Source: Candidatus Enterovibrio altilux (GTDB lineage Bacteria > Pseudomonadota > Gammaproteobacteria > Enterobacterales > Vibrionaceae). From it: DNA of 64,000 nt. The notes beneath the pieces were generated by a model that worked only from the letters and a program-made list of their open reading frames with translations, searched no databases and had not been told where the DNA came from. The position numbers and the translations under genes are program-made. Where the stretch lies: NCBI RefSeq assembly GCF_002381345.1, contig NZ_CP020660.1, positions 496,001-560,000 of the forward strand. The letters run 5' to 3'. This document shows, piece by piece, positions 1 to 64,000 of the stretch (position 1 is the first letter of the stretch; every line of letters begins with the position of its first letter).

Positions 1-1
1 T

Positions 2-1828
2 GAGTTGCAGAAAGCCAGTTATAAAGTATCTGATCGAGAAGATCGCCCAACGTCTAGCAAGCCACCAGCACCTTTTATTACGTCAACGCTGCAACAAGCC
101 GCAAGTACTTATATAGGTTTTGGTGTAAAGAAAACCATGATGCTGGCACAACGTTTATATGAAGGTGGTTACATCACTTACATGCGCACTGACGCGACCA
201 ACTTGAGCCTAGAAGCGGTTGAAACAGCACGTCAGTTTATTAGCAATGAGTATGGCGATAAATATTTACCGTCAGCATCGATCAAATATAGTTCAAAAGG
301 CAATGCGCAAGAAGCGCACGAAGCGATTCGTCCTTCAAGCATTGATGTGAAAGCTGATGATCTGCAAGGTATGGATTCTAACGCACAACGTTTATATGAT
401 CTAATTTGGCGCCAGTTCATTGCGTGCCAAATGAAACCAGCTAAATATGATACTGGCACCATTACAGTGAAAGCAGGAAACTTTACGTTGAAAGCGAAGG
501 GTCGTACACTGCGCTTTGACGGTTGGAAGCGCATTCATCGCCCTATGGATAAGAATGAAGATACAACGTTACCGCACGTTGATATTGGTGCGTGGTTATC
601 GCTTGATAAGGTTGAACCTAAGCAACACTTTACTAAGCCACCTGCACGCTTTACTGAAGCTGCATTGGTTAAAGAACTTGAAAAACGCGGTATCGGTCGT
701 CCTTCCACGTATGCGTCTATCATTTCAACGATTCAAGAGCGTGGTTATGTGCGTATCCAACAGCGCCATTTTTATGCCGAGAAGATGGGCGAAATTGTAA
801 CTAGTTGTCTCAACCGTAGTTTTGCTGACTTAATGGACTATGACTTTACTGCACGCATGGAAGAGAATCTTGATCAAATTGCAATGGGTAGTAAAAATTG
901 GAAAATCGTACTGGATAATTTTTTCAAAGCCTTTAGTAATGACCTTACCAAGGCTGAATTAGATGAACTTGAAGGCGGCATGAAACCTAACAACATCGTA
1001 CTGACTGATATAGATTGTCCAACTTGTACTCGTAAAATGGGCATCCGTACCGCATCTACTGGCGTATTTTTAGGTTGCGCTGGTTATGTGTTGCCGCCTA
1101 ACAAGCGTTGCAAAACCACCATTAATCTAATGGATGAAGAAGGCATAGTACATGTATTAGCAGAAGACATTGAAACCGTCGCGTTACGAGCGAAGAAACG
1201 TTGTCAAATATGCAAAACCGCTATGGATGCTTACCTCATTGACAAAAATTGCAAATTGCATGTTTGTGGTAACAATCCAAGCTGTGATGGTTATATGGTT
1301 GAGAAGGGTGAATTCAATCTAAAAGGCCATGAGGGCCCTCTAGTTGAGTGTGACAAGTGTAGTTCTAATATGATCTTAAAAAGTGGACGTTTTGGTAAAT
1401 ATATGGATTGTATCGCTAAAACCTGTAAGAATACACGTAAAATTTTGAAAAACGGTGAGATTATGCCACCAAAAGAAGACCCTGTGCATTTTCCTGAGCT
1501 TCCTTGTGAAAACTCAGACTCATACTTCGTACTGCGTGATGGAGCATCTGGTTTGTTCTTAGCTGCAAGTAACTTCCCGAAGTCTAGAGAAACACGTGCA
1601 CCATTGGTTGAAGAATTAGCGTACTTTAAAGATCGCATACCAGGGAAGTATAAGTACCTCGCTGATGCACCTGCTCAAGACCCTGATGGTCGTAAAGCTG
1701 TGGTTCGCTTTAGCCGTAAAAGCAAAGAGAGTTATGTTCGTACCGAAGACGATGGTAAGCCATCAGGTTGGACTAGCTTATTGATTGATGGTCAATGGGA
1801 AGTCATAGACAAACGTAAAAAAAGATGA
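2..1828 (+). CDS. topA: DNA topoisomerase I, 3' part (partial at window start)
   Basis: Type IA topoisomerase that relaxes negative supercoils through a 5'-phosphotyrosine link. The reading frame is open to the left edge of the window, so about the first 260 residues of the roughly 865-residue family length are missing. The catalytic tyrosine lies in YITYMRTD (codon 179-181). The toroidal core follows, with the motif [10 protein letters not shown]. Three C-terminal cysteine clusters then appear: CPTC near 1016, CQIC near 1202 and CDKC near 1350. These are the zinc ribbons typical of enterobacterial and Vibrio TopA. The C-terminus ends in a basic KRKKR run. The gene appears intact to its stop, and a decayed IS begins about 60 bases later. 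Identification is secure; the upstream part cannot be judged. Confidence 0.97.
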
Positions 1829-1890
1829 ACTACATACCAAAATTAAAATTTGATTCTTTGTGAAAATTCTTGACTGCACAAAATTTTAAT

Positions 1891-2908
1891 GGTTTTGCTT
1901 TCTAATTTAAATTTAGATAATAAATCCTAACATGATGAGCTATTAAACGAACACTTTCGTTTTAGGTATGCTGAGCCATGTCAGTTTACTTAACGCTCTT
2001 ATCATGGTGAAGATTTTATTAATTTGTACATTATAATCTATTAAGCTTAATGTTCTTCCGAGTAGTTTTTTGACTCGAAACAGTGCCGTTTTTGATAAAG
2101 AGTCTTTATGGTAATCACACTTTATTTTTTAATTTTTTAAACCATATAATGACTTGTAGCTAAGCACTAAATTATAAAAATAATTTTTTCCCCAAAAGTG
2201 CTCCTTTTCTTAGTGCGATGAAAGGAACCCTCGTTTAATACGAACGGTTTCGCAATATTATCTGGTATCGTAAGCACCATCGACCCATATTTAATTGATT
2301 TTTTAAAAGGTCTGTTTGAGCAAGTTAAGTTGCACTTCACTCAGCAGTAATCATTTCATACGTATCTCTATCTACCGCTAAATGTAACTTATGTCAGACT
2401 GCCATTTTCCATGAATACCTTACTTTTTTACTTTCCATTCTCCTTCACCGTGGACTTTGAGCGCTTGAAAATTAAGGGCTCAGTGCTGGATGGTTCCTTT
2501 ATTCTTCGTCCTGAACGTAACGTTAACCACTTTGACTCGCTTACTTATGCAAGGATAGTGAGGGCATGATAACGGCGGTTAAGCAAGTTTGACAGCAGAA
2601 TTAATGAATCCTTACAGACCTCTCAATGGTATTCAAAATACGCATTTAACCATTAGAACTGTCGTAATAATTCAGTCGCTAAATAAACTCGGTCTCCCAT
2701 GATTACAATGCTTGTTTGATGCCATAGCTAAATAGCTTCTGCATCAATCCATAATCTTAATGAACCGCGATTGATTAAAGCTTGATTATACTGCTTCCAG
2801 TTAGTTATTTTATAATAAAACTTATGCATAGACCTGAATATTTAAGTGAGCCTAGCTGTTTAGAGCATTGATTGCAAATTGAGCTCCACGATTTAGGAAA
2901 TAAAACCA
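1891..2908 (-). mobile_element. IS5-family (IS903-group) element, decayed, near full length
   Basis: The right end (ggttttgctttctaattt) starts at 1891 and the left end finishes at 2908. Between them runs a minus-strand transposase frame with many stops and a deletion of about 20 bases near 2340. Just outside the left end, 2909-2921 reads agttaccataaac. This is an internal transposase site and marks the chimeric junction described in the findings. Confidence 0.85.
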
Positions 2909-2971
2909 GTTACCATAAACAAAAAAGCCAATGGATCTTTATTAACTCTTTTAATTAGATAAGCTTTATGT

Positions 2972-5137
2972 TTATTTCGCAGCTATTGCATCTACATCAT
3001 CAACTTGTTTTGCTTGAATTGCAGTCAGCGCCACTGTGTAAACGATATCTTCTACCAGTGCGCCACGAGACAAGTCATTAACAGGCTTACGCATGCCCTG
3101 GAGCATAGGACCGATAGAAACCAAATCAGCAGAGCGTTGTACTGCTTTGTACGTGGTATTACCAGTGTTTAGATCAGGAAAAATAAAGACAGTAGCTTTA
3201 CCAGCAACGGGCGAGTTTGGCGCTTTAGATGCTGCAACGTTCTCCATGATTGCTGCATCATACTGAAGTGGCCCATCAATCATGAGATCCGGACGTTTTG
3301 CTTGCGCAATTTTAGTTGCTTCACGTACTTTATCAACGTCTGCACCCTTGCCTGATTCACCAGTAGAATATGAGATCATTGCAACACGAGGTTCAATACC
3401 AAATGCCGCTGCTGAATCAGCAGACTGAATAGCAATTTCAGCAAGTTGTTCAGCGGTAGGATCTGGGTTGATTGCACAATCACCGTATACGAGAACTTGG
3501 TCAGGCAAAAGCATGAAAAAGATTGAAGATACGATAGACGTATTAGGCGCTGTTTTGATAATTTGAAACGGTGGTATAATCGTGTTTGCTGTAGTGTGAA
3601 CTGCACCAGAGACCAGACCGTCAACTTCACCAGCTTCTAGCATCATTGTACCAAGGAAGACTGAATCTTGTAGTTTTTCACGAGCTACAACTTCGGTCAT
3701 ACCTTTAGAACCACGTAGTTCAACCAAACGAGCCACGTAGTTTTCACGTACTTCCTCTGAGTCTATGATGGTGACACCTGCCCCCAACTCAACACCTTGT
3801 TGCACTGCAATACGATGAATTTCATCTGGGTTACCCAGAAGCACACATTCAGCAATTTTACGTTCAGCACAAATAATTGCTGCTTTCACTGTACGTGGCT
3901 CGTCACCTTCAGGTAAAACGATACGTTTAGCAGATTTACGAGCATACTCGGTGAGTTGATAACGAAAAGCAGGAGGGCTTAGACGACGTGCACGGACAGA
4001 ACCTTCAGAAAGAGATTCAATCCAATTACCGTCGATATGGCTTGCAACATGCTCGTTAACAAACTCAACACGTTCTTTGTCATTTGCAGGTACTTCTAAG
4101 CTGAAGCTCTGAAGGTGCAGGGATGTCTGCCATGTGTTACTTTTGATCACGAATACTGGCAGGCCAGATTTAAACGCTTGCGCACAGAGACTTTGAAGTT
4201 GTTCAGGTATACTGTAACCGCCAGTCAACAGCAAAGCACCGATTTCTAGACCATTCATTGCAGCAAGGCATGCAGCAACAATAACGTCAGGACGGTCTGC
4301 TGAAGTGACTAGCAGTGAACCAGAACGGAAATACTCAACCATGTTTGGAATAGAATGTGCACAGAAGGTGATGCTTTTAATTCTACGTGTATTGACTTCA
4401 CCCACGTTAACAATTTTAGCATTCAAGTGCGCAGCCAAATCGCTTGCACGTGTTGCAATCAGATCAATACTCCAAGGTACACAACCAAGAATGCGGATTG
4501 GGCTAGAGTTAAAGATCTCCATCACTTCTACATTGGTCGATTTCGCTATATTGAATTCATCAAAAATATCTGACAGATCTGGACTAGCACGACCTTGCTC
4601 GTCGACAGGGGCGTTGTGTTTGTTGATAATCAAACCCGCAATATTCTTGTTTTTCGAACCACCAAAGTTAGATACTGCAACCTCAATACGCTCACGAAGT
4701 TGCGAGAGATTATCAGTGCCTGGTCTCGCAACGAATACAATCTCAGCATCCAATGTCTTTGCGATTTCAAAATTTACTTGGTTAGCAAACGGGTAGTTAC
4801 GCGTCGTAACAAGACCTTCAATTAGTGCCACTTCTGCTTCAATAGTTGCTTCTTGGTAACGTGCTATAATTTTTTCCATCAACACATCATTTTGGTCAGT
4901 CCGTATAAGCTTTTCAGCTTTTACCATGCTAAGTGATGCTGCCACTTTCATGTTGCTGTTTGCTTCGAGAATGGCCGATGTTAGGTCAGGCTGATCAATA
5001 CCATTACGAGATTGTGAAATGGGCTTGAAAAACGATACGCGAATGCCTTTACGTTCCATCGCACGCAATACGCCTAGGCTGACGCTTGTCAGACCTACAC
5101 CAGCACCGATTGGAATGAGCATGATAGTACGGGGCAC
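2972..5137 (-). CDS. pta: Phosphate acetyltransferase
   Basis: Converts acetyl-CoA and phosphate to acetyl phosphate and CoA, the first step of overflow acetate formation, and reversibly supports acetate use. The 721 residues match the long enterobacterial form. It has an N-terminal P-loop-like domain (opening [15 protein letters not shown]), a middle DRTGG-type domain, and a C-terminal catalytic domain from about residue 390 ([35 protein letters not shown]). The start is GTG at 5137, preceded by AGAGGA at good spacing; the start aligns with that of E. coli Pta. It lies 153 bases downstream of ackA in the same direction, the usual ackA-pta operon order. A hairpin lies in the gap. The gene appears intact. 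Confidence 0.97.
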
Positions 5138-5173
5138 AGTTGATTCCTCTTTACTATTTCAGGATCAAAACTC

Positions 5174-5187
5174 GCCTGCTTGCAGGC
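5174..5187. other. Hairpin in the ackA-pta gap
   Basis: GCCTGCTTGCAGGC is a perfect 6-base stem with a two-base loop, about 37 bases upstream of the pta start. On the minus strand it is followed only by GAGTTTT, so it could be a weak attenuator or a processing site rather than a full terminator. Its function is not known. Confidence 0.4.
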
Positions 5188-5290
5188 TTTGTTATTATAT
5201 TGAGTGTGGCAGAAGACTATAACATATTTCAATTCTGCAGAACTGAAACAATTGATTTCATGAGTCAATCGTAATACCTTGTGATAAGCA

Positions 5291-6487
5291 TTAAAGTTCA
5301 GCGAGACGCGCTGTGTCTTGTGCTATAATTAGTTCTTCATTAGTAGATATAACCATCACAGGAATACGGCTGCTAACAGCGGTTATAACTCCTTCGTTGC
5401 CGAAGCGTGCTCTTAGGTTACGTTCTTGATCAACTTCAACGCCCAAAAGGCCAAGACGATTAAGGACTAGTGCACGGATTGGACCTGAATTCTCTCCAAT
5501 ACCACCAGTGAATACGATCGCATCCAGACGACTGTCAAGACATGCAGTGTAACCAGCAACATATTTAGCAAGACGGTGACAAAAAATATTCATCGCACGT
5601 GTTGCCTCTTTTTTTTGACCGTAGTTATCTTCAATGAAACGGCAATCAGATGTCACTTCAGTCAGACCCGCTAGACCAGACTCTTTAGTCAACATATTAT
5701 TGATTTGCTCAATGCTGTAGCCTAGAGTTTCATGTAGATGAAAAATGATTGCAGGATCAAGATCACCAGAACGTGTACCCATTACAAGACCTTCAAGAGG
5801 AGTCATACCCATTGAAGTATCTACAGATTGACCGTTTTTAATTGCACATATAGATGCACCATTACCTAGGTGACAATTAATAATGTTTAACTCTTCCACT
5901 GACTTACCAAGCAGCGAAGCAGTTTTTCGTGCGATAAAAAGATGAGAAGTACCGTGCATACCATACCGACGAATACCGTTCTCTTTATAAAGTTTGTATG
6001 GTAGTGCATACAAATACGCTTCTTCTGGCATAGTCTGATGGAAAGCAGTGTCGAATACTGCAACGTTTTTTAGACCAGGAAACGCGGTTTTTGCTGCTCC
6101 AATACCAATAAGATGCGCTGGATTATGAAGAGGTGCAAAAATAGACGCATCCTGAATGCCTTTCAATACGTTTTCACAGATAAGCGCTGAGGCAGTGAAT
6201 TGTTCACCACCATGAACCACACGGTGGCCGATGGCTCCCAGACCTCCTGCAAGTTCAGGGTTTGAGGCCAGAATGGTGTTAACAATGAAGCTCAGAGCTT
6301 CTTTGTGTGCAGCTCCTGCACCCAATTTAGCATCATGTTTACCGTTCAATTTCCACTTAATCCGAGCTTCTGGTAGTTGCAGGCATTCTGCAATACCAGT
6401 CAAGTGTTTATCACCTGTTTGAGCGTCAACTATAGCGAATTTCAGTGATGAACTGCCGCAATTAAGAACAAGAACCAGCTTAGACAT
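5291..6487 (-). CDS. ackA: Acetate kinase
   Basis: Transfers phosphate between acetyl phosphate and ADP, producing ATP and acetate; works with Pta. The 398 residues match the usual family length of about 400. Visible signatures are the N-terminal [12 protein letters not shown], the active-site region GHRVVHGGE, the phosphate-binding [11 protein letters not shown], and the adenosine-binding FTGGIGENS near the C-terminus. It starts at ATG 6487 with AAAGGT upstream. It is transcribed toward pta and divergently from yfbV, as in enterobacteria and Vibrio, but here the divergent spacer has grown to about 1.4 kb by insertion of an IS630 remnant. Confidence 0.97.
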
Positions 6488-6609
6488 TTGGTACGACCTT
6501 TTGTGTAAAGAAGAAAGTGTTAATTTATGAAAAATAAATAATTGATAAAGATAACACTAACTCATATCTTCAGTAATACGCAAACATTAGAAATATGTAC
6601 AATTCACTT

Positions 6610-7300
6610 AGATACGAAGGCTTAATTCCCTGAAATGAATCATTTATTTAAGACGTCATATAACGCCTGAAATTTCTGGGAGAGCCACCGTGAAAAATCA
6701 TTTCATAGCTTCTTTGAAATAATCTTTACCTTTTAAATAAACGTTGTTTCTTAATTCTTCGCGCATAACTTTTCATAACCACTTTATTTGATTGAGATTT
6801 AGTTTATCAAGAAGAAGATAATGATACTCAATATTAAATGTAATACTGTGTTTTGCTTAAGTTAGTTTGGTGATATCCCGCTTCACCGAAAACAATGTGG
6901 AGTTGATCAGTTAATTGACCAGTCTCTCTCAGTTTACTAAAAAAATAATATTTCGCTATTTATTGGCTAATACTCGCTGCCCACGGTACCCACAATATTG
7001 AAAAAATTTATGGCGCCGATAACATTAGAATGACTATGGCTACTCATTGTTTCGAGGACTGTATTCTGCGATATATTTATCCATTCATGCGTTATTTTAG
7101 TGGCTTGTATTTAACAAGCGGCATTAATGAATGAAATAAATGCATCATAGCAGCGAATACAATTTTTTTGTTTTGCGTCATTAAATTTGTGTGTAACACC
7201 TTGCAGATCTTATAGATGAACGCATTATAATGAAGCAACTTCTTCATTCTTTATACCATGCCTTTCACTTTCAAGCAGCTCATCAATATAGACAACAATT
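6610..7300 (-). mobile_element. IS630-family element, decayed
   Basis: Read on the minus strand and allowing stops and frameshifts, pieces of an IS630 transposase can be followed. There is a block like 'NVIGAINFFN' near 7000-7050, then 'LNQIKWL' and 'KVMREELRNNVY' near 6750-6790, and finally the 'FFTVALPEISGV' C-terminal block near 6660-6690. It occupies the ackA-yfbV divergent spacer. The upstream limit is uncertain and no ORF survives. Confidence 0.6.
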
Positions 7301-7480
7301 TGAAAAATTGAGTGGTACATAAACTCGCTGTAGTTCTCAATGAGAGTATTTGTCTTGGCAGTGGCAAGGTAGCTGTTTGAACTACCATGATTTAAGTATC
7401 AGTTTTTCAGACTGGCTGCAATCTTTGAGAGGACATAGAATTTGAGACATCATGGTTGTATTTCAACCTTCGAATGTGAT

Positions 7481-7556
7481 GTTGTTTCTTGATCCGAGTT
7501 CAGATAATGGATCATGTGGGGATTTGCTATCTGAACTCAAATTAGGAAATAAAGCC
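7481..7556. repeat. Miniature palindrome of two IS right ends
   Basis: About 30 bases of the IS903-group right end (gttgtttcttgatccgagtt) are followed almost at once by the same end inverted (ctgaactcaaattaggaaat). The result is a 76-base imperfect palindrome with no transposase. It could be an internal-deletion derivative. Confidence 0.65.
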
Positions 7557-7887
7557 CCAAGCATCTGCAATTATTACTGATATAGATACATTTTTCATCG
7601 GTTCCTAATACACAGACGCAAAACACCAGACAGATCCATTTTTAATATATTATTATTAATAATTTTTCATGTAACCGCTCATTCATATAATATTTTTATC
7701 ATTGCAAAAGCAGCAAATTAGAGCAACAATTAGTTTGAGTTAGCATAAAATAGTGATGCCTGTAGCAGATACACACAAATTTATGAGCTATTGTTGATTT
7801 ACGTTAATATTAATAGACTTTATTTGTAGATTTGTAGCAGGGTTTTAATTGACGAACCAATAAAATTATTTGGGGAGTATGCACCGT

Positions 7888-8343
7888 ATGAATAAAAAAT
7901 CTATTTGAAATATTTTTCGTGATGGTCAAAAATACATGATAAAATGGGCTATGCGAAAAGAATTGATACCACTGTTTCCCGAAAATAAAGTGATTCATGC
8001 AATCAAATTCGCAGTAAAAGTGATACCTGTGATAGCTGTGGCCAGCATTTTAATGCAAATGGCATTTAATAATTACTCAGGATTACCTCAAGCCATGACC
8101 ATAGCGCTATTTGCACTAAGTATACCGCTCCAGGGAATCTGGTGGTTAGGAATACGTCGCGATACTTTACTTCCTCCAACATTGATTAGTTGGTATCGTG
8201 AGCTGCACAAGAACATTATGAGCAAAGGAGAAGCAATTCAACCCATAAGAAGTCGTTCCCGTTATCAGGAACTCGCAAAAATTCTCAATTATGCGTTCAA
8301 GCAACTAGATAAATCATCTTTGGAATACTTGTTCAGGACATAA
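7888..8343 (+). pseudogene. yfbV: YfbV (UPF0208) membrane protein with an early in-frame TGA
   Basis: YfbV is a small inner-membrane protein; in E. coli it takes part in insulating the Ter macrodomain. The body from 7936 matches the family: two hydrophobic segments (about [13 protein letters not shown] and [16 protein letters not shown]), then [12 protein letters not shown] and the C-terminal [13 protein letters not shown]. The true start appears to be ATG 7888, with TGGGGAG at 7871-7877. Six codons later an in-frame TGA (7906-7908) interrupts the frame. The frame beyond it still reads family-like residues (FRDGQKYM), so the stop is recent. Translation might restart at ATG 7936, giving a 135-residue protein without the first 16 residues, but no good ribosome site is seen there. 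The position, divergent from ackA, is the conserved one. Confidence 0.8.
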
Positions 8344-8357
8344 CGGCGCTTTAAAGA

Positions 8358-8505
8358 GGCTTTGTTTCTTAAATCAAAAAAATAAATTATCAATCTACGC
8401 TTTAAGCAACTAGGTTTACTTAAATATAGGTTTATGAACAACAACCAATTACAAGCAATATAATTCAGCTTTAATCAATCGTAACTCACTAACATTTTTA
8501 AGTAA
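8358..8505 (+). mobile_element. IS5-family left-end fragment
   Basis: ggctttgtttcttaaatc at 8358 begins the left end; about 150 bases of the 5' transposase region follow, ending near 8505. The remainder of this copy is gone. Confidence 0.75.
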
Positions 8506-8529
8506 TAAAATTTGGTTGATTAATTTACG

Positions 8530-9765
8530 CTCTAATAGTAAATGCCAACATGATTTACTATTAGACGATCACTTGAATTTTAAGCTCACCTAACTCCAGC
8601 ATCTTATGTAACGCTTGTATCATGACGTAAGAGTCGCTAGTCTGGAAATTATGATCCATTAGGTTCAATATCCCTAACAGTAGTGTTTTGACCCGAAACA
8701 TGGCTGCCTCTGATAGGGAACAACTATGGCAATCGATTGTATTTTCTAAATCAGAGAACTAAATTTTCAATCAATACTCTAAAGAGCTAAACTCACTGAA
8801 GTATTCAAGTCTATGAGCAAACTTTGCTACAAAAAATAACTAAACAGGAATCAGTATAATCAAGCTTTAATCAATCGTGTCTCACTGATATTATGGATTG
8901 ATAAAAAACTATTCAGCTATGATATCAAGCTAAGTAGCTAATCATAGGAGATTTCGTTTACCCAGCGGCTTAGCCATTACAATGGTCCTCATGGTTAAAC
9001 GCGTATTTTCAATGACATTGCGAGGTCTGTAGAGATTCATTAATCCTCTTTATAAATTTGCTCAGCTGCCATTGTCATACCCTCATTATTTGTGCATTAG
9101 TAAGCGATCTAAAACGGTTAACGTCAGGTTCAAGATGAAAAATAAGGGAGCCATCCAGCACTTAGCCATTTCTGCTACGGGGCCAGAATCTACGGTGAAA
9201 GCGAATGGTACGTAAAAAAGCATGGCACTGATGGAAAACAGCGAGTATGGCGCAAGTTACATTTAACGGCAGATATAAAGGTACATACAACCATTGCTGA
9301 TGAATTAAGTACATCAAATATGGCTGACTGTAAAGTGCCACCTAACTTGCTCAAATAGACTCACCAAAAGTCAATGAGATATTAGCCGATGGTACTTACG
9401 ATACCGTTTGTATTAAACAAGCGGTTCCACTCATCCCGCCAAGAAAAGAAGCAACTTTTATTGAACGAAGTCATCCACGTAATTTAGCGGTCAGTTATCA
9501 GGAGTTACATAGTTCCAATCAGCATAGAACAACGAGGCATAATCACCATAAACCTTCCCTATCAGAGACGACAATGTTTCAAATCAAAAAACTACTAGGC
9601 GGGACATTGAGCTTAAGAGATCATAATGCTCAGATTAGCAAAACGTGCACCATGATAAAAGCTTCAAATAAGATGGCCAAGCTAGGTATACCTAAAATAG
9701 AAGCGATTGTTTAATAGTGAATCATGTTCGGATTTACTCTCTGAACGCACATTGGAAACCAAAGC
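8530..9765 (+). mobile_element. Chimeric IS5-family unit: inverted right-end fragment plus full-length copy
   Basis: 8530-8735 is the 3' end of the transposase in reverse orientation, ending in ctatggcaatcg. At about 8736 it joins the left end of a complete plus-strand copy that runs to about 9765. The plus copy has many stops and indels. Near its 3' end, 'KKLLGGTLSLRDHNAQISKT' is still legible, which identifies an IS903-group transposase. Confidence 0.8.
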
Positions 9766-10069
9766 TATTAATATAATACAATTTTTATCTCACCAGTATG
9801 ATAGGGAGTATTATTGATAAAGAGATTACTTAGACATCTCTTCGTTGATGAACGGTCCTATAGACGGAAACCCGCTGCTGAGAACTATATTTTGTAAGAA
9901 GTCAATTGATGTATTAATGCTTCTCTAGGATTCCCTCAGTCTAGTACCCCAATGACTATTAATTGTGGCTTTACATATTTCTGCGTCGCTTTTTCTGTGA
10001 TGTCTGATCATCTAGACCTGAAATTCCAGACTATAATACCTATATGGTAGAACATTTATCCAAATAGTT
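9766..10069. other. Non-coding stretch between IS debris and an unrecognised ORF
   Basis: No ORF, RNA gene or IS match was recognised. It may include the lost 5' part of the frame at 10070, because open stretches without homology that I can name run into it. Confidence 0.4.
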
Positions 10070-10516
10070 ATGCAGCCCCAGATCCAGGATGTTATCATAC
10101 GCAATTGTCACCCTATTGGCTGCCAAGTTGCTGCTAATACCCAGATTAAAAAAGCAACATTACTAATAACACAGCAGCCACATGCATTTACGAAACATTT
10201 TTTCAAACAAGTGCTTATATTTGGTGCTTCCTCAGAGTGTGGACTCACATATCGCATTGTCCTAATGTTTGGTCCAATCAGCGTGTCGTATAAGCGTGAT
10301 TCATTCGAAAAAGACTTCGATAGTGCAGATTGGTGTAATAATGTGTTTATAAAACTTGAAGCAAAACAGCAAAGTTTAATCACAGCAGATATTCTAGGTG
10401 ATGCATTTGCGGATGACACTAAACAACATATTGCCGTGACAGTCAAAACTCAGTTTAGTGGAAACGTTGATACGCTTGTGTATTCGCTGGCCATAGGAAT
10501 TCGACTAAAGCCATAA
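10070..10516 (+). CDS. Unrecognised protein, possible remnant of an outer-membrane barrel
   Basis: A 148-residue frame that I do not recognise. The C-terminal half has alternating hydrophobic and polar residues (HIAVTVKTQFSG, DTLVYSLAIGIRLKP) like the last strands of a beta-barrel, but the N-terminus has no signal peptide. It may be the tail of a longer gene whose beginning has decayed. It lies between two IS blocks and has no ribosome site that I trust. A competing minus-strand frame covers the same bases, so coding status is uncertain. Confidence 0.35.
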   Translation: MQPQIQDVIIRNCHPIGCQVAANTQIKKATLLITQQPHAFTKHFFKQVLIFGASSECGLTYRIVLMFGPISVSYKRDSFEKDFDSADWCNNVFIKLEAKQQSLITADILGDAFADDTKQHIAVTVKTQFSGNVDTLVYSLAIGIRLKP

Positions 10517-10738
10517 ACTGGTGATGTTTAGCGTTCATCCATCAAACCTATTGGCAAAGCCTTGACGGAGTATTCCCTTCACTGAGAGAATAAATCGCTT
10601 GAAACATTAATGTTGTTTCTCGCCTCTGAGCAAGAGATCAATGATACGATCAAAGTAATCGGTGGCAATGATTGGTTCAGTTGGATACCGTTTCTCTTTG
10701 ATCAAAAATTTTTCAGCAAAGGTTGCTAGATAATATCA

Positions 10739-11070
10739 TGTCATATATTGATCCAGAGTATACACATGACATTTATCATCACGGTACCCTAGGGCGAACT
10801 AAAGCACACTTACACCAAACGTGAAGTGCCATTAAGACACTTCTAATTCCTTTAGGTGGACACGCTGATGTTGCTGTCTGTAAGGTACTAGTAGTAAAAG
10901 CCAGTATGTATATTCCAGGCTTAGCCTTGTATCTGTTGATGCTGTATAAAGAAATGAAAGCACAAGGTTTACATGAACAATGGATTGAGCAAATGAACCG
11001 CCTATTCTATGAAAAACTGCAAAACAGAAACGACCGAGATGCAGAAAGCATCATTCGTCTTGATGACTGA
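10739..11070 (+). pseudogene. Remnant of an unrecognised gene
   Basis: Reading from ATG 10739, a frame of 27 codons (MSYIDPEYTHDIYHH...) meets a stop and then continues open to TGA 11068. It includes LIPLGGHADVAVCKVLVVKA, YIPGLALYLLMLYKEMKAQG and NRNDRDAESIIRLDD. The composition looks like a real soluble or membrane-associated protein rather than noise. A further open piece with NDWFSWIPFLFDQKFF lies near 10660-10720. I cannot name the family. The pieces suggest a single gene broken by at least one nonsense mutation. Confidence 0.45.
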
Positions 11071-11330
11071 TAATTACGACCAAATGTTCAACACATAGTA
11101 ACAAACGCATTATCATTGTTAACATCGAAAAATTTTACAGCTAAATGGCTTTGACGTTGATAACGTAGACTACACTATACCCATAAATATAGGTGAAATA
11201 CAAGCGCTGCAACCTTAATTAATCTGAACTACGCATAAAAATGAATTTAAATGCTAAAGTCACAATTTAATTGTTTAGGAAAAACGATTGACATGACTAA
11301 TCATATATATGTATTTAAAAATCTTACATA

Positions 11331-12442
11331 TTAGACTAGTCAGCTTCTCTAACACTTTTATTGTAGCGTTAGTTTCGATAATTTAAGCAGTGTAGTCCCT
11401 TAAGCAATGCCCCTCTCAGAAGTTTTCGATTCGAAACATTGTAGTCTTTGATAGGAAACGTTTATGGTAATCATACCTCATTTTTTTAATGCTGATTTGC
11501 ACCGTATAACTGCTGGTAATTGACCGCTAAATTACGTAGATACTCTCATTTTTAAAAATTATTCATTTTTTTAGTGGGATGAAAAGAACCGCTCGTTTAA
11601 TACGAGCGGTTTCGTAACATGCCTGGCGTCGTAAGCACCATAGCCGGATATTTCATTGATTTCTCGGCGGATCTGTTTAAGAAGTTAGATAACACTTCAT
11701 CGTCAGTCACGTTTGATGCACTTAACTCAGCAGCAATTATTTCATGCGTATTTATATCTACCGCTAAGTGAAACTTGTGCCAGACCCGCCGTTTTCCATC
11801 AATACCATGCTTTTTTACTTTTCATTATCATTCACCGTCGACTTTGAACCCCGTAGAATAATGATTAAGTTCTAGATACTTTCTTTATTTTTTGTTTTAC
11901 ACATGACATTAACCATTTGGGCTCGCTTACTAATGAATAAATAGTGAGGGCATGACAACAGCAGTTGAATAAATTTAAAAACTGCATTAATGAATCCTTG
12001 CAGACTTCTCAGTGGCATTGAAAATACGCATTTAACCACAAAATTAGTTGAAATAGCTAAGTCGCTAAATAAACGAAGTCTCTCATGATTAGCCGGCTTA
12101 GTGTGATATCGATTAGTTATTTTGTAGCGAAGATTATTCATAGGCCAGAATATTTACGTGAGCTTGGATGTTTAAAGTTTTGACTAAAAATTTAGTTTCC
12201 TGATTTAGGAAATAAACCCGATTACCATAAACGTTCCATAACAGAGACATCAATGATTTAAATAAAAAAGTTACTGATAGGAACATTGAGCCTAAGGGAA
12301 CACACAACTCAAATTAGCGAAACTTACGCGCTAATAAAAGCGTTCAATAAGCTAAGAGGGCTAAGTATGCCTAACATGAACATGCTCGCCTAATGGTACA
12401 TTATGTTGAGATTTGCTATTTAAACTCAGATTAAAAAAATCA
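11331..12442 (-). mobile_element. Chimeric IS5-family unit, decayed
   Basis: 11331-12219 is a minus-strand copy that lacks its extreme right end. Its transposase N-terminus is legible ('MNNLRYKITN', 'LRLFSDLAIS', 'VFSMPLRSLQGFI'), and a deletion removes about 80 bases near 12105. At 12219/12220 the left end joins gattaccataaacgttcc, the 3' transposase fragment in plus orientation, which runs to about 12442. Confidence 0.85.
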
Positions 12443-12590
12443 AGTTGTTCAAAAACTAATGCTAGAAGTGAGACAATACTCTCTTGCATTATTACGTAAG
12501 GCATACTGGCATTAACCTTGCTAATTCTATTTTTTGTTATTTTCATATTTTCTTCAAAGAAGACGATGAAGACTTGCATGAATATTTTAG

Positions 12591-12596
12591 GAGGTT
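12591..12596 (+). promoter_or_regulatory. Ribosome binding site that sets the GTG start at 12604
   Basis: AGGAGG lies nine bases before GTG 12604. It decides this start over the ATG at 12484, whose extra 40 residues do not resemble a glycosyltransferase N-terminus. Confidence 0.75.
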
Positions 12597-12603
12597 AAAT
12601 ATA

Positions 12604-13617
12604 GTGTGGAAAAGTAAAAAAATTTGGCTCGTATTAGATAGTCAAGGTTTTGGTGGTATTGAGTCACACGTTGAACAACTAATGCTAGGTTTGTTGAGCA
12701 CACGAAATTACGTTAACGTTGTATTTCTTAAGAGCTACGGTGAGCACCCACTACAACGTCGTTTGTTATTTTCAAACCTAAATTGCACCATACTTGACGG
12801 ACGCATAACTTCTTTGTGGCGCGCACTGAAAAAAGATAAACCCGACATTATCCATACACATGGGTATAAAGCGGGCATTATCGTTCGCCCTATTGCTCGC
12901 TTCATGGCTATTTCCTGTGCAAGCACATTTCATAGCGGCGAAAAAAAAGACGGACGAATACAGCTGTATGATTGGTTTGACCGCTACACAGCATTTCTCG
13001 CCCATCATGTCTATGCCGTAAACACATCTATCCTATCAACGCTGCCATGCAAAGCTACACTTGCCGATAACTTCATAGATACTCATGCACTTTCGCAATC
13101 ACACGGACAACAAATCGCTTTCGTTGGACGGTTGAATAAAGAAAAGGCTCCCGAACGTTTCATCAACTTAGCAAAATACTTCCCTTGTCTTGATCTTCAT
13201 CTTTATGGCGATGGCCCAATGCGAAAACAATTAGAGAAGAAAGCTCCTGATAATATTGTTTTTCACGGGGTACAGAGAGAAATGCACAATATATGGCCTA
13301 AAATTGGTTTACTGATTCTTCCTTCTCGAGCTGAGGGACTCCCTATGGTATGCTTAGAAGCAATGGCAAGAGGGATCCCTGTTATTACATTTAATGTCGG
13401 TGCATTGAATAAACTTATTTTTCATGAACAAAATGGATGGATTTTTACAGAAGGAGACCTTGAAAGCATGACGTCGGCTATCCAAACCTGGCGCGAGAGT
13501 GACCCTGCCCAAAAAGCAAAATGGAGTAATGCAGCAATTTTAACTATCAAGCAACATTATTCCACAGAAAAAGTAATGCCTAAATTACTTGAAAATTATG
13601 CAACTTTTGCAAAATGA
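12604..13617 (+). CDS. GT4-family glycosyltransferase
   Basis: Retaining GT-B glycosyltransferase, 337 residues, probably adding a sugar to a lipid-linked surface glycan at the cytoplasmic face. The N-terminal acceptor domain begins KIWLVLDSQGFGGIESHVEQL, the usual 'GG.E.h' loop. The donor domain begins IAFVGRLNKEKAPERFI, followed by HLYGDGPMRKQLE. The GT4 EX7E region is present as SRAEGLPMVCLEAMARGIPVI. The start is GTG 12604 with a strong ribosome site. It lies upstream of five further glycan genes and one substrate gene in the same direction, separated from the next by 189 bases that may hold a second promoter. Donor and acceptor sugars cannot be told from sequence. Confidence 0.88.
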   Translation: MWKSKKIWLVLDSQGFGGIESHVEQLMLGLLSTRNYVNVVFLKSYGEHPLQRRLLFSNLNCTILDGRITSLWRALKKDKPDIIHTHGYKAGIIVRPIARFMAISCASTFHSGEKKDGRIQLYDWFDRYTAFLAHHVYAVNTSILSTLPCKATLADNFIDTHALSQSHGQQIAFVGRLNKEKAPERFINLAKYFPCLDLHLYGDGPMRKQLEKKAPDNIVFHGVQREMHNIWPKIGLLILPSRAEGLPMVCLEAMARGIPVITFNVGALNKLIFHEQNGWIFTEGDLESMTSAIQTWRESDPAQKAKWSNAAILTIKQHYSTEKVMPKLLENYATFAK

Positions 13618-13806
13618 CATAATCCATTTCTCATATTGAAACACTCATACGAGTATTAGTTACTTTCAAATAACCGCTTATGCAAAAATAATTTCTTATT
13701 CAATGTATTATAAAAATGGCGCGTTACTTGCAATGCCAAGATAAAGGAAACGTTCATATTAATGTAGCAACCTAATTAACCCATCAGCGAACAGGAGAAA
13801 GAGAGT

Positions 13807-15084
13807 ATGACGTCTGTTAATTTTCTTCTTTCTACATCGCATAATGTGCTATTTGTGCACTATGGCGACAATTGGATTCGTGGTAGCGAACGTTGTCTTA
13901 TAGATCTGCTAACGCACATCAATAAAGACATATTTACACCTGTACTTTGGTGTAACAGTGACATGCTTGCGTTCGCAGTGAGAAAATTAAATATCAGGGT
14001 GTACGTTAGTGAATTCACATTGTTATTTGGAGAGCAAACGCCTCAATATAATTTCACAGGTTACAAAAAATCAATCCACCAAGGCTTAGACATTGTAGAC
14101 CATCATCAGATTGATCTTATCCATTCAAATAGCGGCGCACCAAGCCAGTGGTTGAATCTTGTTGCTCGTGCAAGAAAGTTACCATTAGTACTCCACTTGC
14201 ATGCTCGATATCCATTACGCGACCGCATCACTCTCGGCCTTCATCATGCAAGTATGGCCGTTGGTGTAAGTCAGCCAGTAGTTGACCAACTGCTAAATGA
14301 CGGCGTGAAAAAAACACGCTGTCAGGTCATTCCCAACGGCATAGATACTGTGACGTTACTAGCACAATCTATCATCGATCTACGCAAAATGCTGTCTCTA
14401 CCAAGTGAGGCATTTATTGCTGTCAGCATTTGTTCATTAATTACACGTAAAGGTGTCGACCTTTTGATTGAAGCGTGCAGACAGCTGCGTGGTCTGTATT
14501 TGCCGATTCATATGGTGATCATTGGCGATGGTCCAGAACGGGCAAATTTAGAAATGCAGATTCATAGAGCGCACTTAAAAAATTACGTACATTTAATTGG
14601 CGAACAACACCACGTCGTGGGTCTAATGCGTGGTGGCGCTGACATCTTCGTCTCTGGTGCTCGTGAAGAGGTTTTTGGTTTAACACTTGCAGAGGCGGGT
14701 CTCGCAAGATTACCAGTTGTGGCCCCCAACGTAGGTGGTATACCTACCGTCATTAACCATAATCACACTGGTTTGCTGGTACGCACAGAAAATCCACGTG
14801 CAATTGCACAGGCAATATATTACTTATTTTCGAACCGAAAGGAACGCATTAAGATGGGAGATAATGGGGCCCGCCATGTGATGAAATACTTCACTATTTC
14901 TTCGCACACGGCGAAATTTGAGTTGCTTTATAGCACTTTAATTATGGATCCTACAATGCCGGTAAAATGGCTCAGTCACTGGCAAATACTGCCACCGCTA
15001 CAAGCCTCTCTCAAATTTATTAAGCAATATAAGTGGATGTCTTCTAGCATGAATTCACTTACGTCATACAACGAGGTGCTATGA
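13807..15084 (+). CDS. GT4-family glycosyltransferase
   Basis: A second GT-B enzyme, 425 residues. The acceptor domain opens VLFVHYGDNWIRGSERCLIDLL. The donor domain holds CSLITRKGVDLLIEACRQL and VIIGDGPERANLE, and the EX7E motif is in GAREEVFGLTLAEAGLARLPVVA. About 40 residues beyond the usual C-terminus may contact the membrane. ATG 13807 is preceded by CAGGAGAAAGAGAG. Its stop overlaps the next start by four bases (ATGA at 15081), indicating translational coupling. It is the first gene of a tightly overlapping six-gene run that ends in the secreted DUF4114 protein. The specific sugar is unknown. Confidence 0.88.
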   Translation: MTSVNFLLSTSHNVLFVHYGDNWIRGSERCLIDLLTHINKDIFTPVLWCNSDMLAFAVRKLNIRVYVSEFTLLFGEQTPQYNFTGYKKSIHQGLDIVDHHQIDLIHSNSGAPSQWLNLVARARKLPLVLHLHARYPLRDRITLGLHHASMAVGVSQPVVDQLLNDGVKKTRCQVIPNGIDTVTLLAQSIIDLRKMLSLPSEAFIAVSICSLITRKGVDLLIEACRQLRGLYLPIHMVIIGDGPERANLEMQIHRAHLKNYVHLIGEQHHVVGLMRGGADIFVSGAREEVFGLTLAEAGLARLPVVAPNVGGIPTVINHNHTGLLVRTENPRAIAQAIYYLFSNRKERIKMGDNGARHVMKYFTISSHTAKFELLYSTLIMDPTMPVKWLSHWQILPPLQASLKFIKQYKWMSSSMNSLTSYNEVL

Positions 15085-16223
15085 ATAGACTGACACACAT
15101 TATCATCCTTGACCCAGTAGCCTTTGCTGGGGGATCAAAAATATCAACCAAACATGTGTTGAGTCAGTTAAAAAGTCAAGACACTCGTGTGACAATTTTA
15201 ACAGCTGATCCAGCAAGTTGGTCTTCGTCTCAAGCATACATTACTCGTCTGCGTATGCCTCAACTATTAAAAAAAGCCGAACAAGGTATGATGTATTTTG
15301 CTCGCCATCTACTGATTGCAATACAGCTACTTTGGCTTCGTCTCTTTGTTGGCCAAATACACACGGCACTCGGTGCATCAGGCCCTGGTGTCGATTTAGC
15401 ATTGTACTTAGTTAAACCTCTGCTAAGTTTTCGTGTAGTACAAATGGTTCATGGTCCAGTAGCACCATCACGCACTATTGGACGATGCTTCATTGCTGCA
15501 AACAGCGTATTTTATCTTGATTCAACACAAAAATCATTATCTTCAGCACTAAATGCCGCTGGCTATCCAAATGATGTTGACACACATTCACATATACAGA
15601 CATTTAGGAATGGCCTGCCTAAGCAATCATGGCCGAGTCAATGTCAATATAACTATTCAGTCATGTTTTGGGCAGCATCGCTATTGAAATGGAAAGGATT
15701 AGATACATTCATGGCAGCACTTAGCCAGTTTCCTTCGTCAAAACGCCCAGAAACCCACATTTGCTATATTCGCCCACAGCAAAATAATTTAGCAATAAGT
15801 GGCGCACCCCAACCGTTGAACAAAGTATTTTGGCACCACTCGCCGGCAAACCTTGATGAGATTCGTGCTCGCGCCAACATATTTGTGTCAACCAGCATTC
15901 AAGAGCCCTTTGGCCTGTCTATTCTAGAAGCGATGGCAGCCGGCATGTGCGTAATTATTCCTGCCGACGGCGCATTTTGGGATAAGCAACTTACCGAAAA
16001 CATTAATTGTTTGAAGTACTATCCTAACGACATTAACAGTCTTTCTACCATCATGATGATGGCTCATAGCAATATTCAAGACGTTAAAACAATAGGCCGA
16101 GCAGCCTGTAAGGTTGCGCATCAATATGACACTGATCATTGTTTTATGACAATATGTGAACATCTAGTCGCTAAGCAAATTGCTGTATTAACAACACCTC
16201 CACAAAAAGAAATACAGAGATGA
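15081..16223 (+). CDS. GT4-family glycosyltransferase
   Basis: A third GT-B enzyme of 380 residues. The N-terminus (HIIILDPVAFAGGSKISTKHVL) has the glycine loop of the acceptor domain. A hydrophobic segment near residues 70-95 (MMYFARHLLIAIQLLWLRLF) suggests membrane association. The donor half contains FWAASLLKWKGLDTFMAAL and the EX7E-like STSIQEPFGLSILEAMAAGMCVI. It overlaps its neighbours by four bases on both sides. With the two other transferases it could build a short repeat unit that the following flippase exports. Family assignment is good; substrate is unknown. Confidence 0.85.
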   Translation: MNRLTHIIILDPVAFAGGSKISTKHVLSQLKSQDTRVTILTADPASWSSSQAYITRLRMPQLLKKAEQGMMYFARHLLIAIQLLWLRLFVGQIHTALGASGPGVDLALYLVKPLLSFRVVQMVHGPVAPSRTIGRCFIAANSVFYLDSTQKSLSSALNAAGYPNDVDTHSHIQTFRNGLPKQSWPSQCQYNYSVMFWAASLLKWKGLDTFMAALSQFPSSKRPETHICYIRPQQNNLAISGAPQPLNKVFWHHSPANLDEIRARANIFVSTSIQEPFGLSILEAMAAGMCVIIPADGAFWDKQLTENINCLKYYPNDINSLSTIMMMAHSNIQDVKTIGRAACKVAHQYDTDHCFMTICEHLVAKQIAVLTTPPQKEIQR

Positions 16224-17644
16224 AAGGCCTATCACCTGTGCTCAAACAAACGCTGCTTTATGGTAGCAGTATCGTACTAATGAAAGGGATTTCCTTGTTG
16301 ATGTTACCTTTCATTACGCATCATTTACCACAGGCAGAGTTCGGTCAATTAGAAATTATAAGCAGTATTGCAGCTCTAGGCAGTGTTGTAGTAGGTCTAG
16401 GCTTAGAAGATGCCATGTACCGTTTCATTGGTGCTGACTATGACAAAGAAAAAAGAAAACGCAATTCCGCACGTATTTTCACTCTTACCTTACTTATCGG
16501 GGTTGTCGTGATCCCAAGCGGATGGGTACTTGCTGAATGGTTAGATGCTTACGTCCCCGGAGGTTTAAGTACTTATCAACTTCGCCTCGTGTTACTCATG
16601 CTCGCATTGGAAGGTTGCATTGCAGTACCACTGGGCTGGCTACGCATGCAAAATCGCGCCTACACATTTTTTTCAATGGCCGTCGGCCGTGCTTTTTTTC
16701 ACGCAGGCCTCACCGTTGCGATGTTATTCATGGACCGTGGTATTGATGGCATACTAGAAGCGAGTGTAATTGCCGCCATAACGCAAGCCATTATCCTCAC
16801 AGCTCTGCAAGCAAAAGACACCGGATTCGGATTTTCCGCTAGTCTCACGAAGCAATCTCTTATCTATAGCCTCCCCATCATGGCAAGTGGCTTGATGGCA
16901 TTCTCACTGAACGGTTTAGATCGTTGGGTATTGGCAGAAGTGAGCTCATTAAAAAGCGTTGCACAGTTCGGTGTTGCCGCGAAATTTGCTCTCGTCGTTG
17001 TGCTATTACTGCAACCATTCAGTATGTGGTGGATGCCAAAACGCTTTGACATCCTTTATAGTGTCGATGGTCGCGCGCACGCAATGCGTTTTACTTGCTA
17101 TGGTTTGATAGTGGTTATGATCATTGCTGTTGTCGTTGCAATATTAGCCCCAATAGCCATTCGTTTCCTCTTGCCAGAAAGCTATATGCTTGCTGCACAG
17201 TTCACCGCATTACTCATTGCGGCCGCATTGTTTAAGGAGATGTCCGAATTACTTAATCTTGGTAGTTTTGCAGGTGAGACGTCCTACGCACAACTTGCTA
17301 TTAATACCATATCTGCAGTCATCGCACTCAGCACTCTTTGGTGGTGGGGTAACATGTACGGTGTTTATGGCATATTGTTAGCATTAGCCTTTACGCAAGG
17401 TCTAAGAATGATACTGTTCTTTTTCATTAGTCAATCTCTATACTACCTTCCGTATCCAAAATTTGCATTAATTTTAACCACTAGTCTTTGTTTAGTTTGG
17501 TTAACAATAAGCCAATATGAATTGTCTATTACGCAATGTTTTATATTTTTAATTACGGCCCCGTTAACGCTTATTTTGCTTGCACAAAAACTCAATCTCA
17601 TTCCTCGAACAAACTATTTTAAGTTGAAGGAATTAGCAGCATGA
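16220..17644 (+). CDS. Wzx-like polysaccharide flippase
   Basis: A 474-residue polytopic membrane protein of the MOP (multidrug/oligosaccharidyl-lipid/polysaccharide) exporter superfamily. It probably flips undecaprenyl-linked oligosaccharide to the periplasm. The opening (LLYGSSIVLMKGISLLMLPF) and the segment THHLPQAEFGQLEIISSIA are typical of Wzx and RfbX proteins. Twelve to fourteen hydrophobic segments can be counted. Four-base overlaps with the genes on both sides point to one transcript. No Wzy-type polymerase is evident in the operon, so the product may be a single-unit glycan, or polymerisation may be encoded elsewhere. Confidence 0.87.
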   Translation: MKGLSPVLKQTLLYGSSIVLMKGISLLMLPFITHHLPQAEFGQLEIISSIAALGSVVVGLGLEDAMYRFIGADYDKEKRKRNSARIFTLTLLIGVVVIPSGWVLAEWLDAYVPGGLSTYQLRLVLLMLALEGCIAVPLGWLRMQNRAYTFFSMAVGRAFFHAGLTVAMLFMDRGIDGILEASVIAAITQAIILTALQAKDTGFGFSASLTKQSLIYSLPIMASGLMAFSLNGLDRWVLAEVSSLKSVAQFGVAAKFALVVVLLLQPFSMWWMPKRFDILYSVDGRAHAMRFTCYGLIVVMIIAVVVAILAPIAIRFLLPESYMLAAQFTALLIAAALFKEMSELLNLGSFAGETSYAQLAINTISAVIALSTLWWWGNMYGVYGILLALAFTQGLRMILFFFISQSLYYLPYPKFALILTTSLCLVWLTISQYELSITQCFIFLITAPLTLILLAQKLNLIPRTNYFKLKELAA

Positions 17645-18498
17645 ATGCCATCTTGATGTTGACTATCACCACATCCCTTAAAATACTCCACTGGTTTTCC
17701 GCACCTAGCCTGCAAAGGTTAGCTTTTGTGATACTCACAGGTATAGCCACATCTCTGTGGCTGTCATTCTATTCTGGCGAAGCACCAACTGTTGCAGAGT
17801 TTGACGCAATACCCACCATACTTTGTATCGGGTTAGGTCTTATCTTGCTGCTAAAAAGTAAACTTATATTCTCGCAAATTTCTGACAATCTGTTCGTCAT
17901 CGCCATCGCTATCCTATTGACATTCCCTAGCTTTCAAAGCACGCTGCTTTCGCTACTGCTCCTCGCTATATTGATTGGCTTACGAAGTTCTAACAAAAAC
18001 ATACCCCTCCGTACATGCGCACTCATCCTTTGCGTCTGTGCAATACAGGCATTAACTGTGTTCTATACCTTAAAGTGGTTCACCGAACCGGTGCTCGCTA
18101 TTGATGCTAGCTTAGTTGCATCTATTCTGTCGCTAGCTACTGGTTATGGCTATGCCATAGAAAATGTGTATTTTGGCCCATCCGATCATCAGGTACTAAT
18201 GCTTCGAAACTGCTCGTCATTACCTGCATTGCTCAGTGCATTTACCTGCTGGTTTGCTATCGCTCGCTGGCATAATATATCGTTTTCATCCCGAGAATGC
18301 ATAGTTATCAGTGCATTACTGGTATGTTCTCTTGGACTCAATCTTCTCCGCCTATTCAGCATGGGGTTAACCATGCAATGGCACGCATGGTGGCACTCTC
18401 CCGAAGGAGAAAATACTTATTTATTTACCTCTTCAGCATTAACTCTATCAATCATCTTCTGGGGGGTGCATTATGCAAAAACAGAACACACTCGTTGA
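17641..18498 (+). CDS. Exosortase-like transpeptidase, divergent
   Basis: A 285-residue protein with about eight membrane segments, which I read as an exosortase. The three family hallmarks occur in order near the C-terminus: Cys191 in LRNCSSLPALL, Arg237 in LNLLRLFSMGL, and His252 in AWWHSPEG. Exosortases cut the PEP-CTERM tail of secreted proteins at the inner membrane and are thought to link them to a glycolipid. The usual Gly two residues after the catalytic Cys is Ser here. Context strongly supports the call: it sits after glycosyltransferases and a flippase, and two genes before a secreted protein with a PEP-CTERM-like tail. I cannot assign a named exosortase subfamily. Confidence 0.78.
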   Translation: MNAILMLTITTSLKILHWFSAPSLQRLAFVILTGIATSLWLSFYSGEAPTVAEFDAIPTILCIGLGLILLLKSKLIFSQISDNLFVIAIAILLTFPSFQSTLLSLLLLAILIGLRSSNKNIPLRTCALILCVCAIQALTVFYTLKWFTEPVLAIDASLVASILSLATGYGYAIENVYFGPSDHQVLMLRNCSSLPALLSAFTCWFAIARWHNISFSSRECIVISALLVCSLGLNLLRLFSMGLTMQWHAWWHSPEGENTYLFTSSALTLSIIFWGVHYAKTEHTR

Positions 18499-19006
18499 TT
18501 GGTTAAGCTTGTCACTCTTGTTAGCTCTAGTTACTGGTGGTCTTTCACTTCGCACACAAAGTGCATCACCAACTCAAGGCATTTATAAACACGGTTCTGC
18601 CGAAAAACAATTGATAGAGTTTTTGCGTTTCCACGGCTTTACGAACATTAAATCAATATCTTTCACTGAAGATGCTGGTGTTAAAGGTTTACAAGTTTCT
18701 ATACCTACCTGCAATGGCTATCTTGTTATGTTAGTTATGCCAGATGGCGATGAGTTTTCGGGCTTATGGAAAACACTCGCGTTACACAATCAATACACAA
18801 CTAGATACCTTTTTGACGGGACTTTATACACTGAGTTCCCCCGAACATTATTTTGGTTTACAACAATGCTGCATGCGCTTGCTATAAAAATTGGACTTCA
18901 GTCTGTATTTTATCCTGGTCCTGCGCTCGCTATTGCTCATCCTGAGCATTGTAAAGATATTAACCAAATTTTTTTCAATAAAATTATGCTAAAAAGGAGA
19001 CTCTAA
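18473..19006 (+). CDS. Membrane-anchored protein of unknown function beside the exosortase
   Basis: A 177-residue protein that I do not recognise. It has one N-terminal membrane segment (about residues 10-28, LSLSLLLALVTGGLSL) and then a soluble, probably periplasmic domain. The region around residues 67-90 contains a cysteine and IPTCNGYLVMLVMPDGDEF, and the C-terminus has FPRTLFWFTTMLHALAIK. Its start lies 26 bases inside the exosortase gene, with GGGGGTG upstream, and its stop overlaps the start of the substrate gene (TAATG). Its position resembles EpsI-type accessory genes next to exosortases, but I see no EpsI signature. An accessory role in sorting or glycan attachment is inference. Confidence 0.7.
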   Translation: MQKQNTLVDWLSLSLLLALVTGGLSLRTQSASPTQGIYKHGSAEKQLIEFLRFHGFTNIKSISFTEDAGVKGLQVSIPTCNGYLVMLVMPDGDEFSGLWKTLALHNQYTTRYLFDGTLYTEFPRTLFWFTTMLHALAIKIGLQSVFYPGPALAIAHPEHCKDINQIFFNKIMLKRRL

Positions 19007-19950
19007 TGAAGAACATGATTAACACTATTATCGGAACATTCTTAATATGCAGCACATCTGCAGCTTATGCATTAATCGCAAATTCACCTACCATCATAAA
19101 CAACACTGTTGACTCCGCATTGATAAATCTCGCGGAGACAACATTACCTGAATCGACGACTGCTAATCCTGAGTTTCTTAATACAGATTACGACCCTTAC
19201 CTTTCATTACATCATAATGCAAACGTATACGTTAGCTTCCTGGACGAAGGAGCAGGTTATAAAAACAGTCTAGGTTATTTCACCTTCAACGATGATACGT
19301 TTTCAGGCTTAAACAAAGGCAGTATAGATACTGACAGCTCAGGTGTTGTTTCGCTGTCTGAACTCGGCGCTGTTGAGGGCATTGAATACGGGTTCTTATT
19401 TGCAAATCTGTCTAAATCAGGCAGCGGAGGCAGCTTGTTGACAGGTGACACCGTGCAGGTTGGTGATTCAGCAATAGCATTAGAAAAGAATGTTAGTTTC
19501 TTCCTATCTCAAAACTCCTATGCAGGAGGAGATACTGTTTCTGACGGCATCTTAACGGGTACGGATCAAACTTTCTATGGTTTAGATTTTTTGAATCCTG
19601 AGGCAGATTTTACCTATGAAAATGGTAGTTCAAGTGCTACATCTCGTCATGTTGCCATGTTGTTCACTGATAATAATGAAGAGCAAGTCATCATGGGGTT
19701 TGAAGATCTCAATCGTGTTAATCCTAGCAGTAATGACTGGAGTATACCATCTGATGAAGACTTTAATGACGCAATATTCATGGTGTACAGTGATCCCGTA
19801 GATGCGTTTAGTAATTCAAACATTGCTACAGCCCCTCTACCACCCATGGCACAAAGCCTTTTTGGACTCATGATGTGTGCAGGTTTAATTTTGATTACAC
19901 AAAAAAATTCTATACTTATTCCTCTTAAAAATACAAATTTAAGCACCTGA
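19006..19950 (+). CDS. Secreted DUF4114-type protein with PEP-CTERM-like sorting tail
   Basis: A 314-residue precursor with a signal peptide (about residues 1-22, ending SAAYA). The central region resembles DUF4114: FLDEGAGYKNSLGYFTF near the start and VIMGFEDLNR...DEDFNDAIF near the end. The C-terminus has the three parts of an exosortase signal: a proline motif (APLPP, residues 276-280), a hydrophobic stretch (LFGLMMCAGLILIT) and a short polar or basic run (QKNS). It is therefore the likely dedicated substrate of the exosortase two genes upstream. The last few codons lie within an IS630-like remnant, so the tail after the membrane segment may have been altered. Surface or matrix location is inferred. 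Confidence 0.78.
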   Translation: MKNMINTIIGTFLICSTSAAYALIANSPTIINNTVDSALINLAETTLPESTTANPEFLNTDYDPYLSLHHNANVYVSFLDEGAGYKNSLGYFTFNDDTFSGLNKGSIDTDSSGVVSLSELGAVEGIEYGFLFANLSKSGSGGSLLTGDTVQVGDSAIALEKNVSFFLSQNSYAGGDTVSDGILTGTDQTFYGLDFLNPEADFTYENGSSSATSRHVAMLFTDNNEEQVIMGFEDLNRVNPSSNDWSIPSDEDFNDAIFMVYSDPVDAFSNSNIATAPLPPMAQSLFGLMMCAGLILITQKNSILIPLKNTNLST

Positions 19951-20198
19951 AATTTATTATTTACTACGGACATCATAGAACCTATGATCTCTGGAATAGT
20001 CACAGTGGAACATTATTGAATACATTGTTTAAGAAAATATTGGTTCTTGACGGCTGATTCATCACCTTCCATAGCTGATATATCAGGTTGAACTTTGGAC
20101 TATCAAAAGAAGATAATGAAGCGTAATATTAAAACTAATACTGCATTTTTAACAAAATTATTGCAAAAAATTCCGCTCTATTAAGAATAATATGAAGT
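19925..20198 (-). mobile_element. IS630-family element, 3' remnant
   Basis: On the minus strand the DNA still reads 'ITLHYL', 'MNQPSR'-like and 'VTIPEIIGSMMSVVNNKFQVLK' in shifting frames, matching the C-terminal third of an IS630 transposase. Its end overlaps the last codons of the DUF4114 gene. Confidence 0.6.
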
Positions 20199-21460
20199 GG
20201 CTTTATTCCCTGATTCGAGTTCAGATAGCAGATTCCAAAATAATCAACTATTAGACAATTGCTTTCATTTTAAACAGACCTAACTTTATCGATTTTTAAC
20301 ACTTTTATCATGCCGTAGGTTTTACCAATCTGGGCATGATGATCCCTTAAGTTCAATGTCCCTCCGAGAAGTTTTTTGACTCGAACTATCGCTGTCTTTG
20401 CAAGGGAACATTAACAGCAGCGACTTTATTTCCTAAACCAGGGAACTAAATAATCAACCTATGCTCTAAACAGCTAGGCTAACTTAAATATCCAAGTCTA
20501 TGAACAGGATGCGCTACAAAACAACCAACTGAAAGCAGTATAATCAAGCTTTAATTAATCTTGGCTTGCTAACATTCTGTATTGATAAAGAAGTCATTCA
20601 ACTATGGCATCAAACTAAGTCCGATAATCATGGAAGAGCTCGTTAATTTACCAACTTGGATATTACGACTGGCCTCATGATTAAACGCATATTTTTAGTG
20701 CCGTTGAGAGGTTTATAAGGATTCATCAATTATGCATTTACACTTGCTTAACCGTCATTATCATACCCTTATTATTCATACATTAGCAAACGAACTCAAA
20801 CGGTGAACATTGCGTTGAAGACGAAAAAATAAAAGAATCATCCAGCACTTAACCATTCATTTTACAGGGTTAAAAGCCTACAGTAAAGGAGCATAACAAG
20901 TAAAAAAACATGCCACTGCCGGTAAACAGAGAGTTTAATAGAAGTTACATTTAGTGGCAGAGATAAATACGCATGTAATCATTGCTGCTGAGTTAAGTGC
21001 ACTCAATGTGACTGGTGGTGTAAGACTACCTAACAGATCCACCGAAAATCAATAAAATATCAGCAGCTAGCGCTTACGACACCAGATAATGTTACGCAAC
21101 CGTTCGTATTAAACAAGCGGTTCCACGCGTCCCACCAAGAAAAGGTATAATTTATTGGGAACGAGATCATCCGCGCAATGTAACAGTCAGTTACCAGCAG
21201 TTATACGGTTCAAATCAACACTGTAAAGCGAAGTATGGTTGCCATAAACGTTCCTATTAGAGACAGTAATGTTTCGAGCCAAGCAACTCTTCGGAGGAAA
21301 GTTGAGCCTCATGAGTTTATAATGCCTAGATTAGCGAAGCCTACGCCATGATAAAAACGTTAATAAGCTAATAGAAATAAGTCTACTTAAAATACAAGCG
21401 TTCGTCTAACAGTTAATCATATTGAAATTTGCTATCTAAGCTCAAATTAAGAATAAAGTT
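20199..21460 (+). mobile_element. Chimeric IS5-family unit, decayed
   Basis: 20199-20421 is the right end and 3' transposase in reverse orientation. It meets the left end of a complete plus-strand copy at 20422 (actttatttcctaaacc), which runs to about 21460. The same junction is seen at 8736 and 57829. The transposase frame is destroyed by many indels. Confidence 0.82.
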
Positions 21461-21557
21461 TCATGGTAACCACAGTAATCACTTAGGATAAAAACAGTAT
21501 ATTATATAAGGTTCAATCTAATGAATACATAACCCGATATTATCGTATTTAATTATT

Positions 21558-22091
21558 TTACTCAACGTAATGGAAACCCTTAATCACCTGTTTTACGCCA
21601 CTAAGGTTACGTGTAATCTCCGTAGCTTCATTTCCTTGCTCGAGGGTAACATAACCCAACAGGAATACTTCACTATCTTCTGTGATAACCTTAACACTAG
21701 CCTCTTTGAGTTTTTTACTACCAATAAGGGCCAATTTTACTTTGGTTGTTAGCCAAGTGTCTTCGCTGACGCCGGCGAGAGACAGGGGCTGCTTAATACG
21801 AATTTGATCATAGACTATTACCACGCCCTTTATTCCACGTATCTTGTCTACTAGTGATTGCTTGGAAAATGTTTTAGATGCTTGGCCTACCAGTAACACT
21901 TTACCATTGTAAATTGCTGCATTGACACGAGCATCATTCTTAAAAGTAGCTTTATTTATGATACCTGCAATTTCCATTGAATGCTGTGTATCCATCCACT
22001 CTCTTTTTGCCGTGCGCGTATCTTGTTTATCAATCAACGAGCAAGCACTAAGCATAAAAATGCTCATTACTAAAAGTATTCTTTGAGTCAT
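21558..22091 (-). CDS. dolP: DolP/YraP outer-membrane lipoprotein with two BON domains
   Basis: A 177-residue lipoprotein. A signal sequence with lipobox LSAC places Cys at about residue 16. Two BON domains follow, roughly residues 38-105 and 115-177, with the glycine-containing cores VLLVGQASKTFSKQ and VFLLGYVTLEQGNEA. In E. coli DolP supports outer-membrane integrity and the BAM machinery. I chose ATG 22091 over the longer frame because the lipoprotein signal begins there and AGGAGAC lies just upstream. It follows diaA with a short gap, as in other gammaproteobacteria (yraN-diaA-dolP). It appears intact. Confidence 0.92.
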   Translation of the reverse strand: MTQRILLVMSIFMLSACSLIDKQDTRTAKREWMDTQHSMEIAGIINKATFKNDARVNAAIYNGKVLLVGQASKTFSKQSLVDKIRGIKGVVIVYDQIRIKQPLSLAGVSEDTWLTTKVKLALIGSKKLKEASVKVITEDSEVFLLGYVTLEQGNEATEITRNLSGVKQVIKGFHYVE

Positions 22092-22110
22092 TAACTGTCT
22101 CCTGAAATTA

Positions 22111-22704
<594 letters not shown>

Positions 22705-22731
22705 TTATCCTTCAATTAAAATATTCTTAAC

Positions 22732-22975
22732 CTAATTTATAATGTTTACACAGCCATCAAAAGCAATAGCCTCAAGTCTAAATTTTGTATTCCTTGCAGA
22801 TAGTTCCTTATTTTTAACCAGAGAGAAGACGCATAAAAAATATTATTTTTTTGGAATGTCATGGCAACAGATACACCACCAAATGCAATCCTCTTTCCAA
22901 GCTAATCTACCCTATTTAGTCTTGCTTAAATATTGCGTTACGATCTATTAACGTCAATCAGTGCTGTTTAAGATT
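22732..22975 (-). pseudogene. yraN: YraN (UPF0102) C-terminal remnant
   Basis: On the minus strand just upstream of diaA the DNA reads 'FGGVSVAMTF', 'YASSLWLKIRN', then after a one-base shift 'LSARNTKFRLEAIAFDG', ending in a stop at 22732. These are the later conserved blocks of YraN, a predicted nuclease-fold protein. An in-frame stop precedes 'GKRIAFGG', and the N-terminal half is missing; an IS begins at 22997. A small plus-strand frame over the same bases is only its antisense shadow. Confidence 0.8.
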
Positions 22976-22996
22976 ATAGAATGCTTGTGCTTCATG

Positions 22997-24275
22997 ACTT
23001 TGTTTCCTAATTCCAGTTCAGATAACAAATTTCAGCATAATTCACTATTAAACGAGCACTGTTATTTTAAATATACCTAATCCTATCCGCGTATTTAACT
23101 TTTTTATCACGGCGCAGATTGCACCAATCTGAGCTCTATACTCCCTTAGGCTCAATGCTCTTCCGAGTGGTTTTTTTGACTCGAAACATTACCGACTCTG
23201 ATAAGGAACGTTTATGGTAATCATATCTCGTTTTAGAATGCTGATTGGCACTCTATAATTTTTGATCACTGACAGCTAAATTACGCGAATCATCTCGTTC
23301 CTAAAAAGTTGCCCTTTTTTCGACGATATGAGTGGAACCGCTCGTTTAATACAGGCGATTTTATAACATTGTCTGGCGTCGTAAGCACCATTAGCTAATA
23401 TTCCATTTATTTTTCAGTGGGTCTCTTTGAGTAAGCTAGATAGCACTTCACCGTCAGTCACATTGAATACACTTAACTTAGCTGCGAGGATTGCATGCGC
23501 CTTTATATCTATCGCTAAATGTAACTTACGCCAGATTCACGTTTTTCATTAGTACCATGATTTTTTTTACTTTCCATTCTCTTTCACCGTAGACTTTGAG
23601 CTCTGTAGAATCAATGGTTAAGTGTTGTATACTTCCTTTATTCTTCGTCTTAAACATGACGCTAACCGTGTTTGGCCTCGCTTGCTAATGCATGAGTAGT
23701 GGGGGGCATAACAATGGCAATTGAGCAAGTTTGAAAGCAGAATTAATGAATCCTTGCAGACCTCTCAATGGCATTAAAAATGCGCATTTAACCATGAAGG
23801 CCTTCATAATATCTAAGCTACTAAATAAACTAGGTTTTCCATAACTACCCTGCTTAGTTTGATTCCATAACTAAATAGCTTCTTCATAAATTCGGAATAT
23901 TAATAAACTATGATTAATTAACGCTTGATTGGACTGCTTTCAGTAGCTCTGTTGTAACGAAAATTTTTCATCGGCCTGAATATTTAAGTGAGCCTAACTA
24001 TTTAGAGTATGGATTGATAATTTAGTTCCCTGATCTAGGAAACAAAGCCGGTTACCACAAATATTTTTTAGCAGAGACAGCAAGAGTTCGAATCAAAAAA
24101 CTACTGAGAAGGACATTGAATCTAAGGAATCGCACAACTCATATTATTGAAACCGACGCCATGACTAACGCTTTCAATAAGCTGATAAAACTAGGTATGC
24201 CTAACACAAAAGCGACTGTTTAATCGTTAATCATGTGGAGATTTGCTATCTGAACTTAAATTAGGAAACAAAGTC
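22997..24275 (-). mobile_element. Chimeric IS5-family unit, full length, decayed
   Basis: The right end starts at 22997 (actttgtttcctaattcc), and the whole minus-strand copy runs to its left end at 24049. There it joins ggttaccacaa, a plus-strand 3' transposase fragment of about 225 bases ending in a second right end (ttaggaaacaaagtc) at 24275. This is the best preserved example of the unit with two outward right ends. It separates a broken yraN from a broken yadG. Confidence 0.88.
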
Positions 24276-24289
24276 TCGATGAAAAGAAA

Positions 24290-24618
24290 AGGCTGTGTCA
24301 AAATATTGGGATTATTAACCAAAGTGAATGGATTGAAGACACGTCTATGTGGTTGCTCTTAAAAAAGCTAGGTACTAAAACATTTTGTCAAATTTGGCTC
24401 CCAACGATGACCAAATGATAACGTTAAATAACATGAAATAGCAGCAAATTGAAGACCACACTCTAGAAATATAAGTCCATAAATTCATTACGAAGAGCAC
24501 AGTTTTCTTGCAATTGACAAAGCAAAAAATTTAAGCCCATTCTGTGCATCACAAAACGAGTAGGTTTGAAACATTGATTATTAATTTATTGCAACATAGT
24601 GTGGAGACACAGGCATGA
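24290..24618 (+). pseudogene. yadG: ABC transporter ATP-binding protein YadG, C-terminal remnant
   Basis: From about 24311 the frame reads 'IINQSEWIEDTSMWLLLKKLGTKTF', resembling the C-terminal region of YadG after the ATPase domain. It stops at 24416. In another frame the end reads 'LIINLLQHSVETQA' and stops at 24616-24618, overlapping the yadH start as ATGA, as expected of a yadGH operon. The nucleotide-binding domain is absent, replaced by the IS at 22997-24275. At least one frameshift lies between the two pieces. Confidence 0.72.
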
Positions 24619-25385
24619 ATAGAGCATACTGGGTTGCCTTTAAAAGTCTACTTATCAAAGAAGTGATGCGGTTTGGACGTATTTGGGTGCAAACTTTGGT
24701 ATCACCTGCAATCACAATGGCACTGTATTTTGTGGTTTTCGGTAACTTGATTGGCAATCGTATTGGTGAAATGGGTGGCTTTAGTTATATGGCCTACATT
24801 ATACCTGGTTTGATCATGATGTCGGTGATCACTAATTCATACTCCAATGTAGCATCATCATTTTTTAATACTAAAATGCAGCGAAACATCGAAGAGTTGA
24901 TGGTCGCTCCCGTTCCAAATTACGTAATTATTGCAGGCTATATAGGTGGCGGAGTAACCAGAGGGCTAGCAGTAGGGTTTATCGTTTCTATAGTGTCGTT
25001 ATTTTTTATTGAGTTGCAGATAGTATACCTTGACGTAATTTTTGCAACAGTGTTGATGACATCAATTGTATTCTCGTTGGGCGGCCTGATCAATGCGGTG
25101 TACGCGCGCACCTTTGATGACATCAGTCTGATCCCAACATTCATTCTGACTCCGATGACTTACTTGGGTGGCGTGTTCTATTCGCTATCGTTATTGTCTG
25201 AGTTTTGGCAGGGTGTATCGAAACTAAACCCTATTATGTATATGGTAAATGCCTTCCGTTATGGCTTCTTGGGTGTATCTGACGTTAGTATTGTTACATC
25301 GTTCTCTGTACTGAGCATGCTTATTGTAAGTTTGTATTCTGTAGCGTGGTATTTGATCAGCCGTGGTATTGGTTTAAGAACATAA
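24615..25385 (+). CDS. yadH: ABC-2 type transporter permease YadH
   Basis: A 256-residue inner-membrane permease with six hydrophobic segments and ABC-2 family signatures. It is the same length as E. coli YadH and shares stretches such as MRFGRIWVQTLVSPAITM, NIEELMVAPVP and FDDISLIPTFILTPMTYLGGVFYS. The start ATG 24615 overlaps the stop of the ruined yadG and has GGAGA upstream. The partner ATPase gene is destroyed, so the permease is probably orphaned unless another ATPase serves it. It has no visible lesion yet. The transported substrate is not known. Confidence 0.93.
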   Translation: MNRAYWVAFKSLLIKEVMRFGRIWVQTLVSPAITMALYFVVFGNLIGNRIGEMGGFSYMAYIIPGLIMMSVITNSYSNVASSFFNTKMQRNIEELMVAPVPNYVIIAGYIGGGVTRGLAVGFIVSIVSLFFIELQIVYLDVIFATVLMTSIVFSLGGLINAVYARTFDDISLIPTFILTPMTYLGGVFYSLSLLSEFWQGVSKLNPIMYMVNAFRYGFLGVSDVSIVTSFSVLSMLIVSLYSVAWYLISRGIGLRT

Positions 25386-25398
25386 TACAGCAAAAATC

Positions 25399-26160
25399 AC
25401 CTTTGTTTCCTAATTCAAGTTCAGATAGCAAACCCCTACATGATTCACTATTAGACGATCACTTGTGTTTTAGGCATCCCTAATTTTATTGCTTATCTGG
25501 CACTTTTACTGTTATGTCAGTTTCGCTAAATCTGGCCCTTGTAATCCCTTCGTTTAAAGTCCCTTCCAGTAGCTTTTTAACTCGAAATATTTCCGATTTT
25601 TATAAGGAACGTTTATGGTAACCACACCTCGTTTTCTAATGCTGATTGGAACCGTATAACTGTTGGTAACTGACCGTTAAATCACGCGAATAACTTAGTT
25701 CCTAAAAGTGCTCCTTTTTTATCGAGATGAGTGGAGTCGGTCGTCTAATACGAATAGTTTCGTAACACTGTCTTATGTCATCAACACCATCGCTTGATAT
25801 TTCATTCATGCTTCTATGGGCGTATCTGAGTAAATCACTAAAATATCATCCAGCGATGCTCACAGCTCCAGACAATATTACGAAACCGTTCGTATTAAGC
25901 GAGCGGTTTCAATCAGCATTGAAAAACGAGGTATTGTTACCATAAATGCTCCTTATCAAGGACGGTAATGTTTCGCATTAAAAAAACTACTAAGAGAGAC
26001 ATTGAACCTACAGGATTACAATACCCAGCTTGGCTAAATATACGCCACAGTAAAGGCGTCAAATAAACTGACTGCATTAAGTTTACTTAAAACCAAAGCG
26101 AACGTCTATTGGTTAATCATATTAGAACCAGCTATTTGAACTTAATTAGGCAATAAAACC
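25399..26160. mobile_element. Palindromic pair of IS5-family right halves
   Basis: 25399-25833 is the 3' half of the IS in minus orientation, starting with its right end. At about 25834 it switches to the 3' half of a plus copy, which runs to a right end at 26160. Two outward right ends flank two inverted transposase halves. Both left ends are missing. It lies directly upstream of lon. Confidence 0.8.
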
Positions 26161-26297
26161 AACTTAAATATAAAAAGTTGGCCTCTATAATATTAAAATT
26201 TATTAAAAAAATTTTTTGAAATCGTTAGATCGTTCAATTACTTAAAAAGATCAACATTATACTATCACTTCCTTTTTTGTTTTCTGCTGCATGTGCC

Positions 26298-26325
26298 GTT
26301 GAATAGTGACAATATATCCCCATAT
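26298..26325 (+). promoter_or_regulatory. Sigma-32 heat-shock promoter of lon
   Basis: GTTGAA at 26298-26303 and CCCCATAT at 26318-26325 are spaced like the E. coli lon promoter, whose boxes are nearly the same (GTTGAA and CCCCATAT). It lies 35 bases before the lon start and about 140 bases after the IS palindrome, so heat-shock control of lon probably survived the rearrangement. Confidence 0.8.
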
Positions 26326-26359
26326 ACTCTTTAATATCTAAAACGGAAGAGAGAACAAT

Positions 26360-28732
26360 ATGAACTTGGAGCGTTCCGAGCGCATTGAAATTCCGGTCCT
26401 GCCTCTGCGCGACATGGTCGTTTATCCCCATATGGTTATCCCATTATTTGTGGGACGGGATAAATCTATCCGTTGCTTAGAAGCAGCGATGGACAATGAT
26501 AAACAGATTTTATTAGTAGCACAGAAAGATGCTGCTATCGACGACCCTTCTATTGAAGACCTTTATCAAGTAGGCACTATTGCGTCTATTTTGCAATTGT
26601 TGAAGTTGCCTGATGGAACAGTAAAAGTATTGGTGGAAGGTTTACAGCGTGTTGAAATTAAAAAATTTAGTGAAGATGATTTTTTTACTGCAGATTCACA
26701 ATACATGCAAACACCAGAAATAGATGAACGTGAGCAAGCAGCATTAGTACGCACCGCAATCAGCCAGTTTGAAAGTTTCATTAAGCTAAATAAAAAAATT
26801 CCACCAGAAGTCCTGACGTCACTAAATGGTATAGATGAAGCAGCACGTCTTGCTGATACGATTGCTGCGCACATGCCTCTTAAATTACATGATAAACAAC
26901 AAGTACTAGAAATTATCGATATTGCAGAACGATTAGAATTTCTAATGACCATAATGGAATCAGAAATTGATTTATTGCAAGTTGAAAAACGTATCCGTAG
27001 TCGCGTTAAAAAACAAATGGAAAAGAGTCAGAGAGAATATTACCTCAATGAACAAATGAAGGCAATCCAAAAAGAATTAGGGGAGCTTGATGATGCTCCT
27101 GATGAATTTGAGAGCCTGAAACTGAAAATTGAAGCATCTAAAATGCCTCAGGAAGCGAAAGAGAAAACGGAACAAGAACTTCAAAAATTAAAAATGATGT
27201 CACCGATGTCAGCAGAAGCAACTGTAGTTCGTAGTTACATTGATTGGATGGTGAGTGTACCATGGTCGAAACGCTCAAAAGTTAAAAAAAATTTAGTAAA
27301 AGCTGGAGACATTCTCAATGCGGATCATTATGGTTTGGAGCGTGTTAAAGAACGTATTCTTGAATATCTCGCCGTGCAAAATCGTGTCAATAAATTGAAA
27401 GGTCCAATACTATGTTTAGTCGGACCGCCAGGGGTAGGTAAAACCTCTTTGGGTCAGTCAATTGCATGTGCTACCGGACGTAAGTATACGCGTATGGCGT
27501 TGGGAGGCGTACGAGATGAAGCAGAAATTCGAGGACATCGTCGAACATATATTGGATCTTTGCCAGGAAAGCTTATTCAAAACATGGCTAAAGTAGGTGT
27601 AAAGAATCCACTGTTCCTCTTGGATGAAATCGACAAAATGTCTTCAGATATGCGAGGCGACCCATCTTCAGCATTGTTAGAAGTTCTTGATCCAGAACAG
27701 AACAATGCATTTAATGACCACTATCTCGAAGTGGACTATGATTTATCTGACGTTATGTTCGTAGCAACATCAAATTCAATGAATATTTCAAGCCCTTTAC
27801 TTGACCGTATGGAAGTTATTCGTTTATCAGGTTATACTGAAGACGAAAAATTAAACATCGCAAAGCAACATTTGGTTGATAAGCAAGTACAGCGTAATGG
27901 CTTGAAACCAAATGAAATAACCATTGAAGATTCAGCTATTGTTGGGATTATTCGCTACTATACGCGTGAAGCGGGAGTGCGTAGTTTAGAACGCGAAATT
28001 TCTAAACTGTGTCGTAAAGCAGTAAAAAAAATTTTACTAAATAAAAATGTTAAATTTATCACTATTAACCAAAATAATTTAAAAAATTATTTGGGTGTGC
28101 AGCGTTTTGACTTTGGCAAAGCGGATAAAAGTAATCGCATTGGTCAGGTTACCGGCCTTGCGTGGACGTCCGTAGGAGGCGACTTGCTTACCATTGAGAC
28201 TGAATCCATGCCAGGCAAAGGAAAGCTGTCACAAACTGGTTCTTTAGGTGATGTTATGCAAGAGTCAATTCAAGCAGCAATGACGGTTGTTCGTACTCGT
28301 GCAGAAAAATTAGGCATCAATAATGATTTTTACGAGCAACGTGATATCCACGTCCATGTGCCAGAAGGTGCAACACCTAAAGATGGCCCCAGTGCTGGTA
28401 TTGCAATGTGTACAGTGCTTGTTTCTAGTCTCACGGGTAATCCTGTACGAGCCGAAGTGGCCATGACAGGTGAAATTACACTCCGTGGTGAAGTATTGCC
28501 CATTGGTGGTCTGAAAGAAAAGCTATTGGCAGCACACCGAGGTGGTATTAAAACGGTCATAATTCCTAAAGACAATGAGCGTGACTTGGAAGAAATTCCC
28601 GACAATGTTAAAGCGGACCTCGATATTCATGCTGTACGTTGGATTGATGAAGTTTTGATACTCGCACTACAGAATAATCCTCTCGGAATAGAGCTTGTAA
28701 CACCACGAAAGAGTGACGTGCAGCAAAATTAA
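26360..28732 (+). CDS. lon: ATP-dependent protease Lon
   Basis: Cytoplasmic AAA+ serine protease, 790 residues (E. coli 784), that degrades misfolded and regulatory proteins. The N-terminal substrate domain begins IEIPVLPLRDMVVYPHMVIP. The ATPase has Walker A GPPGVGKT and Walker B LFLLDEID. The Ser-Lys catalytic dyad is Ser678 in PKDGPSAG and Lys721 in LKEKLLAAHRGG. It starts at ATG 26360, after a sigma-32 promoter. It is followed by a terminator and then hupB and ppiD in the conserved order, but the expected upstream neighbour clpX lies about 10 kb away in the opposite orientation. It appears intact. Confidence 0.98.
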   Translation: MNLERSERIEIPVLPLRDMVVYPHMVIPLFVGRDKSIRCLEAAMDNDKQILLVAQKDAAIDDPSIEDLYQVGTIASILQLLKLPDGTVKVLVEGLQRVEIKKFSEDDFFTADSQYMQTPEIDEREQAALVRTAISQFESFIKLNKKIPPEVLTSLNGIDEAARLADTIAAHMPLKLHDKQQVLEIIDIAERLEFLMTIMESEIDLLQVEKRIRSRVKKQMEKSQREYYLNEQMKAIQKELGELDDAPDEFESLKLKIEASKMPQEAKEKTEQELQKLKMMSPMSAEATVVRSYIDWMVSVPWSKRSKVKKNLVKAGDILNADHYGLERVKERILEYLAVQNRVNKLKGPILCLVGPPGVGKTSLGQSIACATGRKYTRMALGGVRDEAEIRGHRRTYIGSLPGKLIQNMAKVGVKNPLFLLDEIDKMSSDMRGDPSSALLEVLDPEQNNAFNDHYLEVDYDLSDVMFVATSNSMNISSPLLDRMEVIRLSGYTEDEKLNIAKQHLVDKQVQRNGLKPNEITIEDSAIVGIIRYYTREAGVRSLEREISKLCRKAVKKILLNKNVKFITINQNNLKNYLGVQRFDFGKADKSNRIGQVTGLAWTSVGGDLLTIETESMPGKGKLSQTGSLGDVMQESIQAAMTVVRTRAEKLGINNDFYEQRDIHVHVPEGATPKDGPSAGIAMCTVLVSSLTGNPVRAEVAMTGEITLRGEVLPIGGLKEKLLAAHRGGIKTVIIPKDNERDLEEIPDNVKADLDIHAVRWIDEVLILALQNNPLGIELVTPRKSDVQQN

Positions 28733-28744
28733 GCAATGTAAAAC

Positions 28745-28778
28745 GCTGACAGTTAGTAAAAGGCTTGTCAGCTTTTTT
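28745..28778 (+). terminator. Rho-independent terminator after lon
   Basis: GCTGACA (28745-28751) pairs with TGTCAGC (28766-28772), and six T residues follow directly. Confidence 0.85.
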
Positions 28779-28929
28779 GTTGAAGACTAACTTAATGGAA
28801 GCGCTGCACACCCTTAATTCATAATAGCTTCAGCGTTTTGTTAGCTCTATCTAAAAAATATAACGCATTTTTAATGCTAATCACCGCAAAAAATGGGATT
28901 TGTGGTTCGTTTGTGAAAAGGATGAAAAA

Positions 28930-29202
28930 GTGAATAAGTCGCAGTTAATTGATACAATTGCAGAAAGTGCTAATCTATCTAAAGCGTCTGCTGGTCGCGC
29001 CCTAGACGCACTATTAGATGCCATTTCTGATACTTTGAAAGACGGCGATCAAGTTGCATTGCTGGGTTTCGGTACGTTCTCAGTTCGTAGCCGTTCAGCA
29101 CGTACTGGTCGTAACCCTCAAACTGGAGCAGAAATCAGCATTCCGGCTACTAAAGTGCCTGGGTTTAAAGCTGGCAAAGCTCTGAAAGACGCGGTTAATT
29201 AA
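28930..29202 (+). CDS. hupB: DNA-binding protein HU-beta
   Basis: A 90-residue histone-like protein that bends DNA and shapes the nucleoid. I chose GTG 28930, preceded by AAGGA, because the protein then begins [18 protein letters not shown] as in HU-beta; the longer frame adds ten unrelated residues. The DNA-contacting arm [17 protein letters not shown] and the C-terminal [15 protein letters not shown] are complete. It lies between lon and ppiD as in E. coli and Vibrio, with terminators on both sides, so it is probably its own transcription unit. Confidence 0.96.
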
Positions 29203-29290
29203 TCTATTTATATCATTTTGCGCGATGTCACAGCATGTTTAATTTAAGCTGTAAAGTAAGCAATATCAGAGTATAATAAGATTCAGTCAG

Positions 29291-29330
29291 AGTATAAAAG
29301 CGTATCTCATGATGCGCTTTTATACTTTTA
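29291..29330. terminator. Terminator after hupB, possibly bidirectional
   Basis: AGTATAAAAGCG (29291-29302) pairs perfectly with CGCTTTTATACT (29315-29326). A short TTTT-AAAA tail follows. It is AT-rich but has a 12-base stem. Confidence 0.7.
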
Positions 29331-29369
29331 AAAAATAAGCGTTTAAATTAGTAGGGATGCCGGCACATC

Positions 29370-31268
29370 ATGATGGAGCGACTACGTGAAGGCGCGAATA
29401 GCCTAACGGTTAAGATAATTTTAAGCCTTATTATCTTTTCCTTTGTTTTTGCAGGGGTAGGAGGCTACTTAACTGATGGTTCCAAAAGTCCAATAGTCAA
29501 AATTGGTGATCAAAATATTAGTCATAACCAATTTGAACAGGCTTATAAAAATGAACATGCACAGATGCAAACACAGGCAGGTGACGTCTTTACTACCTTA
29601 CTGAGCGACCCAGATTATCTTGCACAATTCCGCAGTGACGTCCTTAATCGTATGGTAAATAAAGTCCTGTTAGACCAACAAGCAGACGCATTAGGCCTGC
29701 GTGTGAGCGACGAGCAAATTAAACAAACTATCCGTTCCATGCCAGCATTTCATGCTACAGTGAATAATTTTGATAATGACTTTTATTTAGCTACACTTAA
29801 ACACAATCATTTAACACCAGATCAATTCGCTAAGTATGTGCGTCAAGATCTCGTTCGTGAACAACTTATCCATGGTCTCCAAAACAGTGCGTTTGTATTA
29901 AAAAACGAACTGACATCTCTCTATAAGTTAGAAAGACAAACTCGTTCAGTGCGCACATTGTCTCTATCACCAGATGATTTCGCAGCAAAAGCTCATATCA
30001 CTGCTGAGCAAGAGCAAGATTACTATCAACAAAACCCTGCGAAGTTTATCCGTCCTAAGCAATTTAAAATTTCTTATGTTGAATTATCTGGTGATAGTAT
30101 CGCAAACCTTATGAACGTGACAGAAAGAGATGCGAAAGAATATTACGATGCTAATTTGGCATTATATAGTACTCTTGAAAAACGTAAAGTCAGCCATATT
30201 ATGATTCAAGGAGATGATAATACGGCAAAAATAAAAGCAGAAGTTGTGTTAGCAGAGTTAAATGCAGGTGCAGATTTTGCTGAGTTGGCGAGGATGCGTT
30301 CTTATGACACTTTTAGTGCAAAACAAGGTGGCCAACTTGACTGGTTTGAGACTGGTGTCATGGATTTTGCATTTGAAGAAGCCGCATTTTCACTCGTTAA
30401 AAAAGGAGATATATCAGGTGTGGTGAAATCTAGTTTTGGTTATCACATCATTAAACTGAATGATATCAAAGCGTCAGGTACAGAGCCTTTTGAAACGGTT
30501 AGAGACCAAATTATTGTGCAGTTAAAGCAACAATATGCTGCAGATAAGTTCTTTGCTCTTTCAAATGATTTGACCGAAAAAGCATTCGAAATGCCAGATA
30601 ATTTGGATGAAGCAGCATCTGCCATAAATAGCACTGTTCAACAAACGGACTTTATCTCCTTGTCTGATTTGAATGGGACGTTAGCTCACCCAAAGGTTCA
30701 AAAAGCCCTTCAATTATCAGAAAAACATGACGATGGTCTAAATTCCGATATTATTGAACTTTCTCCTGAGCATATTATTGTGGTACGTATCGATGACACT
30801 CAGCCTGAGTTAGTATTGTCATTTGATGATGCACAACCTCAAGTAATAAGCTTACTTAAACGTCAAATAGGTGAAAAAGAAGTGCATGCGTTGGCAAAGA
30901 ACTTAGTTGATGAGCTAAGAGTTGGTAATAACACGAATTTGAATGCATTGGGTTATGTGTTTAGTGATGCAACAGATGTTGGGCGTATGTCATCGGATCG
31001 TGAAGTCGTTGAATTAGCATTTACTTTACCGGCCCCTACGGGGGATACAAGTGAATACGGTATAACACGCTCTTTAAATGGTAATCTTATTATTGTTGCA
31101 TTGGACAGTGTTAAGGAACCTAAAGCCACTGATATTAGCTTAGCAAGCCAAATGGCAAATCGTATCTCACATGCTTTTGCGAGCAGTGAGCTAATGGCCA
31201 CAATCAACCAGTTAAAGCAAAATACAAAAATAACATACCCTCTTAAAACTACTGAACAATATTTATAG
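29370..31268 (+). CDS. ppiD: Periplasmic folding chaperone PpiD (SurA-like)
   Basis: A 632-residue inner-membrane-anchored chaperone of the SurA/PpiD group that acts on proteins leaving the Sec translocon. One N-terminal membrane segment (VKIILSLIIFSFVFAGVGGYL) is followed by an SurA N-like domain. A parvulin-type domain follows at about residues 265-365 (KVSHIMIQGDD, DFAELARMRSYD, GDISGVVKSSFGYHIIKL). Length is close to the E. coli protein (623). The start MMERLREGANS is the conserved family start; ATG 29373 is equally possible. It follows hupB as expected. No lesion is seen. Confidence 0.95.
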   Translation: MMERLREGANSLTVKIILSLIIFSFVFAGVGGYLTDGSKSPIVKIGDQNISHNQFEQAYKNEHAQMQTQAGDVFTTLLSDPDYLAQFRSDVLNRMVNKVLLDQQADALGLRVSDEQIKQTIRSMPAFHATVNNFDNDFYLATLKHNHLTPDQFAKYVRQDLVREQLIHGLQNSAFVLKNELTSLYKLERQTRSVRTLSLSPDDFAAKAHITAEQEQDYYQQNPAKFIRPKQFKISYVELSGDSIANLMNVTERDAKEYYDANLALYSTLEKRKVSHIMIQGDDNTAKIKAEVVLAELNAGADFAELARMRSYDTFSAKQGGQLDWFETGVMDFAFEEAAFSLVKKGDISGVVKSSFGYHIIKLNDIKASGTEPFETVRDQIIVQLKQQYAADKFFALSNDLTEKAFEMPDNLDEAASAINSTVQQTDFISLSDLNGTLAHPKVQKALQLSEKHDDGLNSDIIELSPEHIIVVRIDDTQPELVLSFDDAQPQVISLLKRQIGEKEVHALAKNLVDELRVGNNTNLNALGYVFSDATDVGRMSSDREVVELAFTLPAPTGDTSEYGITRSLNGNLIIVALDSVKEPKATDISLASQMANRISHAFASSELMATINQLKQNTKITYPLKTTEQYL

Positions 31269-31426
31269 TTTTTATCTAGGCTTCTTAAAATGAATTGTGA
31301 GAACTTAACGCACGTGACGAACTAACGCAATCAGGAAATCACATTGACGAAAAATTTTTTTCTCCTATTATTTTTAGATTAAACATAAAAAAATTTATTA
31401 CTCCTTTATTCTATCTCTCTTAAATG

Positions 31427-32615
31427 ACGTTGTTTTCTAAATCAGGAAACTAAGTGATCAATATACGCTCTAATATAGCTCGACTTACTTAGATATTCAG
31501 GTTTATGAACAAGCTCCGCTACAAAATAACTAACTAGAAAGGCTTTGTTTCCTAATTCGAGTTCAGATAGTAAATCTTAACATAATTTATTATTAAATAA
31601 TTGCTTTCGTGTTAAGCACACCTGATTTTGTCAGCGCATTTAACGCTTTCATCATGGCGACAGTTTTATTAATTTAAGTGATATAATACCTTAGATTCAA
31701 TGTCCTACCAGTAGTTTTTTGACTCGAACCATTGCTCTCTCTACTAGAGAATCAAACTAAGCAGGATAATCATGGGAGACCATATTTACTGAGCAACTTA
31801 ACCATTACGACGGCTCTCATGGTTACATGCGTATTTTCAATGCTATTGAGAAGCCTGTAAGCGTTCATTAATTATGTTTGCAAATTTATTCAACTGCCGT
31901 TGTCATGCCCTCACTATTCATGCATTAGCAAGCGAGCCAAAATGGTTAACGTTGCGTGGAAGACAAAAATTAAAGGAACCATCCAGCACTCATCCATTTA
32001 TTTTACGGAACTAAAAGTCTACGGTGAAGGCTAATGGCAAGTAACAAAACATGGCACTAACGGTAAACGCCCAGTCTGGTGCAAGTTACATTTAATGGTA
32101 AATAAAAATATGCATACAATCATTACTGCTGGGTTAAGTGCATTAAATGTGATTGACGGTGAAATGCTGTCTAACTTGCTCAAACAGACCCGCTGAAGAA
32201 CTAATGAAATATCAGGCAATGGTGCTTATGACACCAAACAATATTACAAAACTATTCATATTAAACGAGCAGTTCCAATCGCCCCACAAAGAAAAGAAGC
32301 AATTTTTCGGAGGACGAGATTATCCCCCGTCATTTAACTGTCAGTTACCAAAAGTTATGTGGTTCAAATCAGCGTTGTAAAACGAAGAATGGTTACCATA
32401 AACGTCCCATATCAGAGACAATGTTTCAAGTTAAAAAAATTTTCCGAAGAAGACATTAAGCCTAAGGCGTTACAATGCCCAGATTGGCAAAAGCTACGCC
32501 ATGATAAAAGCGTTAAATAAGTTAATAGAGTTAGGCATGCCTAAAATGAAAGTGATCTTCTAATAGTCAGTCATATTGGGATTTACTATCTACACTCGAA
32601 TGAGACAACAAAGTC
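31427..32615 (+). mobile_element. Mosaic of IS5-family fragments
   Basis: Three pieces. 31427-31540 is a plus-strand left end. 31541-31750 is an inverted right end with 3' transposase sequence, beginning ggctttgtttcctaattc. 31751-32615 is a plus copy that lacks about its first 190 bases. Deletion has removed the left end at the 31750 join. The final right end encodes the last residues of the MFS protein on the other strand. Confidence 0.78.
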
Positions 32616-33760
32616 CTGCGACGACTATACTTAATTGAAATAAGCATATAGATAAGCGTTGCTGCGAAACAAACGGCAAAGTAAATCATCAAGCCTTCTT
32701 GCGCACCCATTACATGTCCTGCTACGACAGGGCCAATGACCGATCCAATGCAATAACTCAACAGCATCAATTCTGTTACTGAAATAATTTTTGATTCACA
32801 CACCTTCATACAAGCAAGGGTAATCGCGATTGGGTATAGCGCAAACGCTGATACGCCTAACAGGAATAAACCTGCTATTGTGCCTCCTGTCATGGTTGCT
32901 ATTTCAATCATTGCGATTGATAGCAGACCAGTGAAGCAGAATATTGCCATTAATAATGCTTTTTCAACACGTACATTTAACCAACTGATCAGTGGTTGCA
33001 CGGACATACCACCCAAGATCACAAGGGCCATTAAAGTACCAACTTGATCGTGGCTAAACTTACTTTCTAATTCAAGAGGGAGTAGTCCATAGATTACGCC
33101 AAGAACTAAACCCGACACAATACAGCCAATGTATGCTGCTGACGGTAGTTTGTTCATTTCTCGCAACTTAATCCTGGGATGCACTATTTTTTTTGGTGAG
33201 TCATTGCGAAATACTAATGGCGGCAATATTGCTGTTGACATCACACCAGCAACGATCATCATCGGAATGGCGCCAACGGTGCCAAATAATCCAATCCCAA
33301 GCTGACTAAGAGCTGCACCCCCGTACAAGGCTATCATATACAAACCTAGGCGTCGAGCACGCGCTTTTTCGGTCTCGGCCATGAGTAGCCAAGATTCGAT
33401 TACAACAAAAACACCAGCAACCGCAATACCTGCTATAAATCGTGACCCTAGCCAGACTACTGGTGTAGAAAAAAATGCCATGATGCAAATGGTTGAGACT
33501 ATGACGAGAAGAAAGGCAACCAGAGCATTAAGATGACCAAATTTATAAATAACTTTAGTATTGCTCAGAGCACCTCCCAGTACTCCAGCATAAAAAACAC
33601 TGGCTAACCAAGAAGCTAAATTTAATGACATTCCTCTTTCGTCTAAGGCGAGAGGAATAAGACTCATCAAAAAACCTGAAGCAATGGCAAATAGACTTAG
33701 GCTAATAACAGGCACAAGTGGGCTATTGCGATGAGGTGTAAGCACTGAATTTTGTTGCAA
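32567..33760 (-). CDS. MFS transporter, YcaD-like, with IS-derived C-terminus
   Basis: A 397-residue inner-membrane transporter with twelve hydrophobic segments. Motifs such as RFIAGIAVAGVFVVIESWLL and SGLVLGVIYGLLPLELE resemble E. coli YcaD and related major-facilitator proteins of unknown substrate. The last about 14 codons, after KYSRRR, are read from the right end of the adjacent IS (32567-32615). The native C-terminal tail was therefore lost and replaced by IS sequence. The twelfth membrane segment seems complete, so function may persist. It starts at ATG 33760, where MQQNSVL precedes the first membrane segment. Confidence 0.88.
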   Translation of the reverse strand: MQQNSVLTPHRNSPLVPVISLSLFAIASGFLMSLIPLALDERGMSLNLASWLASVFYAGVLGGALSNTKVIYKFGHLNALVAFLLVIVSTICIMAFFSTPVVWLGSRFIAGIAVAGVFVVIESWLLMAETEKARARRLGLYMIALYGGAALSQLGIGLFGTVGAIPMMIVAGVMSTAILPPLVFRNDSPKKIVHPRIKLREMNKLPSAAYIGCIVSGLVLGVIYGLLPLELESKFSHDQVGTLMALVILGGMSVQPLISWLNVRVEKALLMAIFCFTGLLSIAMIEIATMTGGTIAGLFLLGVSAFALYPIAITLACMKVCESKIISVTELMLLSYCIGSVIGPVVAGHVMGAQEGLMIYFAVCFAATLIYMLISIKYSRRRTLLSHSSVDSKSQYD

Positions 33761-34178
33761 TGTTTTACTCTAATACAATTAAGTTGAATAAAAAAACTTA
33801 TTCTAAATGAACAGGCTTTAAAAAAGATTGTGATTATTTATATAATACTTACACGCATTATTTTTTATAATTATTATGTGACAAGTTTAAAACGTAAAGA
33901 GAGATTATTTGTTCCTCACAATAAAATTAATTTATTAATATAATTATATTTTATCCTTTTTAACTATTTTTGTCGATTTTTATGCATGACCTATCTTTTT
34001 TTAAAGCTTCCTGCAACACGCAGAAAATATAATTTTCATTTATGATCATATATTCAATGCGTTAATTAGAATAAAAAGGTAATGCACACGTTCAATAAAT
34101 GTATCAATGATTTTGTTATGCATTTCAGATGATTCTGAATATCCTATTATTTTTTATTAAGTTGTTTCAAACTAGCAT
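33761..34178. other. AT-rich spacer upstream of the MFS gene
   Basis: No ORF, RNA or IS match was seen. It should contain the promoter of the MFS gene, but no single site stands out in this very AT-rich DNA. Confidence 0.4.
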
Positions 34179-35083
34179 GGCTTTATTTCCTAATCCGAGT
34201 TCAACTGGCAAATCCAAACATGATTAACGATTAAACAGCCGCTTTTATTTTAGGCATATCTAGTCCCGTCAGCTTATTTAACGCTTTATCATAACGTACG
34301 TTTCGTTAATCTCAGCATTGTGAGTTCTTAAACTAAATGTTCCTCTCAGGAATATTTTAATTCGAAATATTGCCATCTCTGATAGAGAACGTTTGAAACC
34401 GATAATTTCTAGTAACTGACCTCTAAATTACACGGATAACCTCGTTTTCAAAAAATTATTTTTTTTTGGTCCTGAGTGGAGCCGCTCATTTAATACGAAC
34501 GATTTCGTAGCATTGTCTGGTATCGTAAGCACCTTCAGCTAATATTTCATTGATCTTTCGGCGGGTCTGTTTGAGCAAGTTAAGTAATACTTCGCCATCA
34601 GTACCATGTTTTTTTATTTTTTATGTTTCTTCACCGCAAGCTGTGAACTCCATAAAATCAAGGTCTAAGTGATGGATGCTCCATTAATTCTTCGTCCATC
34701 CAAAATATTAGTGAGCCACGATTAATTAAAGCTTGATTATATTGCTTTCAATTATCTACTTTGTAGCGAAGGTTATTCATAGACCTGAATATTTAAGTGA
34801 GCTTAGCTGTTTAACGTATTGATTGAAAATTTAGTCCCCTTATTTAGGAAATAAAGCCGGTTACTATAAACGTTACCTAGAAGAAACAGCAATGATTTGA
34901 ACTCAAAAACTACAGGAAAGGATATTAAGCTTAAGGGATCACGCAACCCAAATTAGTGAAAGCAACGTCATGATAACAAAATTAAATAAGCTGACAAGGC
35001 TCGGTATTCCTAACACGAAAGCAATTATCTAATAATGAATCATATTAAAATTTGCCATTTGAACTCGAATTAGGAAGCAAAAC
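34179..35083 (-). mobile_element. Chimeric IS5-family unit with internal deletion
   Basis: A right end at 34179 (ggctttatttcctaatcc) leads into a minus-strand copy that has lost about 370 internal bases. Its left end stops at 34858 and joins ggttactataaacgttacc, a plus-strand 3' fragment that ends in a second right end near 35083. Confidence 0.83.
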
Positions 35084-35292
35084 AAACTAGTACGAAGAAT
35101 CACATGCTTCCTCTTAATACGTCCTAGTATAGGACTTACTAATAATATGCTTATTTTCGAAGAAAAATGTATGCAATCGATTGAACTTAGTGCACTATAC
35201 TGTCTTTTGCTAAGTAATAATTGTGGCTACACATTAATGTTAAGTGCCATTATGTTAGCTAATAAATGCAGTCTGGAAGTACAGCATAGGTC

Positions 35293-35448
35293 ATGGTAAA
35301 CACTACTGTTACAATTATCAATAATGCGGCCACACTTTCCGACCAAAATAGACCTGTGAACATATTCACTGAATATAAAAAATTCATTATTGGACTCTCT
35401 ATAAACAATGCTGATATTCACGACTCGACTCGAAAGCTACAACATTAA
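35293..35448 (+). CDS. Small unrecognised ORF between IS copies
   Basis: A 51-codon frame beginning MVNTTVTIINNAATLSDQNR and ending HDSTRKLQH. I do not recognise it and see no clear ribosome site. It may be the tail of a vanished gene. A minus-strand frame (35227-35421) covers the same DNA and is no more convincing. Confidence 0.2.
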   Translation: MVNTTVTIINNAATLSDQNRPVNIFTEYKKFIIGLSINNADIHDSTRKLQH

Positions 35449-35479
35449 TATTAATGAGGTTATTCGTGTTTTTAAAAAC

Positions 35480-36283
35480 TGATTTAGTTTCCTACATTAT
35501 AGATCTACGCTCTAAACAGCTAAGTTCACTAAATATTCAAGTTTATGAATAAGTTTAGCTACAAAATAGCCAACTGGAAATAGTATAATCAAGCTTTACT
35601 AATCGTGGTTCACTAATATTTGGGGTTTATAAAGAAGCCATTCAGCTATGGGATCAACCTATACAGGCTAAGCATGGGAGACCCTCATTTATTCAGCTAT
35701 TTAGCCATTACAACCATTTTCATGATTAAATGAATATTTTTAATGTTATTGAGAGGTCTGCAAAGGTCCATTTATTGTGTTTTCAAACTTCTTCAATTAC
35801 CAGTAGCATACCCTCATTATTCATGCATTAGCAAACAAACTAAAACGGTTAACGCACCATCAAAAGAAAAACTACAAAAACCGTACAAGACTTAGTATTA
35901 ATTCTACAAGGTTAAAAGTTTCGGTTAGATAGAATGAAAGTAAACAAACATGGCACCAACAATCAACATCAAATCTAGCGCAAGTTGCATTTAGCGGTAG
36001 AGATAAATACGCATAAAATCATTACTGCTGGGTTAAGTGCATTAAATGTGACTGACGGTGAAATGCTGCCTAACTTGCTCAAACATACCCCACCTAAAAA
36101 TCAATGCAATATCAAATAATGGTGCTTACGACACAAGATAATCTTGCGACACCGTTCGTATTCAATGAGCGGTTCCACTCATCCCACCAAAAAAAGAGTA
36201 ATTTTAGGTAATGAGGTTATCCACGTAATTTAGCGGTCAGTTACCAGAAGTTATGCAGTTCAAATTAACATTGCAAAACAAGA
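35480..36283 (+). mobile_element. IS5-family element, 3'-truncated
   Basis: A left end (gatttagtttcctacatt) and most of a plus-strand transposase are present. Similarity ends near 36283, before the 3' quarter. It lies just downstream of clpX. Confidence 0.78.
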
Positions 36284-36386
36284 GTTCACAAGGCCACTCC
36301 CTCTTAAGCGAAGGGCCTTAAATTATAACTCTTTTTTATGATAAATTATTGGTTAAATAAATAATTCACCCTATAATTTAAATGTA

Positions 36387-37667
36387 TTATTCCGCACCAG
36401 CAACTTGATGTGTAACTGCTTCATAAATTAACAACGGTTCAGACTCACCTTTAATCACTGATTCATCTATAATTACTTTTATAATGCCCTTCGCTGAAGG
36501 CAAATCGTACATTGTATCCAACAAGACCGCTTCGACAATAGATCGAAGACCACGAGCACCTGTTTTACGATCCATCGCTTTCTTCGCAATTGCGGTCAAC
36601 GCGTTATCACGAAATTCCAGTTCTACGCCATCCAATTCCAGTAATGCAGCATACTGCTTTGTCAGTGCATTTTTAGGCTCACGCAGAATCTGCACTAGTG
36701 CATCTTCATCCAACTCGCTCAAAATTGCGCTTACTGGAAGACGGCCGATAAACTCTGGGATTAGGCCATATTTTACTAAATCTTCAGGCTCTACCTTGCT
36801 AAATAAATCACTCAACGTCGATTCTTGGTTTTTTGAGCGTACTTCAGCACCAAAACCAATCCCGCTGCCTTTCCCTACGCGTTGATCTACAACTTTATCG
36901 AGCCCTGCAAATGCGCCACCACAAATAAACAGTATTCTAGAGGTATCAACCTGCAAAAACTCTTGCTGAGGATGTTTACGTCCCCCTTGAGGTGGAACAG
37001 AAGCGATAGTACCTTCTACGAGCTTAAGCAATGCCTGCTGTACACCTTCACCGGATACATCACGCGTAATAGATGGATTATCAGATTTACGTGAAATTTT
37101 ATCAATTTCATCGATGTAAACAATGCCACGTTCAGCTTTGGCTACATTATAATCACATTTTTGAAGCAGTTTCTGGATGATATTCTCAACATCTTCACCC
37201 ACATAACCAGCTTCAGTCAATGTGGTTGCATCAGCCATAGTGAATGGCACATCTAGAAAACGCGCTAATGTCTCTGCAAGCAGTGTTTTGCCGCTACCCG
37301 TAGGTCCGATCAGCAAAATATTACTCTTGCCAAGCTCAATACCATCCACATTCGTGTCACTCTTTTTAAGGCGTTTATAGTGATTATATACTGCTACAGA
37401 TAACACTTTCTTAGCTTTATCTTGACCAACTACGTAATCATCAAGATGTGCACGAATTTCAATTGGTGTTGGAAGTTCATTACTGTCGCGCTTCAACATG
37501 ACCTCTTTTATTTCTTCACGAATGATGTCGTTACATAGGTCAACACATTCATCGCAGATATAAACAGAAGGTCCAGCAATTAACTTGCGTACTTCATGCT
37601 GGCTTTTGCCGCAGAAAGAGCAGTACAGCAACTTACCGCTGCCACCGTCTTTTCGCTTGTCTGTCAT
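36387..37667 (-). CDS. clpX: ClpX, ATPase subunit of ClpXP
   Basis: AAA+ unfoldase that feeds tagged proteins into ClpP, 426 residues. The N-terminal zinc domain has CSFCGK and ICDECVDLC. Walker A is GPTGSGKT, and Walker B is VYIDEIDK. The pore loop GYVGED and the IGF-type ClpP-binding loop ([10 protein letters not shown]) are present. ATG 37667 is preceded by AAAGAGG. clpP lies 138 bases upstream, but lon no longer follows; an IS block does. A pairing of AAGGCC with GGCCTT near 36293-36327 may be a weak terminator. It appears intact. Confidence 0.97.
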
Positions 37668-37805
37668 TCGCTAACCTCTTTAGACTTTTACCCATGCTTG
37701 CCATGATCTGAGTCTACATCAACTCTACGAAAATTTCCGGAACAATAAAAATTCGACTGTTATGCAACACATAGCTCGGGCACTTAGCTATCTCAGAATT
37801 AAGAA

Positions 37806-38429
37806 TCAATCACGTTTATCTAAAATTGAATCAACCAGACCATAATCCACAGCATCTTGTGCAGCCATGAAGTTGTCACGATCAGTATCACGCTCAATAA
37901 GTTCAAGTAGTTGCCCAGTATGCTTAGCTAGCAGTATATTCAGTTTTTGTTTGATAGTTAAAATCTCCTTCGCATGAATTTGAATATCTGAGGCTTGGCC
38001 CTGAAAACCACCAAGGGGCTGGTGAATCATTACACGAGAGTTTGGTAAGCAATAACGCTTACCTTTAGCACCACCTGCCAATAAAAAAGCCCCCATTGAA
38101 CAACTTTGTCCCATACATACCGTGCTCACCTTTGGCTTAATATATTGCATCGTGTCATAAATCGACATACCTGCAGTTACTGAACCACCGGGGGAGTTAA
38201 TATACAGGAAGATGTCTTTTTCTGGATTTTCTGATTCAAGAAATAGCAGCTGTGCAACCACTAAATTAGCTGTATAATCTTCTATTTCTCCTGTCAAAAA
38301 AATCACACGCTCTTTCAGCAAACGGGAATAAATATCATAAGAACGTTCACCGCGGGCGGTTTGCTCAACTACCATTGGCACTAGTGCATCCATGATACAA
38401 GACATTCTATTTTTTTCTTGAAAGCTCAT
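37806..38429 (-). CDS. clpP: ATP-dependent Clp protease proteolytic subunit
   Basis: Serine protease of 207 residues that forms the tetradecameric chamber used with ClpX. The catalytic triad is complete: Ser111 in [11 protein letters not shown], His136 in VMIHQPLGG and Asp185 in ERDTDRDNF. The Ser-Cys before the catalytic Ser replaces the common Ala-Ala, which is unusual but leaves the nucleophile in place. ATG 38429 has AGGGAAAGAAG upstream. It lies 113 bases downstream of tig and 138 upstream of clpX, the conserved order. Confidence 0.97.
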
Positions 38430-38447
38430 AGTCTTCTTTCCCTAAAA

Positions 38448-38475
38448 TAAATGGCCCGAATGAATTAACTTCATG
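38448..38475 (-). promoter_or_regulatory. Possible sigma-32 promoter of clpP
   Basis: Read on the minus strand, CATGAA and GCCATTTA are spaced by 14 bases, resembling the CTTGAA / CCCCATTTA heat-shock consensus. They lie about 20-45 bases before the clpP start. The -10 match is only partial. Confidence 0.35.
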
Positions 38476-38542
38476 CGGACCATTATTATTAGAAGAGTGG
38501 ATTCTAAGTCAATTGTCCACTCAATAATTTTAGCATTTAAGC

Positions 38543-39838
38543 TTAAGCATGGTTCATAAATTTAGCAAAAACTTGCTTTTTTTCAGAAACTTGTGATTTG
38601 GCTAGCAATGCATCGATTGCTTGCTCTTCTAGAACTATGTTACGCATATTTTTCATCAAATACAGGTCTTTTTCGTAGTAAGAAATAACTTTAGTTGGAT
38701 CTTCATATTCAGATGCTATATCTGTAATCAGTGCTAGCACCCGATTTTCATCAACTTTTAGTGCCTCAGACTCAATTACTTCACCAAGCAGAAGGCCAAT
38801 AACAACACGACGTTTAGCTTGTTCTTCAAATAATTCACATGGTAATTCTGGTGTATTTTCAGTTTTGCTATCAAAAGACTGAATTGCCTGTTGACGCAAA
38901 ACACTAACTTCTTGATCAATCAGCACAGAAGGTACGTCTATTTTATTTTGCTCAACTAAACCATCAATTACTTGCTCTTTTATATTATTTTTAACAGCTT
39001 GTATTAATGCGCGTTCCATGTTTTTACGCACTTCCTTTTTCATGCCGTCAAGACCACCTTTTTGCACACCAAAATGCATTACAAACTCATCAGTAAGTTC
39101 AGGGAGGGTTCGCGTTTCAATTTTATTCAGTTTAATATCAAATTTAGCTGTTCTACCTTTCAGTGTTTCAGTGTGATAATCTTTTGGGAAGTTCACTTCC
39201 AGCATAAATTTTTCACCTACTTTTTTACCAACTATACCATCTTCAAAATCTGAAACCATGCGACCTTGGCCCATAACTAAAACAAACCCTTCCGCTTGAT
39301 CGCCTCTGAATCCTTCATCATCAATAGAGCCGATAAAATCAATTGTTACACGACTATTAGCTTCAGCTACTCCGTCAACGTCAGCCCAAGAAGCTTGCTG
39401 CTTACGCAAAGTTTCGATCATCTCAGCAACATCTTCGTCACTCACTGTTACTTGTGGCTTAACAACTTCAATTTTATTCAAATTTTTTAATGAAATTTTT
39501 GGATGAATTTCAAAGGAAGCTTTGAAGACAAGGTCTTTGCCTTCTTCAATATCTACTGGTGTGAATATTGGTACGCCTGCTAGGTTTACTTTCTCTTTTA
39601 TTATTGCTTCAATGAAATAACGCTGCATTACTTCACTCATCATATCATTACGTACAGCACTACCATACATACGTGAGACCATCTTCAAAGGCACTTTACC
39701 TTTACGAAACCCATTGAAACGATGATTTTTAGCAATATTACGCAATTCAGTAGCCACTGCACCTTCAATGCTTGCTGCTGGAACAGTAATTGTTAGGTGA
39801 CGCTCTAGGCTTTTTGTAGTTCCAACGGTAACTTGCAT
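38543..39838 (-). CDS. tig: Trigger factor
   Basis: Ribosome-associated chaperone and peptidyl-prolyl isomerase, 431 residues (E. coli 432). The ribosome-binding signature is GFRKGKVPLKMV at about residues 44-55. The FKBP-type domain follows (about 150-245; FIGSIDDEGFRGDQAEGF, LVMGQGRMVSDFEDGIVGKKVGE). The helical C-terminal arm completes the protein. ATG 39838 has TTGAGG upstream. It heads the tig-clpP-clpX block on the minus strand. It appears intact. Confidence 0.97.
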   Translation of the reverse strand: MQVTVGTTKSLERHLTITVPAASIEGAVATELRNIAKNHRFNGFRKGKVPLKMVSRMYGSAVRNDMMSEVMQRYFIEAIIKEKVNLAGVPIFTPVDIEEGKDLVFKASFEIHPKISLKNLNKIEVVKPQVTVSDEDVAEMIETLRKQQASWADVDGVAEANSRVTIDFIGSIDDEGFRGDQAEGFVLVMGQGRMVSDFEDGIVGKKVGEKFMLEVNFPKDYHTETLKGRTAKFDIKLNKIETRTLPELTDEFVMHFGVQKGGLDGMKKEVRKNMERALIQAVKNNIKEQVIDGLVEQNKIDVPSVLIDQEVSVLRQQAIQSFDSKTENTPELPCELFEEQAKRRVVIGLLLGEVIESEALKVDENRVLALITDIASEYEDPTKVISYYEKDLYLMKNMRNIVLEEQAIDALLAKSQVSEKKQVFAKFMNHA

Positions 39839-40188
39839 TGTATTGTTAACCTCAAAGCTAACTCAGAATAATTGAGTGGTATTGCCTAATTTCTTCCGGT
39901 AAGACTTCGATACTACAGCTAACCATGCACTATAGCACCTATGAATCGGAATATAGATGATAATTGGTTTGTATTTATATAACTTCAAAACATTAGGGCT
40001 CATTTTTATAATGTGTACCATTTTGTTGAGTCTGAAGATTCAAATTTTATTTTTTAAGTTTTATTACTATATTTCTGTGAAATTGGGGCGGGAGTCAGAC
40101 TTTCAAGGGTAATTGATGAAAATATTTGAGACTATTTTTTAATACGTTAATACTTCTATCAATAGAACGATTAAATATCACATTAATG
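39839..40188. other. Spacer upstream of tig
   Basis: AT-rich DNA with no recognisable gene. It presumably holds the tig promoter. No remnant of bolA, the usual neighbour in E. coli, was recognised. Confidence 0.4.
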
Positions 40189-40693
40189 AGACTCTGTCTC
40201 CTAACCCGCTTTTAGATAACAAATCTCCATATGACTAACTATTGTATGATCACTTATATTTTAGGCATACCTAAACCTATCAATTTATTTAATACTTTTA
40301 TCATACGTAGGTTTTGCCAATCAGGGTATTGTAATCCCTTAACCTTAATGTCCCTTCGAAAAATTTTTTTAACTTTAAGCATTGCCGTTTCTGATAGGGG
40401 ATGTTGTATGGTAACCATACCTTGTTTTATAATGCTTATTTAAATCGTATAACTTTTGGTAACTGAACCTCTAAATTACGCTAATAACCTCGTCCTCCCC
40501 CAAAGTTAATTCTCTTCTTGGGAAATGACTGGAACCGCTCGTTTAACACAAAAGGTTTCGTAACATTATCTGGTGGCGTAAGCACCATCACCTGATATGG
40601 CGTTAATTCTACGGTGGGTCTGTTTGAACAAATTAGGTAACACTTCATCGTCAATCACATTTGATACACTTCACTCAGCAGCAATGATTTCAT
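40189..40693 (-). mobile_element. IS5-family 3' half
   Basis: A right end at 40189 (gactctgtctcctaacc) and about 500 bases of 3' transposase in minus orientation. It is cut at 40693, where a second right end begins. Confidence 0.78.
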
Positions 40694-40952
40694 GGGCTTT
40701 ATTTCCTAATCCACGTTCAAATCATAAATCCCAGCATGATTAACGATTAAACAATTGCTTTTATTTTAGCTATACCTAGCTCGAACAGCTTATTTAACTC
40801 TTTTACCATGGCGTAGGTTTAGCTAATCTGAACATTATAATATCTTAAACTCAATGTTCCTCCCAGAAATTTTTTTGACTCGAATCATTGTCGTTTCTGA
40901 TAGGGAACGTTTATTGTAACCATACCTCGATTTACAATGTTTATTTGAACCA
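40694..40952 (-). mobile_element. IS5-family 3' fragment, tandem to the preceding one
   Basis: A second right end (ggctttatttcctaatcc) at 40694, in the same orientation as the fragment before it, with about 260 bases of 3' transposase. Confidence 0.78.
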
Positions 40953-41189
40953 GCTTTGCAGGCTTGATAACCTTAAAACTAACCTACACCTCACGCATAA
41001 CTAAGGTACACTGAGTAGATTCCTTGTTGTGAATATGAAATTAAATTCCTAAAATTTGTTAGCCTACTCAAAGTAAAAAAATGATTAGGCTTTTAGCCTA
41101 TTGAATAGTGCAATTCCATACTGAAGTAACCCAATAATTTATCACTGGTTAATGGTAATATTTTGAATGTAAATAAGTGAGAATACTTG

Positions 41190-42029
41190 ATGATTAAAAA
41201 GTGCCTTTTCCCAGCCGCTGGCTATGGAACTCGCTTCCTTCCTGCGACAAAATCAATGCCTAAAGAAATGATGCCTATCGTTAACAAGCCATTGATTGAA
41301 TACGGTGTTGATGAGGCAATCCAATCTGGCATTGCCGGCATGTGTATTGTAACAGGCCGTGGCAAACACAGCTTGATGGATCACTTTGATAAAAACTACG
41401 AATTAGAGCATCAGATTCTAGGCACAAAAAAAGAAACATTACTGGAAGATATTCGAGCAACTATCGATGCAGCCTCTTTCACTTATATTCGCCAAAAAGA
41501 AATGCGAGGCTTAGGTCACGCAATCTTGACTGGACACGATTTGATTGGTGATGAAGCATTTGCCGTAGTACTGGCAGATGACCTTTGTATCAACCCAAAT
41601 CAAAGCGTACTCGCTCAAATGGTTGCGCTATACAAGCAGTTCCGTTGTTCTATTGTAGCAGTGGAAGAAGTACCTGAAAATGAAACGCATAGGTATGGTA
41701 TTATTTCCGGTCAAGAAATCAAAGATGATTTGTACCGCATTGACAACATGGTAGAGAAGCCAGAGTCAGGTACAGCCCCAAGTAACCTTGCTATTATCGG
41801 ACGTTACATTCTAACCCCTGATATTTTTGATATTCTTAAGAATACAGGACCGGATAAAAATGGCGAAATTCAAATCACTGACGCTCTGCTAACGCAAGCA
41901 CAAGACGGCTGTGTGTTAGCATATAAATTTAAAGGTAAACGTTTTGATTGCGGCAGTGTTAAAGGCTTTATCGAAGCAACAAACTACTGCTACGAAAATA
42001 TTTACCTACAATCAGATACTCACAGTTAG
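41190..42029 (+). CDS. galU: UTP-glucose-1-phosphate uridylyltransferase
   Basis: Makes UDP-glucose, the donor for surface glycans and many nucleotide sugars; 279 residues. The nucleotide-binding N-terminus is FPAAGYGTRFLPATKSMPKEMMPI. Other signatures are GLGHAILTG, VVLADDL and the C-terminal FDCGSVKGFIEATNYC. It starts at ATG 41190; an overlapping TTG three bases earlier is less likely. It stands before uvrA, as in Vibrio. Its product could supply the glycosyltransferases elsewhere in the window. A strong terminator follows. It is slightly shorter at the C-terminus than E. coli GalU. Confidence 0.96.
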   Translation: MIKKCLFPAAGYGTRFLPATKSMPKEMMPIVNKPLIEYGVDEAIQSGIAGMCIVTGRGKHSLMDHFDKNYELEHQILGTKKETLLEDIRATIDAASFTYIRQKEMRGLGHAILTGHDLIGDEAFAVVLADDLCINPNQSVLAQMVALYKQFRCSIVAVEEVPENETHRYGIISGQEIKDDLYRIDNMVEKPESGTAPSNLAIIGRYILTPDIFDILKNTGPDKNGEIQITDALLTQAQDGCVLAYKFKGKRFDCGSVKGFIEATNYCYENIYLQSDTHS

Positions 42030-42100
42030 CCAAGCATCATAAAGTGCTAGCGAATATCTCTTGCATTTTACTGCGCTAATTTTTACTCATGGTAGACACC

Positions 42101-42136
42101 AATAAAGCTGTACACTTATACAGCTTTATTCTTTTC
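42101..42136 (+). terminator. Rho-independent terminator after galU
   Basis: AATAAAGCTGTA (42101-42112) pairs perfectly with TACAGCTTTATT (42119-42130), with a six-base loop, followed by CTTTTCC. Confidence 0.75.
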
Positions 42137-42212
42137 CATCACTCCTATCTATGGGATACTCCATAACTTAATTATTTCATCAGACGACGCACTGACCAAA
42201 GGCAAGGTGGAC

Positions 42213-45041
42213 ATGGATACGATCAACGTTAGAGGAGCTCGCACTCATAATCTTAAAAATATTAATCTAACCATCCCACGAGACAAATTAATTGTCATTA
42301 CTGGTCTATCTGGCTCTGGTAAGTCATCACTTGCATTCGATACACTGTATGCGGAAGGTCAGCGTCGCTATGTAGAATCTCTGTCAGCCTATGCTCGTCA
42401 ATTCTTATCTTTAATGGAAAAGCCTGACGTTGATCATATTGATGGCTTATCTCCGGCTATTTCCATCGAACAAAAATCAACATCTCACAATCCACGTTCT
42501 ACCGTCGGCACCATTACTGAAGTATATGATTACTTACGTCTTCTTTTTGCACGAATAGGCGATCCGCGTTGTCCAGTCCATGATGTTACACTGGTGGCGC
42601 AAACAGTCAGCCAAATGGTGGACAAAGTATTAGAGTTCGAAGAAGGCACCAAACTAATGCTTCTAGCCCCAATAGTCAAAGAGCGTAAGGGTGAGCACGT
42701 TAAGACACTAAAAAATTTGGTAGCACATGGTTTTATACGCGCACGCATCGACGGTGAAATATGTGATTTATCCGATCCACCAACACTAGAGCTTCATAAA
42801 AAGCACACTATTGCCGTGGTAGTTGATCGTTTTAAAGTCCGTGGTAATTTACAACAACGCTTGGCCGAATCATTCGAAACAGCACTTGAACTTACCGGCG
42901 GTACTGCGATTACTAGTCACATGGATAGTGATAGTAATGACATGGTGTTTTCAGCCAATTTTGCTTGTCCTCATTGTGGATACAGCATGCGAGAGCTTGA
43001 GCCTCGTCTCTTTTCATTCAACAATCCCGCTGGGGCTTGCCCTACCTGCGATGGCTTAGGTGTTCAGCAATATTTTGATGAAAACCGCGTTATACAAAAT
43101 GTAGAAATTAGTCTTGCTGGTGGCGCCATTCGTGGTTGGGATCGTCGTAATTTTTACTATTTTCAAATGCTTACATCACTGGCAGAGTACTATACTTTTG
43201 ATATCGAAACGCCATGGCAAGCTTTGCCTAAAAAAATTCAAGATGTCATTATGAGCGGCTCTGGTACAACTGAAATTACCTTTAAATACATTAATGATCG
43301 AAATGATATCACAGTACGCAAACATCCTTTTGAAGGAATTTTAAATAATTTAAATCGTCGTTACCATGATACAGAATCAGCCGCTGTACGAGAAGAATTG
43401 GCAAAATACATTGCAAATAAACCATGTGGTAGCTGCAAAGGCTCTCGTCTACGTGAAGAAGCACGATCTGTGTTTATAGCTGACACCAATCTTCCGACCA
43501 TCTGCGAGATGAGCATTCACGAAGTCCTTCAGTTTTTTTCATGCTTAGTACTAGAAGGTCAACGTGCACAAATCGCAGGTAAGGTCTTAAAAGAAATTCA
43601 TGACCGTCTACGTTTCTTAGTCAATGTCGGTCTTAATTATCTCAGTTTATACCGCAGCGCCGACACACTATCAGGTGGTGAAGCACAGCGTATTCGTCTT
43701 GCTAGTCAAATAGGAGCAGGCCTTGTCGGTGTGATGTATGTTCTCGATGAACCATCTATTGGCCTGCATCAGCGCGACAACGAACGCCTACTGAGCACAC
43801 TAACTCACCTTCGTAATCTCGGTAATACCGTCATCATCGTTGAACACGACGAAGACTCCATTCGAGCTGCGGATCACATCATCGATATTGGCCCAGGTGC
43901 CGGCGTGCATGGCGGCTATGTCGTCGCGGAAGGAACGTATGCAGACATTATTAATAATGACGCATCGTTAACAGGGCAATATCTCAGTGGTAAGAAACGA
44001 ATCATACTACCGAAGCAGCGTGTACATTATAACCCAGAGAAAGTGGTAAGATTAACTGGCGCAACAGGCAATAATCTCAATAGCGTTAATCTAACCTTGC
44101 CTGTGGGTTTATTTACCTGCGTTACTGGTGTATCTGGCTCTGGTAAATCAACTCTGATTAATGATACATTTTATCGAATCGCATACCAAAATTTGCACGG
44201 TGCAACAACTGACGAGCCAGCACCGTTTAAAGATATTGAAGGCATCAATCACTTTGACAAAGTCATTGACATTGACCAAAGCCCTATAGGCCGCACTCCT
44301 CGTTCTAATCCTGCAACCTACACAGGCATTTTTACACCAATTCGCGAACTTTTTGCGGGTACGCAAGAATCACGAGCACGTGGATATAAGGTAGGTAGGT
44401 TTAGTTTTAACGTAAAAGGTGGTCGCTGTGAAGCATGCCAAGGAGATGGTGTCATAAAGGTAGAAATGCACTTCCTATCAGATGTTCACGTACATTGTGA
44501 CATATGTAAAAGTAAGCGCTATAATCGCGAGACCTTAGAGATTCGTTACAAAGGAAAAAATATCAATGAAGTGCTTGAAATGACTGTAGAAAATGCACGT
44601 GAATATTTCGATGTCGTACCCGTCATTGCCCGTAAATTGCAAACATTAATGGATGTGGGTTTATCTTACATTCGCCTTGGTCAAGCGGCAACAACACTTT
44701 CTGGTGGTGAAGCACAACGCGTAAAGCTGGCTAGAGAGCTATCAAAGCGCGATACAGGGAAAACATTATATATTTTGGATGAACCAACCACTGGCCTTCA
44801 CTTTCATGATATTCAGCAGCTATTGACGGTACTCCATCGCCTACGCGATCATGGAAATACTATTGTGGTGATTGAACACAACCTAGATGTAATTAAAACG
44901 GCTGACTGGATTATTGATTTAGGTCCAGAAGGTGGAAGTGGTGGTGGCCTTGTTATAGCGGAAGGTACACCAGAAGATGTTGCAAAAGTGAAAGAATCAC
45001 ACACTGCTAACTTTTTAAAGCCTTTATTGAAAATAAAATAA
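42213..45041 (+). CDS. uvrA: Excinuclease ABC subunit A
   Basis: Damage-recognition ATPase of nucleotide excision repair, 942 residues (E. coli 940). Two ABC ATPase halves each have a Walker A ([18 protein letters not shown]) and an ABC signature ([18 protein letters not shown]). Zinc-binding cysteines are CPHCG...CPTCDGLG and CEACQGDG...CDICKS. I chose ATG 42213 ([17 protein letters not shown]), which fits the family start; AAGG five bases upstream supports it over GTG 42207. It follows galU in the same direction. It appears intact. Confidence 0.97.
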
Positions 45042-45374
45042 ATGAGCCGATATTCTCGGAAATAGTTGTAAACATAATTCCTGACTATCAAAGGTGACTA
45101 GTCAACCGCTAATAAAACCAGAACTTATCATACTGGCTATATTATTTCTACTGTGTTTGCCACTCAATTAAATTTTTTTGTCTATTTTTAGCATTCAGTA
45201 CCCTCCCTTTTCTTTATTACTTTTATTTATTGCTTCAACGATTTATTTTGGCTTACAGAAACATGCTCATCAACATCAATTTAACGCTACATGACTCACA
45301 GGTTGGCCAGCCCTCAGCACCTTATTTTTTTGTAATTTTATCCTTTTATCTGCATGCCAAGTTCAATATAGCAA
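45042..45374. other. Spacer after uvrA
   Basis: No gene, RNA or IS match was recognised between the uvrA stop and the next IS left end. Confidence 0.4.
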
Positions 45375-46424
45375 TAGCTTTATTTCTTAAGTCAGGGAAC
45401 TCAATTATTAATTTACGCTCCTAGATAGCTAGGTCGCTTGAATATTCAAATCTATAGCCAAGCTTCGCTATAAAACAACCAACTGGAAGAAGTATAATCA
45501 AACTTTAATCAATCATGGTTCACTAACATTCTGGATTAATGAAGAAGCCATTTTGCTATGGAATTAAACTAAGCAGGGTAATAATGAAAGATCTCGTTTA
45601 TTTAACGACTTAGCCATTACGATAGTCCTCATGGCTAAAGGCGTATTTTCAATGCCGTTGAGAGGCCTATAACAATTTATTAACTTTATTTAAAACTTGC
45701 TCAAAGGCTTTTGTCATACCCTCACTATTCATGCATTAGCAAGCGAATCCAAATGGTTAACATCATGTTCAAGGCGAAAAATAAAGGAAGCGTTCAGCAC
45801 TTAGCCATTAATTTTACGGGGCTCAAAGTCTACGATGAAGGAAAATGGAAAGTAAGAAAGCATGGTACGGATGGGAAGCCGCAAGTCTAGCATAAGTTAC
45901 ATTTAGTAATAGATATAAATACACATTCAATCGTTGCTGCTTAGTTAAGTGCATCAAATGTAACTGACGATGAATTGCTACCTAGCTTACTCAAACAAAT
46001 CTGCTGAACAAGCAATGAAATATCAGCTGATGGTGCTTATGACACCAGACAATGTTGCGCAACCGTTCGTATTAAGCGAGTGGTTCCACTCATACCATAT
46101 AAAAAAGAAGCAATTTCTTAGAAATGAAAGCATCGACGTAATTTGGTGGTCAGTTACCAGAAGTTATACGGTTCAAATCAACACTGTGAAAACAAAGTAT
46201 GGTTGCCATAAACGTTCCCTATCAAAAAAGGCAACGTTTCGCGTCAAAAACTACTCTGAAGGACATTAATCTTAAGAACTCACAATGCTCTGATTAAAGA
46301 AACCTACGTAATGACAAAAACATTAAATAAACTAACTCGGCTCAGTATGCCTACAATATAAGTAATCGTTTAGTAATTAGCATATGAAAATTTATTATTT
46401 TCAACTCGTATTATATAATAAATC
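45375..46424 (+). mobile_element. IS5-family element, full length, decayed
   Basis: A left end (agctttatttcttaagtc) at 45375 and a right end near 46424 enclose a plus-strand transposase full of stops. It has no inverted 3' fragment at its left end, unlike the chimeric units, so it represents the simple form. Confidence 0.82.
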
Positions 46425-46841
46425 TCATTCACTTTACAAATAAACGCGAGTTACTAAATATCCAGAATAAGCCGTAGTTATACCGCAAGAGTAAAAATTT
46501 TTTGAACAATAAATAATCGCATGAATGCTGATGCGCAGCGCTCGAGACTAATCGAGGATATTAGCATTGTTTATAACAAGTGTAACTATCTGCTTTTTTA
46601 TACTCTGTTAACAAGTTTTGTAGGTGTATGCTTGGGTAACTTAAAGACATAACCTCTTTAAGGTCACAAATAAATAATAAAATAAAAGTGTTCCAACTTA
46701 CATCTTTAAGTTGATTGAATATACAAGATCATGGATGTGACCCCACTAAAAAGCATTTGCTGTTCCCGCGAACTTATGCTTTATTAACTGTGATGCTGCA
46801 AAAACTGAAAATACGCAATTAGTATAAAAATAGAGAAAATC
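46425..46841. other. Spacer upstream of aroC
   Basis: No ORF or RNA was recognised, and no trace of prmB, the usual upstream neighbour of aroC. It presumably carries the aroC promoter. Confidence 0.4.
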
Positions 46842-47927
46842 ATGGCAGGCAATACAATTGGTCAAATTTTTAGGGTAACCACATTTGGGGAGAGTCATGG
46901 ATTGGCATTAGGCTGTATCGTGGATGGTTGTCCACCAGGGCTCGACATTACAGAAGCTGATCTTTACGTTGATTTAGATCGCCGGCGTCCGGGGACATCT
47001 AAATACACTACGCAACGTCGTGAAGCTGACGAAGTAACATTTCTTTCAGGCATATTCGAAGGACAAACCACGGGTACCTCCATTGGTATGATCATTAAAA
47101 ATACCGATCAACAATCGCAAGATTATTTAAAAATCAAAGATCGCTTTCGCCCAGGCCATGCTGATTACACCTATCACCAAAAATACGGATTACGTGATTA
47201 CCGTGGTGGTGGGCGTGCTTCTGCACGCGAAACCGCAATGCGTGTTGCTGCTGGTGCGATTGCAAAAAAATACCTCAAACAAGAATATGGCATTGAAGTT
47301 CGTGCATATATGTCACAAATGGGCGATATTACTATTAATCAGACAGATTGGGGTCAAACTAAACAAAATTTTTTTTTCTGTACTGATGCCAACAAGCTGG
47401 ATGCACTTGATGCATTGATCCGTCAGCTCAAAAAAGACGGCGATTCAATAGGTGCAAAAATAACAGTTATTGTAAAGAATGTGCCTGTTGGTTTGGGAGA
47501 ACCTGTATTTGATCGCTTAGACGCTGATCTTGCTCATGCATTGATGAGTATCAATGCCGTGAAAGGCGTAGAAATTGGTGATGGCTTTAACGTGGTTAAT
47601 CAACGTGGCAGTGAACACCGAGATGAATTAACACCAAAAGGCTTCAAAACCAACCATGCTGGTGGTGTGCTAGGTGGAATTTCATCCGGTCAAGATATTA
47701 TCGCGCACCTTGCGCTTAAACCAACATCAAGCATCACAATCCCTAGTGAAACCGTTAATGTAGACGGTGAAACGGTAGATATTATCACTCGAGGTCGCCA
47801 TGATCCGTGTGTAGGTATTCGAGCTGTGCCCATAGCAGAAGCGATGGTAGCCATAGTCCTGCTGGATCACGCGCTTCGTCATCGAGCGCAGAATGCAGGC
47901 GTAAAAACAAAGACGCCGAAGATCTAG
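46842..47927 (+). CDS. aroC: Chorismate synthase
   Basis: Last step of the shikimate pathway: converts EPSP to chorismate with reduced FMN; 361 residues, the family norm. Signatures are [19 protein letters not shown] at the N-terminus, [20 protein letters not shown] in the middle, and [15 protein letters not shown] with [20 protein letters not shown] toward the C-terminus. ATG 46842 follows TAGAGAAAATC. It shows that aromatic amino acid synthesis is at least partly retained. It appears intact. Confidence 0.97.
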
Positions 47928-47977
47928 CGTCTAGTAAATAGATTTTAGAAATAAAAAGTTTTATCATCTGTTTACAT

Positions 47978-48318
47978 GACTTTGTTTCCTAAATCAGGGA
48001 ACTAAATTATCAATCTACGCACTAAACAGCTAGGCTCATTTTGATATTCAGATTTATGAACAAGCTTCTCTACAAAACAACTAATTGGAAGTAATATAAT
48101 CAAGCTTTAATCAATAGTGACTCACTAATATTCTAGGTTCAGGCAGAAGCCATTCAGCTACGGAATCAAAACTAAGCCTGGTAATCATGGGAGACCCCGT
48201 TTATTTAGCCACTTATCCAAGACACCGGCCCTTATGGTTAAACGTGTATTTTCAAGGCCGTTAAGAGATCTGCAAGGGTTCATTAATTCTGTTTTTCAAC
48301 TGGCTCAACTACCGTATC
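47978..48318 (+). mobile_element. IS5-family 5' fragment
   Basis: A left end (gactttgtttcctaaatc) and about 340 bases of 5' transposase in plus orientation. It stops where a minus-strand copy begins. Confidence 0.8.
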
Positions 48319-49471
48319 ATGAAATAAGCCTCGCTAATCTAAACGTAATGATTTCTTCAACTTAATGTCACTCCCAGTAATTATTTGACTCGAAACATTC
48401 CCGTCTCTGATAGGGAACGCTTATGGTAACCATACTCGTTTTCCAATGCTAATTGGAACCGTATAATTTCTGATAACTGATCGCTAAATTACGCGGATAA
48501 CCTCGTTCCCCAAAAAGTTGTTTTTTTCTTGATAGGATGAGTGGAACCGCTCGTTTAATACGAACGGTTCCGTAATATTATCTGATATCACAGGCACCTT
48601 CGGCTGATATCTCATTGATTTTCGATAATCTGTTTGAATAAGCCAGGTAGTTTTTCACCGTTAGTCACATTTAACGCACTTAGCTCAGCAGCAATGATTT
48701 CATGCGTATTTATATCTGTGCTAAATACAACTTGCTCCGGGTTCTCAGTTTTCCATCAATATCATGCTTTTTTGCTTTCTATTCCCCTTCACCGTAAACT
48801 GTTAATCCCGTAAAATTAATGGCTAAGTGCTGTATATTTCCTTTATTCTTCGCCTTGAACGTGACGTTAATCGTTTTAGTTCGCTTACTAATGTGTGAAT
48901 AGTGAAAGCATAACAATGGCAGTTAAGCCAGTTTGAAAAGAGAATCCATGAATCCTTGCAGACCTCCCAATGGCATTGAAAACACGCATTGAACCATGAG
49001 GGCCCGCGTGACGGCTAAGTCGCTCAATAAACGAGGACTCCCATGATTACCCTGCTTAATTTTATTCCATCGTTGAATAGCTTCATCTTCAATCCAAAAT
49101 GTTAGTTAGCCATGATTGATTAAAGTGTGCTTATACTGCTTTCAGTTAGTTATTTTGTAACGAAGATTATTCATAGATCTGAATATTTAAGTAAGCCTGA
49201 CTGTTTATAATGTTGATTGAAAATTTAGTTCCCTTATTTAAAAACTAAAACTAGTTACCATAAACCTTTCCTAGCAGAAACAACTATGGTTCAAATTAAA
49301 AAAATTACTTGGAGGGACATTGAGTTTAAGAGATCGTAATGCTCAGATTAGCGAGATTTACGACATGGTAAGAGCGTTAAATAAGCTTAGGTATGCCTAA
49401 AACAAAAGCGATTGTTTAACCGTTAATCATGTTAGGATTTACTATCTGAACTAGGATTAGGAAACACAGCC
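48319..49471 (-). mobile_element. Chimeric IS5-family unit, decayed
   Basis: A minus-strand copy without its extreme right end runs from 48319 to its left end near 49252. It then joins agttaccataaacctttcc, a plus-strand 3' fragment that ends with a right end (ggattaggaaacacagcc) at 49471. Confidence 0.83.
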
Positions 49472-49519
49472 TCTTTCATGAGCAGTCACATCAGACCTTG
49501 CTAATTGTAGTATACATGG

Positions 49520-49770
49520 GAACCTCCCTTGAAAAAATTATTACTTACGGTATTGGGTTGAATATGGAAATTATTTTGTCAAAAATTCAGCATGAGTTCT
49601 TAATATTACGCTTCACTATTTTCCTCCTTATAATCCAAATTTCCACCAAATAGAGTGACTATGAAAGATGATGCATAAACAGCCAAAAATAAATGCTAAA
49701 TTTCGGGTTATGAATCTTATATCTTCAAACCGATTAATATATTTTTGAAGTAAAAAATAACTATTGACTC
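49520..49770 (+). mobile_element. IS630-family remnant
   Basis: The plus strand reads 'LNITLHYFPPYNPNFHQIE' then 'KMMHKQ', matching the LPPYSP-LNPIE-LWKVM region of IS630 transposases, with stops after it. Limits are approximate. Confidence 0.62.
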
Positions 49771-49916
49771 TACATAACGTCATGCTCATGCTCACATTTT
49801 AAATATATTATGCATATTTTTATTAAATAGCATCTTACTAAGAACTATGCTGTTGTTTCGCAAAAGTGACTACTATTAAAGTACGCTTATACATTACATT
49901 CAACAAGAGAACTTCC

Positions 49917-50474
49917 ATGCACAAAACTAAGATCGCTAGTATTTTACTAGCAGCTGCATCATCTGCGGCCTTCTCTGCCGTAACTATGGCAAATATGGGC
50001 ACTATGAGTAACTTCAGTTATGATTACTTCGAAACGCGCATTGGCATTAGCCCTGTTACTTACGGCATTGGTTTTAGCACTGCAATTCATCCAAACGCTC
50101 ATATTCGTTTAGAAGCCGACTCAGCATTCAATAATGATTTTGATACAACTGCCGGGATTGGTTTTCATGCGCCTGCCAATAACTGGGCTGATGTCTATGG
50201 TGAATTATGTCTTCGTAACCTTAAAGCTCGTAACCGTTTCACCGGTGACACTAAATTTGGTGTTGAAGTCAACGCAGGTATTCGCCAGTGGTTAAGTCCA
50301 CAACTTGAAGTTGGCGGCGAGCTTGGCCACATATCCATTAATGAAGAAAACGACATCTTTGGTTCAGTCTTAGTGCGTTTCCATGCAACCGAATTATTTG
50401 CTATCAGTGCACAATTACGTTTCAATGAAGCATATAATGAGCAAGTTATATTTAGCACCCGCTTTAAATTTTAA
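49917..50474 (+). CDS. Small outer-membrane beta-barrel protein
   Basis: A 185-residue secreted protein. It has a signal peptide of about 25 residues (LLAAASSAAFSAVTMA). Amphipathic strands follow (TYGIGFSTAIHP, HIRLEADSAFN, FGVEVNAGIRQWL, LFAISAQLRFNE). The C-terminus is an aromatic strand (VIFSTRFKF), the usual signal for outer-membrane insertion. The length suggests an eight-stranded barrel. I chose ATG 49917 because the signal peptide starts there. I do not recognise a named family. It is monocistronic with its own terminator and flanked by IS630 and IS5 debris. Confidence 0.8.
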   Translation: MHKTKIASILLAAASSAAFSAVTMANMGTMSNFSYDYFETRIGISPVTYGIGFSTAIHPNAHIRLEADSAFNNDFDTTAGIGFHAPANNWADVYGELCLRNLKARNRFTGDTKFGVEVNAGIRQWLSPQLEVGGELGHISINEENDIFGSVLVRFHATELFAISAQLRFNEAYNEQVIFSTRFKF

Positions 50475-50499
50475 TTTTCATTAAACACCAAACAGAAAA

Positions 50500-50525
50500 A
50501 AGACCTCTACAATAGAGGCCTTTCT
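50500..50525 (+). terminator. Terminator after the outer-membrane protein gene
   Basis: AGACCTCT pairs with AGAGGCCT (one G-T pair) around a short loop, followed by TTTCT and preceded by a run of A, so it may work in both directions. Confidence 0.7.
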
Positions 50526-50707
50526 AATTCAACCCATCACATGAAATAAATCAGCATATATACATAGCATTATTACAAAATTTTTAAAAATTATATTTAC
50601 ATTATCCTTTAAATATAATCAAGTTATTCATGGATAAAATTGCTCACATATAGACATATTACATACGTTTTCGTCTGCCCTTTTCTGAGCATTTACCATG
50701 ATGCAAC

Positions 50708-51632
50708 CTTTACAATCGTGGCTCACTAGCATGTTGAATTGATGAAGAAGCCATTTAGCTATGAAATAAAACTCAGCGAGATCATCATGAGCGGCCTCGT
50801 TTATTTAGCTCCTTAGTCATTCCTTTTGTTCTCATGATCAAACGTTTATTTTCAATGCCATTGAGAGATCCGCTAAGATTCATTGATTCTGTTTGCAAAC
50901 TTGCTCAACTGCTGTTGTCATACTCTCACTATTTATGCATTAGCAAGCGAACCAAAATGGTTAACGTTGCGTTTAAAACTCAAACTAAAGGAACTATCCA
51001 GCTTTTAATCATTGACTTTACAGGGCTTAAAATTCACGATGAAGGTGCACAAAAAATAAAAAAGCATGGCACTAACGGGAAACGTCGTGTTTAATTTAAG
51101 TTATATTTAGTAGTAGCTATACATACGCATGAAATTATTGCTTCTAAATTCAGCTCCTTAAACGTGACTGATAGTGAAGTGCTCCCTAAACTTCTCAAAC
51201 AGACCTACCGAAGAATCAATGAAATAACAGCCAATGGTGCTTACAACACAAAATAATGTTACGAAACCGTTCGCATTAAACTAACGGTTCCACTCTCTCA
51301 CCAAAAAAAGGAGCAACTTATTGAAAACGAGGTCATCCGCATAACTTAGTAATCAATTGCTATAAGTTATACGGTTCAAATAAGCATTAAAAAATGAGGT
51401 ATGGCCACCATAGACGTTTTGTATCAAAGATCTCAATATTTTGAATTAACAAACTACTCAGAAGACATTGAGCCTGAGGGAGCACCATACTCAAATTAAC
51501 GGAACCTACGCCATGATAAAAGCTTTAAATAAGCTGATAGGGCTAGGTATGCTTGTGTCTAAAACGCAAGTAAACGTCTAATAGTTCATTATGTTAAAAT
51601 TTGTTCTCTAGACGTAAATTAGGACATAAAGT
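50708..51632 (+). mobile_element. IS5-family element, 5'-truncated
   Basis: Plus-strand copy that has lost its left end and about 130 bases. The middle still reads 'FSMPLRDPLRFIDSV' and 'HDEGAQKIKKHGTNGKRRV', typical of an IS903-group transposase. The right end is near 51632. Confidence 0.8.
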
Positions 51633-51753
51633 CAATCTACAACATAACCACGGATTATTAAGCAAGCAAGAATCTTTCATGCTTACGAGTATACATGACC
51701 GTTTTTCACTTATGCACAGTCACTTCTAAAAGTTACTGTTCGGTCATTTTTGT

Positions 51754-52017
51754 TTATTTATCTTCGTCTGGCAACGTTACGTTCAATTCCAAGACTGAAA
51801 TATCATCTGCGCGTTGTTCTAGTGCCACGGTAATTTGCTCCGGTGATATGTCTACGTACTTGCGGATAACGTTTAAAATATCCTGTTTAAGCTGGGGTAG
51901 GTACGTAGGTTCAGGACTTCCTGCGCGCCGGCGCTCTGCAACAATAATTTGTAAACGCTCTTTAGCCAATGAAGCAGACGATTTTTTACTCGGACGAAAA
52001 AATTCCAGCAATGCCAT
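51754..52017 (-). CDS. minE: Cell division topological specificity factor MinE
   Basis: An 87-residue protein that stimulates MinD ATPase and drives pole-to-pole oscillation. The N-terminal membrane-targeting and MinD-binding part is [30 protein letters not shown], and the dimerisation domain follows from about residue 32. It lies three bases after the minD stop. It is complete and matches the usual length of 87-88. Confidence 0.96.
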
Positions 52018-52020
52018 AAA

Positions 52021-52833
52021 CTATCCTCCAAACAGTCTTTTGAGAAATCCTTTTCTTTCTTCTTCAAGGAAGCGAAATGGACATTTTTCGCCAAGTAAAC
52101 GACGAATCGCATCACTGTAGGCTTGCCCTGCATCTGATTCTTCATCTAGAATAACAGATTCACCTTTGTTTGACGCGTGAAGAATCGAAGGGCTTTCAGG
52201 GATCACACTTAGCAACGGTATCCGTAGGATTTCTTCTACGTCAGACACACTTAACATTTCACCTTGATTCACCCGCGCAGGATTATAGCGAGTTAATAGA
52301 AGATGTGTTTTTACAGGTTCTTCTCCATTTTCTGCGCGACGAGATTTTGAATCCAATATACCAAGAATACGGTCTGAATCGCGTACAGAAGACACTTCTG
52401 GGTTGGTCGTCACAATGGCTTCATCGGCAAAATACAAAGCCATTAGAGCACCTGTTTCAATACCTGCTGGTGAATCGCAAATGATAAAATCAAAATCCAT
52501 TGCTTTTAGATCATTTAATACTCGGCTTACACCGTCTTTAGTAAGTGCATCCTTATCACGTGTTTGAGAAGCCGCTAGGACGAAAAGGTTATCGCTGCGT
52601 TTGTCTTTTATTAATGCTTGATGGAGATTTGCTTCACCATTGATAACGTTGACAAAGTCATACACCACGCGACGTTCACAGCCCATGATAAGGTCCAGGT
52701 TACGTAGGCCAATGTCAAAATCAATAACAACCGTTTTTTTTCCATACTGAGCGATACCAGTCGCGATTGCAGCACTTGACGTAGTCTTGCCAACGCCGCC
52801 TTTGCCAGAAGTTATTACGATAATTCGTGTCAT
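52021..52833 (-). CDS. minD: Septum site-determining ATPase MinD
   Basis: A 270-residue membrane-cycling ATPase that recruits MinC to block polar division. The deviant Walker A is SGKGGVGKTT near residues 9-18. Walker B-like DFIICDSPAG is also present. The C-terminal amphipathic targeting helix is FLEEERKGFLKRLFGG. It starts at ATG 52833, with TTGAGG just before, and lies in the operon minC-minD-minE on the minus strand. It appears intact. Confidence 0.97.
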   Translation of the reverse strand: MTRIIVITSGKGGVGKTTSSAAIATGIAQYGKKTVVIDFDIGLRNLDLIMGCERRVVYDFVNVINGEANLHQALIKDKRSDNLFVLAASQTRDKDALTKDGVSRVLNDLKAMDFDFIICDSPAGIETGALMALYFADEAIVTTNPEVSSVRDSDRILGILDSKSRRAENGEEPVKTHLLLTRYNPARVNQGEMLSVSDVEEILRIPLLSVIPESPSILHASNKGESVILDEESDAGQAYSDAIRRLLGEKCPFRFLEEERKGFLKRLFGG

Positions 52834-52852
52834 TCCTCAATCCTTTGGATAG

Positions 52853-53515
52853 TTAGAGTGTGAGCGGTTTAATATTTAATGAATTATTTTGAAGTGAAAT
52901 TGTAACTGGTCTAGACGCATATTCCTCACTAATGGTTTCACTTAACCAATATGTCCCAGCAATGGCAACAAGTTCAGATTGTAAATTTTGGCAAAAAATA
53001 TGTGCTTCTTTTTGTCCACTTGCCCCAGCAATTACACGCCCACGGAGTATGCCATAAATATGAATGCTACCATCGGCAATAATTTCAGCTCCTGCATTGA
53101 CGTGATTAAGTATCACTAAGTCTGCGTTTTTTGCGTAAACTTGCTGACCTGAACGGATAGGCGTCGTGATTACTTTCGTTGGAGTTTGAATTGGGTCGTT
53201 AATACGACTTTGTTTAGCTGGCACCACTATTGCTAGTCCTGCTTTTTTTGTAGCTTCTCTAATTTTATTTTGTTTACATCCTGTAATTCCTACAACCAAC
53301 ATACCACTTTGTGCAATGGTAGCTTTGAGTACGTCAAAATTTGGTTGACGATGCAGACGAGAAATATCAACAATCACGGGAGCACCATCAAAAAAAGCAG
53401 GCGCTTGGCTGACTTTTTTTGACAACATATTCATCGCGCTAGTAAGATCGTCGTCCAGTAAATGAAGCACGGAAAGTGTAAATGAACTACCTTTAAGTTC
53501 AGATTGTTTTGTCAT
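52853..53515 (-). CDS. minC: Septum site-determining protein MinC
   Basis: FtsZ-assembly inhibitor of 220 residues. The N-terminal domain (LKGSSFTLSVLHLLDDD) is followed by a linker with QTPTKVITTPIRSGQQVYA. The C-terminal beta-helix, which binds MinD, contains GAEIIADGSIHIYGILRGRVIAGASG. It is the first gene of minCDE and lies 19 bases before minD. The region upstream (53516-53787) has no gene that I recognise and should hold the promoter. Confidence 0.95.
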   Translation of the reverse strand: MTKQSELKGSSFTLSVLHLLDDDLTSAMNMLSKKVSQAPAFFDGAPVIVDISRLHRQPNFDVLKATIAQSGMLVVGITGCKQNKIREATKKAGLAIVVPAKQSRINDPIQTPTKVITTPIRSGQQVYAKNADLVILNHVNAGAEIIADGSIHIYGILRGRVIAGASGQKEAHIFCQNLQSELVAIAGTYWLSETISEEYASRPVTISLQNNSLNIKPLTL

Positions 53516-53787
53516 TATGCATTATCCAGCTAACACAGATTTAATTGAGTTATATCGAGCATTATTTTTTTATGATGTCCCACGGTAGTAATTCGTGCAC
53601 ATTTTAATTAAGCCACCTCGTCTTGAAAAAAAACGTAAGGAGTAAAGTTATAAAGCATACTAATAAAAATTATCATCAAAATATCCTTAGTACAAAATGA
53701 TTTATGTGCATTCCCAGGCAGTACCTGCATGATATATTCCTGAAAACATTGCAGCAAGCGACAACGAGAAATGTTACTATTTTATTA

Positions 53788-54779
53788 AGCTTTAGTTCCT
53801 AACTCGAGTTAAGAGAACAAGCCACAATATGGAAACTATTAGACGATCACTTTTATTTTAGGTATATATAGCCCTGTTAGCTAATTTAATACTATTAACA
53901 TTGCGGAGATTACGCCAATTTAGGAGTTGTAATCCCTTAGGCTTGGTGTCCCTCCAAGTAAGTTTTTGACTCAAAACATTGCCGTCTTTGATAGAAAAAG
54001 CTTATGGTAACTATACCTCATTTTTCAATATTGATTTAAACCGTATAATTGCTGATAACTGGCTGCTAAATTACACTGATAACTTCGTTTCCAATAAGTT
54101 ACTTTTTTTAAAAAAGATGAATGGAACCGTTCCTTTAATACAAATAATTTCATAACACTATCTTGTGTCGTAAGCACCATCGCCTGATATCTCATGGATT
54201 TTTTAACGGATCTGTTTGAGCAAGTTAAGTAGCACTTCATGGTTATTCACATTTGATGAACTTCACTCAGCAACAATGATTTCATATGTATTTATAGCTG
54301 CCGTTAAATGTAATTTGTATCAAACTCGACATTTACCGTCAGGGCAATGCCTTTTTATTTTTTATTCGCCCTCATCGTAATCTCTTAGTCTCGTAGCATC
54401 AATGGCTCAGTACTGTATGCTCTTTTAGTCTTCGTTTTTAAACGCGACGCTAATCTTGTTGGCTCGCTTGCTAATGCATGAATAGTGAGGACACAACAAC
54501 GGCAGTTGAACATGTTTAACAATGAAAACCATCGTAATGAATAGGTAACTAAATACATTAGGTCTCCTATTCTTACCTTACTTAGTTTGATTATGTAGTT
54601 AAATCCCTTCTTAATTAATCCATAATCTTAGTGAACCACAATGATTAAAACTTAATTATGCTGCTTCCAATTGGTTGTTTTGTAGCGAAACTTATCCATA
54701 GACCTAAATATTTAAGTAAACCTAGTTGTTTAACAACGTAGATTAATGAGTTAGTTCGCTGCTTTAGGAAACAAATCCG
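53788..54779 (-). mobile_element. IS5-family element, near full length, decayed
   Basis: A right end (agctttagttcctaactcg) at 53788 and a left end finishing at 54779 in minus orientation, with deletions. About 20 bases of a 3' transposase fragment (agagacattaagcctaag) separate it from the next copy. Confidence 0.8.
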
Positions 54780-54801
54780 GAGAGACATTAAGCCTAAGAG
54801 A

Positions 54802-55823
54802 GGATTTATTTTTTTAATTCAGGTTCAAATAGTAAATTCCAACATGATTCACTATGAGATGATCACTCCCGTTATAGGCATACCTAATTCTATCAACTTA
54901 TTTAATGCTTTTATCATGCCGTAGATTTCGTTAATCAAAGCATTGTGATCCCTTCAACTCAATGTCCCTCCGAATAGTTTTTTTGACTCTAAATATTTCC
55001 ATCTCAAATAGGGAGCATTTATGGTTCCTATACCTCATTTTTTAATACTTATTTGAACCATATAATTACTTATAACTAACCGCTAAATTACACGAGTGAA
55101 CTCGTTCCCCAAAAGTTGATCCTTTTCTTGGTTGTATGATTAGAACCACTCGCTTAATACGAAGGGTTGCGTAGCATTGTCTGGTGTCGTAATCATTATG
55201 ATCTGATATTTCATTGTGCTTCGGCAAAGCTGTTTGAGCAAGTTAGATAGCACGCCACAATTCAACACACTTGATGCACTTAACTCAGCAGCAATAATTT
55301 CACACACATTTATATCTATTACTAAATGTAACTTACGCCAGATTCAAGGTTTTTCATAAATGCCATGTTTTTTTATTTCCCATTAGTCTTCAGCACGACG
55401 TTGAACTTTTATAGAATAAATGGTCCAGTGTTGGCTGATTTTTTTAGGCTTCGTCTCAAACGTGACGTTAACTATTTTAGTCACTTGCTGATACATGAAT
55501 AATAAGAGCATGACAGCGCTGTTGAGCAAGTATGACTCTAAATGGCATTAAGAACACACGTTGAACCATGAAAATCGCCGTAATAGCTAAATCGTTAAAT
55601 GAACAAAATTTTCCACAATTACCTAGCTTAATTTGATTCCATAACTGAATGACTTCTACATTAGTTCAAAGTGTTGATGAGCTCAAATTTATTAAAGCTT
55701 GATTATACTGCTCTCAATTAATGGTTTGATAGTGAAGCTTGTTCATAGACCTGAATATTTAAGTGAGTCTAGCTGTTTAAAACGTAGATTGATAATTGAG
55801 TTCTCTAATTAAAAAATAAAACC
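54802..55823 (-). mobile_element. IS5-family element, full length, decayed
   Basis: A right end at 54802 (ggatttatttttttaattc) and a left end ending aataaaacc at 55823, in the same orientation as the copy before it. The left end abuts the broken mltB duplicate. Confidence 0.82.
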
Positions 55824-55926
55824 TGAGTCCAATAACATAGCCCTTAAAACTTAGTTTTTCAGTCAGCATCGGTTTTGACAGAAACAACGCAGCACCAATG
55901 AAGATATCAATTAATTTTTTACCCAT
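55824..55926 (-). pseudogene. Duplicate 5' fragment of mltB
   Basis: On the minus strand from ATG 55926 the frame reads MGKKLIDIFIGAALFL, then KLSFKGYVIGLR, clearly the start of MltB (MRKKLVDIFISAVLFL...PSFENYVTGLK). It keeps frame for 34 codons and is then cut by the IS left end at 55823. It lies just downstream of the intact ycgL. Confidence 0.85.
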
Positions 55927-55935
55927 AACATTCCT

Positions 55936-56211
55936 TTAAAGTTTAGTATTGTTTACTCGAATATGTTGCATCGTCACATCTGACTGTGGTGGCAATTGCA
56001 AGTAAAAGCCGTCCACTTTCAAGCTATCACGTACTTTTGTGATATCTGCGAACGCTAATTTTTTTCTCTTATCTATATTTATCACCATGACGAACTCGGG
56101 ATTACCAAATGTTGTTAGTAATTGTTCCGGCACATTAGAAAAATCGTCTTTTCGATTAATATATAGATATGTCAATTCTTTTTTATTGCTCTTATAAATT
56201 GAACAATGCAT
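55936..56211 (-). CDS. ycgL: YcgL domain protein (UPF0745)
   Basis: A 91-residue protein of unknown function that is widespread in gammaproteobacteria, often beside minC or mltB. It matches the family: CSIYKSNKKELTYLYI, then RKDDFSNVPEQLL, FGNPEFVMVINI, KRKKLAFADI and the end of the domain DGFYLQLPP. I prefer ATG 56211 to the ATG at 56214, because GGAAGGG then has normal spacing. It is followed by a broken 5' copy of mltB, while the intact mltB lies about 300 bases upstream, followed in turn by a broken copy of ycgL. Confidence 0.88.
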   Translation of the reverse strand: MHCSIYKSNKKELTYLYINRKDDFSNVPEQLLTTFGNPEFVMVINIDKRKKLAFADITKVRDSLKVDGFYLQLPPQSDVTMQHIRVNNTKL

Positions 56212-56245
56212 CATGTCCCTTCCGTTATATTTTTAAGATTATTAT

Positions 56246-56302
56246 GGCTTTGTTTTTTAATTTGAATGTAGATAGCAAACCCATAATATAACGCATTAAT
56301 AG
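56246..56302 (-). mobile_element. IS5-family right-end tip
   Basis: About 55 bases matching only the right end (ggctttgttttttaatttg), upstream of ycgL. Confidence 0.6.
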
Positions 56303-56512
56303 GAAGAATTTAACTCGCCGTACTTACTCGAAGTTATTCAATAAAAAAACGCTTTAAGACTCTAAATCAACGAAAATGCATGACAATATTATTGGTGCCT
56401 TTTACCTTCTAATCATAACCGAAGTATTAAATGCATGATCGAAAAAAATGGTACTAATAAAAATGCCAATGAACATTATTCCCACATTAGTATGTAAGTT
56501 AAAAATCATATT

Positions 56513-57493
56513 TTATTGGCCTAGTTGAATGCGATCAGCAAGGTGACTTACCGCAAGTGCAAAGTAATGTGAGCGGTTCCATCTCATTAAACTTTGGTAG
56601 TTTCCATAAACTAAATACGCACGACCAAGTTCGTCATCTGGTTGTATAAGCCAAGCATTAACATCAACTGCAGGCAATGCACCTGTACTTATTGTTTTAA
56701 TACCTAAAAATTGCCATTCAGCTAATGATCTTGCTTTGTCATGACTTAACCCTAACAAAGAAGATTCTAAATGCTTTGGTAATATAACTTGTCGTCCCCA
56801 CGTATACGCATGATCCCATCCAGCCTTTTTCAAGTAATTAGCTGATGAAGCAAAAATGTCCAGTTTAGAATTCCAAATATCTTTTTTACCGTCATTGTTT
56901 CCATCAACAGCAAATGACAAGAATGAACTTGGCATAAATTGACACTGCCCCATGGCACCAGCCCACGATCCTTTCATAGAATTAACATCAATATGACCAG
57001 CTTGAAGAATACTTAATGCAGAAAATACTTCATTACGAAAAAAAATTTCACGCCGACCATCATACGCTAACGTTGTTAGCGCTTCTATAACATCATAATT
57101 ACCCGTTAAAGCACCGAAGTTGCTTTCAACTCCCCAAAGTGCCACAAGAAAGCGAGGTTGAACACCATAAATATTTTCAATACGTTTTAAATCATCGTAA
57201 TGCTTGTCATACAAGTATCTCGCTTTTTTTACCTTCCAATCAGGCACAGCTTGCGGAATATACGCGTCAAACGTTAACCGTCTTTCTGGCTGATTCCTAT
57301 CAGCTTTCACTGCTCTTTCTCGGTAACGAATACCATGAAATGCACGTTCAATTAACACAGCATCAATTCCTTTATTCATGCCCTCTTGCTTGAGTCCAGT
57401 CACATAATTTTCAAAACTTGGTTTTTCAGCTACCGCCGGCACTGATAGAAACAACACAGCACTAATGAATATGTCAACTAATTTTTTACGCAT
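56513..57493 (-). CDS. mltB: Membrane-bound lytic murein transglycosylase B
   Basis: Cleaves peptidoglycan glycan strands; 326 residues. The N-terminus is a signal sequence (KLVDIFISAVLFLSVPAVA) without an obvious lipobox Cys, so it may be soluble in the periplasm. The SLT-B fold carries the catalytic Glu in ALWGVESNFGALTGNYDVIEAL. Downstream are GAMGQCQFMPSSFLSFAVDGNNDG and DIFASSANYLKKAGW. ATG 57493 has AAAGGA upstream. A truncated copy of its first 34 codons lies at 55824-55926. Confidence 0.94.
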   Translation of the reverse strand: MRKKLVDIFISAVLFLSVPAVAEKPSFENYVTGLKQEGMNKGIDAVLIERAFHGIRYRERAVKADRNQPERRLTFDAYIPQAVPDWKVKKARYLYDKHYDDLKRIENIYGVQPRFLVALWGVESNFGALTGNYDVIEALTTLAYDGRREIFFRNEVFSALSILQAGHIDVNSMKGSWAGAMGQCQFMPSSFLSFAVDGNNDGKKDIWNSKLDIFASSANYLKKAGWDHAYTWGRQVILPKHLESSLLGLSHDKARSLAEWQFLGIKTISTGALPAVDVNAWLIQPDDELGRAYLVYGNYQSLMRWNRSHYFALAVSHLADRIQLGQ

Positions 57494-57502
57494 AGCGTTC
57501 CT

Positions 57503-57634
57503 TTACAGCGTAGTATGGTTACTCTAATGTGTCGTATCATCACATTTAGCTGTGGCAGTCATTGCAAATAAAAACCGTTTACTTTCAAACTATCACGTGC
57601 TTTTGTGATATCTGTGAACATTAATTTTTTCTAT
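57503..57634 (-). pseudogene. Duplicate 3' fragment of ycgL
   Basis: DNA upstream of the intact mltB matches the 3' end of ycgL, about 130 bases at roughly four in five bases by eye, including the 'HIRV' end with a one-base insertion. It is cut at 57634, and an IS fragment begins at 57641. Confidence 0.82.
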
Positions 57635-57640
57635 ATTCAC

Positions 57641-58783
57641 CAACATGATTCACTATTAGACAATTACTTTCGTTTTAGAAATGTCTAGTCCTGTCAGCTT
57701 ATTTAACGCTTTTATCATGCGTAGGTTTCACTAATCTTAGCAGTGTGATCCCTTGGACTCAATGTCTATCCCCGTAGTTTTTTGACTCGAACCATTGCTT
57801 TCTCTGCTAGGGAACGTTTATGGTAACCAGCTTTATTTCCTAAATAAGAGAACTAAGTTTTTAATCAACACTCTAAACAGCTAACTCACTTCAATATTCA
57901 GGCCTATGAACAATCTTCGCTACAAAACAACTAACTAGAAGCGGTATAATCAAGCTTTAATCAATCGTAGCTAACTAACATTATGGATTGATGGAAAAGC
58001 TATTCCACTATGAAATCACACTAAGCAGAGGAATTACGGGAGACCTCATTTATTTAGCAACTTAGTCATTACGATGGCCCTTACTTTTCATGCATTAGCA
58101 AACGAGCCAAAACAGTTAACGTCACATTCAAAACGAAAAGTAAAGAAAGCGTCCAGTACTCAGCCATTGATTTAACAAGGTTCAAAATCTACGGTGAAGA
58201 AAAATGAAAAGTAAAACAGTATAGTACTGATGGGAAACGACTAGTCTGGCACAAATTACATTTAGCGGTAGATATAAATACGCATGAAATCATTTCTGCT
58301 GAGTTAAGTACATTAAATGTGACTGACGGTGAAGTGCTACCTAACTTACTCAAGCAGACACGCCGAAAAATCAATGAAATATCAACCGATAGTGCTTATG
58401 ACACCAGATAATGTTACGAAACCGTTTGCATAAAAAGAGAGGTTCCACTCATACCACCAAAAAAAGGAGCAATTTTTGAGGAACGAGATCGTCCACGGAA
58501 TTTAACGATCAGTTACCAGAAGTTATACGGTTCCAATCAGCGTTGTAAAACGAGGCATGATTACCATCAACGTTCCCTATCAGAGACGGCCATGTGTCGA
58601 TTTAACAAAATTACTCGGAGGGACATTGAGTTTAAGAGATCATAATGCTCAGATTAGCGAACCTTACGCATGGTAAAAACATAAAATAAGCCAATGAAAC
58701 TAGGTATTCTTAAAATAAAAACAATTGTTTAATCATGAATTATGTGCAATATGCTATCTGAACTCAGATTAGGAAGCAAAACC
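57641..58783 (+). mobile_element. Chimeric IS5-family unit, decayed
   Basis: 57641-57828 is an inverted 3' fragment that ends exactly in ggaacgtttatggtaacc. It then joins agctttatttcctaaat, the left end of a plus-strand copy that runs to 58783. The plus copy lacks about 110 bases near 58085. This is the clearest plus-orientation example of the junction. Confidence 0.87.
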
Positions 58784-58786
58784 TCT

Positions 58787-59190
58787 TGAACGTGACGTTC
58801 ACCATTTTGGCTCGCTTGTTAACACATGGATAGTGAGGGCATGACAACAGCAATTCAAAAAATTTACAAATAGAACTAATAGATCCTTGGAGACCTTTCA
58901 ATAGCATCCAACATACACATTTAACCATGCAAACCGTTGTATTGTAATACAGTCTCCATGATTACTCGGCTTAATTTGATTCCATAGCTGAATAACGTCT
59001 ACATTAACTCAAAATGTTAGCAAGTCCCGATTGATGAAAGCTAAATTAAACTCCAAAGGTTAGTAAAATCTACGAAATAATAAAAGCATTAAGTAAGTTA
59101 ACTGGGTTCAGTTTGCCTCAAATGAAAGCGATCGTTGAATACTTAATCGTGTTAAAACGTACCATCTAAACTCGAATTCGTTAAATACAA
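58787..59190. mobile_element. IS5-family fragments in opposed orientation
   Basis: 58787-59055 is a minus-strand 5' transposase fragment. From about 59056 a plus-strand 3' tip follows (attaagtaagttaactggg). Both are heavily decayed. The block occupies the place where pflB would be expected. Confidence 0.7.
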
Positions 59191-59260
59191 AAAGGGATAT
59201 TCGCTTTAGATAACCACCAATCTGTAATAAAATTACACGTCCTTTTTATAATAATTTTTT

Positions 59261-59265
59261 GGAGA
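59261..59265 (+). promoter_or_regulatory. Ribosome binding site of pflA
   Basis: GGAGA five bases before ATG 59271 decides this start over the TTG at 59259, which lies upstream of the site. Confidence 0.75.
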
Positions 59266-59270
59266 ACCTC

Positions 59271-60011
59271 ATGTCAGTGAATGGTCATATCCACTCTATT
59301 GAATCTTGTGGTACCGTTGACGGCCCTGGAATTCGCTTTATCGTATTCCTGCAAGGTTGCCTAATGCGCTGCAAGTACTGTCACAACCGTGATACATGGG
59401 ATCTCGATGAAGGACAAGAGATGAGTGTTGAAGAAATAATGAAAGAAGTGGTAACGTACCGCCATTTTATTAATGCATCTGGTGGCGGTGTAACTGCTTC
59501 AGGTGGCGAAGCTATTCTTCAACCTGAATTTGTTCGCGATTTTTTTCGCGCAGTGCAAGCAGAGAACATTCATACCTGTCTTGACACTAATGGCTACATT
59601 CGTAAACATTCTAGTATTATTGATGAAGTCTTGGATGCCACGGATCTTGTTATTTTAGATCTCAAACAAATGAATAACAATATTCATAAAAATTTGATCG
59701 GCGTCTCCAACAAACGTGTGCTAGATTTCGCAGACTACTTGCATCAACGTAATCAAAAAACATGGATCCGCTACGTGGTAGTACCCGGTTACACCAATGA
59801 TCAAAAATCAGTACATCTTCTCGGTGAATTTTTAAAATACATGGATAATGTCGAAAAAATTGAAATGCTGCCGTACCATCAACTAGGCGTCCACAAATGG
59901 AAAGCTATGGGCCATGAGTATGAGTTGAAAGACGTCAATCCACCGACAAAAAACACTATGGAAAACTTGAAAAATATTTTGGAAAGCTATGGTCTAACAG
60001 TTGTGTACTAA
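59271..60011 (+). CDS. pflA: Pyruvate formate-lyase activating enzyme
   Basis: Radical SAM enzyme of 246 residues that installs the glycyl radical on pyruvate formate-lyase. The 4Fe-4S motif CX3CX2C is Cys30-Cys34-Cys37 ([15 protein letters not shown]). Other signatures are [23 protein letters not shown], and [11 protein letters not shown]. The start [23 protein letters not shown] matches the E. coli protein. The usual upstream partner pflB is absent; only IS debris is found there. The gene itself looks intact and useful for anaerobic fermentation, alongside ackA and pta. Confidence 0.95.
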
Positions 60012-60240
60012 TTAACCACTTTTTACTAAAAACCATCAGCTCCTTTATAGTTACTAGCTTAAGATATAAGTGCTCAATAAAACAGTCAGACCCTATTTAA
60101 TATTACTCAGACCAATATATTAAGGCATTCTACTCAATCAACTTAAAGAGGCAGCTTGAGTACCTAAAACCTATCATGCATTCTGGCATCGAAAATGTAT
60201 CCAATTGTAGAAAGAGTTATAGTAAAAAATTAATTAATCG
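60012..60240. other. Spacer after pflA
   Basis: No gene, terminator or IS match was recognised. Confidence 0.35.
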
Positions 60241-60400
60241 TATTTATAAAACAACGTTGACTTTTAAAATCAGCTGGGTTTCTTAACGGCTCATTCATCA
60301 TCTCCCATAGCCACTTTATTCAGCTGAGAGCCAGGCTATAACAGATAAAGTAATGGAGCTAATGGGAAATATGCACTAAAAATTGATCAATTTTTAAAAT
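60241..60400 (-). mobile_element. IS630-family remnant
   Basis: On the minus strand the DNA reads 'LHYF', then 'LNQIKWLWEMMNEPLRNPADF'-like pieces in shifting frames (LSIKWLWEMM region at 60300-60340), the IS630 C-terminal core. Limits are approximate. Confidence 0.55.
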
Positions 60401-60405
60401 TTTAT

Positions 60406-61315
60406 GACTTTATTTACTCAATAAGGGAACTAAATTACTAATCTACGCTCTAAACAGCGAGGCTCATTTAAATATTAACGCTTATGGCAAGCCTCGCTGT
60501 CAAACAATTAACAGGAGGTAGTGTAATCAAATGTAAATCAATCGTGACTCACTCACCTTCTGATTGATGAAGAAGCTATTCGGATTTGGAATCAAACTGA
60601 GCAGAAAAATCATAAAAAACTTTATTTATCTAGCAACTTAACGATGACGGCAGTTTTCATGATTCAACACGTATTTTCAATGCCATTGAGAGGTCTGCAA
60701 GGATTCCTTAATTCTGTTTGCAAATGTGCTTAACTGCCATTGTCATACTCTCACTACTCATGCTTTAACAACGTGCGAGCCAAAACAGTGAACGTCACGT
60801 TCAAAACGAAGAATAAAGGCACTAGCCAGCACTTAGCTATTAATTCCACGGAGATAAAAATATGTATAAAATCATTCCTGTTGAATTAAGAGCATCAAAT
60901 GTGACTTATGGTAAAGTACTATCTAACTTGCTCAAACAAACCCGCCGAAGAATCAATGAATAATATTATACAACCGTTAGTATTAAACGAACGGTTCCAC
61001 TCATACCACTAAGATAGAAGGGCAACTTGTTGAAAATGAGACCATCCACGTAAACGAGTGGTCAGTTACCAAAAATTATACGGTTCAAATCAGCATTGGA
61101 AAACAGGATATGACTACAATCAACACTCCTTATCAGAGACATCAATGTTTAAAATTAAAAATTTTTCGGAGGCATGTTGAACTTAAGGACTCACAACACT
61201 CAGATTAGCAAAACCCAGTCATTACAAAAGTACTAAATAAGCTAATCAGGTCAGGTATGCCTAAATAGTGAGTCATGATAAGATTTACTATCTGAATCTA
61301 CATTAAAAAACAAAT
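60406..61315 (+). mobile_element. IS5-family element, decayed
   Basis: A left end (gactttatttactcaataag) at 60406 and a right end near 61315, with a deletion of about 110 bases near 60858. It has no inverted 3' fragment. Confidence 0.78.
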
Positions 61316-61562
61316 TTAGCTAAATCATTAAATAAACTAATTTTTTACAAATATCCTGTTTAATGTGATTGCATAGCTGAACGGCTTCTGCATCAATCCA
61401 TAACATTAGTAAGCCACAATTTATTAAAACTTGATTATACTGCTTCAGTTAGTTGTGTTGTAGTGACGCTTGTCCATAAACAACATATATTTCAGTTAAT
61501 TTAACTGTTTAGAATGTATGTAGATTACTAATTTAGTTCTTTGATTTAAGGAATAAAGCTGC
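61316..61562 (-). mobile_element. IS5-family left-end fragment
   Basis: About 245 bases of 5' transposase and left end in minus orientation, ending ttaaggaataaagc. Confidence 0.72.
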
Positions 61563-61676
61563 TGGAAGGATCGGTAGTATAGAACTTACAATAGTAGAAT
61601 TAATGTCCACTATGGCTCATTTAGTGCTTTTGAACTGTACTTGCTGGCTTACAAAAATAGAAAGACGACATGCAGA

Positions 61677-62369
61677 TCATTCTTTAGTGATATCGAGATT
61701 AGAAAGCATGAAATGATTTGCTAGGATTCTACTGGTAAATTGAGTTCTAAAATAAAAGCCTCTTGGCATAGTTCTAATTGGCTGCCCATTTACACCATAG
61801 GCTTTTGTAAGTGCTTTGCTATTTGCTGCTTTTGGCCTCAACTGTAGATGTTCACCGTGCTGTGCAGTAATTTGATGTACTTTCCCCAATACAATAAATT
61901 CCATCAGTTCTTCCCAATCAGCCTTAAGTTGTGCTTCTTCTTCTATGGAAGGTTGCCAAATTAACGGCATACCAACATATCTTTCGCACAGTGGGATTTC
62001 TCGCTCACCTTCGACAGGAATCCATAATATTTTTAATATTTTATTGCGAATGTTACTAACTTCCCACGTCAAGCCGTGTACATCTTTAAGTGGTGCAACA
62101 CAAACAAATGTAGTTTCTAATGGTTTACCAGTATAACTTATTGGTATCGATTTTAGCTCTATACCAATGTTCTGAAAGTCTTGCATTTGTTTATTGCCAG
62201 CTGTAGCACCAAGACACGTTTCCAATAACATGCCAACCCATCCTTTTTCTCTACGAAGATCTACGGGACAAGTTATATGGCATTTTTGGGCGAGTTCTCC
62301 CAGCGTAAAACCGGCCAAAGCATACGCTCGGTCGAGCAATTCGGCTTCTGACGTTGGGGCTGGAATCAT
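61677..62369 (-). CDS. mutH: DNA mismatch repair endonuclease MutH
   Basis: Nicks the unmethylated strand at hemimethylated GATC during mismatch repair; 230 residues from the chosen start. The catalytic D-E-K set is Asp64, Glu71 and Lys73 in [13 protein letters not shown]. Further family blocks are [44 protein letters not shown] and the C-terminal [20 protein letters not shown] prefer ATG 62369 ([16 protein letters not shown]), which matches Vibrio MutH; the frame stays open to 62426, so a longer start is possible. It implies Dam-directed repair is retained. Confidence 0.94.
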
Positions 62370-62507
62370 GACCATATCCCATATCCATTCAATTTTTTTC
62401 ATTGAAAGTGCTAATAGCATAATCAATTAGTTTTTAACATGTATGAGCAATCAATGACAATACATTATTTTTAGCAAAATGAAGCTTAAACTACGTATTA
62501 TTAAAAT

Positions 62508-62629
62508 GATTTTATCTCCTAAATTAAGGGACTAAATTATCAATTTAGGTGACTTTGTTTCTTAAACCTAGTTATAATAGTGAATCATATTGAAATTTAT
62601 TATCTGAACTCACGTCAAAAATAAAGTCA
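62508..62629. repeat. Miniature IS5-family derivative
   Basis: About 35 bases of left end (attttatctcctaaattaag) and then about 80 bases of terminal sequence ending in ataaagtc. No transposase is present. It lies between mutH and the sugar transferase gene. Confidence 0.6.
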
Positions 62630-62705
62630 GTTTATAGCATGGTCTTGAATCATTCATAAATTAAGCGCTTTCAATGCTTACAAGCATACATAAATTTAAA
62701 GTTAT

Positions 62706-63260
62706 CTAGCTGTTTTTTATTTTGTCGCCAGAACCACTACCAGTGACGGTTTGCATGATTAAAATAAGGTAATTTTTCACAGACATCATCTCAATCATTC
62801 GTCGATCCCACGCAGCAAGTTTTTTTGGTGTAGCCATGTCTATCGCATGGACTTGCGCTAGTCCAGTTATTCCAGGCAAAACATCAAATACACTATTTTT
62901 CTCTCTAGCTTTGATAAGTTCTTTTTGATTAAACAAACAAGGACGAGGTCCAACTAAACTCATATCTCCTTTCAGCACATTAATCAACTGTGGAAGTTCA
63001 TCCAATTTAGTTTTTCGCAAAAACACACCAAATTTAGTGACTGAAGAAGCGCTTGCTAGATGCGTCGCTACTGATGCTGTTTCTGGTGTCATGGTACGAA
63101 ATTTGATGAGCATGAAGGGCTTTTGATTTTTACCCACACGCATTTGACAAAAAATAGGAGATTTAGTGTCAAAATAACTAAGCATAGTAACCAGTAACAA
63201 CACAGGGCACAAAAATAAAAGACCAAACAAGGCAAAAAGAAAATCGAGGTGTCTAATCAC
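62706..63260 (-). CDS. Undecaprenyl-phosphate sugar phosphotransferase (PglC/WcaJ C-terminal type)
   Basis: Initiating transferase of 184 residues that places a sugar-1-phosphate on undecaprenyl phosphate. It has one N-terminal hydrophobic re-entrant segment (LDFLFALFGLLFLCPVLLLV). The family signatures follow: IKFRTM, the RKTKLDELPQLINVLKGDMSLVGPRP block, and PGITGLAQV. Its short length matches the monotopic PglC form rather than WcaJ with five membrane helices. The start is GTG 63260, 20 bases after the epimerase stop, so the two form an operon. It could start the glycan used by the distant exosortase locus, but that is inference. Confidence 0.9.
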   Translation of the reverse strand: MIRHLDFLFALFGLLFLCPVLLLVTMLSYFDTKSPIFCQMRVGKNQKPFMLIKFRTMTPETASVATHLASASSVTKFGVFLRKTKLDELPQLINVLKGDMSLVGPRPCLFNQKELIKAREKNSVFDVLPGITGLAQVHAIDMATPKKLAAWDRRMIEMMSVKNYLILIMQTVTGSGSGDKIKNS

Positions 63261-63280
63261 AGTAGTCTTCTCTATAAAAT

Positions 63281-64000
63281 TTACAACTTATTAGTCTTCA
63301 TGGCATTCAAATATGCATCGACTGTCTTGGCTATTCCTCGTTCAAAACTAACGGGAGGAATCCAATCAAGCGACTGCATCGTATCTGAAATATCAACCTG
63401 CAGATTACCACATAAGCGATTAGCAATATCCGTTTTTCCAAGCAAACGAGCAGTATATTCAAGTATACGTTGAGGCAATGGTAGAAGTCGACTTGGTCTT
63501 CCCATGCTAATGGTGATTTGCTTTAAAAGCCTTGTGGTAGACACATCATCATTATCTGAAACAAGAAACGTCCTCCCAACAGCATTAGGATGTGTGCAGC
63601 ATGTCAATACTAATGAGACAAGATTATCAATATAAACAAAGCTTCTGTAGTTATTGATAGCCCCAAATGGTAACGGAGTTCCTTTGCACACGATATTCAT
63701 CATAGATTGAAAATTAGCTTTTACCCCTTCTCCATATACTAATGGAGGACGAATAATACAAACTTCCAGTCCTGTTTGTTCTGCAATTTTTTTTAACCCA
63801 ATTTCTGCTTCATATTTACTCAAACCATAAAAATTACTAGGTGGTTGTGAAACCGCAGAGACAAATGCCTGCCCCAAGGATGTTTGTTCCCCATTCACTT
63901 TAATGGAACTAATGAATACGAAACGTTTAACGCCAGCCTCTACTGCCTGACGAGTAAGATTCAATGTACCTAAAATATTGGTATCTCGATAAGCTTGAAG
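63281..64000 (-). CDS. NAD-dependent nucleotide-sugar epimerase/dehydratase, partial at window end
   Basis: Short-chain dehydrogenase of the extended group; about 240 C-terminal residues are visible. The frame continues to the right edge (TNILGTLNLTRQA before 63964), so the NAD-binding Rossmann start is outside the window. The catalytic residues are in FISSIKVNG and NFYGLSKYEAEIGLKKI (Tyr-X3-Lys). The region RPPLVYGEGVKANF binds the nucleotide sugar. It resembles the UDP-glucose 4-epimerase-like enzymes that pair with initiating sugar transferases in O-antigen and capsule loci. Exact substrate is unknown. Confidence 0.88.
   Translation of the reverse strand, partial: LQAYRDTNILGTLNLTRQAVEAGVKRFVFISSIKVNGEQTSLGQAFVSAVSQPPSNFYGLSKYEAEIGLKKIAEQTGLEVCIIRPPLVYGEGVKANFQSMMNIVCKGTPLPFGAINNYRSFVYIDNLVSLVLTCCTHPNAVGRTFLVSDNDDVSTTRLLKQITISMGRPSRLLPLPQRILEYTARLLGKTDIANRLCGNLQVDISDTMQSLDWIPPVSFERGIAKTVDAYLNAMKTNKL

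Follow-up and report, generated by a model that had tools for sequence, protein, structure and literature searches.

Two insertion-sequence remnants bound a cassette of seven genes in the 64-kb window, the whole stretch of DNA analyzed here (table 1). The DNA is from Ca. Enterovibrio luxaltus CC26, an anglerfish light-organ bacterium. On re-reading the window, all seven ORFs between 12604 and 19950 are open. A gap of 189 bp parts the first GT4 gene from the other six, which the preliminary description had presented as a chain with overlaps of 1 to 26 bases. The coordinates bear this out, with overlaps of 4 b at 15081/15084, 16220/16223, and 17641/17644, 26 b at 18473/18498, and 1 b at 19006/19006. 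Its family assignments are likewise upheld for the three GT4 enzymes (PF00534/PF13692, E 1e-9 to 2e-33), the flippase, and the DUF4114 protein (PF13448, E 1.6e-6).

Table 1. Features of the cassette and its bounds (window coordinates).
Feature	Coordinates	Strand	Details
Insertion-sequence remnant, left bound of cassette	11339..12438		Repeat recurs many times in the window and at other syp breakpoints
Sigma-54 (-24/-12) promoter-like site TGGCATTAACCTTGCT, upstream of sypH	12507..12522	+	10/12 match
GT4 glycosyltransferase, sypH position	12604..13617	+	PF00534 1.5e-24; 60-69% identity to syntenic orthologs
Second sigma-54 promoter-like site TGGCGCGTTACTTGCA, upstream of sypI	13717..13732	+	11/12 match
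GT4 glycosyltransferase SypI	13807..15084	+	PF00534 2.1e-33; ortholog upstream of sypJ in other Vibrionaceae
GT4 glycosyltransferase SypJ	15081..16223	+	PF00534 3.9e-12
Wzx-like oligosaccharide flippase SypK	16220..17644	+	PF01943 1.9e-14; ortholog flanked by sypJ and sypL in other Vibrionaceae
Divergent exosortase-like membrane protease	17641..18498	+	Cys191, Asn234-x-x-Arg237, His252-x3-Gly256; TIGR04178 in orthologs
177-aa partner	18473..19006	+	N-terminal hydrophobic segment; no known family; always adjoins exosortase-like gene
Secreted DUF4114 protein, putative sole substrate	19006..19950	+	PF13448 above cut-off
PEP-CTERM-like sorting tail SNIATAPLPPMAQSLFGLMMCAGLILITQKNS	19816..19920	+	16/35 tail positions invariant across six sequences
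Insertion-sequence remnant, right bound of cassette	20217..21448		Same repeat family as left remnant

A dispersed syp locus

The cassette opens with four genes of the symbiosis polysaccharide (syp) locus, sypH-I-J-K. The Enterovibrio SypJ ortholog (G059) shares 39-48% identity with sypJ of other Vibrionaceae. Gene order and domains match sypA-R, including the hexapeptide transferase and Bac_transf, and the K-L-M-N order is constant across Vibrionaceae. In two relatives the locus is seen to be contiguous (∼30 kb). Free-living E. norvegicus has the locus in full. The order in free-living relatives is STAS-OmpA-OPX-ATPase-SpoIIE/REC-HK-sigma54 RR-(epimerase)-three GT4-Wzx, followed by Xrt-177aa-DUF4114-acetyltransferase-GT-chain length-p788-GT4-GT2-sugar transferase. 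Presence of syp genes in both anglerfish symbionts has been known since 2019 (eLife; PMC6773444).

The syp locus of Aliivibrio fischeri, together with its rbd/scv/eps homologs, has the same order of sypA-K and M-R and likewise has a sigma-54 regulator, sigma-54-type promoter sites, and genes for Wzx and Wzy_C proteins. The site upstream of sypH is also found ahead of the leading GT4 gene in five further Enterovibrio loci; at its score of 10/12, 1.4 matches per 64 kb are expected by chance. The site upstream of sypI has counterparts in five loci (L002, L003, L004, L017, and L018; 9-11/12), and 0.2 matches per 64 kb are expected by chance at 11/12. The CC26 locus differs from that of A. fischeri and its homologs in being split, by insertion sequences, into separate pieces, with sypA-E and sypG, sypM-R, and, on another contig, sypL all intact elsewhere in the genome. 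Compared with the locus of relatives, everything is intact except the epimerase, a GlmS-like gene, and most of sypF, which has lost its kinase part and encodes an Hpt domain only.

It differs further in the gap between sypK and sypM. In other Vibrionaceae this gap holds sypL, which encodes a 460-aa Wzy_C protein; here sypL is displaced and the genes for the exosortase-like protein, its 177-aa partner, and the DUF4114 protein take its place. This order is kept in 6 of 18 Enterovibrio genomes. The pair of exosortase-like and 177-aa genes also recurs in a syp-type locus of a distant gammaproteobacterium, immediately upstream of a sypL-like gene. The position invites the reading that the exosortase-like protein is a polymerase or ligase in the role of SypL, and a flippase or polymerase role was once suggested for EpsH (PMC1569441). 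But SypL is a separate Wzy_C protein, not a homolog, with a match in 15 of 18 Enterovibrio genomes and an intact copy in CC26 away from the cassette, and the exosortase-like and sypL-like genes adjoin in G392. An invariant Cys/Arg/His triad and a tail-bearing substrate with the same distribution also argue against such a role, which we consider very improbable.

The preliminary description regarded the operon as self-contained, its GT4 enzymes and flippase building a glycan for the exosortase to attach to the DUF4114 protein. The gene overlaps and the single sorting tail per genome would fit such a compact system, and because the exosortase module overlaps the glycan genes, it is probably co-transcribed with them. 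However, the GT4 and flippase genes are sypHIJK, which are present throughout Vibrionaceae in loci without any exosortase, and the genes for glycan polymerase, export, chain length, and priming, along with those for the acetyltransferase and regulators, lie outside the cassette and, sypF excepted, are intact. The operon is a fragment of the syp locus, and a self-contained system is quite improbable.

A divergent exosortase and a single candidate substrate

The window exosortase-like protein has no NCBIfam or Pfam match at E<=1, and PF09721 gives no match. TIGR04178, with a cut-off of 23 bits, matches five of six Enterovibrio members, two of them above that cut-off (24.7 and 23.4 bits). In a 23-sequence alignment with 16 bona fide exosortases, the only invariant columns are C191, S192, N234, R237, H252, and G256. 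The family profile scores 28.0 against exosortases with hhalign, compared with 14.9 ± 2.5 (maximum 21.5) for 60 column-shuffled profiles. The preliminary description had named two outcomes that would refute its reading: absence of a model match, which was found for the window sequence alone, and loss of Cys191, Arg237, and His252 in orthologs, which was not seen, with all three kept in every ortholog. On these comparisons, the assignment of the protein to the exosortase superfamily holds, at superfamily level only, and tail cleavage is predicted. All seven members, G392 among them, have CSS in place of the Cys-Xaa-Gly motif of EpsH proteins and so lack its Gly; we therefore place the protein as a divergent superfamily member rather than with EpsH/XrtA.

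Structure prediction gave a pLDDT of 43 from six sequences and 87 after adding 16 exosortases; the latter indicates consistency only, because an alignment with added exosortases presumes homology. A fold search of the PDB, which holds no related sequence, returned nothing below E 0.001. A possible second exosortase copy at C1:1587899 (E 5.7e-4) proved on inspection to be 49 aa with a stop and no gene, and was treated as a chance match.

The DUF4114 protein is the only copy in the CC26 genome. Its tail is tripartite, with an APLPPMAQ motif, a hydrophobic stretch, and a basic C-terminal end (ARRK in relatives), and the basic cluster is weaker in the window sequence (TQKNS vs. ARRKS). The PEP-CTERM model PF07589 has no match in the genome at E<=10, and APLPP replaces Pro-Glu-Pro. 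Counted by profile only, tails number zero with the Pfam model and exactly one with a profile built on the family's own tail, with one tail per genome. Enzyme, partner, and tail co-occur in the same 6 of 18 Enterovibrio genomes, in keeping with the earlier proposal of one substrate.

Features in common with the EpsH/XrtA system include a multi-pass membrane enzyme with Cys, Asn-x2-Arg, and His-x3-Gly (motifs in PMC1569441), adjoining EPS genes, a sigma-54 regulator, a substrate with signal peptide, Pro-rich motif, helix, and basic end, and a chain-length protein resembling TIGR03007 (237 bits, below the cut-off of 279). In contrast to that system, the enzyme scores below or near all exosortase model cut-offs, EpsI is absent (profile comparison of the 177-aa protein with EpsI gave no match), the tail motif is of PLPP type, and there is one substrate vs. 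a median of eight (PMC1569441). Dedicated single-target pairs of rhombosortase and GlyGly-CTERM proteins (PMC3237569) similarly have enzyme and lone target encoded close together, but the enzyme class is different and the pair here is within a polysaccharide locus. We found no earlier account in the literature of a syp locus with an exosortase. The syp set in this lineage has gained a divergent exosortase and a single target, a module undescribed for such loci.

Selection, proposed mechanism, and implications

Codon patterns show purifying selection on the syp genes and the module. Own-branch change rates at codon positions 1, 2, and 3, which cover the entire branch, its pre-symbiotic period included, are 0.14, 0.06, and 0.49 over 19 syp genes and 0.20, 0.09, and 0.47 in the exosortase-like gene. 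The cassette is intact and under selection, as first proposed. With a broken sypF and an eroding basic cluster in the tail, the module could still be a relic, open but inactive in this reduced symbiont. Against this, the 19 syp genes have no stop codons, constraint at codon positions 1 and 2 is strong, both sigma-54 sites are retained, and the Hpt domain of sypF and its histidine persist in both anglerfish symbionts, making a relic rather unlikely.

The explanation we favor, at roughly three chances in four, is that the cassette is the sypHIJK segment with an inserted sorting module of exosortase, 177-aa partner, and DUF4114 protein, working as a matrix-protein system. A SypG-type regulator, encoded elsewhere, would presumably drive both conserved predicted sigma-54 promoters and turn the cassette on. 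The glycosyltransferases and SypK would make and then flip a lipid-linked repeat unit, to be polymerized and exported by SypL, SypO, and SypC-D, whose genes are elsewhere. The signal peptide would direct the DUF4114 protein across the inner membrane, where the C-terminal helix would hold it until exosortase cleavage at the PLPP-type motif releases or transfers it. The processed protein may then become a matrix component of the exported polysaccharide; in Myxococcus PilY1.1, DUF4114 has been put forward as a module that binds EPS in a Ca-dependent manner (PMC9109919). Judged from sequence features, the module likely serves to cleave the tail from one lectin-like matrix protein, and we infer a role for the partner and a surface location for the product. 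That the acceptor is the syp lipid-linked sugar or exported polymer, such that the DUF4114 protein becomes covalently bound to the symbiosis polysaccharide, is unlikely.

Among the colonization polysaccharides of luminous symbionts, syp is the best studied. A syp locus with a dedicated one-target exosortase provides a minimal test of the relation between exosortases and EPS, a question since 2006, and the presence of this module in free-living Enterovibrio makes the test genetically tractable. The module's survival amid the pseudogenes and insertion sequences of an anglerfish symbiont suggests a role for the matrix protein in locating or retaining the host. If covalent joining were true, a sorting enzyme would make a protein-polysaccharide conjugate for host colonization.

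The cassette as part of a syp locus

The source genome, that of Candidatus Enterovibrio luxaltus CC26, whose host is the anglerfish Cryptopsaras couesii (PMC6020299), has four contigs (2,143,356 bases in total; largest 1,604,691). All seven open reading frames that the preliminary description placed in the cassette were confirmed in position, and its GT4, flippase, and DUF4114 assignments are backed by Pfam. Gene order is conserved; in two free-living relatives, the cassette is syntenic and embedded in a single contiguous 30-kb locus. The first part of this locus encodes STAS, OmpA, polysaccharide export (SLBB/Poly_export), ATPase, and REC/HATPase/SpoIIE proteins, a hybrid kinase with Hpt, and a sigma-54 response regulator. 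The middle encodes an epimerase, three GT4, Wzx, exosortase-like, 177-aa, and DUF4114 proteins, then, in one relative, a GlmS-like protein, and the last part a hexapeptide acetyltransferase, a GT, a chain-length protein, a 788-aa protein, GT4, GT2, and a sugar transferase. Judged from predicted domains, this order is that of the syp (symbiosis polysaccharide) locus, with genes assigned letter by letter after the syp gene order.

The three-gene sorting module (exosortase-like, 177-aa, and DUF4114 genes) is what sets the cassette apart. Other Vibrionaceae have the order sypJ, sypK, a gene for a 460-aa Wzy_C protein (sypL), sypM, and sypN. The sypK-sypM gap of Enterovibrio has three states, empty or occupied by either a GlmS-like gene or the exosortase module, and a sypL match lies away from this gap in 15 of 18 genomes. 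Another Vibrionaceae genome (G193, C3:86000-94000, L147), of 1.1 Mb and thus resembling those of flashlight-fish symbionts in size, has sypJ-K-L-M-N open and in order. A distant gammaproteobacterium (G392) has the association independently: its syp-type locus, with genes for STAS, export, ATPase, SpoIIE, regulator, and kinase proteins, contains an exosortase-like gene together with a counterpart of the 177-aa gene (21% identical); a sypL-like gene follows the pair and the contig stops shortly beyond. The syp genes of anglerfish symbionts were previously reported (PMC6773444). Pairing of an exosortase with symbiosis polysaccharide, Enterovibrio, or sypL is without precedent in the literature searched, most subscription journals being outside it.

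Locations of features (unprefixed, window; C1 and C2, source-genome contigs; L, extracted loci)
Feature	Location	Detail
Insertion-sequence remnant	11339-12438	breakpoint
Predicted sigma-54 -24/-12 site	12507-12522	before sypH
GT4	12604-13617	Pfam
Predicted sigma-54 -24/-12 site	13717-13732	before sypI
GT4	13807-15084	Pfam
GT4	15081-16223	Pfam
Wzx-like flippase	16220-17644	Pfam
Exosortase-like protein	17641-18498	alignment and profile comparison
Protein of no named family	18473-19006	177 aa
DUF4114 protein	19006-19950	Pfam
Insertion-sequence remnant	20217-21448	breakpoint
sypA-E, sypF remnant, sypG	C1:171-180 kb	
sypH-I-J-K, sorting module	window cassette	
sypM-R	C1:918-927 kb	
sypL	C2:238 kb	
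sypF remnant, E. luxaltus (C1)	L075:8005-8457	150 aa, Hpt
sypF remnant, E. escacola	L160:18290-19120	276 aa, REC+Hpt

Dispersal and regulation

In E. luxaltus, the syp locus is scattered over four places, with insertion-sequence remnants of one repeat family at the breakpoints, also inside sypF. The epimerase was not found in this genome at comparable identity. The cassette thus looks compact because the genome broke up around it, not by design; the self-contained system first proposed does not hold, as the remaining syp genes are at three other places. Adjoining the displaced sypL is a DUF3466 protein (L162:10873-12735, minus strand, C2) with a hydrophobic and basic C-terminal tail, GFIGLGLFAFACAFCRKK, possibly a GlyGly-CTERM/rhombosortase-type target, a sorting class other than exosortase. 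At the right window end, a second sugar-transferase-like gene (62706-63260, minus strand), beside a partial sugar epimerase/dehydratase, probably belongs to another surface-polysaccharide locus.

The 18-gene syp locus is controlled by SypG/sigma-54 (PMC8941931). Sigma-54 sites are predicted upstream of sypH and sypI in six of six loci examined; in mononucleotide shuffles of the window, sites scoring at least as high occur 1.4 (sypH site) and 0.2 (sypI site) times per 64 kb, both strands. In the relatives, the best match of the neighboring regulator is LuxO, with a further resemblance to PrsR, a PEP-CTERM regulator; neither score reaches its cut-off. Ca. E. escacola MJ02 (NZ_NBYY01000028.1, L002:680-2110) has a full-length, intact sypG, syntenic with sypH and sharing 79% identity with the E. 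luxaltus gene, whereas sypF and sypG were said to be undetectable in all E. escacola genomes (PMC6773444). The sensor and kinase parts of sypF are gone in both anglerfish symbionts, and an open Hpt frame with its histidine stays beside intact sypG. Because the SypF Hpt domain relays the RscS signal in Vibrio fischeri (PMC5019070), this reduction may be functional trimming.

Exosortase-like protein, putative substrate, and constraint

The earlier exosortase call stands at superfamily level only, on invariant motifs and on matches of orthologues to TIGR04178; a search with the window protein alone gave no hit to any NCBIfam or Pfam model (E<=1). Orthologues are in 6 of 18 Enterovibrio genomes, source included (best identity 64%), and, outside Vibrionaceae, in a single genome (G392, E 8e-21) of a class-wide sample of 369. 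Five of the six Enterovibrio members match TIGR04178, two exceeding the curated cut-off. In an alignment with 16 bona fide exosortases, no columns are invariant but C191, S192, N234, R237, H252, and G256; they include the motifs described by Haft et al. 2006 (PMC1569441), namely Cys, Asn-x-x-Arg, and His-x-x-x-Gly. Every member of this family, G392 included, has Ser in place of the Gly of Cys-Xaa-Gly. Compared with exosortases, the family profile scores 28.0, which lies 5 SD over column-shuffled controls. From these alignments, we read the protein as a divergent superfamily member outside every named subfamily.

Six Enterovibrio genomes, the same six with the exosortase-like and 177-aa genes, each have a single strong match (E<=1.3e-22) to a profile of the DUF4114 protein tail, and none of the 18 has a further match below E 0.008. 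The source-genome tail count is one by this profile and zero by the standard PEP-CTERM model. With DUF4114 occurring once in this genome, this agrees with the single substrate initially suggested, within a profile so narrow that markedly different tails could escape detection.

Codon positions were compared for changes on the E. luxaltus branch at sites where the two free-living relatives agree. Across 19 syp genes, 14%, 6%, and 49% of first, second, and third positions changed, with no stops (exosortase-like gene, 20/9/47%; 177-aa gene, 24/8/50%; DUF4114 gene, 12/7/39%). In contrast, the degenerate sypF stretch has 49/23/67% and one stop. The pattern is constraint, over a branch that includes pre-symbiosis time, and upholds the suggestion that the cassette was kept intact by selection.

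DUF4114 in Myxococcus PilY1.1 is a proposed calcium-dependent EPS-binding module (PMC9109919). The 177-aa protein is a putative partner of the exosortase-like enzyme. Most likely, the putative exosortase would cleave the DUF4114 protein free of its C-terminal anchor, and the freed protein would then accompany the syp polysaccharide and bind to it.

Follow-up and report, generated by a model that had tools for sequence, protein, structure and literature searches.

The locus at positions 22997-24275 raises the question of how an IS copy came to be bounded by two right ends, and whether the resulting unit moved as a whole. IS elements are usually regarded as fixed left-right units. Here, a complete, decayed inner IS on the minus strand (22997-24049; right end at 22997, left end at 24049; profile match to IS positions 1-1050, 733 bits) is joined to an outer arm on the plus strand (24050-24275; profile match to positions 824-1050), which consists of an inverted 3' transposase fragment and a second right end. 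The locus lies in a window of 64,000 nt, the whole stretch of DNA that was analysed (positions 496001-560000 of contig 1), in a genome of 2,143,356 bases in 4 contigs (N50 1,604,691).

The genome matches that published for "Candidatus Enterovibrio luxaltus" CC26, which lives as a symbiont in the light organ of the anglerfish Cryptopsaras couesii (PMC6020299). It was reported to hold 672 IS5-family transposase genes, of which 0 were complete (Hendry et al. 2018, PMC6020299). That paper counts transposase fragments, with inverted repeats missing or genes truncated (PMC6020299), and the same genome and the same 672 dead transposases are dealt with here. We sampled the window plus 20 spaced 20-kb stretches (464 kb in total, 22% of the genome), together with 30 single loci. 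A profile search showed that copies of this one IS occupy about 8 to 44% of each sampled stretch and about a quarter of the 464 kb overall.

Structure of the chimeric unit and its IS family

The consensus chimera was 1277 bp long: an inverted right arm of 226 bp leads without a gap into a complete IS of 1051 bp (inverted IS positions 1051-826, then complete IS positions 1-1051). This structure bears out the original prediction of a unit with two outward right ends. The inner 1051-bp IS has the right end GGCTTTGTTTCCTAATTC, and the internal left end of the chimera is GGCTTTATTTCC. The consensus junction reads CGTTTATGGTAACC up to the boundary and GGCTTTATTTCCTAAAT beyond it. In the IS body the uninterrupted site is TATGGTTACCATAAACG, at IS position 826, and the junction site ATGGTTACCAT is a near-palindrome.

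Sequence features assign the IS to the IS903 group of the IS5 family. The transposase consensus matches PF13737 (2e-40) and PF01609 (2e-26), which is a DDE transposase of the DDE_Tnp_1 type; its catalytic residues are D120, D193 and E258, and YHKRSLSETAMFRVK agrees with the Y(2)R(3)E(6)K signature. The size of about 1.05 kb and the short terminal inverted repeats starting GGCTTTGTT are those of the IS903 group. ISVa2-like elements of Vibrio and Shewanella (IS903 group, IS5 family) likewise have about 1.05 kb, GGCTTTGTT termini and a DDE transposase, and several plasmid search matches carry the ISVa2 family annotation. These ordinary elements end in one left and one right terminus, whereas the chimera has two right ends. 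When a 382-nt junction query was searched against plasmids, none of 72,556 records gave coverage of at least 80%, and no junction-spanning match was found among 60 related genomes.

Two known kinds of element were considered and ruled out. The unit is not a composite transposon, as it holds one complete IS and a 226-bp arm without cargo; nor is it a MITE, as its transposase gene is full-length, even if usually interrupted by an in-frame UGA.

Recurrence of the junction

All eight junctions named in the original prediction were recovered by an unbiased profile search: 2908, 12219, 24049, 34858 and about 49252 on the minus strand, and about 8736, 20422 and 57829 on the plus strand. The corresponding minus-strand units lie at 1892-2921 (the 2908 junction, with only a stub of the outer arm, which had been overlooked), 11332-12433 (inner IS truncated 3'), 34179-35082 (with internal deletions) and 48296-49471. 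The plus-strand units lie at 8509-9766 (outer arm 8509-8735, inner IS up to 9766), 57640-58781 (with a small internal deletion) and 20199-21453. In the window, GGTTACCATAAACG occurred 15 times with at most 2 mismatches, against 0.28 expected.

A count of left-end flanks had also been proposed. A left end was scored as chimeric if at least 10 of the 17 bases outside its terminus matched the inverted transposase fragment. These match scores were bimodal, and the non-chimeric left ends peaked separately at 5-8/17. In the 464 kb, 39 of 104 left ends were fused to one and the same point of an inverted 3' transposase fragment; 37 of them had the boundary at offset 0 and 2 at offset 1. No other IS-fragment junction recurred more than about 5 times in the same sample. 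A whole-genome search with the junction sequence gave at least 40 junction-spanning matches, spread over all 4 contigs, and extrapolation by proportion from the 464-kb sample leads to an estimate of some 180 chimeric left ends genome-wide. The suggestion that the chimera had spread "perhaps more than the parent" was not supported, since 38-40 chimeric left ends stood against 63-64 plain ones in the sample. The chimeric share of the left ends of this IS family is roughly 40%.

Other joins were also present. At IS position ~242, an IS left fragment (1-242) abuts an inverted right end, so that both outward ends are left ends. The sample contained five such chimeras: 60406-61560 in the window (complete; no strand assigned), L038:8307, L036:13201, L049:7645 and L034:9683. 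A second, rare right-right junction, near IS position 920, was seen twice (L034:10542 and L007:310). Inverted nesting thus gave both right-right and left-left kinds, and just one right-right unit became common. Separately, the same internal stretch, bounded by two TTAGCCATT direct repeats (IS positions ~242 and ~425), had been deleted at L041:9257, L032:8962 and L046:4810.

Founding of the chimera

Our reading is that the chimera is very probably a two-right-ended derivative of an IS903-group element, which would have been founded by insertion of one IS into another and moved by its right-right pair. On one side the join falls at the precise left terminus of a copy, and on the other at a site within a second copy; such a combination argues that the transposase made it. 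Template switching or hairpin repair at the palindrome, by which a right arm would have been copied onto a left end, would also place the junction at a near-palindrome. This route is very unlikely for the founder, as the other side of the join is the exact terminal base, a choice expected of a transposase but not of a replication accident. In addition, the two right arms of the consensus chimera are identical at 205 of 226 positions and differ at 21, though part of these differences arose after the founder.

The original nested locus was not found among the matches listed and the sampled loci. One apparent match that seemed to span it, L040, turned out to be an ordinary copy.

Alleles shared by the chimeras

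The outer arms carry private alleles, 847G, 862G, 911C and 912A, which are rare both in ordinary right arms and in the chimera's own inner right arm. Outer arms had 847G in 53 cases, 911C in 38 and 912A in 40, where ordinary arms have T, A and T; 913A and 855A were likewise enriched. The inner left halves of chimeras have 7A, 32T, 39A, 42A and 58C, where G, A, T, G and T are more frequent in ordinary copies. For example, 39A was found in 57/70 chimeric inner left halves versus 5/74 ordinary ones, and 32T in 61/70 versus 11/74. In the tree of IS bodies, the label changed between chimera and ordinary 11 times, compared with a mean of 28.6 after shuffling, and a single clade of 59 contained 52 of the 58 chimeras; support values were modest, as expected at such decay.

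It had been proposed that one IS copy inserted into another at the palindrome, and that the resulting chimera then spread as a unit. The private alleles on both sides uphold this proposal. The chimera goes back to essentially a single origin and dispersed as a whole; repeated independent insertion is excluded as the main source, because insertions into ordinary copies would carry ordinary alleles. A model of many independent IS insertions into pre-existing copies, with the palindrome as a hot spot and no transposition of the unit, is very unlikely, even though the ATGGTTACCAT site is near-palindromic and one locus (L044:14655) has G at terminal position 7 and, on either side of the junction, alleles that are mostly ordinary. 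Besides the atypical alleles of outer arms and inner left ends, it is opposed by the scarcity of nested halves of any kind, with few clean cases, and by the lack of any convincing case among the copies in which the outer IS's left half continues beyond the inner right end.

The alleles separate basal and derived chimera subfamilies. The plus-strand unit at 20199-21453 of the window and others have derived alleles in part on both sides: the outer alleles are CCCppp and the inner left end is mostly ordinary, but with 7A. These partly derived units fit a basal subfamily, with the derived one later. In a few units (window 20424, L037:14964 and L044:14655) the left-end alleles are mostly ordinary; such units may belong to the basal subfamily or be recombinants, and one may have arisen independently.

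Judged by divergence, the chimera is younger than the ordinary copies. The median divergence from their own consensus was 0.144 for chimeras and 0.189 for ordinary copies (p = 7e-7), the latter value being inflated because the ordinary set is itself mixed. The mean pairwise identity was 0.757 for chimeras and 0.708 for ordinary copies.

Target duplications and flanking genes

This IS group makes 9-bp target duplications, as was confirmed in intact relatives; in the intact Vibrio relatives, a perfect 9-bp duplication was found at just 12 of about 60 copies. The original prediction had looked to 9-base duplications around the whole unit to tell unit spread from independent insertion. None was found in 32 complete chimeras, and none in 28 complete ordinary copies. 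Since the ordinary copies lack them as well, duplications do not discriminate between independent insertion and unit spread, and without them around the units the insertion step of the unit is not directly seen. For the same 32 chimeric and 28 ordinary copies, no signal was obtained for target duplications of 2-12 bp at the termini, or for 9-bp matches, direct and inverted, at every nearby offset. Given about 16% decay per copy, we estimate that surviving duplications would have roughly 70% identity. Their absence is probably due to IS-linked rearrangement that separated the flanks, as suggested by gene order. The genes tig-clpP-clpX-lon-hupB-ppiD are colinear in two Enterovibrio relatives. 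In CC26, IS copies lie at a break that splits them into two blocks of opposite orientation, tig-clpP-clpX being inverted with respect to lon-hupB-ppiD (window 26360-31268 and 36387-39838).

The yadG case is similar. The outer right end at 24275 directly abuts codon ~195 of yadG, whose decayed 3' remnant (24274-24618, plus strand) was identified by tblastn and alignment to the two Enterovibrio genomes, and intact yadH follows at 24615-25385. yadG and yadH are intact neighbours in both relatives, a 5.5-Mb Enterovibrio genome of free-living size and a reduced 2.6-Mb genome of the genus. The outer terminus of the unit is therefore real: it falls within a host gene that has no relation to the founding IS. 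At the opposite end of the unit, the first two thirds of the interrupted yadG are missing.

An intact yadG was observed elsewhere, at contig 1:124671-125576 (L177), between another chimeric unit immediately upstream and a further IS copy immediately downstream. Both yadG sites, the intact gene and the 3' remnant in the window, directly adjoin the outer end of a chimeric unit. At L042:139-1409, about 1.27 kb of host DNA lies between two right-arm parts with consecutive positions; its 256-aa ORF looks like a candidate RelA/SpoT-domain protein.

Rearrangement at IS copies is thus evident, both from the tig-clpP-clpX inversion and from a yadG that is intact elsewhere and partial here, and could have multiplied the units by segmental duplication or recombination between copies instead of transposition. 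We regard this as highly improbable, because the flanks of the 32 complete units are almost all unrelated outside IS sequence (the sole non-IS match among 64 flanks was one 70-bp pair) and the break in the host gene at the outer end coincides exactly with the IS terminus. An assembly artefact is a negligible explanation: the CC26 genome is a repeat-filled Discovar de novo assembly (PMC6020299), but the complete copies have about 76% mean pairwise identity, with nearest neighbours at most 83%, so that they are not confusable in assembly, and an artefact would not yield dozens of occurrences of a single exact junction, marked by alleles of its own.

A proposed mechanism of founding and spread

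When an inverted copy lies inside another copy, the inner and outer right ends already face outward, and the segment between them can move. In our favoured reading of IS-in-IS insertion and right-right movement, the transposase would have inserted the left end of one copy at position 826 (ATGGTTACCAT) of another, inverted copy, by simple nesting or by an adjacent rearrangement. After the insertion, a pair of outward-facing right ends would have stood 1277 bp apart and formed a valid transposon that needed no further change, and the transposase would then have mobilised this 1277-bp unit through its right-right pair. The units may often have moved in trans, the new right end taking over from a weakened left end. 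The IS family would have died later, and recombination or deletion at the copies would have parted their flanks.

Two features may help to explain why the unit did well. At terminal position 7, G is almost invariant in intact relatives. The internal left end of the chimera has A in 61 of 69 cases and G in 7, the right ends have G 34/A 15 and G 27/A 8, and about half of the ordinary left ends here have A. Given its presence in ordinary left ends, the A of the internal left end may be incidental; an internal left end is also free to drift. The second feature is codon 245, ahead of the catalytic Glu, which is TGG in relatives; in the chimeras it is TGA in 20, TGG in 8 and TAG in 1. With p = 2e-5 against a TGG ancestor, codon 245 was in all likelihood UGA in the ancestor of most chimeras. 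Most units would then have had no full transposase and would have relied on other copies. Most IS copies also have TGA at this codon, compared with TGG in the intact relatives. The IS family may have spread mostly in trans.

A further, tentative possibility, which we consider somewhat doubtful, is end replacement. An IS lineage with a left end weakened by A7 and a transposase usually broken by UGA would have gained a second right end by self-insertion. Moving in trans, the right-right unit would have reached about 180 copies and far outnumbered the two-left-ended chimera, which had the same mode of formation. If true, one genome would record right-right pairing beating left-left. Two right ends can pair and transpose or circularise in laboratory donors of Tn7, VchCAST and IS2, while donors with two left ends are inactive or severely reduced for Tn7 and VchCAST (PMC10201428, PMC3299598). 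Those right-right donors are man-made and use unrelated transposases, whereas the chimera here is natural and has spread.

Significance

The 672 dead IS5 transposases of this genome were already published (PMC6020299), and the chimera is new here: it is unmentioned in the main text of the CC26 genome paper (PMC6020299), and we found no prior account of a two-right-ended IS chimera in the open literature. In conclusion, our results suggested that insertion of one IS into another made a new mobile unit with duplicated right ends, and that in IS-saturated genomes nesting itself can generate new transposons. With its right-right, left-left and left-right end pairs, the family lends itself to a natural comparison. 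In reduced symbiont genomes, annotating IS by the transposase gene alone overlooks the true mobile unit.
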